A stretch of DNA of 42,079 nt from Nonomuraea lactucae (lineage in GTDB: Bacteria > Actinomycetota > Actinomycetes > Streptosporangiales > Streptosporangiaceae), in the NCBI RefSeq assembly GCF_003313395.1, contig NZ_QNFZ01000286.1, positions 1 to 42,079 of the forward strand. Direction: 5' to 3'. The notes under the pieces were generated by a model that saw only the letters and a list, made by a program, of their open reading frames with translations, was not told the DNA's origin and made no database searches. Each line of letters begins with the position of its first letter. The stretch's first letter is position 1. Shown here in pieces: positions 1-42,079 of this stretch. A program made the position numbers and the translations under genes.

Positions 1-302
1 TCGACGATTTCGAACGAGGCGCCGGTGGCAGCCACACCGAGCCACTCCTTCACCGGAGTACCCGTGTTGATTAGACGCGCAGCCAGACGATCACCGTCAA
101 AGAGCAGTTCCTTGAGCTCCCAATGCAGGTCCGGAACCGCGTCCACATCGGCTTTCTGAACCGCGATCAGGTCGTCCCGGCTGGCCGGCTCACCGTTCAA
201 CGTGGTCCGATCGTTGATGAACTCGTCCATGCCATCGAACCTGTGGGCATTGAGCTCCTGGATGTAGCGCAGGTAGAACGCACGTAGATCAGTGTCGGAC
301 AT
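1..302 (-). CDS. SnoaL-like ester cyclase / NTF2-fold protein (C-terminus cut by window edge)
   Basis: The visible 100 residues begin [20 protein letters not shown] and continue with alternating helix and strand segments, including [15 protein letters not shown] and [22 protein letters not shown]. This pattern is typical of SnoaL-like polyketide cyclase/ester cyclase proteins, an NTF2-like fold of about 130-140 residues. Known members cyclise polyketides, but most are of unknown substrate. The ATG at 302 has an AAGGGG Shine-Dalgarno sequence seven bases upstream. The gene runs off the left edge, so the C-terminal strands are not seen. It lies directly downstream of the decayed SDR gene on the same strand. 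Two copies of a 15-base direct repeat lie about 50-85 bases upstream of its start. Fold assignment is fairly sure; the reaction is unknown. Confidence 0.75.
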
Positions 303-1096
303 GAGATGACCCCTTCTGTATGACAACCCCAAGTCGGGGCTCCGACCGCACATTGTCAGGACGCGACACTTTGTCAGGACGCGACGCCCTACACGACCCC
401 CGACGTCTCGCCCGCCAGATCCGGTTCAGGCCGCCGTCGACGTACAGGCAGAAACCGGAGACGAAACTGCACTGCCCGCTAGCGAGGAAGGTCACGGCGA
501 CGGCGATCTCCCCCGGGCGCCCAAGCCGGCCCAGCGGCACACGCATAGCCCTGTGCTGCTTGAACTGCTCCGGGGCGGGGGCAGTGTTGACCCGGATACC
601 GCGACCCTTGAGTTCGTTGGCCCTGGTGCGGGAGAACTGCCGGGTGGCGGCCTTGGTCGCCGCGTACACGCCGAGCCCCTCATCGCCCGCGTTCAAGATC
701 ACCGAGGAGCCGTCGTTGAGCAGCGGCAGCGCCTTCTGAACGGTGAACAGCATTCCCCGGACGTTGATGCGGAACAGGGTGTCGAAGTGCTCCTCGGTGA
801 CCTGCTCGAGTGGCACGAGCGCGGCGACGGAGGCATTCGCGAACAGGACGTCCAGGCCCCGTCCCCGGCTGCGGATCGTCTCGTAGAGCCGGTCCAGGTC
901 GGCCAGGTTCGAGATGTCGCCGGTCACCGCGGTAGCCGCTGAACCGATCACTTCGACGGCCGCGTCGAGTTCGGTCTTGCGCCGGCGCCGGCGATGAACA
1001 CGTGCGCGCCCTCGGCCGCCAGTCGCCGACACTGGCCAGGCCGATTCCGGCGCTACCCCCGGTGACGAGAGCGGTCTTACCGTCAAGTAGTCCCAC
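289..1096 (-). pseudogene. Short-chain dehydrogenase/reductase (SDR), decayed
   Basis: The start is GTG at 1096, with AAGGGGG seven bases upstream. It encodes VGLLDGKTALVTGGSAGIGLA, the classical SDR cofactor motif TGGSAGIG. The frame then breaks: LAAEGAHVFIAG lies in a second frame and RRKTELDAAVEVIG in a third, which fits two single-base losses near 1010-1055. Further on, FANAS, the catalytic YAATK and the C-terminal YVDGGLNRI are readable. However, segments normally found between SVILNA and GVYAATK, and in the loop after GIRVN, are shortened. The normal stop after NRI is also lost and the frame runs on to 289. The family uses NAD(P) to interconvert alcohols and ketones. It lies opposite a TetR gene with paired operators between, so it was probably that regulator's target. 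Confidence 0.8.
353..385. repeat. Direct repeat, 15-base unit with 18-base period
   Basis: TTGTCAGGACGCGAC occurs at 353-367 and again at 371-385, three bases apart. It lies just upstream of the SnoaL-like start on the minus strand and inside the read-through tail of the decayed SDR frame. The spacing and place suggest a regulator site for the SnoaL-like gene, but a chance local duplication is equally possible. Confidence 0.5.
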
Positions 1097-1117
1097 GTTG
1101 ATGCCCCCTTCCATTTC

Positions 1118-1170
1118 TGCAGCGATCCCTACATAAGTCGGACGGTAGCACTTCTGTAGCGATCGCTGCA
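1118..1170. promoter_or_regulatory. Paired TetR-type operators between SDR pseudogene and TetR gene
   Basis: Two 16-base imperfect palindromes of consensus TGYAGCGATCSCTRCA are present: TGCAGCGATCCCTACA at 1118-1133 and TGTAGCGATCGCTGCA at 1155-1170. They are 37 bases apart, in the 94-base gap between the divergent starts at 1096 and 1191. Their position fits autoregulation by the TetR gene and control of the SDR gene. The match to each other is seen directly; binding is inferred. Confidence 0.75.
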
Positions 1171-1190
1171 AAAAGAGGTAGGCTGAAGGA

Positions 1191-1799
1191 GTGGGGAGGA
1201 AACAGGGCGGCCCCATCGGCCGGCCGCGAAAATTCGACGCCGACGAAGCTCTCGAGCGCGCCGTGCTGACCTTCTGGGAGCATGGCTACGAGGGGGCCAG
1301 CACGGCCCAGCTGGCGGACGCGATGGGCATCTCCACCACTAGCATGTACGCAGCCTTCGGCAACAAGGAGGAACTGTTCTGCAAGGCCCTGGAGCGCTAC
1401 ACCGAAGGCCCGAGCGCATACCTGACACAGGCCCTGGAGGAGCCGACCGCCCTCGGCGTCGCCACCGCGATCCTGGCCGGCACCGTTCGAACAACTACCC
1501 GCCCGGCCCATCCCCACGGGTGCCTGGGGGTCCAGGGCGCCCTGGCCGCCAGCGACTCCGGGCGTGGAGTCCGCGACCTTCTCGTCGCCTGGCGTAACAA
1601 TTCCTACTCCTGCGTCCGAGAGCGGTTCCAGCGAGCCGTCGACGACGGCGACCTTCCTCCGGAAACCGATCCGGGGCTCCTGGCCCGCTACGTCACCACT
1701 CTGGCGTTCGGTATCGCCGTGCAAGCCGCGAGCGGTGTCGGCCGCGATGAACTCCAGGAGTTGGCCGACGCCGCCCTGCGCAACTGGCCGCTCTCATGA
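1191..1799 (+). CDS. TetR/AcrR family transcriptional regulator
   Basis: A 202-residue protein. The N-terminal helix-turn-helix (about residues 8-55) reads GRPRKFDADEALERAVLTF and AMGISTTSMYAAFGNKEELF, typical of the TetR DNA-binding domain. The remaining helical part is the ligand/dimer domain. Its sequence (TTRPAHPHGCLGVQGALA) resembles TetR_C domains found beside oxidoreductases. The GTG start at 1191 is chosen because GAAGGA lies just upstream and the HTH begins at the expected distance. It is divergent from the SDR pseudogene with two matching operators in between. It probably represses that gene and itself; the ligand is unknown. The gene looks intact although its presumed target is broken. 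Confidence 0.92.
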   Translation: MGRKQGGPIGRPRKFDADEALERAVLTFWEHGYEGASTAQLADAMGISTTSMYAAFGNKEELFCKALERYTEGPSAYLTQALEEPTALGVATAILAGTVRTTTRPAHPHGCLGVQGALAASDSGRGVRDLLVAWRNNSYSCVRERFQRAVDDGDLPPETDPGLLARYVTTLAFGIAVQAASGVGRDELQELADAALRNWPLS

Positions 1800-1969
1800 G
1801 AACCGCCCAGCGCTGGTCTTCGCGAGAAGCTGCTCGCTGTAGCGGCCGTTTCTTACCAACGACCCTTCGCCCGAGCAAGATCAATAGAGCTCCTGAGCTT
1901 GCCGCTGGATGTTCTGCTCGTCGGTCCTGACCCGGACCAGGGGCTTATCGACAACGGAACGGCCAGTGG

Positions 1970-2054
1970 CGTCAGCGAGCCGACACGGGCGGAGTCGCCT
2001 GTTAAGACACTCGGCTGGCGTACTCCTGCCGAGGCGTTCAACGAGCATCCATAA
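1970..2054 (+). pseudogene. IS30-family transposase, extreme C-terminal scrap
   Basis: The frame ending at the TAA at 2052-2054 reads TLGWRTPAEAFNEHP. This closely resembles the C-terminal RPRKTLGWRTPAEALNE signature of IS30-family transposases. Only about 15-20 residues are recognisable, so the element itself is gone. No inverted repeat could be identified. The next IS scrap begins immediately after it. Confidence 0.5.
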
Positions 2055-2332
2055 GCACGGGGTAGTGCGGTCGATGGGCCGAGTCGGGTGCGCGCTCGAC
2101 AACGGAGCCGCCGAGTCGCTCAACAGCACGCTGAAGGTCGAGTTCGTGCACCGGCATCACTTCCGTACCCCGGGCGGAGGCTCGGCTGAAGATCGCGACC
2201 TGGATCGCCGACTTCTACAACGTCAGGCGCAGGCACAGTGCCAACGACGGGCTGCCGCCTGTCACATTCGAGGACCAGATGATCGAGAAGATGCAAGCAT
2301 CAACGGCCCTGCTGAGGGCCGCTGTGGCATAG
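2055..2332 (+). pseudogene. IS3/IS150-type transposase OrfB, C-terminal remnant with frameshift
   Basis: The sequence reads SMGRVGCALDNGAAESLNST followed by LKVEFVHRHHFRT. This is the last part of a DDE integrase core, with the catalytic Glu in AAES. After a frameshift near 2175 it continues ARLKIATWIADFYNVRRRHS and NDGLPPVTFEDQMIEKM, ending at TAG 2330-2332. The first two-thirds of the protein is missing. Together with the IS30 scrap it forms a composite scar just upstream of the thioesterase gene. Confidence 0.75.
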
Positions 2333-2367
2333 GACCGTCTCCACGGTTTGATTTTGAGGGGATTGAC

Positions 2368-3192
2368 ATGGGTGAAAACAGGTTTCCGTCCCGGATCGAT
2401 GTCCACGCGCGTCAGGGCGATCTCGGCCGGGACGGCTCGGTAAGCACGATCGGGCTGGCACGCTGGCTGGAGGACGCCCGGTTACGGGTGCGGCTGCGCC
2501 GGTTCGAACGACTCGTCGGTGTCGGTGCGTTTGACAGGTTCAGCATCATCCTCGTCAGTCAAAGCGTCGAACGGCTCGCGCCCGTCGGCCGGACGGATGC
2601 GAATGTGCAGGTCCACACCGGCATTCGCCACATCGGACGATCGTCGTTCACATACGAACAAGCGGTCCTGGCCGACGGCAGACGCGTCGGCGGCGGAGGA
2701 GCCACCATCGTGCTGGCCGGGGCTACGGGGCCGCTCACCTTGCCGGACGAGCTGATCGCCGATCTCGCCGACCTTCAGTTGGCGGCATCCGAACAGCAGA
2801 TGCCTCCCCGACCAGGGGCCGACCGCAGAGAGCGGGGCTACTACCCGGGTTCCGTCTCGCTGCGGGCCCGGATCGGCGACGTCGACTACAACGAGCACGT
2901 CAACTTCATGGCCCTGGCAACTTGGTACGACGAGGCCATCGCGACGCTTACGCGGAAGGCGATGGAGATCGGTCGGGAAGGGCCAGTGCCGGACCTGCTC
3001 CCCTGGTCATATCGCATTCACTACCTCGGCGAAGTGGCCTATCCCGGCGATTACGAGATCGGCGTGCTCGTCCGCTCCTTCGACGCTGATGCCGTGTGCT
3101 ACGAACTCGGAGTCTTCCAGGGCGACGAGTGCCTGGGCGTGGCCGATGCCGTGGGGCCACGTGGTGAGCTACCCACCGTGGCCCTCGCGTAG
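2368..3192 (+). CDS. Acyl-CoA/ACP thioesterase-like protein with two hotdog domains
   Basis: A 274-residue protein. The ATG at 2368 has a GAGGGG Shine-Dalgarno six bases upstream; the frame is open further upstream but overlaps the transposase scar, so that start is rejected. The C-terminal half (about residues 165-270) contains YYPGSVSLRARIGDVDYNEHVN and FMALATWYDEAI. This matches the hotdog signature of 4-hydroxybenzoyl-CoA-thioesterase-like enzymes (D-x-N-x-H-V-N followed by an E/D-rich helix). The N-terminal half (LEDARLRVRLRRFERLVGVG) resembles a second, more diverged hotdog domain, giving the fused double-hotdog layout of fatty-acyl thioesterases. The expected role is cytoplasmic hydrolysis of an acyl thioester. 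It stands alone between IS scars, and the substrate cannot be told. Confidence 0.7.
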   Translation: MGENRFPSRIDVHARQGDLGRDGSVSTIGLARWLEDARLRVRLRRFERLVGVGAFDRFSIILVSQSVERLAPVGRTDANVQVHTGIRHIGRSSFTYEQAVLADGRRVGGGGATIVLAGATGPLTLPDELIADLADLQLAASEQQMPPRPGADRRERGYYPGSVSLRARIGDVDYNEHVNFMALATWYDEAIATLTRKAMEIGREGPVPDLLPWSYRIHYLGEVAYPGDYEIGVLVRSFDADAVCYELGVFQGDECLGVADAVGPRGELPTVALA

Positions 3193-3204
3193 CCGTTGTG
3201 ACAT

Positions 3205-3388
3205 CTTCAATAGCCTCGCCTACCAGGGCCGACGCAGTTATGGCCGCCAGTATCTGCGCGGGCCGCTACTCGACGGAAAGCGGAATTCGGTGGAGCCGAT
3301 GGCGGGCCGGTTAGGCCTGCCCCGGCAGAATCTTGGTCACTTCATCGCTCAGTCCACCTGGAACCAAGCTATGAGGGCTGCGCGGTAA
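3205..3388 (+). pseudogene. IS701-family transposase, N-terminal fragment
   Basis: The frame reads RRSYGRQYLRGPLLDGKRNS then VEPMAGRLG and NLGHFIAQSTWNQA. This corresponds to the N-terminal YLRGLLLDGRRKSVEPMA...FV.QSPWD pattern of IS701-type (DDE_5) transposases. Only about 55 residues remain of a protein usually near 400 residues. The stop at 3388 overlaps the end of the TetR gene on the other strand. Confidence 0.7.
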
Positions 3389-4067
3389 CAGTGATCCCGA
3401 CGAGGAGGAATTCGACGCCCGTGATGAATTGCTGACGTTCGTCGTGTTCGGCCAGCTCGTGCGCTGTGCTGTAGGCAAAGGGGTGCGTAGAGGATCGCTG
3501 CCCCCCGCGCCAATCATCAGCTATGTCTGCCAGGACATCTGTCCTGCCGACCTGGCGCGCGTGTCGTGCCGCGGCGGCATATTGACTGGCGACGCCGAGT
3601 ACGTAGTTCACCAGCGCCGAAGCTGCCATGAAACGGCTCGGTCTGGCGATTCTCAAGGCGTCGAGATGCTCACCGATGCTCTCGAACAATTCCAGGAGTG
3701 CTGGTTGTCCAGGTTGATCGGTAAGCTGGGCACCGACCCACGGATGCTCGTCGATGGTGTCGAAGAGGGTCAGCATCAGAGCCCGGATGTCGGCACCGGG
3801 ATCGCTGTTCCGGGGCTTGCGCGAGATGGCTCGCGTGACAAGCTCGGCGGCGGCGGCGGCGAGGATTGCTTGTTTGCTTTTCAGGTGGTGATAGATAGCG
3901 CCGGGACCGGTGGCCAGAGCTTGCGCGAGGGTACGGGCGGTCAGCGCCTCCTCGCCCTCGGAGTCCAAGATCGTGATCGCCGCGTCGACGATCTTCGACG
4001 CTGTGAGCGCGTCCAAGCGGCGCTGCCGGCCCTGTTGGCGCTTGGGGTTCTCGTCCATGCGTCCCAT
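3369..4067 (-). CDS. TetR family regulator of the divergent ABM monooxygenase (module 1)
   Basis: A 232-residue protein from ATG 4067 (MGRMDENPKRQQGRQ); a second ATG lies at 4058. A start further upstream would be TTG and would lie inside the operator, so it is rejected. The HTH (about residues 28-65) reads LTARTLAQALATGPGAIYHH, followed by helices with HPWVGAQLTDQPGQPALLEL and VNYVLGVASQYAAAA. This C-terminal layout is shared with the TetR encoded at 6922-7587, so the two look like paralogues. Two boxes of the form TTGGAAC-N3-GTTCCAA lie between it and the divergent monooxygenase gene. Autorepression and repression of that gene are inferred. The ligand, perhaps an aromatic or quinone compound, is unknown. 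Confidence 0.9.
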   Translation of the reverse strand: MGRMDENPKRQQGRQRRLDALTASKIVDAAITILDSEGEEALTARTLAQALATGPGAIYHHLKSKQAILAAAAAELVTRAISRKPRNSDPGADIRALMLTLFDTIDEHPWVGAQLTDQPGQPALLELFESIGEHLDALRIARPSRFMAASALVNYVLGVASQYAAAARHARQVGRTDVLADIADDWRGGQRSSTHPFAYSTAHELAEHDERQQFITGVEFLLVGITVTAQPS

Positions 4068-4077
4068 CTTGACATTC

Positions 4078-4117
4078 GTGGAACGGTGTTCCAAACTTGG
4101 TTGGAATGGCGTTCCAA
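4078..4117. promoter_or_regulatory. Paired operators of module 1
   Basis: GTGGAACGGTGTTCCAA (4078-4094) and TTGGAATGGCGTTCCAA (4101-4117) are near-palindromes with 7-base arms and a 3-base centre, set 23 bases apart. They fill the gap between the TetR start (4067) and the ABM start (4142). The same architecture, with TTGGAGC arms, recurs at 6858-6901 beside the paralogous TetR. Binding is inferred. Confidence 0.8.
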
Positions 4118-4141
4118 AGTCGACGTGGCAAGGAGAGGCAT

Positions 4142-4459
4142 ATGGACAGGCACCAGCCCGGAGTTGTGCTCCGTTTCCAGGCCAAGAAGGACAAGGGCGA
4201 TGAACTCTTCCAGCTCGTCACCGATCTGCACCACACGGGCGACCCCGATGGCCCTGTCGACTGGGTTCTCAGCCGCGACGCCAGCAACTCGGACGTGATG
4301 TGGGCGTTCGAGTTCTACCGCGATCAGGACTCCTTCGACCGCCATTACTCCAACCCCGTGCTCGACGGGCTGCATCAGCGCGTGTTCGACCTACTCGCGG
4401 ACGAGGAGGGTCTTGATTCGTCGATGCGCGTCGACGTGCACATCGTATCCGCGAACTGA
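4142..4459 (+). CDS. Antibiotic biosynthesis monooxygenase (ABM)-like protein
   Basis: A 105-residue protein starting MDRHQPGVVLRFQAKKDKGD at ATG 4142, with AAGGAGAG upstream at good spacing. The alternating strands and helices (VVLRFQAKKDKGDELFQLV, VMWAFEFYRDQDSFDRHYSN) fit the dimeric ferredoxin-like ABM fold of about 100 residues. The family includes cofactor-free quinone-forming and quinol monooxygenases such as YgiN and ActVA-Orf6, along with many proteins of unknown role. It is divergent from a TetR gene with two operators between, so expression is probably induced by that regulator's ligand. A likely role is redox detoxification of a small aromatic compound. No catalytic residue can be assigned with confidence. 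Confidence 0.7.
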   Translation: MDRHQPGVVLRFQAKKDKGDELFQLVTDLHHTGDPDGPVDWVLSRDASNSDVMWAFEFYRDQDSFDRHYSNPVLDGLHQRVFDLLADEEGLDSSMRVDVHIVSAN

Positions 4460-4475
4460 CTCATACGGTTCCGAT

Positions 4476-4505
4476 GGGGCGGCCGGGTCTGAACCCGACC
4501 GCCCC
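4476..4505 (+). terminator. Rho-independent-like hairpin after ABM gene
   Basis: An inverted repeat with 13-base arms and one mismatch, loop CTGA, lies 17 bases after the ABM stop (GGGGCGGCCGGGT against ACCCGACCGCCCC). There is no T-run, as is common in actinomycete terminators. Confidence 0.65.
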
Positions 4506-4592
4506 GAGTGCAGATGAGAATGACGGCGCGGCTCGTCGACGAGCCGCCACGTCGGACAATAGCCAAAATGACTCAAGAAACGGGCCAGATTC

Positions 4593-5081
4593 GTGCACTC
4601 AGCAGTCTATGTCAATTTCCTCGGGTTCTTGGGAGCGTGGCTGTTGGTAGCCGGCCCTCTCTATCAAGGATCAATCGAGTTGAGGGAGCGGCAGGTCGAC
4701 CGGGCAGGCTTTGAAGCAGCCGCCCAGAAAGTTCCGTTCCCCGCGCTACCGTCAAAGTGGTGGTGGACTCTTCCGCCGGTGATGCTCGCCCTGCGCCGGC
4801 GGAGGACAAGCACCTACTGGCGTCAGGTTGTTGCTTTGTTCACACCAGCGCAACGAACCGAGTTCATCGGCCTCACCCGAAAGGCCACCGGATGGTTCGC
4901 CGTTGCCGGAGGCGCGTCTCTCATCGCGCTCAAGGAAACGTGGGAGCTCTCCGAAACCCTCGAATGGCATTTCTTCGGATTCTTCATCGGCTCGATCCTC
5001 ATGCTCATCCTGTCCATCGGCGGCGCGAAGGTTGGTGCCGGCCCCAGGGCCCCGGCAAAGTCGTTAGGTGACGCCGAGTAG
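4593..5081 (+). CDS. Small membrane protein of unknown function
   Basis: A 162-residue protein from GTG 4593; no ATG in this frame gives a better start. Three hydrophobic segments are visible: about residues 6-26 (VNFLGFLGAWLLVAGPLYQG), 99-114 (GWFAVAGGASLIALKE) and 125-146 (HFFGFFIGSILMLILSIGG). They are separated by a basic cytoplasmic-type loop with LRRRRTSTYWRQVVALF. I do not recognise the family. The C-terminus overlaps by 18 bases the end of the convergent ISAs1 remnant, so the tail after GAKVG may have been altered by the insertion. It lies between the ABM terminator and the IS remnant with no partner gene. Confidence 0.6.
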   Translation: MHSAVYVNFLGFLGAWLLVAGPLYQGSIELRERQVDRAGFEAAAQKVPFPALPSKWWWTLPPVMLALRRRRTSTYWRQVVALFTPAQRTEFIGLTRKATGWFAVAGGASLIALKETWELSETLEWHFFGFFIGSILMLILSIGGAKVGAGPRAPAKSLGDAE

Positions 5082-5690
5082 GGCCAGTAGTCGGTTGGCG
5101 TTGCGGGCGTGGTGGCGGTTGGCGGCGGCGATGTTGGTGGCGCCGGCGAGGCGAGGGCGCCGATGGCGGCGTTGCGGAGGGTGGCCATGACTTGGGGGTC
5201 GGTGCCGGTGTGGATTTGGGATCGGTCTTCGTCGTAGGTGACGTCACGGACCCAGTGGACCTTGTTCTCGATGGTCCAGTGTCCGCGGATCCAGTCGGCC
5301 GGCTGGATCGGTTTCGCTTGGTGGGTAAGGAGATCCGTGATCGCGTAGAGGGTCTCGGTGGTGCAGCGTTCGGGCTCGTCGAGACGGCGGCGGCGACGGC
5401 GGATCTGGATGGCCTGGGCGGCGTGGGGGAAGTCGATGCCGGTAGAGACGGACAGGATCTTCAGGGTGCGGATCTCGCGGCGGCCGTGACCGCCCGTGGT
5501 GTGGCGGTCGGCGTCGGGTACCAGCCGCCAGGGCAAGCCGGCCAGTTGCTGGTGCAGGCTGGGCTGGTTGCCTTTGACGGTGAGGATCCAGTGCGCGCCG
5601 CGCCGGGCGAGGTAGGCGACGTGGTCCCGCTGGCAGGGCAACGCGTCGGCGGTCACCACGACGCCGTGCAGATCGTTGAGCGTCAGGATT
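5064..5690 (-). pseudogene. ISAs1-family transposase, C-terminal half with frameshift
   Basis: On the minus strand NDLHGVVVTADALPCQRDHV, ARRGAHWILTVKGNQPSLHQ and WIRGHWTIENKVHWVRDVTY follow in order, then EDRSQIHTG and MATLRNAAIGAL. These are the hallmarks of ISAs1-type transposases (DDE_Tnp_ISAs1). A frameshift near 5156 precedes the normal tail NIAAANRHHARNANRLLALL, ending at TAA 5064. The N-terminal half is absent. The break lies at about 5690, directly against the 3' end of the FAD monooxygenase gene. No terminal repeat could be fixed. Confidence 0.85.
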
Positions 5691-6837
5691 GCGCGGGTTC
5701 CTGGTGTGGCGCGTTGAGGGCGGTGGTGAAGAGGTCGGCGAGTTTGAACGGTGTCTGGTCGCCGAGGAAGAGGTCGACGGTCTCGTTCGCATCGGCGTAT
5801 GCGGCGTCGCTGCGCGGGAAGAGACCCTGTTCGTAGGTGGTGAGTGCCGCTTCGATGTCGCCGGGGTTGGCGGCGATCGCCTTGGCGAGTTCGGCGCCGT
5901 CGAGCATCGCCAGGTTCGCGCCCTCACCGGACGGCGGCATCAGGTGTGCGGCGTCGCCGAGGAGTGTCACGCCGGGGGTGCGGTCCCATCGGTGCCCGTC
6001 GGGGAGGGTGTAGATCGGGCGCGGGACCGGCGCGGTGTCGCTGTCGGTGATCAGAGCGGTGAGCTCCGGCGCCCATCCCTGGAGCTCGGCCGCGACCTGG
6101 GCGGTCGCGGCGGCGGTGTCGGTGAAGTCGATGCCGGCCACCCACTCCTCAGGGCAGTGCAGCTCGAAGTACGTGTGCAGGATGTCGCCCGCCTCGCGGT
6201 GCGCGATGATCCCCTTTCCGGGAGACAGGGCGTACATCGCGCCGCAGCCGACCGCCTTGGCCGCCGCGGGGTGCCGCTCGTCGGCGTCGTGCAGGAAGGT
6301 CTCGATGGAGGAGGTGCCGGTGTAGCGGGGCTTGGCATCGGACAGCAGCGGCCTGATCCTCGACCAGGCGCCGTCGGCGCCGACCAGGAGGCCGGTGGTC
6401 ACGGCTGGTCCCTTGGCGAAGGTCACCTCATGCAGGCCGTCGCCCAGGGGCCGGGCACCGGTGGCCTTGCGTCCCCACTGGATACTCTCGGCAGGCAAGG
6501 AGTCGAGCAGAATCCGGCGCAGGTCGCCGCGGAGCACCTCTGGACGCCCGTGCGTGCCGTCGTCGGGCATTTCGGCCAGCACCGTTCCGCGGGAGTCGAG
6601 CACGCGTGAAGCCGCGCCGCCCTCATGGATGATCGCGCGGAACTCCTCCATCAGGCCGGCCGCCTCGAGCGCGAGCTGCCCGTTGTAATCGTGGATGTCG
6701 AGCCGGCCGCCCTGCGTGCGGGCCTCCGTAGAGGAATCGGCTTCATAGACCGTCGCGGGGATGCCGTTGACATGCAGAACGCGGGCGAGGGTGAGGCCAC
6801 CAAGGCCCGCACCGATGATCGTGACTGGTGTCGTCAT
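5683..6837 (-). CDS. FAD-dependent monooxygenase, TetX/PHBH-like
   Basis: A 384-residue protein, full length for the class. It carries the N-terminal dinucleotide motif VTIIGAGLGGLTLARVL (residues 5-21), the RGDLRRILL segment (about 115) and the second FAD motif GVTLLGDAAHLMPPSGEGAN (about 292-311). These define group A flavoprotein hydroxylases such as TetX and p-hydroxybenzoate hydroxylase. It would hydroxylate an aromatic or polyketide substrate with NAD(P)H and O2 in the cytoplasm. ATG 6837 is chosen over ATG 6840 because GAGAGG is then six bases upstream. It is divergent from a TetR gene with two perfect palindromic boxes between. The last residues (HQEPAQS) adjoin the ISAs1 scar and may be altered by it. 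It could serve in antibiotic inactivation or biosynthesis; the substrate is unknown. Confidence 0.88.
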   Translation of the reverse strand: MTTPVTIIGAGLGGLTLARVLHVNGIPATVYEADSSTEARTQGGRLDIHDYNGQLALEAAGLMEEFRAIIHEGGAASRVLDSRGTVLAEMPDDGTHGRPEVLRGDLRRILLDSLPAESIQWGRKATGARPLGDGLHEVTFAKGPAVTTGLLVGADGAWSRIRPLLSDAKPRYTGTSSIETFLHDADERHPAAAKAVGCGAMYALSPGKGIIAHREAGDILHTYFELHCPEEWVAGIDFTDTAAATAQVAAELQGWAPELTALITDSDTAPVPRPIYTLPDGHRWDRTPGVTLLGDAAHLMPPSGEGANLAMLDGAELAKAIAANPGDIEAALTTYEQGLFPRSDAAYADANETVDLFLGDQTPFKLADLFTTALNAPHQEPAQS

Positions 6838-6857
6838 CATGTTCCTCTCAAACTCGA

Positions 6858-6901
6858 TTGGAGCGCTGCTCCAATATATCCATTTTGGAGCAGCGCTCCA
6901 A
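6858..6901. promoter_or_regulatory. Paired operators of module 2
   Basis: TTGGAGCGCTGCTCCAA (6858-6874) and TTGGAGCAGCGCTCCAA (6885-6901) each have perfect 7-base arms and 3-base centres, 27 bases apart. They lie between the monooxygenase start (6837) and the TetR start (6922). They match the module 1 boxes except that the arm carries G instead of A at its sixth base. Confidence 0.85.
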
Positions 6902-6921
6902 ACGGTGGCATGATGGAACTC

Positions 6922-7587
6922 ATGGCGACCAGGACGAAACGAGGGGAACGGCGCGCGGACGCGCTGTCGAGGGAGCGGATCGTCGAGGCGGCCATCGAGA
7001 TCCTCGACGCCGGCGGTGAGAGCGCCCTGACCATCCGCGCGCTCACGGCCCGCCTGGCGACAGGGACCGGGGCGATCTATCACCACGTCGCCAACATGAA
7101 CGAACTGCTCGCGGCGGCCACCGACGACGTCATCGCCAATGCCATGACCGACGTGGTCAGCGTCGCCGACCCGCGGAAGGCGATCCGGGCCATCGCCCTG
7201 GCAGTGTTCGACGCGACTGACTCCCACCCCTGGGCGGGCTCCCAGCTCTCGCGCGAGCCGTGGCAGCCCGCGTTCCTGCAGATCGCCGAAAGCCTCGGCA
7301 GGCACCTCCAGGCGCTTGGTGTCCCCCAGCGAGCACAGTTCGACTGCGGATCCGCGCTCGGGAACTACATCCTCGGCGTCGCCGGACAGAACGCCGCCCG
7401 CGCCCGCCTCCACCCGCACGACCGGTCGGCCGTACTCGAAGACATCGCCGCACGGTGGGCGCAACTCGACCCCGACAAGTACCCGATCATGCGCCAGGTG
7501 GCGGCACAACTGCCCGAGCACGACGACCGCACGCAGTTCCTGGTCGGCATCGACCTCATCCTGGCCGGCATCACAACCGTCCTCTAA
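6922..7587 (+). CDS. TetR family regulator of the divergent FAD monooxygenase (module 2)
   Basis: A 221-residue protein from ATG 6922, with GGAA five bases upstream; ATGs at 6910 and 6913 are in frame and would leave almost no leader after the operator. The HTH reads LTIRALTARLATGTGAIYHH, nearly the same recognition region as the paralogue at 3369-4067 (LATGPGAIYHH). The C-terminal part shares HPWAGSQLSREPWQPAFLQI and LGNYILGVAGQNAAR with it. The perfect TTGGAGC boxes just upstream are its likely binding sites, giving autorepression and control of the FAD monooxygenase. The inducer is unknown but is plausibly the monooxygenase substrate. Confidence 0.92.
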   Translation: MATRTKRGERRADALSRERIVEAAIEILDAGGESALTIRALTARLATGTGAIYHHVANMNELLAAATDDVIANAMTDVVSVADPRKAIRAIALAVFDATDSHPWAGSQLSREPWQPAFLQIAESLGRHLQALGVPQRAQFDCGSALGNYILGVAGQNAARARLHPHDRSAVLEDIAARWAQLDPDKYPIMRQVAAQLPEHDDRTQFLVGIDLILAGITTVL

Positions 7588-7677
7588 ACAGCGTCCGAGG
7601 ACCACCCCGCACCCCCGCCCGGCGACCATCGGGCCTTCGGAGGAAACCAGCGGAACCACCGCGACCGTGACCACTCT

Positions 7678-7711
7678 GGTGTTCCGTTTGGGGATCCTCT
7701 TCCGGAACACC
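7678..7711. terminator. Stem-loop downstream of TetR (module 2)
   Basis: GGTGTTCCG (7678-7686) and CGGAACACC (7703-7711) form a perfect 9-base stem with a 16-base loop, about 90 bases after the TetR stop and before the resolvase remnant. It may be a terminator or an old element end. Confidence 0.4.
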
Positions 7712-7757
7712 GGCCAGCCGGGACGGCGCCGCAGGTCGGGGTTTCCCGTAAGACCGC

Positions 7758-8197
7758 AGCGGCCTGGACCAGGCCCTGGCCGCGGTGTGGCCCGACAGCG
7801 TGTTCACCGTGACCAAGTTCGACCGGTTCGCCCACAACATGGCCGAGGCCAACCAGATCCTCACCGACCTGTCCGGCCGGGGCGTGCTGTTCGGGCTGGC
7901 GAGTCGGTCTACGACTGGAACGACCCGTTCGGCCAGCTGTTCCTGCAAACCCTGGCGATGGTCGCCGAATTCGAGGCAAACCTGGGCCACATGCGCACCC
8001 GCGAGGGCATGGCGCTGGCCAAGAAGAACGGCAAGCTCAAGGGCAAGCAGCCCAAGCTGCCCGAGCCGGCGCGGCGCTCCATCCGCCGCCGCTACGCCGA
8101 GGGAGAGGTGTCGCTGGCGGATCTGGCGACCGAGTACAGCCTCGGCCGCTCCACCATCCATCGCATCATCCACGGGCCGCCGGCCGGGCAGAGCTGA
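7758..8197 (+). pseudogene. Serine recombinase (resolvase/invertase), N-terminally truncated and frameshifted
   Basis: The first frame reads SGLDQALAAVWPDSVFTVTK then FDRFAHNMAEANQILTDLSG. A frameshift near 7905 then leads to SVYDWNDPFGQLFLQTLAMV, AEFEANLGHMRTREGMALAK and the C-terminal HTH DLATEYSLGRSTIHRIIH. This is the usual order of small serine recombinases from Tn3-type transposons. The N-terminal catalytic Ser region (YxRVS) is missing, so the product cannot be active. It sits head-on to the IS110 remnant. Confidence 0.88.
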
Positions 8198-8942
8198 CGA
8201 CCGGCGCGCAGCCGGTCATGCGGTGCGCGGTATCGGCCAGCCGGGCGCGCACCGCGCGGTAGTCCTCCAGCACCAGGTGGGCGCGTTCGAGAGCGCCCGG
8301 GCGGAGGATGCGCACTCCAGTGGGGTCGGCCAGGACGGCGTAGACGCGCTCGGCTATGGGCGTGTAGATCCGGCTGGTGCCGCCCCAGCGGGGCAGTTCG
8401 CGGCGCACCGCGGCGACGAACCTGTCGCGGCCCAGACGGCGCAACCGCGCCGGGTCACCGTTGCAGCGCCGCAGCACCACGGCCAGGCAGGCCCGCCAAG
8501 TCGCGGACCTGAACGGCTGGGCCGCAGCCTGCAAGACCGCCGGCCACACGCATTCCAGCAGGTCGGCCAGTTGCTGCACACACACGGTAGCCTCGGTGAC
8601 CAGCCGGGCACGCCGGGCGCCCAGATGCCGCAGCCTGGCCCACACTTCATCGGTGCGCTCGGGCTGATAGGACCGCAGTTCGGCGGCCAGCCGGGCCGAT
8701 CAGCACCGCGTCCTTGTCGTCGGTTCTGTCGCGGGTGTGATCCTCGCTCTCGCGGGCTCGCCCGACCAGCAGCGGCTGCACACACACCACTGCACACACA
8801 CCAGGGGCGTACCCCGCTCGTTGGCGAGCTGGTCCAGCACCCGCCAGCGGTGCCCGGTCGGCTCGCACGCCACCGTGACACCGGCGAACCCGGCCGTCCG
8901 CGCCCGCCCGGCCGCCCGCTCCAGCATCGGGCCCAGCTCCAA
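8166..8942 (-). pseudogene. IS110-family transposase remnant with tandem-duplication frameshift
   Basis: Reading leftward from 8942 the protein shows GFAGVTVACEPTGHRWRVLD and LANERGTPLVCVQ. After a frame change it continues QPLLVGRARESEDHTRDRTD and DKDAVLIG, then WARLRHLGARRARLVTEATV and LRRELPRWGG-type sequence. This is the DEDD (RuvC-like) domain and linker of IS110 transposases. The frame change is caused by an exact 14-base tandem duplication at 8776-8803. At least one more frameshift lies near 8690. The N-terminal first 50-60 residues and the Tnp_20 end are missing or altered. Confidence 0.85.
8776..8803. repeat. 14-base tandem duplication inside IS110 transposase
   Basis: CTGCACACACACCA occurs twice back to back (8776-8789 and 8790-8803). 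Removing one copy restores the reading GTPLVCVQPLLVGRARE, as expected for the family. The duplication is therefore the cause of the frameshift here. Confidence 0.9.
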
Positions 8943-9107
8943 GGCCCGGTACCGGACCCGACGCCGGACCAGGACCCGCGAATCGTGGACGTCTCGGTGT
9001 TCAAGACCTTCGAAGACTTACTACGGCGGGGGCTTTGAGCGTTCGGGCAGAGCGACGCCTCGTCAATACCTGGTGAACCGGCACATGGCACTCCACAGAC
9101 GACGGCC

Positions 9108-10766
9108 CTACAGCGGCCACGCGGGAGGTATGTACGGCGAGGGCGCGGAGCGGGCGGCGGTGTCGGCCGGTGACGGAGCCGGGCAGAAGCGGTCCCGCGC
9201 CGGCAGTGCCCCGGTGGCAAGGAAGGTGTTCGTCGCCTCGTCGGCGCAGCTGCCCAGTCCGAACACGCCGTGGCCGCCCTGGTCGACGGTGATCATGGCG
9301 GCCCGCCGTCCGAGGGCGGCGCGCAGGCCACGTGCGCTGCGCAGGGACGTGGCCGGATCGCGGGTGTTCTGCAGGATCAGCACATTGCGCGGCCCGTTGC
9401 CGGTGACCGTCACCGGCGGCTCCACCGGCCGGGTCGGCCACGCCGCGCACGGCCAGAGGTTCGACGGCATGCCCGCCGTCACGGGCCACGCCTGCCGGTC
9501 AGCCGCGACCTGCCGGGCGTGCAACGCCACGTCGCGCGGCCAGGCGACGTCATCGCAGACCACGGCGTAGAGAGCGGCGATGCGGTTGTCCGCCGGTACG
9601 TCCGCCGTCCCGGCTCGGTCGCCGGCCGTGACACCCCCGGCGGAGCCCGGCCGGGCCAGGCGCGCCACGGCGGCGGCGTCCACGGCTGATCCCGTGGAGA
9701 CGGCCTCCGCCACTTCCTGCCAGAATTCGGCCAGGCTCGGCAGGGCGAAGTCGAAGTAGAGCAACCATCGGGTGATCTCGCGCAGCGCGTTGCCGTCGAG
9801 CTCCGGGCCGCCCGGGTTCGGCAGGGGCCGCTCGCCGAGGGCCGCGGTCAGCCGGTCGTAGGTACGCCGCGCCTCATCCGGTGTCGCGCCGAGGTGGTAG
9901 ACGGCGTCCCGCTCGGCTGCGAAGGCGAGGAAGTCGGGCAGGCGCAGCGCGACCGCCTCGTTCCAGGTCCGAAACATGTCCCGCCACACCAGGCCCGGAT
10001 CGACGGCGCTGTCCAGCACGATCCGGCTGCTGCGGCCGGGGAACAGCGAGAGGTAGACGGCTCCCAGGTAAGTGCCGTAAGAGGTGCCGTAGTAGGAGAG
10101 TTTCGGCTCGCCGAGCGCGGCTCGGATGCGGTCCATGTCCCGGGCGGTGTTGGCCGTGGTGATGAACCGAAGCACATCGCCGGAGTGCTCTGCGCACGCG
10201 GCGGCGATGTTTCGCGCGAAGGTGACATTGCGCTGGATGCCGCCGTCCGGCGCCGGGTAGGGCAGCACATGCGACCGGGGGGTCGCGGGGTCGATCCCGC
10301 AGGTGACCGGGGTGCTGTGGCCGATTCCTCGCGGATCGAACCCGATCAGGTCGTACTGATCCAGGACCTCCGGCGGCAGCACGGTCGCCAGCGCGCTGGG
10401 CAGGTCGAGGCCTTGATCGCCGGGACCGCCGGGGTTGGACAGCAGGATCCCGCGGCGCGTCCCGGGCTGCGCGGTCGCGATGCGGGAGATCGTGATCTCG
10501 ATGGTCCGCCCGCGCGGGGCGCGGTAGTCCAGCGGCACCCGCAGAGTCGCGCACTGCTGGCGAGGATCGCGCGGGACGCCGGATTCCACCGGCGGGCACT
10601 CGCCCCAGACCGGGGCCGCCGCTCCCTTGGCCGGCCCGGCGGCTTCGGCCACCGCCTCCGGCGTGCCGACCCGGGCCTCGGCCGACGTGGCCGCGCCTGC
10701 CGTCGTGGTGGTCACCATCGCCGCGGCGATGAACATCGGCAGCGTTGATCGCAGACTTAATCGCAC
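9108..10766 (-). CDS. Secreted alpha/beta hydrolase, tripeptidyl aminopeptidase (Tap)-like, family S33
   Basis: A 552-residue protein. The second GTG (10766) is chosen because AAGGGG is five bases upstream, whereas it abuts the first GTG (10772). A Sec signal peptide is visible (LPMFIAAAMVTTTTAGAATS). The hydrolase core has the oxyanion strand GILLSNPGGPGDQGLDLP, the nucleophile elbow YYGTSYGTYLG (Ser about residue 229), Asp in LILQNTRDPATS (about 470) and His in DQGGHGVFG (about 499). This order and the TAP-like C-terminal domain are those of Streptomyces secreted tripeptidyl/prolyl aminopeptidases, which trim N-terminal peptides from extracellular proteins. Length is normal (500-550). It is flanked by mobile-element scars but is itself intact. 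Confidence 0.9.
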   Translation of the reverse strand: MRLSLRSTLPMFIAAAMVTTTTAGAATSAEARVGTPEAVAEAAGPAKGAAAPVWGECPPVESGVPRDPRQQCATLRVPLDYRAPRGRTIEITISRIATAQPGTRRGILLSNPGGPGDQGLDLPSALATVLPPEVLDQYDLIGFDPRGIGHSTPVTCGIDPATPRSHVLPYPAPDGGIQRNVTFARNIAAACAEHSGDVLRFITTANTARDMDRIRAALGEPKLSYYGTSYGTYLGAVYLSLFPGRSSRIVLDSAVDPGLVWRDMFRTWNEAVALRLPDFLAFAAERDAVYHLGATPDEARRTYDRLTAALGERPLPNPGGPELDGNALREITRWLLYFDFALPSLAEFWQEVAEAVSTGSAVDAAAVARLARPGSAGGVTAGDRAGTADVPADNRIAALYAVVCDDVAWPRDVALHARQVAADRQAWPVTAGMPSNLWPCAAWPTRPVEPPVTVTGNGPRNVLILQNTRDPATSLRSARGLRAALGRRAAMITVDQGGHGVFGLGSCADEATNTFLATGALPARDRFCPAPSPADTAARSAPSPYIPPAWPL

Positions 10767-11039
10767 TGACACCCCTTGTTCTTAGGAACAGATGCTTTCT
10801 TGATGACAAGCAAATCGGCACTGCCGGGTACGCGAGCCCTTTGCTCAGAATGGTTTCGCGGGGCACTTCAGTCGAAGATGTAGCGCGACCGGCCGTCGGG
10901 CCGGGCCCATTCGCGTAAGCCATGCCGGCGATGACAGATGCTCTTTCCGAGCACGCACGTACGGGATCGCATGGGCGATCTACCGGCGCGGGTGCTTCCG
11001 CGGCCGTCCGATTGGAGTTCAGCTACTTCGGATGATGTT

Positions 11040-11234
11040 CTACTGCTCGTCGAGAAAAACTTCTTCGATCGTCAGGTCGAACACCTTGGCGAGGCGGAAG
11101 GCGACGGGAAGGCTCGGGTCGAACTTGCCTTTTTCGATCGCGATGATCGTCTGCCTCGACACGCTGATCCGCTGAGCCAGATCAGCCTGTGTCCAGTCGC
11201 GTTCGGCCCGGAGTTCCGTGATGCGGTTCTTCAT
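11040..11234 (-). CDS. XRE/Cro-type helix-turn-helix regulator
   Basis: A 64-residue single-domain protein, MKNRITELRAERDWTQADLA then QRISVSRQTIIAIEKGKFDP and FRLAKVFDLTIEEVFLDEQ. This is the classic small HTH_3 protein. Its ATG (11234) overlaps the TGA of the upstream membrane protein gene by four bases (ATGA), so the two are translationally coupled. Such pairs of a short Cro-like regulator with a small membrane protein are common in Gram-positive bacteria, and the regulator often controls its own operon. Two inverted-repeat boxes lie in front of the operon and are the likely binding sites. Confidence 0.92.
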   Translation of the reverse strand: MKNRITELRAERDWTQADLAQRISVSRQTIIAIEKGKFDPSLPVAFRLAKVFDLTIEEVFLDEQ

Positions 11235-11650
11235 CGGTATCTGATCATGCCAGCGGCGAAGGCGATCAAGAAGACGACTCCCAGGAGCGCGGGCAGGACT
11301 GCAGTGTTGACGTCGTAGGTGATGAGGCCGGCGGTGTCCGCGACGACATAGGCGAATCCGCCGACCCACCCTGCTCCGAGGGAGATGGCCAGGGCCTCCT
11401 GCATGACCTTGCGCTGCAACTCATCGACTCTCTGAAGAAAGCGAGTGAAGGCGACGATCCATCCGATGCCGACGGCCAGGTTGACGGCGACCGCGGCCCA
11501 GCTTGCCACCGGTAGCTGAGGGTCCCACAAGAGGCCGGGACCGAACTTGGCCAAGGCGAGGGTCGCCGTCCAGGCGAGTGTCCAGAGTACGAGCCGGACG
11601 GTTGCCTTGGTCGACTCCCGGTAGTCCCCGGTTGTGGTGTGTGCTTGCAC
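11231..11650 (-). CDS. Four-helix membrane protein co-transcribed with XRE regulator
   Basis: A 139-residue protein from GTG 11650, chosen because a strong GAGGAGGG Shine-Dalgarno lies six bases upstream. A longer frame from 11683 would start within the operator. Four hydrophobic segments are visible: VRLVLWTLAWTATLALAKF, WAAVAVNLAVGIGWIVAFTR, ISLGAGWVGGFAYVVADTAG and AVLPALLGVVFLIAFAAGMI. A charged stretch RVDELQRKVMQEALA follows the second. The DELQR/VMQEALA motif between helices 2 and 3 is shared with small DUF2178-like proteins encoded next to XRE regulators. The function is unknown; it may sense or buffer membrane stress. It forms an overlapping pair with the regulator at 11040. Confidence 0.75.
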   Translation of the reverse strand: MQAHTTTGDYRESTKATVRLVLWTLAWTATLALAKFGPGLLWDPQLPVASWAAVAVNLAVGIGWIVAFTRFLQRVDELQRKVMQEALAISLGAGWVGGFAYVVADTAGLITYDVNTAVLPALLGVVFLIAFAAGMIRYR

Positions 11651-11672
11651 GGGTCGCCCTCCTCGGCGAGAA

Positions 11673-11728
11673 GTCAAGGACACTTGACACGGTAGGAGGA
11701 GGCCGCCGTGATGTCAAGTGTACTTTAC
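11673..11728. promoter_or_regulatory. Two operators for the membrane protein-XRE operon
   Basis: GTCAAGGACACTTGAC (11673-11688) is a perfect 6-base inverted repeat with a 4-base centre. GTCAAGTGTACTTTAC (11713-11728) is the same with one mismatch. The boxes are exactly 40 bases apart, upstream of the GTG at 11650, consistent with two XRE dimers on the same DNA face. Confidence 0.8.
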
Positions 11729-11989
11729 GTCGGCCGGGTCGACCCCTGGTCAGGGCACCATGGGACGGTCAGTAGTTCCGTCCGACAACGTGCGGCCCGG
11801 GCGACGCTGCTTTCCGGTCATCGCTGTCAACCAGAAGCCGACGTAATCGATCTGCGCAGCCCCGCGGCCGGGCAGCATGACGGCCGCCTGCGGCATGCTC
11901 CAAGTCATCGTCGCGCTCACCCAGAACTAGGCGTAAGCACAAGCGGGTGGCCTGCGCCCGCGCAGGCCACCCTCGAGATCGTTCGCCGC

Positions 11990-12300
11990 TCAGAGCGGAC
12001 CAGCTGACTGTTGACCCTCAGCGGCCGGTCCCGGCCCGAGGTCGAGCTGTTTGCTCATGTCGAGCTCGAACCTGCCGTATGGGTTCAGACGGGACCAGAA
12101 GAGAGCCGACAGGGCGCGCCGGTCGGCGTCGGCGAGCTTCTTTCGCCACTTCGGCTCGGCGAGGACGATCTGTACCAACCTGGTGTCAGGTAGACGATCG
12201 CGGCCTGGACCAGGTGCAGCGCCAGCGCGGAGACCTCGACGTGTTCGCGGTCGTCGCCGGTCAGATCACCGGCCTTACCGTAGAAGATGTCCTTTGGAAG
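11990..12300 (-). pseudogene. Tn3-family transposase (TnpA), C-terminal end
   Basis: Leftward from about 12300 the sequence reads LPKDIFYGKAGDLTGDDREH and VEVSALALHLVQAAIVYL. After a one-base loss near 12183 it continues RLVQIVLAEPKWRKKLADAD, RRALSALFWSRLNPYGRFEL and DMSKQLDLG. This is the C-terminal part of the Tn3-type DDE transposase, with the usual FYGK-x-G and LHLLQNxLVYxNT segments. The rest of the gene is absent here. A different, non-overlapping piece of a Tn3 TnpA occurs at 32330-32812 in the opposite orientation. Confidence 0.8.
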
Positions 12301-12329
12301 GGCGCCGGGCGGGGGCGGTGTTCACACCG

Positions 12330-12620
12330 ACCGGCGGACCCGGGTGGAACTGCCGCCAGCCGACATCGACGCCGGCAGCGGGGGTTGCGTCCACGGAAGT
12401 GGTGTACGAGCTGTTCGAGGCCGCCACCGGCGGCTGGACGCTGCATCAGCTGCGGCACTCGGCGCTGACCCACGCGGCCGAGGGCGGCGCCAACACCTCC
12501 ACCCTGCTGGCCTACTCCGGGCCCACCTCGGTCGCCTCGCTGGCCCGCTACGCCCGGGTCTCGGGTGAAGCGCTCGCATGCTGGCGGGCTGGGCGCGACC
12601 CCGCCGCACGCACGCGGTGA
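12330..12620 (+). pseudogene. Tyrosine recombinase/integrase, C-terminal remnant
   Basis: The first frame has RTRVELPPADIDAGSG. After a frameshift near 12395 it reads YELFEAATGGWTLHQLRHSA, LTHAAEGGANTSTLLAYSGP and TSVASLARYARVS. HQLRHS is the box-II H-x-L-R motif and the Tyr in RYARVS is the nucleophile. The usual SGHTS is SGPTS here, so the second conserved His is lost. With the missing N-terminus this marks an inactive remnant of a Streptomyces-type site-specific integrase. Confidence 0.8.
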
Positions 12621-12695
12621 GAGACCTCCCTCCCCTGCTCGTCCACGAGCCGGAATGAGGCTTCCCGCGCGACTGGCGGCTGCACCTCTGGCCCC

Positions 12696-12753
12696 GTAAC
12701 GACGGAGGTAGCAAGTTACAAGTTTTGACATCTGTTACCAACCCGCTTAGCGT
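12696..12753 (+). promoter_or_regulatory. Promoter of the aldo/keto reductase operon, leaderless type
   Basis: TTGACA (12725-12730), a 17-base spacer and TAGCGT (12748-12753) give a near-consensus housekeeping promoter. The predicted transcription start falls at about 12760-12761, the A of the ATG at 12761, so the mRNA would be leaderless; no Shine-Dalgarno is visible. GTAAC/GTTAC motifs at 12696, 12715 and 12734 recur exactly every 19 bases across the -35 region and may be regulator contacts. Confidence 0.7.
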
Positions 12754-12760
12754 TTCTCGC

Positions 12761-13771
12761 ATGGAGCAGAGAACACTCGGCGCCGGCGTCTGTGTGGGGG
12801 CGGTGGGGCTCGGTTGTGCAGGCATGTCCGGCGCGTACGGACACAGCGCCGACGAGCAGAGCATCGCGACGCTCCGCGACGCGCTCGACGCCGGGATCAC
12901 GTTCATCGACACGGCCGACCACTACGGGATGGGGCACAACGAGACGCTCATCGGGCAGGCGCTGCGACCCGCCGATCGCGACCGCGCCGTGGTGAGCGTG
13001 AAGTTCGGCGCGCTGTTCGGTGTGGACGGCAGCGTGCGCGGCATCAACGGCCGACCCGACGCGATCCCGAACTTCCTGGGCTACTCGCTTCAGCGGCTGG
13101 GCACCGACTACGTGGACATCTATCGCCCCGCCAGGCTGGACCCCGCTGTCCCGATCGAGGAGACCGTCGCCGCCGTCGCCGAGATGGTGCAGAAGGGCTA
13201 TGTGCGCGGCATCGGGCTGTCCGAGGTCGGCGCCGAGACGATCCGCCGCGCCCACGCCGTGCACCCGATCACCGACGTCCAGATCGAGTACTCACTGTTC
13301 AGCCGCGGCGTCGAAGACGAGATCCTGCCCACCTGCCGCGAGCTGGGCATCGGCGTCACCGCCTACGGGGTGCTCGCCCAAGGAATGCTGACCGGGACGT
13401 GGCGACCGTCGGCCGGCGACGCACGGCATCGCGGGCACCTGCCCCGCTTCGCCGCCGGCAACATCGAGACCAACCTCGCGTTGGTCGAGCGGCTGCGGGA
13501 GATCGCCACCTCCCGCGGCGCCACGGTCGCACAGCTCGCGATCGCGTGGGTGCTCGCGCAGGGTCGCGTGCACCGGGACATCGTCGCGCTGGTCGGGGCC
13601 AGCCGACCGCACAGCATCACCGAGGCGGTGGACGCCGCCGGCCTGCGGCTGACCGAGGACGACCTGGACGCGATCGAGCAGGCCGTCCCCCGAGCGGCGG
13701 TCGCGGGAGAACGCTACGCCCCCGCCCTGCTCGCGCTACTGGACAGCGAGCGAACGGGCGGCAGGCGCTGA
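12761..13771 (+). CDS. Aldo/keto reductase
   Basis: A 336-residue protein (MEQRTLGAGVCVGAVGLGCA). TIM-barrel AKR signatures are present: GITFIDTADHYGMGHNETLI with the catalytic Asp and Tyr (about residues 50 and 55), Lys in VVSVKFG (81), and YVRGIGLSEVGAETIRRAHA. The usual catalytic His position reads within IYRPARLDP and is not His, as in the AKR subgroup with QPARxDP. It reduces a carbonyl with NADPH in the cytoplasm. The stop overlaps the start of the TetR gene by one base (TGATG), so the two form an operon, with a quinone-oxidoreductase-like gene after. The start is the ATG at the predicted transcription start. The substrate is unknown. Confidence 0.93.
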   Translation: MEQRTLGAGVCVGAVGLGCAGMSGAYGHSADEQSIATLRDALDAGITFIDTADHYGMGHNETLIGQALRPADRDRAVVSVKFGALFGVDGSVRGINGRPDAIPNFLGYSLQRLGTDYVDIYRPARLDPAVPIEETVAAVAEMVQKGYVRGIGLSEVGAETIRRAHAVHPITDVQIEYSLFSRGVEDEILPTCRELGIGVTAYGVLAQGMLTGTWRPSAGDARHRGHLPRFAAGNIETNLALVERLREIATSRGATVAQLAIAWVLAQGRVHRDIVALVGASRPHSITEAVDAAGLRLTEDDLDAIEQAVPRAAVAGERYAPALLALLDSERTGGRR

Positions 13772-14370
13772 TGCCTGCCCGAACCCCGCTGGACGCGAAC
13801 GCCATCCTGGCGGCCACCGAGGAGATCCTGCGCCGCCACGGACCGGACAAGGCAACCGTCGTCGACGTCGCCCGGGCACTCGGGGTCAGCCACGCCGCCG
13901 TCTACAAGCACTTCCCCTCCAAGCAGGCGCTGCGCGAGGCCGTGACCCGGCGCTGGCTCGACCGCAACCGCGACGCCCTCGCCGTCATCGCCGCCGACAG
14001 CGCGGTCCCGCCAGTGCAGCGACTGCGTACCTGGCTGCACGCCGTCCTGGCCGGGAAGCAGGCCAAGATTCGCGAGGACCCGGAGCTGTTCGCCGCCTAT
14101 GGGATCCTCGCGGCCGCGCACAGCAGCGTCGCCACAGACCACGTCGCCGACCTCTTGGGCCAGCTGACGGCCATCATCGCCGACGGCGCCGCCGACGGCA
14201 GCCTCCGCACCGACGACGCGGAGGCCACCGCCCGCGTGGTCTTCAACGCCACCGCCAAGTTCAACCACCTCGCCCACGCGGCCGAATGGCAGAACCCCGG
14301 CATCGGCGCCGAACTCGACGAGGTGTACAGCCTGCTGCTCGAGGGTCTTCACGCCCCCACATCGCCATAG
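13771..14370 (+). CDS. TetR family regulator in the AKR operon
   Basis: A 199-residue protein; ATG 13771 overlaps the TGA of the aldo/keto reductase. The HTH reads KATVVDVARALGVSHAAVYK then HFPSKQALREAVTRRWLDR. The C-terminal region LFAAYGILAAAHSSVATDHV resembles the TetR_C domain of the YbiH/YjdC-like group often encoded with reductases. Being inside the operon, it probably represses the promoter at 12725-12753, so the operon would be self-limiting until an inducer (a reactive aldehyde or quinone) appears. That role is inferred from position. Confidence 0.92.
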   Translation: MPARTPLDANAILAATEEILRRHGPDKATVVDVARALGVSHAAVYKHFPSKQALREAVTRRWLDRNRDALAVIAADSAVPPVQRLRTWLHAVLAGKQAKIREDPELFAAYGILAAAHSSVATDHVADLLGQLTAIIADGAADGSLRTDDAEATARVVFNATAKFNHLAHAAEWQNPGIGAELDEVYSLLLEGLHAPTSP

Positions 14371-14467
14371 CCGAACCGGGTCGAGCACACGCCGCGACTC
14401 GTCAGCGGCGCGGTCGGCCCTGCCCATCGCCACCCAGGCGGCAACGAATAAGGAGTGACGAACGACC

Positions 14468-15403
14468 ATGGTTCAAGCAATCGGAGTGACGCGGCCAGGC
14501 GGACCGGACGCTCTCGGCGAGTTCGACCTGGCGGCCGAACCGATCGGTCCCGGTCAGGTCAGGATCCGGGTGAGCAGCGCCACGGTGAACCCGACCGACG
14601 CGGTGATCCGTTCTCGTCCGCGGCAGGATGAGACGGACGCGGTGCGGGTGCCGGGCATGGAGGTCGCCGGCGAGATCACCGAGATCGGCCCCGCCGTCGA
14701 CCGCCCGTTCGCGATCGGGGACGCCGTCATGGCCATCGTGGTGCCCTCAGGTGAGCACGGCGGCTACCGGGCAGACCTCGTCATGTCGGCACGCTCGGTC
14801 GCGAAGATCCCGGCCGGGCTCTCGGACGTTCAGGCCGCCACCATCCCGATGAACGGGCTCACCGCCCTGCTCGCACTCGACACGCTGGCCCTCCCGGCCG
14901 GCGCGACGGTCGCCGTCACCGGCGCCGCCGGCACCGTCGGCGGGTACGTCGTCCAGCTCGCCAAGCAGGCCGGGCTGGTCGTCGTCGCCGACGCCGCCTG
15001 GCAGGACGAGACCTTCGTCCGCGAGTGTGGAGCCGATGAGGTCGTGCCGCGGGGGGACGACTTCGCCGCAGTGGTCCGCCGCCGCCACCCGGGCGGGGTC
15101 GACGGGCTCGTCGACCCCGCCGTGCTGGAGGCCGCCGTGCTCCCTGCCGTCAAGGACGGCGGCACCGTCGTCACCGTCCGCGGTTACCAGGGCGACGGGG
15201 CCGACCGGGTCCGCGTCGCCCCGATCTTCGTCCGCGACTACGTCGAGGCCGCGGCCGAGCTCGACCTGCTCGCCGAACTCGCCGGTGAAGGACGGCTCAC
15301 CATCCGCGTGGCCGGCGAACTGGCCGCCTCCCAAGCCGCCGACGCGCATCGCTCGCTCGAACGGCGCGGCGTTCGCGGGCGGTTCGTCCTGCGGTTCGGC
15401 TGA
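14468..15403 (+). CDS. NADP-dependent quinone oxidoreductase-like protein (MDR, zinc-free)
   Basis: A 311-residue protein. The N-terminal GroES-like domain has VRIRVSSATVNPTDAVIRSR, and the Rossmann part has VAVTGAAGTVGGYVVQLAKQ (about 140-160). No zinc-ligand cysteines are present. This is the quinone oxidoreductase branch of medium-chain dehydrogenases, about 310-330 residues in the family. It would use NADPH to reduce a quinone or enone. It lies 97 bases after the TetR gene on the same strand, and AAGGAG is 12 bases before the ATG. With the aldo/keto reductase it suggests a TetR-controlled carbonyl/quinone detoxification operon. Confidence 0.9.
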   Translation: MVQAIGVTRPGGPDALGEFDLAAEPIGPGQVRIRVSSATVNPTDAVIRSRPRQDETDAVRVPGMEVAGEITEIGPAVDRPFAIGDAVMAIVVPSGEHGGYRADLVMSARSVAKIPAGLSDVQAATIPMNGLTALLALDTLALPAGATVAVTGAAGTVGGYVVQLAKQAGLVVVADAAWQDETFVRECGADEVVPRGDDFAAVVRRRHPGGVDGLVDPAVLEAAVLPAVKDGGTVVTVRGYQGDGADRVRVAPIFVRDYVEAAAELDLLAELAGEGRLTIRVAGELAASQAADAHRSLERRGVRGRFVLRFG

Positions 15404-15419
15404 CCGATCCTCGCGGAGC

Positions 15420-15443
15420 GCTGCACATGACTCCCTGTGCAGC
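15420..15443 (+). terminator. Terminator hairpin after the AKR-TetR-MDR operon
   Basis: GCTGCACA (15420-15427) pairs perfectly with TGTGCAGC (15436-15443) over an 8-base loop, 16 bases after the MDR stop codon. No T-run follows. Confidence 0.7.
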
Positions 15444-15449
15444 AGTGAC

Positions 15450-15720
15450 AGCGTCCGTGGGGCGGCCATGCGGATCTCGCCCATGGCGTTGAAGACGTTC
15501 TGGGCCAGGTCGCGATAGGTGAGCATGCCCAGATCGACGGCGGCGTCGCGGCGGGCGAGGAGCCCGCCGACTTGGGCGATTACGGCTTCGGCGGCGGCGA
15601 GGCTGACGTGGAGCTCTTCGGCTTCGCCGGTCCAGCCCTCGCGTTCGCTTCGGTGATGCGGGCGAGCGAGTTGTCGCGGACCTCCTGGAGCCGACGCTGC
15701 TGGAGGGTCGATGTGCAAGA
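15450..15720 (-). pseudogene. C-terminal remnant of a probable mobile-element integrase
   Basis: On the minus strand LQQRRLQEVRDNSLARITEA lies in one frame and, after a frameshift near 15635, REGWTGEAEELHVSLAAAEA, VIAQVGGLLARRDAAVDLGM and LTYRDLAQ lie in another. The helical, coiled-coil-like tail of the RLxEVRDNLxARIxEAExxGWxGE type occurs at the end of some Streptomyces site-specific integrases. I know it only from general familiarity, so the family call is tentative. The frame has no clear stop and runs into antisense of the MDR gene. Confidence 0.4.
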
Positions 15721-16081
15721 GTGGGCACCGAATGCGGGATTCTCCGAACTATGGGGCCGTTCCGTTCCCAAAGCCTCTGATCTGCAGCTCTCTGAAACCG
15801 AATCGGTGCGGGACGCCGCCAAGTGCGTCTTCTACGCGCGGAAGGATTCTTCCAAGGCGCTGCTGCTGGAGGCCAAGGACAACCTGCGGCGTATGCTCGC
15901 CGCGGTTCCGCTCACCGACGTTGAACGCGCCGCGATTGACGACGGTCAGGTTGCCCTGGACCGGCTGCTCGGCCAGCTCGCCGACGTCCCTACTCCCGCC
16001 GGGCCCACACCTCGGCAAATCAGCACACCGGCCCAGGCGACCCTGCTGCCGGTCATCGAGATCAACCGGAGGCCGACCTAG
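15713..16081 (+). pseudogene. Unidentified remnant, possibly recombinase-associated
   Basis: About 120 residues with a credible coding character: LWGRSVPKASDLQLSETESV, RDAAKCVFYARKDSSKALLL, EAKDNLRRMLAAVPLTDVER and DVPTPAGPTPRQ, ending at TAG 16079-16081. A GTG at 15713 could start it but has no clear ribosome site, and the region runs head-on into the integrase-like remnant. It looks like the C-terminal part of a larger actinomycete mobile-element protein. I cannot name the family. Confidence 0.4.
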
Positions 16082-16103
16082 CCAGGCCGCGCCACAGCTC
16101 AGT

Positions 16104-16600
16104 GGATGCCGCACGAATTCCGGATCGGCATCGCCGAGATCGATGCTGTTCTCATCGAGGGCGTTGGCGATGTGGAAGCGGCCTATGTCGAAGACGAACT
16201 CCACAGCGACGGTGCCGCCCGCTATGTCATGACGCGACGATGGATGCCACTCGAGCAGCGCGATCTCGCGGAGTTCCTGGCCGATGAACGGCTCAAGCCG
16301 TTCGTCGGCGCCGGACCACGCCGGGGTGAGTTCGTCATACTCCTCCCAGCCGCTGATCGCAGCCGTGGTGTCGATGGCGTTCCAGCTGATCGACAGCTCA
16401 TCGAACTTCCAGTGACTCATCTCCACCTGGACACCGTCGAAGTTCAAGACGACGGGGCACTCGGCATACCAGTCCCCGTTCTCGACAAATCGCACCAGCG
16501 CGAACCCAGTCAGACGCCGGCCACCAAGCGCGGCCAGGCCCGGTCCGTGTTCCTCGCGGACGGCTTCAAGCCCGACGAGGAAGGTCGGCGCGAACGCCTC
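16104..16600 (-). pseudogene. Conserved hypothetical protein, decayed at both ends
   Basis: The minus strand encodes GLEAVREEHGPGLAALGGRR, LTGFALVRFVENGDWYAECP, VVLNFDGVQVEMSHWKFDEL, SISWNAIDTT and IALLEWHPSSRHDIAGGTVA, followed by FDIGRFHIANALDEN. This matches a small conserved family of actinomycete proteins without known function (beta-rich, DGxQVExxHxKFDxLSxxW). The N-terminal boundary near 16600 is unclear. After FVRHPLS the frame runs on without the expected stop into antisense of the neighbouring remnant, so the gene is probably truncated at both ends. Confidence 0.5.
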
Positions 16601-16656
16601 GGCGGCATCGGGACCGGCCGGGCGAGTTGGGTGCGCGAGTCGTGGACGGCGCCGTG

Positions 16657-16860
16657 TCAGAGCGTGTCGTCGTTCGGGTCCGTCGCCTGTTCGAGAAGGG
16701 CGTTCAGGCGTTGCAGGACTTGTAGCTGTGCGGGGTTGTAGAACTCCACCACCGCGTGTTCCATCACGTTCCCGGCCAGCTCTGCTCCTCGTGGCGAATC
16801 CGCCGCCGGGTCGTTCGACCACGGGTGCTCTGCCCGCATCCTGCGGACCAGGGGCAGCAC
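16657..16860 (-). CDS. Small hypothetical protein
   Basis: A 67-residue frame from GTG 16860, or 36 residues from ATG 16764: RRMRAEHPWSNDPAADSPRG then AELAGNVMEHAVVEFYNPAQ and VLQRLNALLEQATDPNDDTL. Its amphipathic C-terminal helix and acidic tail look protein-like. It is followed within 60 bases by the decayed hypothetical gene on the same strand. No family is recognised. It may be the C-terminal part of a larger broken gene that reaches to about 17047, where another frame shows TRGIHWLAEHKIVVADRG. Confidence 0.35.
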   Translation of the reverse strand: MLPLVRRMRAEHPWSNDPAADSPRGAELAGNVMEHAVVEFYNPAQLQVLQRLNALLEQATDPNDDTL

Positions 16861-17272
16861 GGACGTTGACGCCCCCGCGCCGGATCCGTGGCGCGTTCTT
16901 CTCGCCCTCTGCGCCGTCCTGAGCCTGCGCTCCCATCGATCCGCGATCGGCCACGACAATCTTGTGTTCGGCGAGCCAATGGATGCCGCGCGTCACCAGA
17001 AAGCTGTCCAGGGCGTCGCTGTCGCCCTTCTCAGCCCGGGGTTCCACCGCTGACTGTAGCCGTCGCTGATCACCGCGGAGATCATGCGGGTGCGATTCTC
17101 TACGTGGCGCTTCCGAACGGTGTAACGCGGGGTGGGGTTTCTACTTGCGGTCTGCTGTGAGGCGTCCTTCGAAGGTCGTCTCGAAGGCGTTCAGTGCTGG
17201 TTTCGCGTATGGTCCAGCGGCGGCGGCCGTGCCCGGTGGGGTCCTGGCTCATATCGCCAGGTAGACGCACGT

Positions 17273-17761
17273 TGTCAAGTACCGGCTTTGATGGAGGGTT
17301 CGTCTGCCCGCTCGGTGGTGCGTCGGGCGGTGGTGGTGGGTTGATGGTTGGTTTCGTACTCGACGGGTGGGACGTGGCCGAGTTCGCGCGTGTAGGCGCC
17401 GGTGGTTGTACCAGTCGATGTACTCGACGACGGCGACCTTGACGTCGTCGATACCGCGCCACGGGCCCTTGTTGCGGATCAGTTCGGTTTGACCAGCGAG
17501 TTGAACGCCTCGGCGAGGGCGCCCGGTCGGACACCACCGTCGATCTCAGCCTGCTTCACCCACCCTCGCAGCGCCTCCGGATGAACGCCCAGCTGATCGG
17601 CGATCCGCTTGAGCGCCCCCGTCGCCGTGGCCGGATCCCGCCGCGCCTCCACCGCTAAGCGGGGCGCGCGTTCACGCAGCTCGTCCGGGTACTTCCTCGG
17701 TGCGGCCATACGACTTCGTCCTCCCAGGCTTGATGGTCTCCATCAAACCCGGCACGAGACA
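17273..17761 (-). mobile_element. IS3-family element with internal deletion, ends retained (489 bp)
   Basis: Inverted ends are visible. TACCGGCTTTGATGGAG (17280-17296) matches the reverse complement of 17738-17754 at 15 of 17 positions. The match extends outward to TGTC at 17273 and GACA at 17758-17761, giving the TG...CA tips usual for IS3. Inside, OrfA begins at ATG 17709 (MAAPRKYPDELRERAPRLAV...GALKRIADQLGVHPEALRGW, residues 1 to about 63). It then passes directly into the OrfB C-terminus (EAFNSLVK and, in a shifted frame, LIRNKGPWRG, VVEYIDWYNHRRLH, VPPVEYETN). Thus about 900 bases, including most of the DDE core, are deleted. It cannot transpose alone but could be moved by a full relative. 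Flanking 3-base sequences (CGT and GAG) do not match, so no target duplication is seen. Confidence 0.8.
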
Positions 17762-17916
17762 GAGAGGATGTGGCTCGTTACACACCGTGGATCGCGGCCC
17801 AGCAGAGATTGAGCACAGTTAAGCAGAGTTGAGCAGGAAATGACCTGGTGTGGATTTTGAGCCGCTGCGATCATTGGTGCGTTGTCAGTGGGAAAGCATT
17901 GTCGCTTGGGTGAAGC

Positions 17917-19575
17917 ATGTCGCGTGTAGACGATGGGATGAACGTGGTGAACGAACCCTCACAGCTGCCAGCATCGGGATTGTCCTACTGGCCGGCGGAG
18001 GAGTCGCAGGCAGCCGCCGAAATCACGGTGGGCGACGCTCTGCGGGTCGCCGCGGATCGCTGGGGCGGTCGTACCGCCCTGACCGCCGGCTTGCCCGGAA
18101 AACCCTTTCGACGCTGGAGTTTTCAGGACCTCCTTGCCGACTCGGAGCGGGTCGGCCGGGCACTGCTGAACTTGTTCGCACCAGGTGATCGTGTCGCTGT
18201 GTGGGCGGGCAACGTGCCCGAATGGATTCTGCTCGAGTTCGGCAGTGCATTGGCCGGTCTTACACTCGTGACGGTCAATCCGGCGTACGGGTCTTCCGAG
18301 CTGCGCTACGTTGTCGAGCAGTCTGAGGTCAGCGGACTGCTGGTTCAGCCGGCACATCGGTCACGGGACCTGCTCGCCATCGCACGGAACGTGGTCGTCG
18401 ACGTTCCCGGTGTGCGACACCTCCTGCCGCTGACGATGGTGAACGATTTCGCCGGTACCGCCTCTTCCTCGCCGTTGCCGGAGGTCCGGCCCACGGACAT
18501 CGCGCAGATCCAGTACACATCCGGCACCACGGGCTTCGCCAAGGGCGCGATGCTGACCCACCGGGGTGTCGTCAACAACGCACGCCTCTACGCGGAGACC
18601 ATCGGAGCGAATCCAAACGATGTGTGGATCAACCCTATGCCACTGTTCCACACGGCCGGATGCGGGCTTGCGACACTGGGCGCCCTGCAGACCGGCGGGC
18701 ACCACGTGCTCCCGCCCGGCTTCGACGCGGCCGTGATGCTGGATCTGCTGGAGAGCCAGCGCGGCACGGTGACGGGGAACGTGCCGACGATGCTGATCCG
18801 CATGCTCGACGTACAACAGGCCGCTCCCCGTGACCTGTCAACGTGGCGCCTGACCACCCTGGGCGGCGCACCCGTCCCGCCGGAGCTGGTTCGACGCGCC
18901 GAGAGCGAGGCGCGGGTGACGGTGGCGATCGGTTTCGGCCAGACCGAAGCGTCGCCGTACATCACGCATACTCAGCCCGATGACGCTCACCCGGCATGGA
19001 TCGAAACGGTCGGCCGGCCGTTGCCGCACGTGGCAGTGAAAGTCACCGATCCGGAAACGGGCAACCTTCAGCCGATCGGCGAGGTCGGCGAGATCTGTAC
19101 ACGCGGCATCTGCGTGATGACGGGCTACTACAACAACCCGCAGGCGACCGCCGAAGCCCTGGATGACGAGGGTTGGCTGCACACCGGAGACCTGGGCTCG
19201 ATGGACGACCTCGGCTATCTCCGTGTCCATGGCCGACTCAAGGACATGATCATACGCGGCGGCGAAAACGTCTACCCCCGTGAGATCGAGGATGTTCTCT
19301 TCGAACACCCGGCGATCGTTAACGTCGCCGTGCTGGGTCTTCCCGACCCCGAGTGGGGCGAGGTCGTTGCCGCCTTCGTCGAGACGCAGCCGGAAACGCA
19401 GCCGGACGCCGTGGCCCTGGCAGCTTATTGTCGAGAGCGTCTCTCCGGTTACAAGGTGCCCACGGTATGGGAGTTCGTTGAAAGCTTCCCCATGACGACT
19501 TCCGGGAAGATCCAGAAATTCGCACTGCGCGACCAGCATCTCACCGACTTCGACGCAACGGTCGCTCATAGTTGA
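17917..19575 (+). CDS. Fatty-acyl/aryl-CoA synthetase (AMP-forming, FadD-like)
   Basis: A 552-residue full-length ANL-superfamily enzyme. The ATP-binding loop YTSGTTGFAKGAMLTHRG is at 200-217. FGQTEASP lies near 333-340 and GWLHTGDLGSMDDLGYLRVH in the hinge region. RLKDMIIRGGENVYPREIED leads into the mobile C-terminal domain, and TTSGKIQKF carries the catalytic Lys near residue 535. It activates a carboxylic acid with ATP to the acyl adenylate and then the CoA ester. The FLHT...AGC.L substrate region resembles medium-chain acyl or aryl ligases, but specificity cannot be read. ATG 17917 is used; ATG 17938 is possible. It stands alone between the IS3 relic and the FAD oxidase. Confidence 0.93.
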   Translation: MSRVDDGMNVVNEPSQLPASGLSYWPAEESQAAAEITVGDALRVAADRWGGRTALTAGLPGKPFRRWSFQDLLADSERVGRALLNLFAPGDRVAVWAGNVPEWILLEFGSALAGLTLVTVNPAYGSSELRYVVEQSEVSGLLVQPAHRSRDLLAIARNVVVDVPGVRHLLPLTMVNDFAGTASSSPLPEVRPTDIAQIQYTSGTTGFAKGAMLTHRGVVNNARLYAETIGANPNDVWINPMPLFHTAGCGLATLGALQTGGHHVLPPGFDAAVMLDLLESQRGTVTGNVPTMLIRMLDVQQAAPRDLSTWRLTTLGGAPVPPELVRRAESEARVTVAIGFGQTEASPYITHTQPDDAHPAWIETVGRPLPHVAVKVTDPETGNLQPIGEVGEICTRGICVMTGYYNNPQATAEALDDEGWLHTGDLGSMDDLGYLRVHGRLKDMIIRGGENVYPREIEDVLFEHPAIVNVAVLGLPDPEWGEVVAAFVETQPETQPDAVALAAYCRERLSGYKVPTVWEFVESFPMTTSGKIQKFALRDQHLTDFDATVAHS

Positions 19576-19851
19576 CGGTTCGCAGTGGTGAGCAGCCGCT
19601 CGTGCGCGGGTTCGACCGTGGGGTGCGGTGCGTCACGGCTTTCGCCCTGCGTCGAGCACCGACGCGCCGAACCGACAGAGGATCGCCTCGGCAGTGGTGA
19701 ACAGCAAGCGGTGTAGCAGAAGCGAACAACTCCACCGGCGAAAGTGGACCTCGACGATGATCGTCCGTGCTGTCGCGACGGCCGTTGTTCAGCCCCGATA
19801 GGGCAGTGTGATCGACATTCCTGCTCTCAGGACACGATATGGAGGCCGACA

Positions 19852-21474
19852 TTGTCGGACGTACACCGAAGAGGGTTCTTGGCCGGAGCTGGTCTGGCAG
19901 AGGCGGGCCCGGTCATCGGTGAGGCCGGCTCGGCGATGCTCGCACCCGCCGACCGCACCGGAATTCCGCCGGGGCCGGTCACGACAACGCCGACGGACTT
20001 CCGGTACCGCGACCTCCTCTTCCGGACCTACAACAAGAGGTTGGTGTCTCAGCCGGACAGCGTGCGGGTCGTCGGCGCCACGGCACACGTCGTGCAGGCG
20101 GTCAATGATGCGGTGAGGAACGGAAAGCGCGTAGCCGTACGCAGCGGCGGCCACTGTCTGGACGGGCTCGTCGACAACGCGGACGCGGAGGTCATCATCG
20201 ACTTCGTCGAGATGCGGGCCATCACGTTCGACCCGGCACGCAACGCTTTCGCCATCGAACCTGGTGCGACGATGGGGGAGGTCTACCGAACGCTGTGCCT
20301 CGGCTGGGGTGTCACGCTGCCGGGCGGCATCTGCCCGGCGGTCGGGGCGGGTGGGCATCTGATCGGCAACGGTTTCGGCGCGCTGTCCCGGCAGCACGGT
20401 CTTGTGGCCGACCACTTGTACGCGGTCGAGGTCGTGGTCGTGGGTTCCGACGGCCAGGCGAGGGCGGTGGTGGCCACCCGGGAGCCGTCGGATCCGAATC
20501 GGGACCTCTGGTGGGCACACACCGGGTCCGGAGGCGGAAACTTCGGGATTGTCACCAGGTTCTGGCTCCGGTCGCCGAATACCGCGTCCACCAACCCGTC
20601 GGATCTGCTGCCCAAGGTCCCTGGTGCACTCATGATCGGCCGGGCGGTATGGAGCTGGGCCGATCTGACGGAGGACTCTTTCGTACGACTTGCCCGGAAC
20701 TTCGGCACGTGGATGGAGCAGAACAGCGCCCCGAACGCACCCGGTACCGCCCTGTACGGCGCACTCAGCGCGCCGCGTCGCGAACACGGCCAAGTCCTCG
20801 TCGCCGGCCAGGTGGATCCCACCGTAGCCGGCAACGAGCAACTGCTGGACAGCTACCTCGCCGCGATGACTCGCGACCTCACGCCGCAACCCCAGATCAT
20901 CAAATCGGGACGGTTGCCCTGGTTGACCTCGACGGTCAACGTCCCGGACTCCGCCGTGGCGGCGGGAGTCGTCGGGCCACCTCGCTTGAAGGCCAACGTC
21001 GCGCACCTCAAGATGCGGCTCACGGACGCACAGGTCGCCCGGGCGTACGACCATCTGACCAGGACGGACTACCACAACCCGGCGTCCGGCATCACTCTTC
21101 ATGCCTACGGCGGCCAGATAAACGCGCTGTCCACGACGGCTACGGCGACACCGCACCGGCACAGCGTCATGATGCTCGCGGTGGCGGCCACCTGGGATGT
21201 ACCAGCCGATGACGCTCAACACCTGGCGTGGGCTCGAGAGTGCTATCGAGATCTCTTCACCGAGACCGGCGGCGTACCCGTACCAAACGACGCCCATGAC
21301 GGATGTCATGTCAATTGGCCAAATCTCGACCTGCTCAGTCCCGAGTGGAACCGGAGCGCAATGTCGGCCCAGGAACTCTTCCACACGAGCAACTACGCCC
21401 GGCTCCGGGAAATCAAGGCGACGTGGGATCCGCACGACATCTTCCGCCATCCCCTGTCGATTGCACTGCCCTGA
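19852..21474 (+). CDS. Tat-exported FAD-linked oxidase (berberine-bridge-enzyme-like)
   Basis: A 540-residue protein from TTG 19852, chosen because GGAGG is six bases upstream and the twin-arginine signal HRRGFLAGAG then begins at residue 5. The PCMH-type FAD domain has VAVRSGGHCLDGLVDNADAE, whose His in SGGH is the usual 8-alpha-histidyl FAD link. GVTLPGGICPAVGAGGHLIG follows, whose Cys in GICPAVG fits the 6-S-cysteinyl link; both together indicate a bicovalent flavin. The substrate and BBE domain ends YARLREIKATWDPHDIFRHP, as in the family. Such enzymes oxidise alcohols, sugars or alkaloids with O2, giving H2O2. It is probably secreted. The substrate is unknown. Confidence 0.9.
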   Translation: MSDVHRRGFLAGAGLAEAGPVIGEAGSAMLAPADRTGIPPGPVTTTPTDFRYRDLLFRTYNKRLVSQPDSVRVVGATAHVVQAVNDAVRNGKRVAVRSGGHCLDGLVDNADAEVIIDFVEMRAITFDPARNAFAIEPGATMGEVYRTLCLGWGVTLPGGICPAVGAGGHLIGNGFGALSRQHGLVADHLYAVEVVVVGSDGQARAVVATREPSDPNRDLWWAHTGSGGGNFGIVTRFWLRSPNTASTNPSDLLPKVPGALMIGRAVWSWADLTEDSFVRLARNFGTWMEQNSAPNAPGTALYGALSAPRREHGQVLVAGQVDPTVAGNEQLLDSYLAAMTRDLTPQPQIIKSGRLPWLTSTVNVPDSAVAAGVVGPPRLKANVAHLKMRLTDAQVARAYDHLTRTDYHNPASGITLHAYGGQINALSTTATATPHRHSVMMLAVAATWDVPADDAQHLAWARECYRDLFTETGGVPVPNDAHDGCHVNWPNLDLLSPEWNRSAMSAQELFHTSNYARLREIKATWDPHDIFRHPLSIALP

Positions 21475-21523
21475 GCCGCCGCTCGGTTCACCGCTTGGCG
21501 ATCACGGTGTCGATAGCGGCGGC
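21475..21523 (+). terminator. Nested hairpin directly after FAD oxidase
   Basis: GCCGCCGCT (21475-21483) pairs with AGCGGCGGC (21515-21523), and inside it CACCG pairs with CGGTG. The structure begins at the first base after the stop codon. Confidence 0.55.
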
Positions 21524-21563
21524 ACCGTGTGCGGGTGCCGTGTGATGTGGAGGTAGATGCGAA

Positions 21564-22835
21564 GTGTTCGCAGCGAACGGGCGTCTCATGTACCGTGGCG
21601 CGCTGGCGGTCGCGGGGGCGGTCCTCGCCGTGGTCACGGTGGCGAATGCGACCAGTTCGTCGGCGACGGTGGCCGAACCGGTGGCGCCTGCCCGGTATCT
21701 GGTGCAGTTGGCGGGAAGTCCGGTGGCCAGCTATGCCGGTGGAGTCGCTGGGGTTCCCGCGACGAGGCCGCGGCGCGGGGCGAAGCTGGACCCGAGGGCG
21801 TGGAACTACGATGCCTACCGCAAGCACCTTCAAAGCAAGCGCGTGGACGCGCTCCGTCGAGGCGGGCTGGGTGGCCACAGGCCTGTGGCGCGGTATGACG
21901 TGGCGTTCAGTGGCGTTCAACGGATTCGCCGCGGACCTGACCGTTGCCGAGGCGGCCCGGCTCAAGGCCGCGCCGGATGTTGTCAACGTGTTCGAGGACC
22001 GGATCCATACAGCGGGAACGTCGGCCTTTCCCGGCCTTTCGGGCGTGAACGGGGTGTGGCAGAAGCACTTCGGCGGAGAGGCCGATGCGGGCGCAGGAAT
22101 GATCATCGGCTTGATCGACTTGGGGTTCTGGCCCGAGCATCCGAGCTTCGCGGCGATGCCGGAGCCCCGGCCGGACGCCGCCGCGATCGCGGCGAAGTGG
22201 CGTGGCGTGGCGTATGCGGCGAGACCGCTCCGGTGACGTGCGACAACAAGGTGATTGGCGCGCGATACTTTCAGGCCGGATTGGGGTCGGTGCCGCCGGG
22301 GGAACACCGGTAACCACGGGACCGCAGCGGACATGGCACCTCCACGGCAAGCGTCGCCGCCGGGGTGTTAACCGATGCGGTAGTGGACGGCGAAGCCTTC
22401 GGTACGATGACCGGGGTGGCTCCGGGTGCCCGCATCGCGGTGTACAGGCGTTGTGGCACAACTCGGCCAACAACAACGCGGTCGGCTCCGAGGTTGATCT
22501 CGTCGCGGCCATCGACGCCGCTGTCGCCGACGGTGTCGACGTCATCAACTTTCGGTCCAGGACCGGGACGACCAGGTCGCCGCCACCGACGTGGCGTTCT
22601 ACCACGCCGCCGCCGCGGGTGTGTTCGTCGCGGCGATCGCCGGTAACTCGGGTCCGGGTGCGGGAACCGTGGACAACGCCATGCCGTGGATGACACCGTC
22701 GGCGCCGGCACCCACGACGTGCAATACGCCAAGAAGGTGTCGCTCGGCAACGGCTCCACGTACGAGGGCACGGGAATCGGTGCCGACGTTCCGTCGGCAC
22801 CGCTGGTCGACGCCTCGACCGCCGGGGTGCGGTCA
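21564..22835 (+). pseudogene. Secreted subtilisin-like serine protease (S8), multiply frameshifted and truncated
   Basis: The start at GTG 21564 gives a signal peptide (YRGALAVAGAVLAVVTVANA) and an inhibitor-I9-like propeptide (APARYLVQLAGSPVASYAGG). The mature part is spread over all three frames: AADLTVAEAARLKAAPDVVN, then VWQKHFGGEADAGAGMIIGL and IDLGFWPEHPSFA with the catalytic Asp. Next come HGTSTASVAAGVLTDAVVDG with the catalytic His, WHNSANNNAVGSEVDLVAAI, and AFYHAAAAGVFVAAIAGNSG with the oxyanion Asn. At least six frame changes occur. The catalytic Ser (GTSMA) region is missing because the sequence passes at about 22826 into an AtuA-like fragment. No active product is possible. Confidence 0.88.
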
Positions 22836-23410
22836 CCGTGCGAACCTGCGCGCAGCAACTGCTCTACGAGGTGCACGACCCGGCCGGCTACGTCACGCCG
22901 GACGCGATCGCGGACTTCTCGAGGGCTCGGCTCGACGAACTCGGCCACGACGCCGTCGCGGTTTCCGATATCACCGGCCGGCCACGACCGGCCACCCTGA
23001 AGGTCTCCGTGGCCTACCGCGCCGGTTACCTCGGCGAAGGGCAAATCTCGTACGCCGGGGCCCAAGCCGCCACTCGCGGTCAACTCGCGCTCGACGTGGT
23101 CGCCGAAAGGTTGCGGCGACGCGGCATCGCCGCCACCGACATCCGCTTCGAGCTGATTGGGGTCGGCGCCGTGCACCGTGGCGCCGCCCCTGCGAGGGGC
23201 GAACCGGCCGAGGTCCGAGCCCGCGTCGCCGGCAGAACCGCCGACCGCGACCAGGCGGAGTGGATCGGGCACGAGGTGGCCGCGCTGTGGCTCAACGGGC
23301 CCGCCGGCGGGGCCGGAGCCACCACCCACGTCCACGAGGTGATCGCCGTCGCGTCGGTGCTGCTGCCGCGGGACCGGATCACCACCCAGATCACGATGAT
23401 GGAGTCCTGA
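22826..23410 (+). pseudogene. AtuA-like protein (DUF1446), C-terminal half
   Basis: The frame opens abruptly with GAVTVRTCAQQLLYEVHDPA, which is internal sequence in the family, then GYVTPDAIADFSRARLDELG, PATLKVSVAYRAGYLGEGQI and GATTHVHEVIAVASVLLPRD. It matches the C-terminal half of acyclic terpene utilisation protein A-like proteins (usually about 450 residues). The N-terminal half is replaced by the broken protease. A GTG at 22838 could start a 190-residue product, but no function is likely. It is followed three bases later by its usual small partner. Confidence 0.82.
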
Positions 23411-23412
23411 CC

Positions 23413-23778
23413 ATGCGGCTGCACGACATCGCCTACGCGCGGGCTGGCGACAAGGGCAACATCTCCGACATCTCGCTGGTCGCCTACCGCGCCGCCGACT
23501 ACCCGATCCTGCGCGAGTACGTCACCGCCGAACGGGTCCGAGCCCACTTCGCCGATGTCGTCCCCGGGCGGGTGGAGCGCTACGTACTTCCACAGCTGTT
23601 CGCGCTGAAGTTCGTGCTGCACGGCGCGCTGGATGGCGGCGTGACCCGCACCGTCAACCTGGACGCCCACGGCAAAGCGCTCGGCTCCTGCTTACTGGAG
23701 CTAGATCTGCCAGACCTGGCCGTTGTCCACCATCGCAGCAGTCAACCGAGCGAGAGCAGAGCGCAGTGGCACAGCTGA
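23413..23778 (+). CDS. AtuA-associated small protein (ferredoxin-like fold domain)
   Basis: A 121-residue protein MRLHDIAYARAGDKGNISDI then SLVAYRAADYPILREYVTAE. The RAGDKGN(I/D)SD motif is diagnostic for the small domain found fused to, or encoded after, AtuA-like proteins. ATG 23413 is three bases after the stop of the AtuA-like fragment, so it belonged to the same operon. The C-terminus (HHRSSQPSESRAQWHS) overlaps the start of the next gene. The frame is intact although its large partner is broken, so it may be an orphan on the way to loss. The biochemical role of the family is unsettled. Confidence 0.8.
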   Translation: MRLHDIAYARAGDKGNISDISLVAYRAADYPILREYVTAERVRAHFADVVPGRVERYVLPQLFALKFVLHGALDGGVTRTVNLDAHGKALGSCLLELDLPDLAVVHHRSSQPSESRAQWHS

Positions 23779-24483
23779 CCGGCGACGAAGCGATCGACGT
23801 AGAACACGTCGACCTACACGCGGCGGGACGACCGCGCACGATGACACTCGTACGCCGGCGCGATCTTTGTCCGGGCGCACCGGCCGTACTCGTCTTCCAC
23901 GGTTCGAACCAGGACGGGAACAGGATCCGGCGGTTCGCCTTCAACTCCCTCGACCGGTTCGCCGAGCGCTCGGGTGCGGTCGTCGCGTACCTCGACGGAT
24001 ACGAGAAGGGCTGGAACGACGCCCGGCTGTCGTCTCCCTTCGCGGCCCGACGCGACGGCGTCGACGACGTCGCCTTCACCCTTGCCGTCGCCGACCACTT
24101 GGCCGCCCGGTACCGGGTCGACAAGTCACGCGTCTACGTCGTCGGATACACGGAGGTATGGCCAGCCTCTTCGGATTCCGGCCCCGAGGTCTGGGCCTGT
24201 CCGCCCTGGAGACCGCCGCCTACTACGCCGCCCGCAACGGCATCACCACCCCACCGACAGTTCACCGGCTCCCGGCCACCGCCGCCGACGACAAGACCGA
24301 CATCGAACGGGCCGACTACCGGCACGTGGGCCGGCCGCCCGTGACGCTCTACACCATCCCGGCCCCACGAAGGGCGGCCGCATCATGGGTCGGGCCACCC
24401 GCCATCTCGTCGCGGCAGACGCCATCAGCGAATTCTTCGGCCTGCCCGACAAGACCGCAACAGAACGCGGTGGATTGAAATGA
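23766..24483 (+). pseudogene. PHB-depolymerase/LpqC-like esterase, catalytic centre lost
   Basis: GTG 23766 begins MAQLTGDEAIDVEHVDLHAA, then PAVLVFHGSNQDGNRIRRFA, VVAYLDGYEKGWNDARLSSP and YRVDKSRVYVVGY. This is the N-terminal half of the esterase family PHB_depo. At about 24150, where the nucleophile motif G-Y-S-N-G-G should come, the frame jumps to MASLFGFRP. The rest continues in other frames (YYAARNGITTPPTVHRLPAT, IERADYRHVGRPPVTLYTI, then IMGRATRHLVAADAISEFFG). Both the Ser motif and the late HGGGH segment are deleted. Family members hydrolyse polyesters or feruloyl esters. The stop overlaps the next small frame as ATGA. Confidence 0.82.
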
Positions 24484-24704
24484 AGGTACGGAAACATCAT
24501 GTCGCGGTCGCGGCCGACGCCCTCGCGACCGGCGTGGTCGCGCCCGGCGTGGTCGCGCCCGCTCCGGTGTTCGCCATCAACAGTGTCGCCTACGGCACCC
24601 AGACCGACCTCCTCCAGGTATCGACTGTCCAGGCCGACCATGAGGCGAACCCAAGCCGCGGTATGCCGTTGCGGGAGGACGTACCGAACCGAAAACGACC
24701 GTGA
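24480..24704 (+). CDS. Small putative exported peptide or N-terminal stub
   Basis: A 74-residue frame with ATG 24480 overlapping the upstream stop by four bases. It starts MKVRKHHVAVAADALATGVV and has an Ala/Val-rich stretch like a signal peptide ending near PAPVFAINS. A 15-base tandem repeat (24532-24561) encodes the doubled GVVAP. The rest (VAYGTQTDLLQVSTVQADHE) has no recognised family and ends soon after. It may be the N-terminal stub of a secreted enzyme lost by decay, given its neighbours. Reality as a product is uncertain. Confidence 0.35.
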   Translation: MKVRKHHVAVAADALATGVVAPGVVAPAPVFAINSVAYGTQTDLLQVSTVQADHEANPSRGMPLREDVPNRKRP

Positions 24705-24796
24705 TCGATTCCCGTGCTGTGAACCCGTCGCGCCGTACCGCCTCGTGGCCGTGGCGGACCTCGTCCTCACCGGGCCTACGCGGCCGGGGCCGGTCA

Positions 24797-25474
24797 CTAT
24801 GGACGATCACTCCCATCGACGCCGGGGACGGCCGAGCCGGGTAGGTCCGAGCACAGGCCGCGGACGATGTACTCAAGCTGGGCGTCGATCAGCGCGGTGC
24901 CGTGCTCTGGCGACAGGTTGGACAGGCTGCTCAGCAGCAGGACAGCCAACCCGTGCACCGCGGCCCAGGCGTACAGTGCGCCGCCCTCGACGTCGTGGTC
25001 GGCCAGCAGGTCCACGTCGCGCAGATCAGCGAGCGCTTCGCAGAGCAGGCCCCACGGCGACGGCCCCCAGTCGTACTGGGCGGGTATCTCGGTGCCGAAC
25101 CGGTCATGTTCGAACGCGGTCGCGAACAACCCGGGCTCGTCGAGCGCGAAACGCACGTAACCGCGGCCCTCCGCTTGCAGCCGCTCGATCGCGTCGCGCC
25201 GCGGATCGCCGGTCGCCCTGACCCGGGCGAGCTCGGCCAGCATCGACTTCGCCATGCGCTCGTAGCCACGTTCGGCGACGGCGTCGACCAGATCGGACCG
25301 CGCCGCGAAGTGCCGGTAGGCCGCGGTCGCCGTGACGCCCACGCTACGGGCCACCCCCCGCAGGACGATCGCCGAAGGGCCGCCGGTGCGGGCCAGCTCT
25401 GTTGCCGCGTCCACCATCGCCTGCCGCAGGTTGCCGTGGTGGTAGCCGGAAGTCTCGCTCGGCAACTTCACCAT
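24797..25474 (-). CDS. TetR family regulator with WHG-type C-terminal domain
   Basis: A 225-residue protein from ATG 25474 (MVKLPSETSGYHHGNLRQAM). The HTH is GPSAIVLRGVARSVGVTATA then AYRHFAARSDLVDAVAERGY. The C-terminal region RGYVRFALDEPGLFATAFEH and GALYAWAAVHGLAVLLLSSL is the TetR_C WHG domain, named for the Trp/His/Gly pattern seen as WAAVHGL. A 19-base palindrome lies seven bases upstream, so autoregulation is likely. The divergent neighbour is the P-loop ATPase gene 170 bases away, and the decayed AtuA/esterase operon lies downstream on the other strand. The ligand is unknown. Confidence 0.92.
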   Translation of the reverse strand: MVKLPSETSGYHHGNLRQAMVDAATELARTGGPSAIVLRGVARSVGVTATAAYRHFAARSDLVDAVAERGYERMAKSMLAELARVRATGDPRRDAIERLQAEGRGYVRFALDEPGLFATAFEHDRFGTEIPAQYDWGPSPWGLLCEALADLRDVDLLADHDVEGGALYAWAAVHGLAVLLLSSLSNLSPEHGTALIDAQLEYIVRGLCSDLPGSAVPGVDGSDRP

Positions 25475-25480
25475 AGGTAT

Positions 25481-25499
25481 ATGTTAACACTGTGAACAT
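25481..25499. promoter_or_regulatory. Operator palindrome of the WHG TetR
   Basis: ATGTTAACACTGTGAACAT is symmetric about position 25490 with one mismatched pair (ATGTT-x-ACA-C-TGT-x-AACAT). It lies seven bases upstream of the TetR start and in the gap shared with the ATPase gene. Confidence 0.8.
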
Positions 25500-25646
25500 T
25501 GCCTCTCAGATTCATACGTGCATGATGCCAAACGAGCTGTCAGCTCAGCCCAGCAGGCCGGCACGCATAGGACTTTCCCTACAGACCAACTGCGCCGATT
25601 CCGCTCACAGCGAGCCAGTGACGCGTGGACGCAAGTCAGGAGAGTG

Positions 25647-27893
25647 ATGTCGGAAAACCAATGGATGCCGCTCCCCGAAGCGGGCGTAGGTGGCGTTCCT
25701 GTTCGCGTCCGTGCCGGCAAAACTCTGGCTGGACACCCTGTCGCGGCTCCGCATGGGCCCTCCCCACACTCGCCACACCTTCCTCTGGCGGCCACGAACG
25801 GGCAACGTCTGCTGGGCGATCGCCTGCAACGGGCACGGGACCGGGGATTCGTCGGCCGAGCCGCCGAGATCGATCTGTTCCGCACCGCGCTGGACCCCGC
25901 CACCCGCACCTTCTGCACGCTCTACCTGTACGGGCACTGCGGTGTCGGCAAGACGACGCTGCTGCGCCGGCTGGCGGAGGAGGCTGCCCACGCCGGCTAC
26001 GGCGTCGTCCAGATCGACGGACGCGCGGTCGATCCGTCGCCGGCCGGGTTCGAGGCCGCCGCTCTCCAGGCTTTCGGAGAGCGGCAGGTCTTGCTCGTCG
26101 ACGTGTTCGAGCAGTGCCAGGGCCTGGAGGACTGGCTGCGGGAGGACTTCCTCGGCCGGTTGCCAGACGGGACCGTGGTCGTGATCGCCAGCCTGCGGGA
26201 ACCCGACGTACGGTGGCGGACCGATCCCGCATGGACCGGCGCGCTCCGAGTCGTGCAGCTTGGCGACTTCGCCCGCGACGAAGCGGCCGTCCTGATGGAC
26301 AGCCGTGGTGTACCGACCGAACTCCACGACTCCCTGTTCACCTTCACCCGCGGCCATCCATTCGCGTTGACGCTGGCCTCATGGGTGGCCACCCAGAACG
26401 CCCGGAACATGGCCTGGCGGCGACCCTACGACCCGGTACGCAAGCGGCTACTCGACGAAATCGTCGGCGACGTACCGTCGCCGGCGCACCGGCAAGCCCT
26501 GGAAGTCTGCGCCCACGCGTTAAACACCACGGAGAGTGTGCTGCGCACCTTCCTCGACGACGACGCCGAGGCGGGCTTCGCCTGGCTTTGGGAACAGCCG
26601 TTCATCGAGTCGGGCCCGCATGGTCTGTATCCCCAGGACCTGGTCCGGGAACTCCTCAGCACCGATCTGCGCTGGCGTGATCCCAACCGCTGGCAGGCGA
26701 TGCGGTGCCGCATCCACACGTTCCTCGCTGACCAGGTCATTCAGGCGCGCGAGGCCGCCGTGGTGCCGGCCCTGATGGAACTTACCTACCTGTACCGCGA
26801 CAGCGAGGTGACGAACCGGTTCCTTACCTGGCGCGGCCGCGGCGAGATCTACGAGGACACCTATCGCCGCGATGACCGCGATGCGCTGCACCGCATGGCG
26901 CGGTTCCACATGTCCGAGCCAACCGTGGCGCTCATCGACCAATGGCTGAACCGCCGGCCGCAAGCGTTCTTCGTCTACCGCCGCTCCGACACCCACCAGC
27001 CGGTAGCTTTCTTGGCGCTGCTCAAGTGGACCGCCCAGCACCCAGACAGCATCGCTGACGGCGTGATGGCGGCCGCCTGCGGGCACACCGAACGGGTCGC
27101 CCCGTTGCAGCCGGGGGAACACGCCACCGTCGCGCGGTTCATCGCCCAGGAAGGCGGGCCGCCGATGCCTTCCCCCGCCCTCGACCTGATCAACTTGCGG
27201 CTACTCGCGTCGGCATGTCTCGACGGCGATTCGGCATGGTCGTTCATCACCGTGCAGAACCCCGAGGTTTGGGAACCGCTGCTCGACCATATCGGCTATC
27301 GCCGAATCGCCGGTGCTGCGGAGGCCTTGTACGCGCATGAATGGCGGGGAGCGCCCGTTGCCGTCCGGCTGAACAGACTCAGTGAGCGGCTGCTGCACGT
27401 CCCGGGCACGTACCGGCCGGCGGCGGAGGATGAGGACCAGGGGACCCTGTCACGGGAGGACTTCGACACCGCTGTCCGCGCCGCGCTGCGCACCTTCCCC
27501 AACTGGTACGCCCTGGCCCGGAATCCCCTGATGAGGACCAGGCTGGCCGGGCAAGGCGAGGTGGATGAGCGTGTGGAGACCCTACGTGAGGCGATCATCG
27601 ATGCGGTCGACTCACTACGCGGACAGCGGCGCCGGCTGAGCAACAGCCACCGAGTCCTCGCCGCCACGTTCTTCCACCCCGAGGCTACCCGCGCCGCAAC
27701 CGCGGCCCGGCTCGGGCTGCCGTTCGGGACGTATCGCGGCTACCTCGCCGTCGGCACCGAACACGTGGTGGACGAACTCTGGCGACGCGAGACCGGGACC
27801 CGGGGTGGGGCAGTCCAGGCAGACCCACATCCTGCTGCCGGCGGGCCTCGCCCATCTGGAGCGGGAACCACCGCATGCGGATCGCACACTTGA
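25647..27893 (+). CDS. P-loop (AAA/STAND-like) ATPase of 748 residues with C-terminal helix-turn-helix-like region
   Basis: ATG 25647 is chosen because AGGAGAG lies three to four bases upstream; the frame is open to 25518. A low-complexity Pro/His linker is followed by RGFVGRAAEIDLFRTAL, the usual entry to AAA_16/NACHT-type ATPases. Walker A YGHCGVGKTTLLRRLAEEAA is at about 95-113 and Walker B ERQVLLVDVFEQCQGLEDWL at about 146-165. The middle region is helical (ALEVCAHALNTTESVLRTFL), as in STAND proteins. The end has LAATFFHPEATRAATAARLG then LPFGTYRGYLAVGTEHVVDE, which looks like a sigma-region-4-like HTH. There is no LuxR motif. It probably is a signal-dependent ATPase switch, regulatory or defence-related. 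No partner gene is adjacent except the divergent TetR gene. Confidence 0.72.
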   Translation: MSENQWMPLPEAGVGGVPVRVRAGKTLAGHPVAAPHGPSPHSPHLPLAATNGQRLLGDRLQRARDRGFVGRAAEIDLFRTALDPATRTFCTLYLYGHCGVGKTTLLRRLAEEAAHAGYGVVQIDGRAVDPSPAGFEAAALQAFGERQVLLVDVFEQCQGLEDWLREDFLGRLPDGTVVVIASLREPDVRWRTDPAWTGALRVVQLGDFARDEAAVLMDSRGVPTELHDSLFTFTRGHPFALTLASWVATQNARNMAWRRPYDPVRKRLLDEIVGDVPSPAHRQALEVCAHALNTTESVLRTFLDDDAEAGFAWLWEQPFIESGPHGLYPQDLVRELLSTDLRWRDPNRWQAMRCRIHTFLADQVIQAREAAVVPALMELTYLYRDSEVTNRFLTWRGRGEIYEDTYRRDDRDALHRMARFHMSEPTVALIDQWLNRRPQAFFVYRRSDTHQPVAFLALLKWTAQHPDSIADGVMAAACGHTERVAPLQPGEHATVARFIAQEGGPPMPSPALDLINLRLLASACLDGDSAWSFITVQNPEVWEPLLDHIGYRRIAGAAEALYAHEWRGAPVAVRLNRLSERLLHVPGTYRPAAEDEDQGTLSREDFDTAVRAALRTFPNWYALARNPLMRTRLAGQGEVDERVETLREAIIDAVDSLRGQRRRLSNSHRVLAATFFHPEATRAATAARLGLPFGTYRGYLAVGTEHVVDELWRRETGTRGGAVQADPHPAAGGPRPSGAGTTACGSHT

Positions 27894-28117
27894 CCGATCT
27901 CGGCGGACGTCGTCACAACCTGATCAGCGGCGCGTGGGAACGTCGGTGCGGTCGACGGCCGCTGCCCACGCACCACCAACCCACAGTTCGAAAAGGGAAT
28001 GACGATAGCATTCGCGCATGCCGCCCTGCTCCGTGACCGAGCGGTACCGACGCACCCTCCCGACGTCGACCGAGCCGCCATCAGCGCTTTCCCCTTCGTT
28101 TGCGGTCTCTGGTCAGA

Positions 28118-28600
28118 TCAGGGCAGTTTGCCGGTACGGATCCACTCCTCCGTGTAGGCACGGGTGGAAACGTCCGCGTACTCGATCCGCGTGCCGAAGA
28201 GGTCGGGAGCAGTGATGATCGCGATCGGCGCTGAGTCGGCGTCCATGCGCACCACGGATTCGATGCCGATGTTCTGTTCTTTCAGTAGGGCCATCCGCCG
28301 CGGCATGTCATCCTCCCAGCAGGCGTAGTAGAGGATGCGACCGACGTTGTGTGGGCCGAAGATGCCGGCTCCGGTCGCCTCGATCAGCTCGAAGTAGGGC
28401 TCCCGGGTCTGCGACAGGGCCTGCCGCTGCCGGAAGTTCGTGAACACCCTGCCGTTGTCCTCAAGGTAGGGGCTGATGGTGTAGGCCGGCTCGGTGAAGG
28501 TCACCCCGAATACCTCGCTGTAGCGGTCGATGGCCGCCTCCAGATCGGGCACAACCATGCCGACGTGGTAGTAGGACTGCGGTAGATGCGCAGTGGTCAC
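28118..28600 (-). CDS. VOC superfamily (glyoxalase-type) protein
   Basis: A 160-residue protein from GTG 28600, with AAGGAAG five to six bases upstream. SYYHVGMVVPDLEAAIDRYS then EVFGVTFTEPAYTIS is the first beta-alpha-beta-beta-beta module, with the metal His in YHVG. FELIEATGAGIFGPHNVGRI and LYYACWEDDMPRRMALLKEQ form the second module, and FGTRIEYAD carries the terminal metal Glu. Layout and length fit methylmalonyl-CoA epimerase/glyoxalase-like enzymes that use a divalent metal, but the substrate cannot be told. It precedes integrase debris and lies about 0.8 kb downstream of the BKACE gene on the same strand, so a shared catabolic role is possible but unproved. Confidence 0.85.
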   Translation of the reverse strand: MTTAHLPQSYYHVGMVVPDLEAAIDRYSEVFGVTFTEPAYTISPYLEDNGRVFTNFRQRQALSQTREPYFELIEATGAGIFGPHNVGRILYYACWEDDMPRRMALLKEQNIGIESVVRMDADSAPIAIITAPDLFGTRIEYADVSTRAYTEEWIRTGKLP

Positions 28601-28699
28601 GTGTCTTCCTTGTTGTCGATCGCTGTCGCGTCTTCATGGCGGTCCGTGCTTCCACAAACCAGGAGCAAGAACAGCGTCCGCCCGGCAGGTGCTCAGAAA

Positions 28700-29010
28700 A
28701 AAGGTCATTGTCTGCCACTCTTGGCCTAACTCCTGCGAGAGCCTCGGCAAACCTGGGGCGTTCGACCAGAGCCCTGGGCTTCCCGATCGGGTGGCTGAGG
28801 TCGCCGAGTCGCTGGCGACGAGCGGGGACAGTGATTCGCCGATTGGCAAAGTCGATGTCGTCGAGTGTCAGGTGCCAGATGGCTCCGGTGCGGGCGGCGT
28901 TCCCAGCGGACAGGGCGATGATGACACGCCCGGCGGGGTCGACGGTCAGCTGCTCGACAGTTTGGATCTCCTGGTCCGCTACCGGGAGCAGGGCGAAGTC
29001 GACTGGCATC
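28700..29010 (-). pseudogene. Site-specific integrase remnant
   Basis: The minus-strand frame reads IQTVEQLTVDPAGRVIIALS then AGNAARTGAIWHLTLDDIDF and ANRRITVPARRQRLGDLSHP. This is the box-I neighbourhood of tyrosine recombinases (A.NAARTGAIR.LTLDD.D..NRR). The Arg after GAI is changed to Trp (GAIW). The downstream HxxR and Tyr motifs are not present, and the frame degenerates after 28790. Confidence 0.65.
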
Positions 29011-29040
29011 GTAGGAGATGACCGCCATGCCGGTGTCAGC

Positions 29041-29121
29041 GGCACCGAGCACGGCATCAGGGTGAACGGCGTCAATCCCGACGGAGTGGTCCGCGGGCCC
29101 GGCATCTTCGCCTTCGGGTGA
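29041..29121 (+). pseudogene. Scrap of a RhaD-like bifunctional aldolase/short-chain dehydrogenase
   Basis: Twenty-odd residues, EHGIRVNGVNPDGVVRGPGI followed by FAFG and a stop. They closely resemble the internal HGIRVNGVNADGVVRGSGIFA segment of rhamnulose-1-phosphate aldolase/lactaldehyde dehydrogenase fusions. Nothing of the flanking protein remains, so this is a deletion scar. Confidence 0.5.
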
Positions 29122-29207
29122 GGCACGAACCACGCGGCGGGTTTACCCATGGCCACCGCCGCTGACACTGATCTCCTTCGGCCACCCGCACGGCTCGCCG
29201 CCGGCGG

Positions 29208-29252
29208 CACCGCATCGTTGCGCCGGGCCTGGCCCGGCGCAACGATGCGGTG
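29208..29252. repeat. 45-base perfect palindrome (22-base arms, one central base)
   Basis: Positions 29208-29229 are the exact reverse complement of 29231-29252, with T at 29230. As a transcript it would fold into a very stable hairpin with a short GCCTGGC-type turn. It lies in a 315-base stretch without genes, between the RhaD-like scrap and the end of the convergent BKACE gene. It could end transcription in both directions, or be the end or resolution product of a lost mobile element. Nothing else is recognised in 29122-29437. Confidence 0.85.
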
Positions 29253-29437
29253 GGCGATTGAGACATGCCCAGCGAGTCCGTAACGCTCTACACCCCGACG
29301 GCGACGATCCAAAGCTCCCACTGGCGTGGGCTTTGTGGTTCTCGATCGTCGTGAAGAAGCAGATCTCCGCAGCGGGGGCAGCGGCCACTTCGCTCCCTGA
29401 TCGGGCTCACACACCTAGATCATTTATCTGACATGTT

Positions 29438-30319
29438 CTAGGACATCCCAAGCATCTCCCTGGCCTCGTCGGGAGTGGCCACTTCCCTGCCCATGATGTC
29501 CTTGGCCATGGCTACCACCCGCTCGGCGAGCTCGGCGTTCGTGGGTGCGCCTTCTTCCGGGTAGGCGTAGTCCCCGATGCCGATGGCGAGATGACCACCG
29601 CGCGCGATGACCTCGGGCGCGAGCTTCAAGAGGCTGCCGCCGTAGACCAGCGCGGACCACTCGATGGGCAGGGAATCCGGAATGAGGCTCAGGTACGCGT
29701 TCAGCCCGGCCAGGGAACCCGGGTGACTGCAGAACGCCGGGCCTTCACTCATGGTGAGGGACGCCCAGACCGGCCCATCGAGGATCTTCATGCGATGGAA
29801 AACATCGGTCAGCCGCAGCTGTGACGCGTTCCAGATGGTCGGGTAGGGCTTGACTCCGAGGTCCCGGAGGCTCTCGGCGAAGAAGCGGAGGGTCCTTGTG
29901 GTGTTGATGTAGACGGTCTCCGTGGTGGCGAAGTCGGTCCCGTCTTCGGTGAGCAGATCCAGGTTGCTGCTTCCCATGTCCAGCGGCGCGAAGTCGGGCC
30001 TGAGCCCGTCCTCGGTCAGCTTCCTGATGGGGTCGAGCCGCACGGAGGAATCGGGGGTCTGCTGCTCGGCCCCCAGCGTGGCGTGCACGAGGATGTCGGA
30101 GCCGGCCCGGATCCGGTTCATCACCGCGTGGTAGGTGTCGTAGCTCAGGCCGGGGGCACCCTGCGGCGTCCGGGGATGGAAGTGGAAAATCGTGGCTCCG
30201 GCCGCCCGGCAGGCGTCGGCCTCCGCTCCCAGTTCCTCGGGCGTCCACGGGACATGGGGGTTCCCGTCACGCATGGCGTACTCGTTGGCGCGGATCTCGA
30301 GGATGAGCTTCTTGTGCAT
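29438..30319 (-). CDS. Beta-keto acid cleavage enzyme (BKACE, DUF849; 3-keto-5-aminohexanoate cleavage enzyme family)
   Basis: A 293-residue protein, normal length (270-310). MHKKLILEIRANEYAMRDGN is followed by the metal-binding strand AAGATIFHFHPR, whose two His in HFH are the zinc ligands of the family. PDFAPLDMGSSNLD, VKPYPTIWNASQLRLTDVFH and the closing ALVYGGSLLKLAPEVIARGG with GIGDYAYPEEGAPTNAELAE complete the TIM barrel. BKACE enzymes cleave a beta-keto acid with acetyl-CoA to acetoacetate and a new CoA ester. ATG 30319 is used; a GTG at 30325 has no better ribosome site. It lies downstream of an MFS gene on the same strand, probably its transporter. The substrate is not predictable here. 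Confidence 0.9.
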   Translation of the reverse strand: MHKKLILEIRANEYAMRDGNPHVPWTPEELGAEADACRAAGATIFHFHPRTPQGAPGLSYDTYHAVMNRIRAGSDILVHATLGAEQQTPDSSVRLDPIRKLTEDGLRPDFAPLDMGSSNLDLLTEDGTDFATTETVYINTTRTLRFFAESLRDLGVKPYPTIWNASQLRLTDVFHRMKILDGPVWASLTMSEGPAFCSHPGSLAGLNAYLSLIPDSLPIEWSALVYGGSLLKLAPEVIARGGHLAIGIGDYAYPEEGAPTNAELAERVVAMAKDIMGREVATPDEAREMLGMS

Positions 30320-30427
30320 GATCACTTTCTTCTTACACTCAGATACCGAATCTATGGACTGTGAGCGCAGCCCAGGTAAATACGACTGTGGCGGGTCGGG
30401 CGGTAAACCTACAGGTGTAGTCGATCG

Positions 30428-30448
30428 GGCCCGCCGAGATGGCGGGCC
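30428..30448 (-). terminator. Hairpin between MFS gene and BKACE gene
   Basis: GGCCCGCC and GGCGGGCC form a perfect 8-base stem with loop GAGAT, 27 bases after the MFS stop on the minus strand. It could weaken read-through into the BKACE gene. Confidence 0.55.
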
Positions 30449-30475
30449 GGCCGCTGCGGCATCGGGCGGACCGCG

Positions 30476-31861
30476 TCACTTCGCTGAGATCTTCTCCAGC
30501 GACCTCCGGGTTGTGTGTGGGCCGAACAGGGCCACGGACGCCCCCATGACGAGCAGGCCGAGACCGAGAAGGAGGTACAGCCCAGGTGCCCCGAGGCTGC
30601 CGTACATCGCCGCGACGGCGAGCCCCGAGGCGATTCCGGCGATCCTGCCGATCCCGTTCACGGTGCCTGCGCCCACACCCCGCACCTCCGTCGGGAAGAT
30701 CTCCGGAATGTACGTGTAGAAGCTCGTGCTGGCCGCGGCCAGGGCGGTTTGGGCGACGAGGCCGGTCACGATCGTCAGCGTGGTGCCGCTGACCGCGCCG
30801 AAGGCGATCAGCGCCACGCCCGCGACGGACCCCGAAATCAACAGGGCCGTCTTGCGCTCGATTCGATCCGCGACGGCGAACAGGAAGACCGGCGCGGCGA
30901 GTGAGCCGAAGGCGATGATGCTCGCGATTTGGAGCGCCTCACTCTGCTCCATGCCACGACCGACGAGGATCGTCGGAACCCACGACACGAATCCGTAGAC
31001 GCAGAAGATCAGCATGGAGAACGTGGTCGCGAGTACGACCAGCCGACGCGCGTATTCACGTTTGAACAGTTCCCGGAACGACCCCTGCCGCACGATCGGT
31101 GCCTCGGGCTCGACCGGTGGGAGCGGGCCGCGCCGACCGGCGACCGTCTCCAGCCTTTCGACCACCGTGGTGGCCCTGGCGGTCTGGCCGTGCGTGACCA
31201 TCCACCGCACCGTCTCGGGCAACGCGACCGCCACGGTGACAGCGACGAACACGCCGACCGCCCCAAGAGCGAAGACCCACCGCCAGGCGCCCTCGCCGCT
31301 GGGTGCGATCGCCAGAGCCACGAAGGCGGTCAACGGCGAAGCCACGAATCCGAAGAACATCATCACGGTGAAGGACCGGCCCCGGGAGACCTTCGGGAAC
31401 ATCTCGCTGATGTACACCATGATCACGCCCGTCGCGGCCTGGACTCCGACGCCGGTCAGGATGCGACTGACGGCGAGCACCTCGAAGTTCGGTGCGAGCG
31501 CCGACATGAGCGAGGTGACGCTGTAGAAGACCGAGCTCCAGATGAGCACGGGCCTCCGGCCGACCTGGTCGGAGAGGCGCCCACCCAGGACGGCACCGAC
31601 CAGCATCCCGATGAAGACGGACGAGGTCACGAACCCGACCTGGCCGATGCTCAGTCCCCACTCTTTCCGGATGGCGGGAGCGAGGTAGGCGAATACGATA
31701 TTGTCGAAGCTCTCGATGAGATAGCCCATCCCGAGCACCACGAGCCAGAAAATCTGGATCTTTGTGATGGGCAGCCGGTCCAACCGGCCGATCGGTCCGG
31801 CGGTGCTGGGCGGCCCGGCCGAGCCGGCGGCGTCAGCGCCGATAGGGTGCGGAGTTGTCAT
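30476..31861 (-). CDS. MFS transporter (acid symporter type)
   Basis: A 461-residue protein with twelve predicted membrane helices. Helix 1 has IFWLVVLGMGYLIESFDNIV with an internal Asp. The loop 2-3 signature is GGRLSDQVGRRP, the central loop has LPETVRWMV, and helix 7 begins RRLVVLATTFSMLIFCVYGF. The ESFD in helix 1 and the loop patterns fit the metabolite:H+ symporter and aromatic-acid symporter branch. ATG 31861 has GAGAGG five bases upstream. It would import an organic acid across the cell membrane, probably the BKACE substrate, given the shared strand and 156-base distance. Specificity is inferred from context only. Confidence 0.9.
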   Translation of the reverse strand: MTTPHPIGADAAGSAGPPSTAGPIGRLDRLPITKIQIFWLVVLGMGYLIESFDNIVFAYLAPAIRKEWGLSIGQVGFVTSSVFIGMLVGAVLGGRLSDQVGRRPVLIWSSVFYSVTSLMSALAPNFEVLAVSRILTGVGVQAATGVIMVYISEMFPKVSRGRSFTVMMFFGFVASPLTAFVALAIAPSGEGAWRWVFALGAVGVFVAVTVAVALPETVRWMVTHGQTARATTVVERLETVAGRRGPLPPVEPEAPIVRQGSFRELFKREYARRLVVLATTFSMLIFCVYGFVSWVPTILVGRGMEQSEALQIASIIAFGSLAAPVFLFAVADRIERKTALLISGSVAGVALIAFGAVSGTTLTIVTGLVAQTALAAASTSFYTYIPEIFPTEVRGVGAGTVNGIGRIAGIASGLAVAAMYGSLGAPGLYLLLGLGLLVMGASVALFGPHTTRRSLEKISAK

Positions 31862-32330
31862 CTTCGCCTCTCAAGGGGGCCCAATGTGCGGACAGAGGCC
31901 GGCGTCGGGTCTCGTCGTCGGTACGAGGGTGAGAAGAACTGCGGGACGGCCCTGCAGCGCCGTTTGAGCACTCGGCTCACTTGAACCCGTCGCCATGTGT
32001 GAGGTACGACACTATGGCGGCCGGTCCTCGACGCCCACCTACACATGTCGGCGATAACACGGTCACGACCCTACGGACGTCGAGTGCCCCCAGGTTACGG
32101 AGCCGGCGACGGGGTAATGGCCCGGGAGTCAGGAATCAGGTCCCCCACTCGCGGGTAGGACCGCCGCATTGCTGCGGATCTCGGTCACCTGCCGCACGCT
32201 GAGCAGCGTGTTCGACAGGCTTCGGAGCATCAGTTCTACAGGCTGCGGACCGCTTGTGGTCCCCCGTCCGCGTCACCGCGAAGATCCGTTGCGGCAGTCG
32301 TCGTACTCGATCCTCGGCCGCACGCCAGTC
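31862..32330. other. Intergenic stretch without recognised gene
   Basis: I find no credible coding frame, RNA or repeat in these 470 bases. The first part should hold the promoter of the MFS gene; the last part runs into the Tn3 transposase remnant. Short open frames here have no recognisable protein character. Confidence 0.5.
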
Positions 32331-32812
32331 CACGCGTTCAGCCAGTCCCGGATCATGTGGGGTCCTGGTCGGCCAACTTCATGACCACGCATCAGCGCTA
32401 CCAAGCCGGGGATCATGATGACTGGCACGTGGAGCGCCGCAGCGTGTGCATCTACAGTCAGGTGACGTCCACCACCGCCTCCGAGGTCGCCTCGATGATC
32501 AAGGGGCTGCTGCTGCCGCACCTGACCGACGCGGAGATCGATCGCCAGTACACCGGCATTCACGGCGCCTCGGTCGTCGGATTCGCCTTCTCCGAACTTC
32601 TGGGCTTCCGGCTGCTGCCCGGTCGAAGAACATCGGCTCGGCGTGGTTGTACCGGCCCGGCCTGGGTGAGCACGAGGCCTGGCCGCGCCTGGAGGAGGTG
32701 CTGTCGAACAAGACCATCGACTGGGACCTGATCTCCCGCCACTACGATCAGAAGATCAAATACGCCACGGCCTGCGGTTGCGGACCGCCGAGTCGCATCA
32801 GATGCCCGGCCG
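32330..32812 (+). pseudogene. Tn3-family transposase (TnpA), central fragment
   Basis: WSANFMTTHQRYQAGDHDDW leads into HVERRSVCIYSQVTSTTASE, VASMIKGLLLPHLTDAEIDR and HGASVVGFAFSELLGFRLLP. After a frameshift near 32620 it continues KNIGSAWLYRPGLGEHEAWP and ISRHYDQKIKYATA. This is the central catalytic region of Tn3 TnpA (WHVERKS.CIYSQ...HG.S...FAF..LLGF.L.PR). The Asp normally just before HG (D-S/T-HG) is replaced (YTGIHG), so a catalytic residue is lost in addition to the truncation and frameshifts. It ends against the convergent ArsC-like gene. Confidence 0.88.
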
Positions 32813-33169
32813 TTACGGCAGAAGGGATCGTACGGATTCGGGTGAGCGGCCGACCACCGCCGTTCCGTCGTCCGCGGTGATGATGGGCCGTTGGATCAGG
32901 ATCGGGTGGGCGGCCAGCGCCGCGATCCACTGCCGGCGGTGGCTCTCGTCGCGCGGCCACGCGGTGAGGCCCAGCTCGGCCGCTGCGGGTTCGGTGAGGC
33001 GGGTGATGTCCCAGGGCTGCATGCCGAGGCGTTGCAGCACGTCTTCGATCTCTTGGGCGGTGGGCGGTTCTTCCAGGTAGCGCCGCACGGTGTAGGTGGC
33101 GCCGGCGTCATCAAGCAGCGAGAGCGCGGAAGCGCATGTGCTGCACGCGGGGTTGATCCAGATTTCCAC
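32813..33169 (-). CDS. ArsC/Spx-family thiol protein
   Basis: A 118-residue protein from GTG 33169, with AAGGA eight to nine bases upstream. MEIWINPACSTCASALSLLD has a thioredoxin-fold CxxC motif (C9, C12). Next come YLEEPPTAQEIEDVLQRLGM and HPILIQRPIITADDGTAVVG, where the R-P of LIQRPI is the conserved cis-proline/arginine loop of ArsC. This is the glutaredoxin-coupled arsenate reductase-like family, which also includes Spx and YffB; true arsenate reduction is not certain. It is probably cytoplasmic. It lies downstream of the DUF2231 gene on the same strand (119 bases). The nearby three-cysteine regulator suggests a shared thiol, metal or metalloid stress theme, which is inferred. Confidence 0.82.
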   Translation of the reverse strand: MEIWINPACSTCASALSLLDDAGATYTVRRYLEEPPTAQEIEDVLQRLGMQPWDITRLTEPAAAELGLTAWPRDESHRRQWIAALAAHPILIQRPIITADDGTAVVGRSPESVRSLLP

Positions 33170-33288
33170 GACGGTGGTCCTTCGAGCTGTGCTGGGGCCT
33201 GCCGGTCATCCGGGCAGGCCGGTCAGGGCGAGGAATTCGCTGCGTGAGCGGGCGTCGGTGCTCAGGGCGCCGAGATCACCCAGGTGTG

Positions 33289-33822
33289 TCAGTGAGTACG
33301 TTGGGAGGAGCGGCCTGCGGATACGAACCCTTCGGCCTGCGTCGCCTCGTCGGCCACGCGGACGCCGTAGCGGTAGGAGAGCCTGCCGCCCAGCCATCCC
33401 GACACCGCCAAGGTCAGGAAGGCGGCGGCGTTGAGGGTCAGCGGCCCGGCGGGGACGCTGCCGGTGACGGTCTCGGAGTGTCGCCACAGGAAATTACCGA
33501 GGTAGGCGGCGGTCACCAACAGGTTCAGCGTCATGTGGGTCAGCGCCAGCCGGAACGCGCGCGTGCCCGTGGGGACGGCGAACAGGTCCAGGAATCCGGC
33601 CATGGCCGCGCCCAGGGCGCCGATCACGCCGACCGCGATCAGCCACATCGCCCCCTGGGACAGGAAGTGCGGATCTGCCACGAGCTGTGAGGCGATGTCG
33701 AAAACCAGGCCGGCTGCCCAGGCGCCGATCGGGATCGTGACCAGCATGGGGTGGAACGGGTGCCCGTACGGGCCGGCGAGCGCGGCGCTGACCGGCCGCT
33801 TGGCCTGATGCGGCTGGTTCAT
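33289..33822 (-). CDS. DUF2231 integral membrane protein
   Basis: A 177-residue protein. ATG 33822 is used, with AGGAGG eight bases upstream. LAGPYGHPFHPMLVTIPIGA then WAAGLVFDIASQLVAD is the DUF2231 signature with the HPxHP-like pair before helix 1. Three further hydrophobic helices follow (GAMWLIAVGVIGALGAAMAG, LTHMTLNLLVTAAYLGNFLW, LNAAAFLTLAVSGWLGGRLS). The conserved His residues in the helices suggest binding of haem, a quinone or a metal, but the family has no firm function. It is divergent from a three-cysteine winged-helix regulator, likely its controller, and is followed by the ArsC-like gene. Confidence 0.88.
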   Translation of the reverse strand: MNQPHQAKRPVSAALAGPYGHPFHPMLVTIPIGAWAAGLVFDIASQLVADPHFLSQGAMWLIAVGVIGALGAAMAGFLDLFAVPTGTRAFRLALTHMTLNLLVTAAYLGNFLWRHSETVTGSVPAGPLTLNAAAFLTLAVSGWLGGRLSYRYGVRVADEATQAEGFVSAGRSSQRTH

Positions 33823-33941
33823 CACGGCCACCTCCTTTTCGCCAATGGATTTTGGTCTTATTAGGGATGGTGGTCAAGTAAGGCTGACGAACAGGCCGCT
33901 ACCCATCGTCTGACAGTGCATGCTGGCGTTATCGTGAAGGC

Positions 33942-34685
33942 GTGACCTCCGACATGAGTCAGCCGGCCTCTCCGGCGGACGCCGCGCTCGACTCCCTCAG
34001 CGTGCTCGGCGAAGGCACCCGGCGGCAGATCTTCGCCTTCATCCGCCGCGCCCACCGACCCGTCACACGCGAGGAGGCAGCCGCCGGCGTCGGCATCTCC
34101 CGCAAACTCGCCGCGTTCCACCTGGACAAGCTGGTCGACGCCGGCCTGCTCCGCGCCCGGTACGTGGCCCCCACCGGACTGCGCAAAGTCGGCCGGCAAC
34201 CCAAGCTTTACGAGCCGACCGACAGCCCCATCCAGGTCAGCATCCCCGACCGCCGCCACGAGCTGCTGGCCGGCCTCCTCCTCCAAGCCGTCCTGACCGA
34301 AGGCGACAACGAGACGGCCGCGAACGCCGCCGTACGCACCGCCAGGCAGCACGGCCACGAACTCGGCGGCCAGGACCGCGCACGCCTGCGCCCCGGCCGG
34401 CTCGGCGCCGAACGCGGCCTGACCCTGTGCGAGCACATGCTCAACCAGCACGGCTTCGAACCCACCCGCGAAGCCCTCGATCAGCTACGGCTGCGCAACT
34501 GCCCCTTTCACCCCCTCGCCGCCCAGGCCCCCGACCTCGTCTGCGGCATGAACCACGCCTTCCTCACCGGGTACCTGCAAGGACTGCAAGCCACGACCGT
34601 TCAGGCGGTCCTCGCCTCACGCCCCGGTGAATGCTGCGTCCAACTGCAGCACGCGCAGCCACAGGCCCCGCCCACGGCCGGCTGA
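33942..34685 (+). CDS. Winged-helix regulator with C-terminal cysteine cluster (SufR/ArsR-like)
   Basis: A 247-residue protein; GTG 33942 is used, with ATG 33954 possible. The N-terminal winged helix has SLSVLGEGTRRQIFAFIRRA, REEAAAGVGISRKLAAFHLD and KLVDAGLLRARY. The C-terminal part has cysteines in LRNCPFHPLAAQAPDLVCGM and RPGECCVQL, spacing C-x13-C-x29-CC. SufR proteins hold a 4Fe-4S cluster with a similar spread of three cysteines near the C-terminus, so redox or iron-sulfur sensing is plausible. The DUF2231 and ArsC-like genes are divergent, which makes them likely targets. No clear palindrome was found in the 119-base gap. Sensor type is an inference. Confidence 0.8.
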   Translation: MTSDMSQPASPADAALDSLSVLGEGTRRQIFAFIRRAHRPVTREEAAAGVGISRKLAAFHLDKLVDAGLLRARYVAPTGLRKVGRQPKLYEPTDSPIQVSIPDRRHELLAGLLLQAVLTEGDNETAANAAVRTARQHGHELGGQDRARLRPGRLGAERGLTLCEHMLNQHGFEPTREALDQLRLRNCPFHPLAAQAPDLVCGMNHAFLTGYLQGLQATTVQAVLASRPGECCVQLQHAQPQAPPTAG

Positions 34686-34802
34686 CACCCCATGCCCGCC
34701 TGTCTCCGGTACGAAGGTCAACTCCTACCGCTGATCATCTGTCGTAGAACTACTCGTTTCTGCGAACACAAGCAGTAGCCATTGTTACGCGAGCTACTTT
34801 GA

Positions 34803-34819
34803 GGCCGGTCGCGCCGGCC
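34803..34819 (-). terminator. Hairpin between convergent regulator genes
   Basis: GGCCGG and CCGGCC enclose a 5-base loop, 13 bases after the PucR stop on the minus strand and 118 bases after the three-cysteine regulator on the plus strand. It may serve the PucR gene. Confidence 0.45.
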
Positions 34820-34832
34820 CGAGTGGGGGCCG

Positions 34833-35990
34833 TCAGGTGCGTCGGCCGTACAGCAGCGTTATCCGGATCCCCAAGATGGTGGCGAGCCGATCCTCGGCGA
34901 GATCCCATCGCAGGCCGTAGCGATCCTGCATCCGCCGAAATCGCGCATAAAGCGTCGTTCGGTGCAGATGGTGTTCCTCTGCGATCGCCTCCGCCTCCGC
35001 CTCACGCTCGAGGTATCGGCGCACCATTTTCAAGGTGGTCATGTCCTCACCACCCACGAGCCGCTGCACCCGCGGGTCGACAGACGCGGTCGCCTCGTCC
35101 TGGCTCAGGGTGAGGATCAAGCGCCAGGCGCCCAGTTCCTCCCAGACGGCGATGCGCGTTCCGGTCCCCGGCGACTGAGCCAGACGCAACGCGCGAAGGG
35201 CCTGGCGGTAGGACAGATGAGTGTGTGCGAGCTCCGCGACCGGGGACCCCAGCCCCACGAACAGCCTGACCTGTTTGCCGTGGCTCGACACCGAGTCCGC
35301 ATGCGACCGGACCCGGTCGAAGCTCGACTCGGTTAGGTTCCCGAGTATCGCCACGATCCGCCCGGCGATCTCGCTCCACACACTGAAGGGGCCGAGGACC
35401 CGTCCCCACAGGTGGTCCGAGATCGTGTCGACGGGCGTCTCGGCCATCAGCACCGCTGCCCGCAGCGGTGACGGCAGGTTGACCATACCGATGTCGTCCA
35501 ACGTGTCTGCGGCGACGCGGCGCTCCGTCTCGTCCCCGCTGACGATCCCCGCCACGGCGGCGCGCACCCGGAAGCGTGCCAACCGCTCCAGCTCGACCTG
35601 CTTCGCCACAGCCGCGAAGGCAGGGTGAAAGGGCTCCAAATCCTCTGCCCGCACCCGTCCATCCGGATCGATCAGATAGATGTACGCCGTTGCCACGCCA
35701 TTGACCAGGAGCGGGATCACCACGCGTTCGAGCAGGCCCAGTTCGGGCGCGGCGGGGATCCTGGTCATCACCGAAACGGTGTGCGCGAAGTCGTTGACGT
35801 GCCGGACCACGGCTTTGCCGAGTTCGGTGTCCACCGCGTTGACGAGGAGGTTGGTCCGGCGTACCTGGTCGGTGAGCTCGACCGGCTGGTCGGAAAATGC
35901 CAGGACCCTGTTGTGAGGGTCCAACATGGTCGCCGGAGTCCCGAACGTGCGGTAGAGGTCCGCGACAAGCTCGTGAAACTGGTAGGTCAT
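34833..35990 (-). CDS. PucR/CdaR-family transcriptional regulator
   Basis: A 385-residue protein from ATG 35990, with GGGGGA five bases upstream; the frame is open further upstream but has no protein character. An N-terminal sensory domain (FHELVADLYRTFGTPATMLD then ELGLLERVVIPLLVNGVATA) is followed by a GGDEF-like CdaR middle domain (HLSYRQALRALRLAQSPGTG). The C-terminal PucR HTH reads LEREAEAEAIAEEHHLHRTT then LYARFRRMQDRYGL. Family members activate catabolic operons for purines, sugars, phenolics or amino compounds. It is divergent from the HpcH/HpaI aldolase-ABM operon across 197 bases and very likely controls it. A GGTCGG-C-CCGACC palindrome lies in that gap. Confidence 0.92.
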   Translation of the reverse strand: MTYQFHELVADLYRTFGTPATMLDPHNRVLAFSDQPVELTDQVRRTNLLVNAVDTELGKAVVRHVNDFAHTVSVMTRIPAAPELGLLERVVIPLLVNGVATAYIYLIDPDGRVRAEDLEPFHPAFAAVAKQVELERLARFRVRAAVAGIVSGDETERRVAADTLDDIGMVNLPSPLRAAVLMAETPVDTISDHLWGRVLGPFSVWSEIAGRIVAILGNLTESSFDRVRSHADSVSSHGKQVRLFVGLGSPVAELAHTHLSYRQALRALRLAQSPGTGTRIAVWEELGAWRLILTLSQDEATASVDPRVQRLVGGEDMTTLKMVRRYLEREAEAEAIAEEHHLHRTTLYARFRRMQDRYGLRWDLAEDRLATILGIRITLLYGRRT

Positions 35991-36128
35991 CCGTTTCCCC
36001 CTGACGCCAAGAGGCTCGGCAACCCGCGAGCGGCGTGACCCGACCCTACTCACGGGGGCGCTCAGAGGACAAGGCTCATCACTCCAACTGAAGGGGTGAA
36101 GCGGACACATCGCGCGACATCTGTAGGT

Positions 36129-36141
36129 GGTCGGCCCGACC
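36129..36141. promoter_or_regulatory. Palindrome in the PucR-aldolase divergent region
   Basis: GGTCGGCCCGACC is a perfect 6-base inverted repeat around a central C, 47 bases before the aldolase start. It is a candidate PucR site, but GC-rich palindromes of this size can arise by chance here. Confidence 0.35.
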
Positions 36142-36187
36142 TCCCATTACTAACGTGACGGTGTCTCGCATGAGCTGGAGGAGGAAA

Positions 36188-37105
36188 ATGGAGAGTGAGA
36201 TCGCCCCCGCAATATCGTCCGAGCAAAGGATGGGGCAGGCAGGAGCCCAGACCGCCTCGGGCGGTGAAGGGTTCCATCTCAACGGACTCGTCCACAAGCT
36301 GAAGAGCGGCGAGTTGGCCCTCGGCGCCTGGGTGCAGGTCGGCGACTACGTAGGTGCGCGCGCTATCGGCGACTCCACAGCCGACTTCGCCATCCTTGAT
36401 ATGGAGCACCACGGGTTCTCCTTCCCCGATCTCGGCCTCACCCTGCAGTGGATGCTCAACCGCAGGACCGCGGCGGCGGTCCCGGCGGTAGCGACGCCCA
36501 TCGTCCGCATCCCCCCGAACGGGGCCGAGCTCAACCAGTGGGTCGCCAAGCAGACCCTCGACTACGGACCGTTTGGCATCCTCGCGCCGCACGTCACTCA
36601 CCGGGCACAGATCGAGTCCGCGGTGTCGTCGATGCGATATCCGAGCGGACCAAGCGACTCCGGTCCCGCCGGTGTACGGGGAGCGCTGCCGATGCACGCG
36701 ATGCGGTACTGGGGTGTCACTGACATCAGCGACTACTTTGACCGCGCCGACCTGTGGCCTCTCAACCCCTCGGGCGACCTCATGCTCACCGTGCTCGTGG
36801 AGAGCGTGACCGCGTGGGAGAACATCGACGAGTTGGTCTCCGTGCCCGGTCTCGGGGCGATCATATGGGGACCCGGAGACGGCTCCATGGCCCTCGGCAT
36901 CCGCAACTACGACATCGGTGATCCTCGGCTCACGCCGTACCGGGAGAAGGTCATCGCCGCGTGCAAGTCGGCAGGCGTGGCCGTCGGGTCCCCCGCTGCG
37001 GTCGACCCCTTCGCCGCCATCGACGAAGGATTCGACTTCCTGATGCTCCCGCATTGGGACGAAGACCTCGCCGCCCGTCTGCGGCGTCACACAGAAAGCA
37101 GGTAA
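36188..37105 (+). CDS. HpcH/HpaI-type class II aldolase
   Basis: A 305-residue protein from ATG 36188, with GGAGGAGG just upstream. LKSGELALGAWVQVGDYVGA then ADFAILDMEHHGFSFPDL carries the acidic and His residues of the family start. VRIPPNGAELNQWVAKQTLD and YGPFGILAPHVTH follow, and VPGLGAIIWGPGDGSMALGI is the late glycine-rich strand. TIM-barrel enzymes of this group (4-hydroxy-2-oxo-heptanedioate aldolase, macrophomate-synthase relatives, citrate-lyase-like) use a divalent metal to cleave or form C-C bonds in oxo acids. It lies divergent from the PucR gene and directly upstream of an ABM gene with a five-base gap. The substrate is unknown; pyruvate or an aldehyde is a usual product. Confidence 0.88.
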   Translation: MESEIAPAISSEQRMGQAGAQTASGGEGFHLNGLVHKLKSGELALGAWVQVGDYVGARAIGDSTADFAILDMEHHGFSFPDLGLTLQWMLNRRTAAAVPAVATPIVRIPPNGAELNQWVAKQTLDYGPFGILAPHVTHRAQIESAVSSMRYPSGPSDSGPAGVRGALPMHAMRYWGVTDISDYFDRADLWPLNPSGDLMLTVLVESVTAWENIDELVSVPGLGAIIWGPGDGSMALGIRNYDIGDPRLTPYREKVIAACKSAGVAVGSPAAVDPFAAIDEGFDFLMLPHWDEDLAARLRRHTESR

Positions 37106-37110
37106 CCGGC

Positions 37111-37392
37111 GTGTACATCATTGTCGCCCGGACGACCGTCCGAGTCGGAACGGAGAACAAGGCGCGGGAACTCTTCCTGCAGGCCGTCGAGCCCAGCCGC
37201 CTTGAGAAAGGCAACGTCGCGTTCTTCGCGCACCAGGACCCGGCCGAGCCCACGGTGTTCGTCTTCTATGAGCAGTGGGCCGACGAGGAGAGCTTCCAGC
37301 GTCATATGGCCGAGCCGCACACGATGGCGTTGCTCGGCGCGCTCGAGGACCTCGTGGAGGACCAGGACATGCGTGTCGTCACCCTGCTCTGA
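37111..37392 (+). CDS. Quinol monooxygenase-like ABM protein
   Basis: A 93-residue protein from GTG 37111, five bases after the aldolase stop, so co-transcribed. VYIIVARTTVRVGTENKARE, NVAFFAHQDPAEPTVFVFYE and QWADEESFQRHMAEPHTMAL match the YgiN/ABM dimeric ferredoxin-like fold, with the usual F.YE.W..EE....H pattern. Family members oxidise quinols without cofactor or act as small isomerase- or lyase-like enzymes. In this operon it may handle a reactive intermediate of the aldolase substrate. It is distinct in sequence from the ABM protein at 4142-4459. Confidence 0.85.
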   Translation: MYIIVARTTVRVGTENKARELFLQAVEPSRLEKGNVAFFAHQDPAEPTVFVFYEQWADEESFQRHMAEPHTMALLGALEDLVEDQDMRVVTLL

Positions 37393-37501
37393 CCGCCTTC
37401 GCCCACCGGCAAGAAGCCGTGAACACCATGAAGTCGCCCGAAGGGGCACTTGCTGATCACCCCTGCCGGGGCGCCGGCCCAGTCGACGACACGCCACGCG
37501 G

Positions 37502-39859
37502 CTAGGAGTCATCCCGCAGGGAGGTTTTCTCGGCGGTCATCCAGGCGGCGATCTTGGCGCGTGAGTTGAACCCGAGCTTGGTCATGATGTGCTCGACGTG
37601 GCCTTCGGCGGTGCGCGGGGCGATGACGAGCGCGGCGGCGATCTGCTTGTTGCTCAGTCCCTGCGCGACCAGTTCGGCGACCTCCCGCTCCCGCGCGGTC
37701 AGCGGCGAGTGTGCCGTCGTGGTGGCCTGTACCGCTCTGTCCGGTTGGGCGCCGGGTTCGCCTGGCCGGGCGCCGAGCGCCTCGGTGACGGCTCCCTCCA
37801 CGGTCAATGTGCGGCCCTGCTCCATTGCCTGGGCGAAGGCCCTGTCGCCCAGCTTGTCCTTCAGTGTGGCGGCGTAGCGGTCATGGAACCCGATGAACCG
37901 CTCGAACAGGAAAGGTGTGACGCCGGCGGAGCCGCCGACCGCTTCCGCCGCGCCGAACATGCGGGCCGCCCTCTCATACTGTCCCTGGTCGGTGAGGACA
38001 TAACCCATCGTCTCCATGGTTAGCACGATGTTCATCGGGTCCTGGAGAAGGCGGCCGACCACCAGGCTCTCCCGCGCCAGCACGGTGGCACGCTCGTTGT
38101 CACCGTACAGCCACATATGGGTGGCGAAGGCGGTGAGCGTCCAGGCACGGCACAGCGTCTCCCCGTGGCGTTCCGTGAGTGTGAGGCTCCGTTTGAACAG
38201 CTCGTGCGCTCGCGGCGCGTCGCCCATGTAGCTGATGGTCACCGCCAACGCGAGCGTGGAGAGCGCGACGCCGAACCCGTCGCCGGTGGCGGTGTGCCCG
38301 GCCACCGCCTCCTCTAGCAGGGCGGCCGCTCGCGGGTCGTCACCCATGTAGAGGGCCGCCAGGCCGGACACCGTGGCTGCCATGGCCATGTTCGGCCGGT
38401 CGCCCAGCTTCTCCGCCAGCACTCTGGCCTCATCGACCAGCGGCCGGCCGGCCGCGAAGTCGGCCTGATCGAAGGCCATCAGGGCCTCGGCGCACAGCGC
38501 CGCAGCGCGGGTGGCGGTCGGTTGGGGGGCGGCCTCCAGCAGGCGGGCGAGCCAGTGCTGGGCCTCGCTGTAGTACGCGCCGGCCAGCCAGTGCGGCCGC
38601 AGCAGGTCCGTGGCCATGCGCAGTCCGATCTCGGCTTCCCCGGGCTCGCGCAGGCAGAAGTCCATGGCGGCGCGCAGGTGGGCATTCTCCAGCCTGAGCC
38701 GGGTGAACCAGGCGACCTGGTCCGGCCCGAACCATTCGGCCGCCGCGCGATCGACCAGCCCCCGGTACCAGTCCCTGTGGCGGCGCTGCAGTGCGCGCCG
38801 TTCCTCGGGTCCGCTCAGGTGCAACCGGCCGAACTCGCGTATGGTCTCCAGCATCCGGTAGCGGACCAGCCCGCCGTGCACCTCGCGCAGCAGCAGCGAC
38901 TTGTCCAGCAGCGCGTCGAGCAGATCCAGCACCTCCTCCCGCTCGATGCCCTCACCGGCGCAGACAGCCTCCGCCGCGTCCAGGTCGAAGTGGCCAGGGA
39001 AGATCGATATGCGGGCCCACAGCCGCTGCTCGGCGGGGGACAGCAGCCGATAGCTCCAGTCGATCAGCGCGCGCAGGGTCTGCTGGCGCGGCACGGCCGT
39101 TCGGTTGCCGCCGGTCAGCCAGCGGTAGCGCTCGGCGAGGCGTTCGGCGAGTTGGTCAACCGACAGGGCCCGCAGCCGGACGGCGGCCAGCTCGATCGCC
39201 AGGGGGATGCCGTCCAGGTGACGGCACAGCCGTACCACATCGGACTGGTTGCGGCTGGTGACGGAGAAGTCGGGCACCACCGCGATGGCCCGTTCCACCA
39301 GGAGGGTGACCGCGTCGTACAGCTTGAGCGCCCCGGGCGTCAGCCGCTCATCGGGCTCGGGGACCGGTAGCGGCGCCACGTTCACCTGGTGCTCGGCCAT
39401 GATCCCGAGTGACTGACGGCTGGTGGCCAGGATCTGCAGCTCTGGAGCGACCCGCAGGAGATGGTCGGCGAGTGACGCGCAGGCTTGGAGCAGGTGCTCG
39501 CAGTTGTCCAGCACGAGCAGGGTGTGGTTGGAGGCCACCACCTTCGACAGCACCTCCAGCGGCGATGCGGAGGGGTCGTCGCGCAGGCCCATGGTCGCGG
39601 CCACCGTCTGGACCACGAGCGCGGGGTCGGTGAGGCTGGTGAAGTCGATGAGCCAGACCGCGTCGAAGGCGCGGCGCTGGTCGGTGGCGGCTCGCAGCGC
39701 CAGCCGGGTCTTGCCAACGCCGCCCACCCCGGTCAAGGTCACCAGGCGTGAGACTGACAGCAGACGCTTGATCTCAGCCAGCTCCCGCTTTCGGCCCACG
39801 AAGCTGGTCAGGTCAGCGGGAAGGTTGCAGACCTGCCGCGTTAACGCAGTACCGGCCAC
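37502..39859 (-). CDS. LuxR-family regulator with N-terminal NB-ARC-type ATPase and TPR-like middle
   Basis: A 785-residue protein. NLPADLTSFVGRKRELAEIK leads into Walker A TLTGVGGVGKTRLALRA (about 41-57). Walker B HTLLVLDNCEHLLQA is at 112-126, and HLDGIPLAIELAAVRLRAL is the GLPLA-like motif of STAND ATPases. The middle is a helical repeat region (YSEAQHWLARLLEAAPQPTA, YMGDAPRAHELFKRSLTLTE, DQGQYERAARMFGAAEAVGG). The C-terminal LuxR HTH is LTAREREVAELVAQGLSNKQ then IAAALVIAPRTAEGHVEHIM. This layout is the COG3903 ATPase-LuxR group common in actinomycetes, often linked to secondary metabolism. The GTG at 39859 coincides with a predicted transcription start, so the mRNA is probably leaderless. 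Its target is unknown. Confidence 0.93.
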   Translation of the reverse strand: MAGTALTRQVCNLPADLTSFVGRKRELAEIKRLLSVSRLVTLTGVGGVGKTRLALRAATDQRRAFDAVWLIDFTSLTDPALVVQTVAATMGLRDDPSASPLEVLSKVVASNHTLLVLDNCEHLLQACASLADHLLRVAPELQILATSRQSLGIMAEHQVNVAPLPVPEPDERLTPGALKLYDAVTLLVERAIAVVPDFSVTSRNQSDVVRLCRHLDGIPLAIELAAVRLRALSVDQLAERLAERYRWLTGGNRTAVPRQQTLRALIDWSYRLLSPAEQRLWARISIFPGHFDLDAAEAVCAGEGIEREEVLDLLDALLDKSLLLREVHGGLVRYRMLETIREFGRLHLSGPEERRALQRRHRDWYRGLVDRAAAEWFGPDQVAWFTRLRLENAHLRAAMDFCLREPGEAEIGLRMATDLLRPHWLAGAYYSEAQHWLARLLEAAPQPTATRAAALCAEALMAFDQADFAAGRPLVDEARVLAEKLGDRPNMAMAATVSGLAALYMGDDPRAAALLEEAVAGHTATGDGFGVALSTLALAVTISYMGDAPRAHELFKRSLTLTERHGETLCRAWTLTAFATHMWLYGDNERATVLARESLVVGRLLQDPMNIVLTMETMGYVLTDQGQYERAARMFGAAEAVGGSAGVTPFLFERFIGFHDRYAATLKDKLGDRAFAQAMEQGRTLTVEGAVTEALGARPGEPGAQPDRAVQATTTAHSPLTAREREVAELVAQGLSNKQIAAALVIAPRTAEGHVEHIMTKLGFNSRAKIAAWMTAEKTSLRDDS

Positions 39860-39865
39860 GCTTTT

Positions 39866-39894
39866 ACGTTAGGCCGGGCAATGTCCCTGGTCAA
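39866..39894 (-). promoter_or_regulatory. Leaderless promoter of the NB-ARC/LuxR gene
   Basis: On the minus strand TTGACC (39894-39889), a 17-base spacer and TAACGT (39871-39866) precede the GTG at 39859 by six bases. Transcription would start at or next to that GTG. No Shine-Dalgarno is present. Confidence 0.7.
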
Positions 39895-40030
39895 ACGGTG
39901 AACGATCTCCGCGTAGGTGCCTTCACCGTACCCAGCTCCTGCTAGGGGCAGACGCCGACGCCCCGCTGCCCGGCGACGAAACCCTCCTACGCGCGGACGC
40001 GTGAGGGGAGCGCGCGCCGCGGCCACATCC

Positions 40031-40094
40031 CCGCTAGTCCGCCGGGTGGCCCGAGGGAGTACCGCCTCCGGGCCACCCGGCCGCCCGCTAGTCC
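40031..40094. terminator. Strong bidirectional hairpin flanked by a 10-base direct repeat
   Basis: Arms of 13 bases (40041-40053 and 40069-40081) match perfectly over a 15-base loop that has a further AGG/CCT pair. CCGCTAGTCC occurs on both sides (40031-40040 and 40085-40094). The hairpin could terminate transcription in either direction; the flanking repeats are unexplained. The rest of 39900-40190 holds no gene I can support. A short minus-strand frame ending at 40088 (VLRRIKCDIPLRCPTSAGFT) has some protein character and may be the end of a lost gene. Confidence 0.6.
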
Positions 40095-40239
40095 CCGGCT
40101 ATCACGTGAAAGGTGAACCCGGCGCTCGTCGGACAGCGCAGCGGAATGTCGCACTTGATCCGGCGCAGCACCTCGTTCCTGTGAGCCGACGCCGTGATGA
40201 GACGGGCTGGACCCGCGCCGAGACCGACGTCGCAGAAGT

Positions 40240-40597
40240 GATGATCTGGCTGCGCAGCAACCACGGCCGCGAGCTCAGCTACGCCGACATCGCCGCCGGC
40301 GTCGGGCCTGGGCGATGAGTTCGGCGCCCGCGACGCGATGTCCGCCGCTCGCACCGCGATGACCGCGATGACCGCGATGAAGGACATGCACCGCGCCACC
40401 ACCTTCGAGGCTGGCAACGACAAGTCCATCGCCCGCACGGAGTTCGGCACGATGGCCATGGCCGTCGACGAGTGCATCACCAAGCTCGCCGGTCTCGACA
40501 CGGTTGCCCCCAGGTGGTCAAGAAGGAGAACACCGGCCTGCTCGCCCAGATGATCGCCGAGATGGAAGCCCGGCTCACCGAGTCGGCAGCAGGCTGA
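40240..40597 (+). pseudogene. Hypothetical mobile-element or phage-type protein, frameshifted
   Basis: Fragments AEVMIWLRSNHGRELSYADI then AAGVG resemble the start of a winged helix. GDEFGARDAMSAARTAMTAM, HRATTFEAGNDKSIARTEFG and TMAMAVDECITKLAGLDT follow in another frame, and after a one-base loss near 40510 VVKKENTGLLAQMIAEMEAR ends at TGA 40595. A triple ACCGCGATG repeat (40354-40380) encodes TAMTAM-like sequence. The composition and small helical segments resemble accessory proteins of actinophages or plasmids. No family is recognised, and the parts may come from two genes. Confidence 0.4.
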
Positions 40598-40673
40598 CCA
40601 GGGCCGCCTCCCCGTGTCCTCCTCAGCCGCCCCGGACACGCCTCGCAATCCGACGACCAGTCAGGAGCCCATC

Positions 40674-40823
40674 GTGACCCCGCTCGAACGCACCCTCGCC
40701 AAGGCCCTCACCGAGGTCGTCATCAGGCTGGACCTCAGCGACAACAACGCCATCACGCCCGAAGGCACGATGCAGGTGATCGAGCCGGTGATCGCCATCC
40801 TGGACGATCTGTCCGCGATGTGA
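40674..40823 (+). CDS. Small hypothetical acidic protein (49 residues)
   Basis: GTG 40674 has AGGAG seven bases upstream. The product VTPLERTLAKALTEVVIRLD followed by LSDNNAITPEGTMQVIEPVI is helical and acidic, ending AILDDLSAM. Similar short proteins of unknown function occur in actinomycete prophage-like regions, by general resemblance only. It follows the frameshifted hypothetical gene by 77 bases on the same strand. Confidence 0.5.
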   Translation: MTPLERTLAKALTEVVIRLDLSDNNAITPEGTMQVIEPVIAILDDLSAM

Positions 40824-40927
40824 TCAACCGGTTCTCGCAGGAGGAGACCGATTCTGACCGGCAGCTGACCGCCTGGGAAGCGCCCGAGACGCTCGGGCTT
40901 CTGACCGATGATCGCCCGTAATCACCC

Positions 40928-41185
40928 GTGACCGCCCGGACGCGGCCCCCGCCGGCGCCGCTCAACCGGATGCCGGGGCTGCTCTTCGTGCCTGTCGCCG
41001 AGGGCAAGACGTCGAAGAACCGGCTCCACCCCGACTTCCACCCCGACGACCAGGAGGCCGAGGTCGCCCGGCTGCTCTCCCTCGGTGCCCGGCGCGTCGA
41101 CACCGTGCAGGACGAGCAGCACTGGGTGACCCTCCTCGACCCGGAGGGCAACGAGTTCTGCGTCCTGAGTGAGCGGAAGAGCTGA
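40928..41185 (+). pseudogene. VOC/glyoxalase-like protein, C-terminal half
   Basis: From about residue 15 the frame reads PGLLFVPVAEGKTSKNRLHP then DFHPDDQEAEVARLLSLGAR and WVTLLDPEGNEFCVLSERKS. This is the second beta-alpha-beta-beta-beta module of Glyoxalase_6-type proteins, with the metal Glu in NEFCVL. The first module, with the metal His, is absent, and the first 14 residues (MTARTRPPPAPLNR) look like random read-through. It is probably a truncated gene. Confidence 0.65.
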
Positions 41186-41262
41186 GCGGAAGCACTGGCG
41201 GAAGCGCTGATCTCGGCTCGACCCGCTCATGGCCGTCACGGGCTGCGTTCGGTCAACTTGGC

Positions 41263-41880
41263 CTACGTGAAAGAAGAGATCATCATCCCCTGACCTAGGG
41301 AAAGGGTCCTAACGGCGACGGGGCGGCCCGTGGCAAGCTGGGGAACATACTTGTAGATCGTGGAGCGGCTGACGTTCAGCAGCCGGGCGATCGAGGACAC
41401 GGTGGCGTCGGGTTGGGCGAGCAGGGCGCGGGCGTGCCGGACCTGTTCGGGCGTCGTCGCAGGCGGACGCCCGAGACGAACGCCGCGAGCCTTGGCGGGG
41501 CCAGGCCCTCCTGGGTGCCTTCCACGATCAGCTCCCGAATGAACTCGGCGAGGGCGGCGAAGATGTGGAAGAAGAGGCGGCCGCCGGGGGTGGTGGTGTC
41601 GAGGGCTTCCTTCAGGGACCGGAAGCCGACGCCGCGGCGCGCAACTTGGCGACGATCGTAAGGCGACGATCGTAATGAGGTCCTGCAGGGAGCGGGCGAG
41701 CCGGTCGAGCGAGGGGACGACGAGGGTGTCGCCGGGGCGCAGGTAGTCCAGAGCGTTGGTGAGCTCTTCGCGGTCGGTGTTCTTGCCGCTCAGCTTGTCG
41801 GCGAAGATCCGGATGCAGCCGGCGGCTTCGAGCGCGAAGGATGTCGTCGGAGGTCTGGCGGATCACCGAGGCGGGGCCGG
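41263..41880 (-). pseudogene. Serine recombinase (resolvase) with 14-base tandem duplication
   Basis: Leftward from about 41840 the sequence reads CIRIFADKLSGKNTDREELT, NALDYLRPGDTLVVPSLDRL and ARSLQDLITIVA. After the duplication it continues FRSLKEALDTTTPGGRLFFH, IFAALAEFIRELIVEGTQEG, ARGVRLGRPPATTPEQVRHA and a C-terminal HTH ATVSSIARLLNVSRSTIYKY. This is a typical Tn3-type resolvase. The N-terminal catalytic Ser strand (YARVST) is not readable before 41880, and a further frame change lies near 41835. The stop is TAG at 41263-41265. Confidence 0.85.
41648..41675. repeat. 14-base tandem duplication inside the resolvase pseudogene
   Basis: GGCGACGATCGTAA occurs twice in a row (41648-41661, 41662-41675). 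Removing one copy restores the resolvase frame LITIVAKLRAAG. It has the same length as the frameshifting duplication in the IS110 remnant at 8776-8803. Confidence 0.9.
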
Positions 41881-42079
41881 ACTGTTGGGGAGCGAACCGC
41901 CGGGGAGCGTCGTCACACCTCGAGAGTGTAGAGAAAACGTCCTTTGTGAGAGTTGATGAATACTCCGACTTCTCAATGCGTTTCCCGGTGTTGAGAATCG
42001 TTCGTTATCTTGAGCCGCCCGAAGGGCGACCTCGACGTTGAGCAAGCCCTGGTGAGGCCTCGAATTCTGCCTGGTGGAT
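41881..42079. other. Right edge, upstream of the resolvase remnant
   Basis: No complete gene is visible in these 199 bases. The sequence is less GC-rich than the rest between about 41935 and 42015 and contains CTCAA/TTGAG motifs at 41972, 41991 and 42011. This might be part of a resolution site or element end, but the window stops too soon to tell. Confidence 0.35.

Follow-up and report, generated by a model that had tools for sequence, protein, structure and literature searches.

Two adjacent SCO7222-type TetR/oxygenase modules of Nonomuraea lactucae with predicted paired operators that differ at one arm base

A 42,079-nucleotide stretch of the soil actinobacterium Nonomuraea lactucae (contig NZ_QNFZ01000286.1, hereafter the window) contains two genes for TetR-type repressors, each divergent from an enzyme gene and separated from it by a short gap with two palindromic boxes, which raises the questions of how two such similar modules came to lie side by side and whether each repressor reads sites of its own. 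The original prediction had located these TetR genes and their divergent partners, an ABM-type protein for TetR1 and a TetX-like FAD protein for TetR2, and our analysis recovers the same gene coordinates and the same arrangement (partner domains PF03992 and FAD_binding_3).

TetR1 (3369..4067, minus strand) matches PF00440, and TetR2 (6922..7587, plus strand) matches both PF00440 and PF02909. The closest solved relative of both is PDB 2hxo (E 4.7e-40 for TetR1 and 1.9e-61 for TetR2), which we take to be the crystal structure of SCO7222 of Streptomyces coelicolor. The probable target of TetR1 (4142..4459, plus strand) encodes a protein that reaches 32.4 bits (E 1.1e-7) against PF03992, above the Pfam cut-off of 23.1, and on that score it belongs to the ABM domain family and is a predicted oxygenase; a search of 98 other genomes at E <= 1e-12 gave no orthologue. 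The probable target of TetR2 (5683..6840, minus strand) encodes a FAD-dependent monooxygenase of the TetX/AbsH3 group (PF01494, FAD_binding_3), whose closest solved relatives by sequence (phmmer) are PDB 6n04 (AbsH3, E 2e-74) and 8aq8 (E 5e-65), the latter a code that appears in a paper on SmTetX (PMC10327574). Its best NCBIfam match is Tet(X) NF033111, at 143.1 bits far under the cut-off of 750, and membership of Tet(X) was therefore dropped; the tetracycline destructase model NF033476 gave 31.5 bits, below its cut-off of 550. The divergent gaps measure 74 bases in module 1 and 81 bases in module 2.

In the gap of module 1, box 1a TGGAACGGTGTTCCA (4079..4093) is a 15-mer with 6-base arms (TGGAAC-GGT-GTTCCA), a form that it shares with the operators published for SCO7222, and box 1b TTGGAATGGCGTTCCAA (4101..4117), spaced 23 bases from it, has arms of 7 bases that mismatch at one position (TTGGAAT-GGC-GTTCCAA); both are predicted operators with A-type arms. 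In module 2, box 2a TTGGAGCGCTGCTCCAA (6858..6874) and box 2b TTGGAGCAGCGCTCCAA (6885..6901), 27 bases from one another, are perfect 17-mers with 7-base arms and are predicted operators of the G type, the 15-base core of box 2b beginning 36 bases before the TetR2 start. The expectation of two 17-base palindromes with 7-base arms per gap thus holds as to the number of boxes, and as to their form in module 2, but neither box of module 1 has that form. The two types are separated, as had been proposed, by one arm base, A or G at base 5 of TGGA(A/G)C, and the half-sites are uniform within each module (4/4 A in module 1, 4/4 G in module 2).

In a G+C-rich genome such boxes could be palindromes that arose by chance or the stems of terminators, and the window indeed contains 11 perfect 7-N3-7 palindromes, nine of them elsewhere than the two boxes of module 2. 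Because the generic palindrome is common in a window of this composition, we placed weight on the pairing of the boxes, their position and their conservation in relatives. A genome-wide search for TTGGARY-N3-RYTCCAA, proposed with the original prediction, returned three places in the 8.67-Mb genome, each of them within the window, whereas the reversed control gave none. The shorter TGGARY-N3-RYTCCA occurs at nine places (reversed control, two), of which four are the boxes described here; of the remaining five, three fall inside long frames of high GC3 and the other two are ambiguous. No terminator-like site was found in either gap by the terminator scan, which argues against terminator stems, and no consensus promoter was found there by the promoter scan; a TTGACA at 4069-4074 was spotted by eye, without a second hexamer acceptable to the latter scan. 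An Rfam search of the window gave 0 matches at gathering score.

Further evidence against chance comes from the relatives. According to PMC3511530, SCO7222 binds at three TGGAACGNCGTTCCA boxes, with 72-fold repression of the divergent monooxygenase gene SCO7223, and footprints on boxes of this form are thus in print. Among 130 family members, at least one TGGA-N7-TCCA box lies within 160 bases upstream in 95 and at least two in 87; 224 boxes occur in 20,800 upstream bases, while the TetR genes and the sequence downstream of them, 285,360 bases in all, contain 5. The distance to the TetR start also recurs, since 84 of 225 boxes begin 34-36 bases before it, as does one box in each module of the window, the second ATG of TetR1 (at 4058) being the better match to this family spacing. 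On upstream enrichment, recurring spacing and footprints, the explanation by chance was dropped and has a practically negligible probability. The boxes in both gaps are very probably real operators of a known kind, predicted from their sequence to serve TetR1 and TetR2.

The same survey defines the family to which both modules belong. A starred branch of our tree contains SCO7222, TetR1 and TetR2 among 76 rows. Plasmid records contributed 15 of 25 candidates, the others being two further records of strains already represented and eight below 40% identity. Cut or second copies were removed before the row set and trees were built (L046, L065, L068) or, where their genes stood under other ids, not entered (L049, L053, L073, L075-L085); L046 and L049 were replaced by the longer versions L143 and L142, the latter, at less than 200 residues, remaining outside the trees and the 130-member counts. 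Identical rows were removed at successive stages (6, 3 and 2). The gene divergent from the TetR encodes a FAD monooxygenase in 90 of the 130 members, an MFS transporter in 15 and an ABM protein in 6, and was not identified in 19. Module 2 therefore has the usual partner, whereas module 1 has an ABM protein, shared with five other members, two of which were scanned and fell under the Pfam ABM cut-off.

Each module of the window has a whole-length SCO7222-like TetR, a divergent (in module 1, predicted) oxygenase gene less than 200 bp away and at least two TGGA-N7-TCCA boxes, and thus resembles SCO7222/SCO7223 in TetR family by sequence, in its divergent monooxygenase and in several TGGAAC-N3-GTTCCA-like boxes in a gap under 200 bp (PMC3511530). 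The differences are that SCO7222/SCO7223 has three boxes and each window module two, that the arms of module 2 are of the G type, and that in module 1 an ABM protein takes the place of the FAD enzyme; SCO7223, a monooxygenase according to PMC3511530, is probably a FAD enzyme by analogy with its family. The type of switch is therefore known, both modules are tied to a regulator with published footprints, and, judged by sequence, they are two distantly related copies of it, side by side.

The original prediction accounted for their coming together by duplication of a regulator and later divergence of its operators, which we took as a local event in this lineage involving one TetR/oxygenase module. 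TetR1 and TetR2 are indeed homologues of one family, as had been claimed: they are 45% identical (101/226 aligned columns; 45-46% over comparisons), whereas the genome's next-best TetR reaches 30% identity (TetR2 as query), they are the only proteins of the genome that pass E 1e-30 with either one as query, and they lie 3 kb apart; a scan of the genome contigs with TetR2 as query gave three loci. The tree that makes them sisters was not the best one, yet it was not rejected (AU p 0.337 and 0.152), so that the outcome which was to refute the original prediction, two TetRs without close kinship in a tree, has formally not come about. TetR1 is a long branch whose position the AU tests did not settle, and the grouping of TetR2 and eleven near relatives as one clade was itself rejected (AU p 0.025).

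Against duplication, TetR2 shares more with regulators from other genera (66-72% identity) than with TetR1, the enzymes of the two modules come from different Pfam families, and among nine family genomes with two matches only the window's own has them as an adjacent pair. Moreover, the two-gene block 5683..7584 is 97.2% identical to positions 1772-3675 of an Acrocarpospora pleiomorpha sequence (L050), a genome in which the family search did not find TetR1 and whose rpoB is 89.2% identical to that of N. lactucae; the arms of box 2a are retained there and its middle bases altered. Remnants of mobile elements lie on both sides: close to one edge of module 2 is the C-terminal part of an ISAs1 transposase (5162..5659, minus strand; profile positions 140-311 of NF033564, 107.8 bits, cut-off 70), and to its right the end of the N-terminal domain and the HTH of a serine resolvase (7904..8173, plus strand; PF00239, E 4.4e-8), in an ORF at 7316-8197 with PF00239 at residues 197-240 and HTH_7, under its cut-off, at residues 255-286. 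Module 2 thus has the look of a cassette that was transferred recently and came to lie among mobile-element remnants, transfer being the probable cause of the shared block, and for this module the duplication account, which we regard as very unlikely, gives way to one of transfer. The suggestion that both oxygenases act on one compound was likewise abandoned: nothing was found in its support, the FAD enzyme is the usual partner in the family, and module 2 lies between mobile-element remnants.

A further question is whether the differing base matters. Arm base 5 corresponds to base pair 3 counted outward from the centre of the 15-mer, and in TetR, Gln38 bonds adenine at +3 and Arg28 guanine at +2 (PMC7102968). 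The TetR/TetA switch shares with the window modules the divergent layout and two 15-bp palindromic operators, and residues 28 and 38 align without gaps, although sequence similarity is weak (about 30 bits) and the target there is an efflux pump instead of an oxygenase. In the SCO7222 family 94 of 95 members have R at residue 28, and 390 of 450 half-sites have C at arm base 6. TetR1 has P38, H43 and K48 and TetR2 has T38, H43 and M48 (TetR numbering), so that the arm-base difference between the modules follows the recognition helices at residues 38 and 48, in line with the distinct operators originally proposed.

This association was put as a rule, that Y, R or T at 38, or M at 48, goes with A at arm base 5 in under half of the half-sites; the residue classes were chosen after the first 95 members had been seen, and the rule was written down before fresh members were added. 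Members without an exact box (35 of the 130, and 19 of 45 fresh ones) fall outside the base counts, and the rule is silent on them. Among the first 95, A was under half in 23 of 26 members of the rule class and in 0 of 69 others (9/9 and 0/26 for 35 representatives at 75% identity); among the 26 fresh members with boxes the figures were 7/9 and 1/17, the rule being right in 23 of 26 (Fisher p 4e-4). R38 goes with C in 8/8 half-sites of two training rows and 8/8 of two fresh rows, one a near copy of a training row. The part that bears on TetR2, M48 with G, had one fresh member (L237: two A, two G), and a training M48 member was also divided (L169: one A, one G). The T38 and K48 members L048 and L194 are half A, as is the fresh Y38 member L210, and L222, with Leu38, has mostly T against the rule's A. 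By mutual information position 27 ranked over 38, and position 32 was level with it. On the tree, independent changes did not reach significance (3-4 supported pairs, 1-2 of them informative, sign test median p 0.5-1); with so few, relatedness explains part of the association. No independent pair went against the combined rule, and residue 38 alone had one contrary pair in some of 200 pairings. A limited literature search found no case of operator specificity with covariation, which is meant as a statement about that search and not about print at large.

We consider it quite likely that the window holds two independent modules of the SCO7222/SCO7223 kind, each preferring its own boxes, with module 2 transferred. 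By analogy with the published switch, we infer for N. lactucae that a TetR dimer would bind the two TGGA-N7-TCCA boxes in the short divergent gap of each module, silencing both its own gene and that of the oxygenase, and would be released by a small molecule, which may be what the enzyme acts on or a related compound. Module 1 (TetR1 and the ABM protein) would use the common A-type arm, and module 2 (TetR2 and the TetX-like FAD monooxygenase), as a recently transferred two-gene cassette, the rarer G-type arm. Residue 38 of the recognition helix would read base pair 3, and residue 48 would take part as well; since these residues differ between TetR1 (P38, K48) and TetR2 (T38, M48), each repressor should prefer its own boxes and probably reads its own slightly different sites, a prediction of two insulated repressor-operator pairs.

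Alternatively, the differing base might be tolerated, with TetR1 and TetR2 binding all four sites in a single two-enzyme response. Mixed arms (A with G, T with G) occur within a single gap in several members, and the K48 members L060 and L098 carry a G half-site, which leaves room for cross-binding; the uniform half-sites of the two window modules and the tracking of the arm base by recognition-helix residues speak against it, and we think such cross-regulation unlikely, if far less so than duplication.

A broader reading is a natural recognition code in the SCO7222 family, in which residues 38 and 48 would set base pair 3 of a TGGA-N7-TCCA operator that is otherwise fixed (P, S or A giving A; Y giving T or G; R giving C; M48 giving G), so that a one-base-pair switch prevents cross-talk when two moving cassettes land in one genome, the window being an A pair beside a G pair. 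We hold this tentatively, at slightly less than even chances, because M48 with G had a single fresh case, at exactly half. The rule is nonetheless testable, as it ties a single operator base to one or two residues, and if it holds it would offer natural repressor-operator pairs that should be mutually insulated. Such repressor-oxygenase cassettes are also found on plasmids, family members being present on those of Rhizobium, Burkholderia, Streptomyces and Curtobacterium.

The window is one entire contig (42,079 bases) of an assembly of 8.67 Mb in 1068 contigs, and we consider it probable that it carries two separate modules of the SCO7222/SCO7223 type, each with its own arm type, of which module 2 would be a recently transferred cassette. 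In module 1, a gap of 74 bases separates TetR1 (3369-4067, minus strand) from the divergently oriented gene of an ABM protein (4142-4459, plus strand), and in module 2, TetR2 (6922-7587, plus strand) is divergent from a FAD monooxygenase (5683-6840, minus strand) across 81 bases. The module 2 gap holds two perfect 17-mers as candidate operator boxes, starting at 6858 and 6885. Two clean 17-mers with 7-base arms had also been claimed for module 1, wrongly, the candidate boxes there being TGGAACGGTGTTCCA (starting at 4079) and TTGGAATGGCGTTCCAA (starting at 4101). One box per module begins 34-36 bases ahead of the TetR start, counted for TetR1 from the ATG at 4058. By eye, a TTGACA was spotted at 4069, directly ahead of box 1a in module 1; scans of the two gaps found no consensus promoter.

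PDB 2hxo, which we take to be SCO7222, is the nearest solved relative of both TetR2 (1.9e-61) and TetR1 (4.7e-40). In the tree its sequence adjoins L113, a family member from a genus group (g55) that is probably Streptomyces, because the protein of L086, from the same group, is the same as that of a Streptomyces plasmid (L196). According to the published account, SCO7222 protects three regions in the 146-bp gap between its own gene and the divergent monooxygenase gene SCO7223, these regions contain three repeats of TGGAACGNCGTTCCA, and a SCO7223-promoter reporter is 72-fold lower with SCO7222 in cis (PMC3511530). Given the kinship with SCO7222 and these published footprints and repression, both window modules are predicted new members of this switch type. 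By analogy with SCO7222 and TetR, dimers of TetR1 and TetR2 would each occupy their own boxes and shut both divergent promoters until released by binding of a small molecule; in module 1, a dimer on box 1a would cover a putative ABM promoter starting from the TTGACA. AbsH3 and PDB 8aq8 are nearest to the FAD enzyme among solved structures, and its assignment as Tet(X) was ruled out by NCBIfam's cut-off. SmTetX modifies oxytetracycline in vitro (PMC10327574).

The family was collected from sets of 149, 394, 55, 295, 8 and 342 genomes (some in several sets) and from plasmids, giving 130 distinct members, each 200 residues or longer. Within 160 bases upstream, at least one exact TGGA-N7-TCCA box is present in 95 members and at least two in 87, with 224 boxes per 20,800 upstream bases versus 5 per 285,360 bases of TetR gene and downstream sequence; 84 of 225 boxes start 34-36 bases ahead of the TetR gene. 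The divergent partners among the 130 members are TetX-like FAD enzymes (81), MFS transporters (15), ring-hydroxylase-type FAD enzymes (nine) and ABM-like proteins (six, including that of the window), with 19 left without assignment in the DNA fetched. Partners were checked against Pfam on ten examples, two ABM-like partners scoring below its cut-off.

A local duplication of the regulator, as envisaged in the original prediction, is not borne out, since module 2 (5683-7584) is 97.2% identical over 1904 bases to a locus of Acrocarpospora pleiomorpha (L050) and TetR2 has relatives of up to 72% identity beyond Acrocarpospora; the best relatives of TetR1, a long branch in the tree, reach 47-50%. 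A tree of the regulators did not recover TetR1 and TetR2 as sisters, yet did not reject this relationship either, and among the nine genomes with two family matches in the 342-genome search an adjacent pair occurs only in the window. Transfer of module 2 would account for its similarity better, given that rpoB of the same two genomes is only 89.2% identical (3316 bases), so that the module is too alike for plain vertical descent. The shared block reaches the stop codon of one gene at one end and the last codons of the second gene at the other, and is flanked in the window by an ISAs1 transposase remnant and a resolvase remnant. The sole further blastn match between the window and 6.7 kb of L050 covers 110 bases of TetR1 against the TetR2 orthologue (72.7%). 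A family search of the L050 genome at E <= 1e-30 found no TetR1 orthologue, its one match being the TetR2 orthologue; a TetR1 orthologue, if present, would be expected to pass, because TetR1 itself scores 1.5e-53.

A single arm base separates the boxes of module 1 from those of module 2, as had been correctly noted. This is arm base 5 of the 15-mer, or base pair 3 counted from the centre; arm bases 1-4 are set by the search pattern itself. Among 450 half-sites of 95 members, base 5 is A in 312, G in 83, T in 38 and C in 17, and base 6 is C in 390 and T in 60. Alignment to TetR over equal spans (query 19-77 on chain 3-61) places T38 and M48 in TetR2 and P38 and K48 in TetR1, on an assumed numbering of the TetR chain start. 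In TetR, adenine at +3 is bonded by Gln38 and guanine at +2 by Arg28 (PMC7102968). R28 is present in 94 of the 95 members. A occupies 249 of 292 half-sites with P38 (56 members), Y38 (12 members) has T in 28 half-sites, G in 20 and A in none, R38 (two members) has C in 8/8, and M48 (11 members) has G in 37/54. A falls under half in 23 of 26 members with Y, R or T at 38 or M at 48, versus 0 of 69 others, the three exceptions (L048, L169, L194) having A in exactly half. Because two of these (L048, L194) combine T38 with K48, M48 or its combination with T38 would be a likelier cause of the G arm than T38 alone.

With the rule fixed beforehand, 45 new members from another order and six further plasmids were collected, partly non-independent of the earlier ones (L247 is near L195), and the rule was right in 23 of the 26 with exact boxes (Fisher p 4e-4; 16/17 where A was predicted and 7/9 where it was not). 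Two misses (L210, Y38; L237, M48) have A in exactly half, and the third (L222, Leu38) has mostly T. Since the seven correct not-A cases comprise five Y38 and two R38 members and the sole M48 case is a miss, these new members speak for residue 38 and contribute nothing for M48. The tree offers 3-4 supported independent pairs, 1-2 of them informative, which are too few for significance, and mutual information with the arm base is higher at position 27 than at 38 and about level at 32, so part of the signal is carried by relatedness. A natural recognition code, in which residues 38 and 48 would set base pair 3 and insulate co-resident cassettes such as those of the window, falls somewhat short of probable in our judgement, a rating set slightly lower, like that of the main reading, because the M48 part gained no support from the fresh set. 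The two modules are predicted to be insulated from each other; the main rival is that each TetR would also bind the boxes of the other module, one arm base away, at lower affinity.

Other features were observed in the window and the family. A 162-residue open frame between the modules (4593-5081, plus strand), hydrophobic by eye, had zero matches in a Pfam search. Mobile-element remnants in the left 13 kb comprise an integrase core (1909-2400), an ISAs1 transposase (5162-5659), a resolvase (7904-8173) and a phage-type integrase (12051-12620), the two integrases scoring below Pfam's cut-off. A short-chain dehydrogenase gene (289-1216, minus strand), apparently split over two frames, is divergent from a third TetR (TetR_C_13; 1191-1799, plus strand), and no TGGA-N7-TCCA box was found at this locus (289-1799). 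In a sister group (L067, L069, L070, L072, L183, L186, L244) the helix reads GGGV(A/G)S(I/V)YWYV and the DNA upstream of the TetR gene carries TCGAAC-N3-GTTCGA boxes; in 13 of the 130 members the divergent partner is an MFS transporter of this group's kind. Another group (L124, L133, L135, L136, L239, L248-L250), with helix SGA(I/V)Y(Y/H)(H/R)VG and R48, has degenerate upstream boxes such as TGGTGC-N3-GCTCCA, with arm base 4 apparently altered on one side. Rhizobium and Burkholderia plasmid records (L188, L189, L190, L191), large Proteobacteria replicons, encode family TetRs 60-64% identical to TetR2 with A-type boxes upstream, and for those from Rhizobium the match at the DNA level extends over the FAD gene too.
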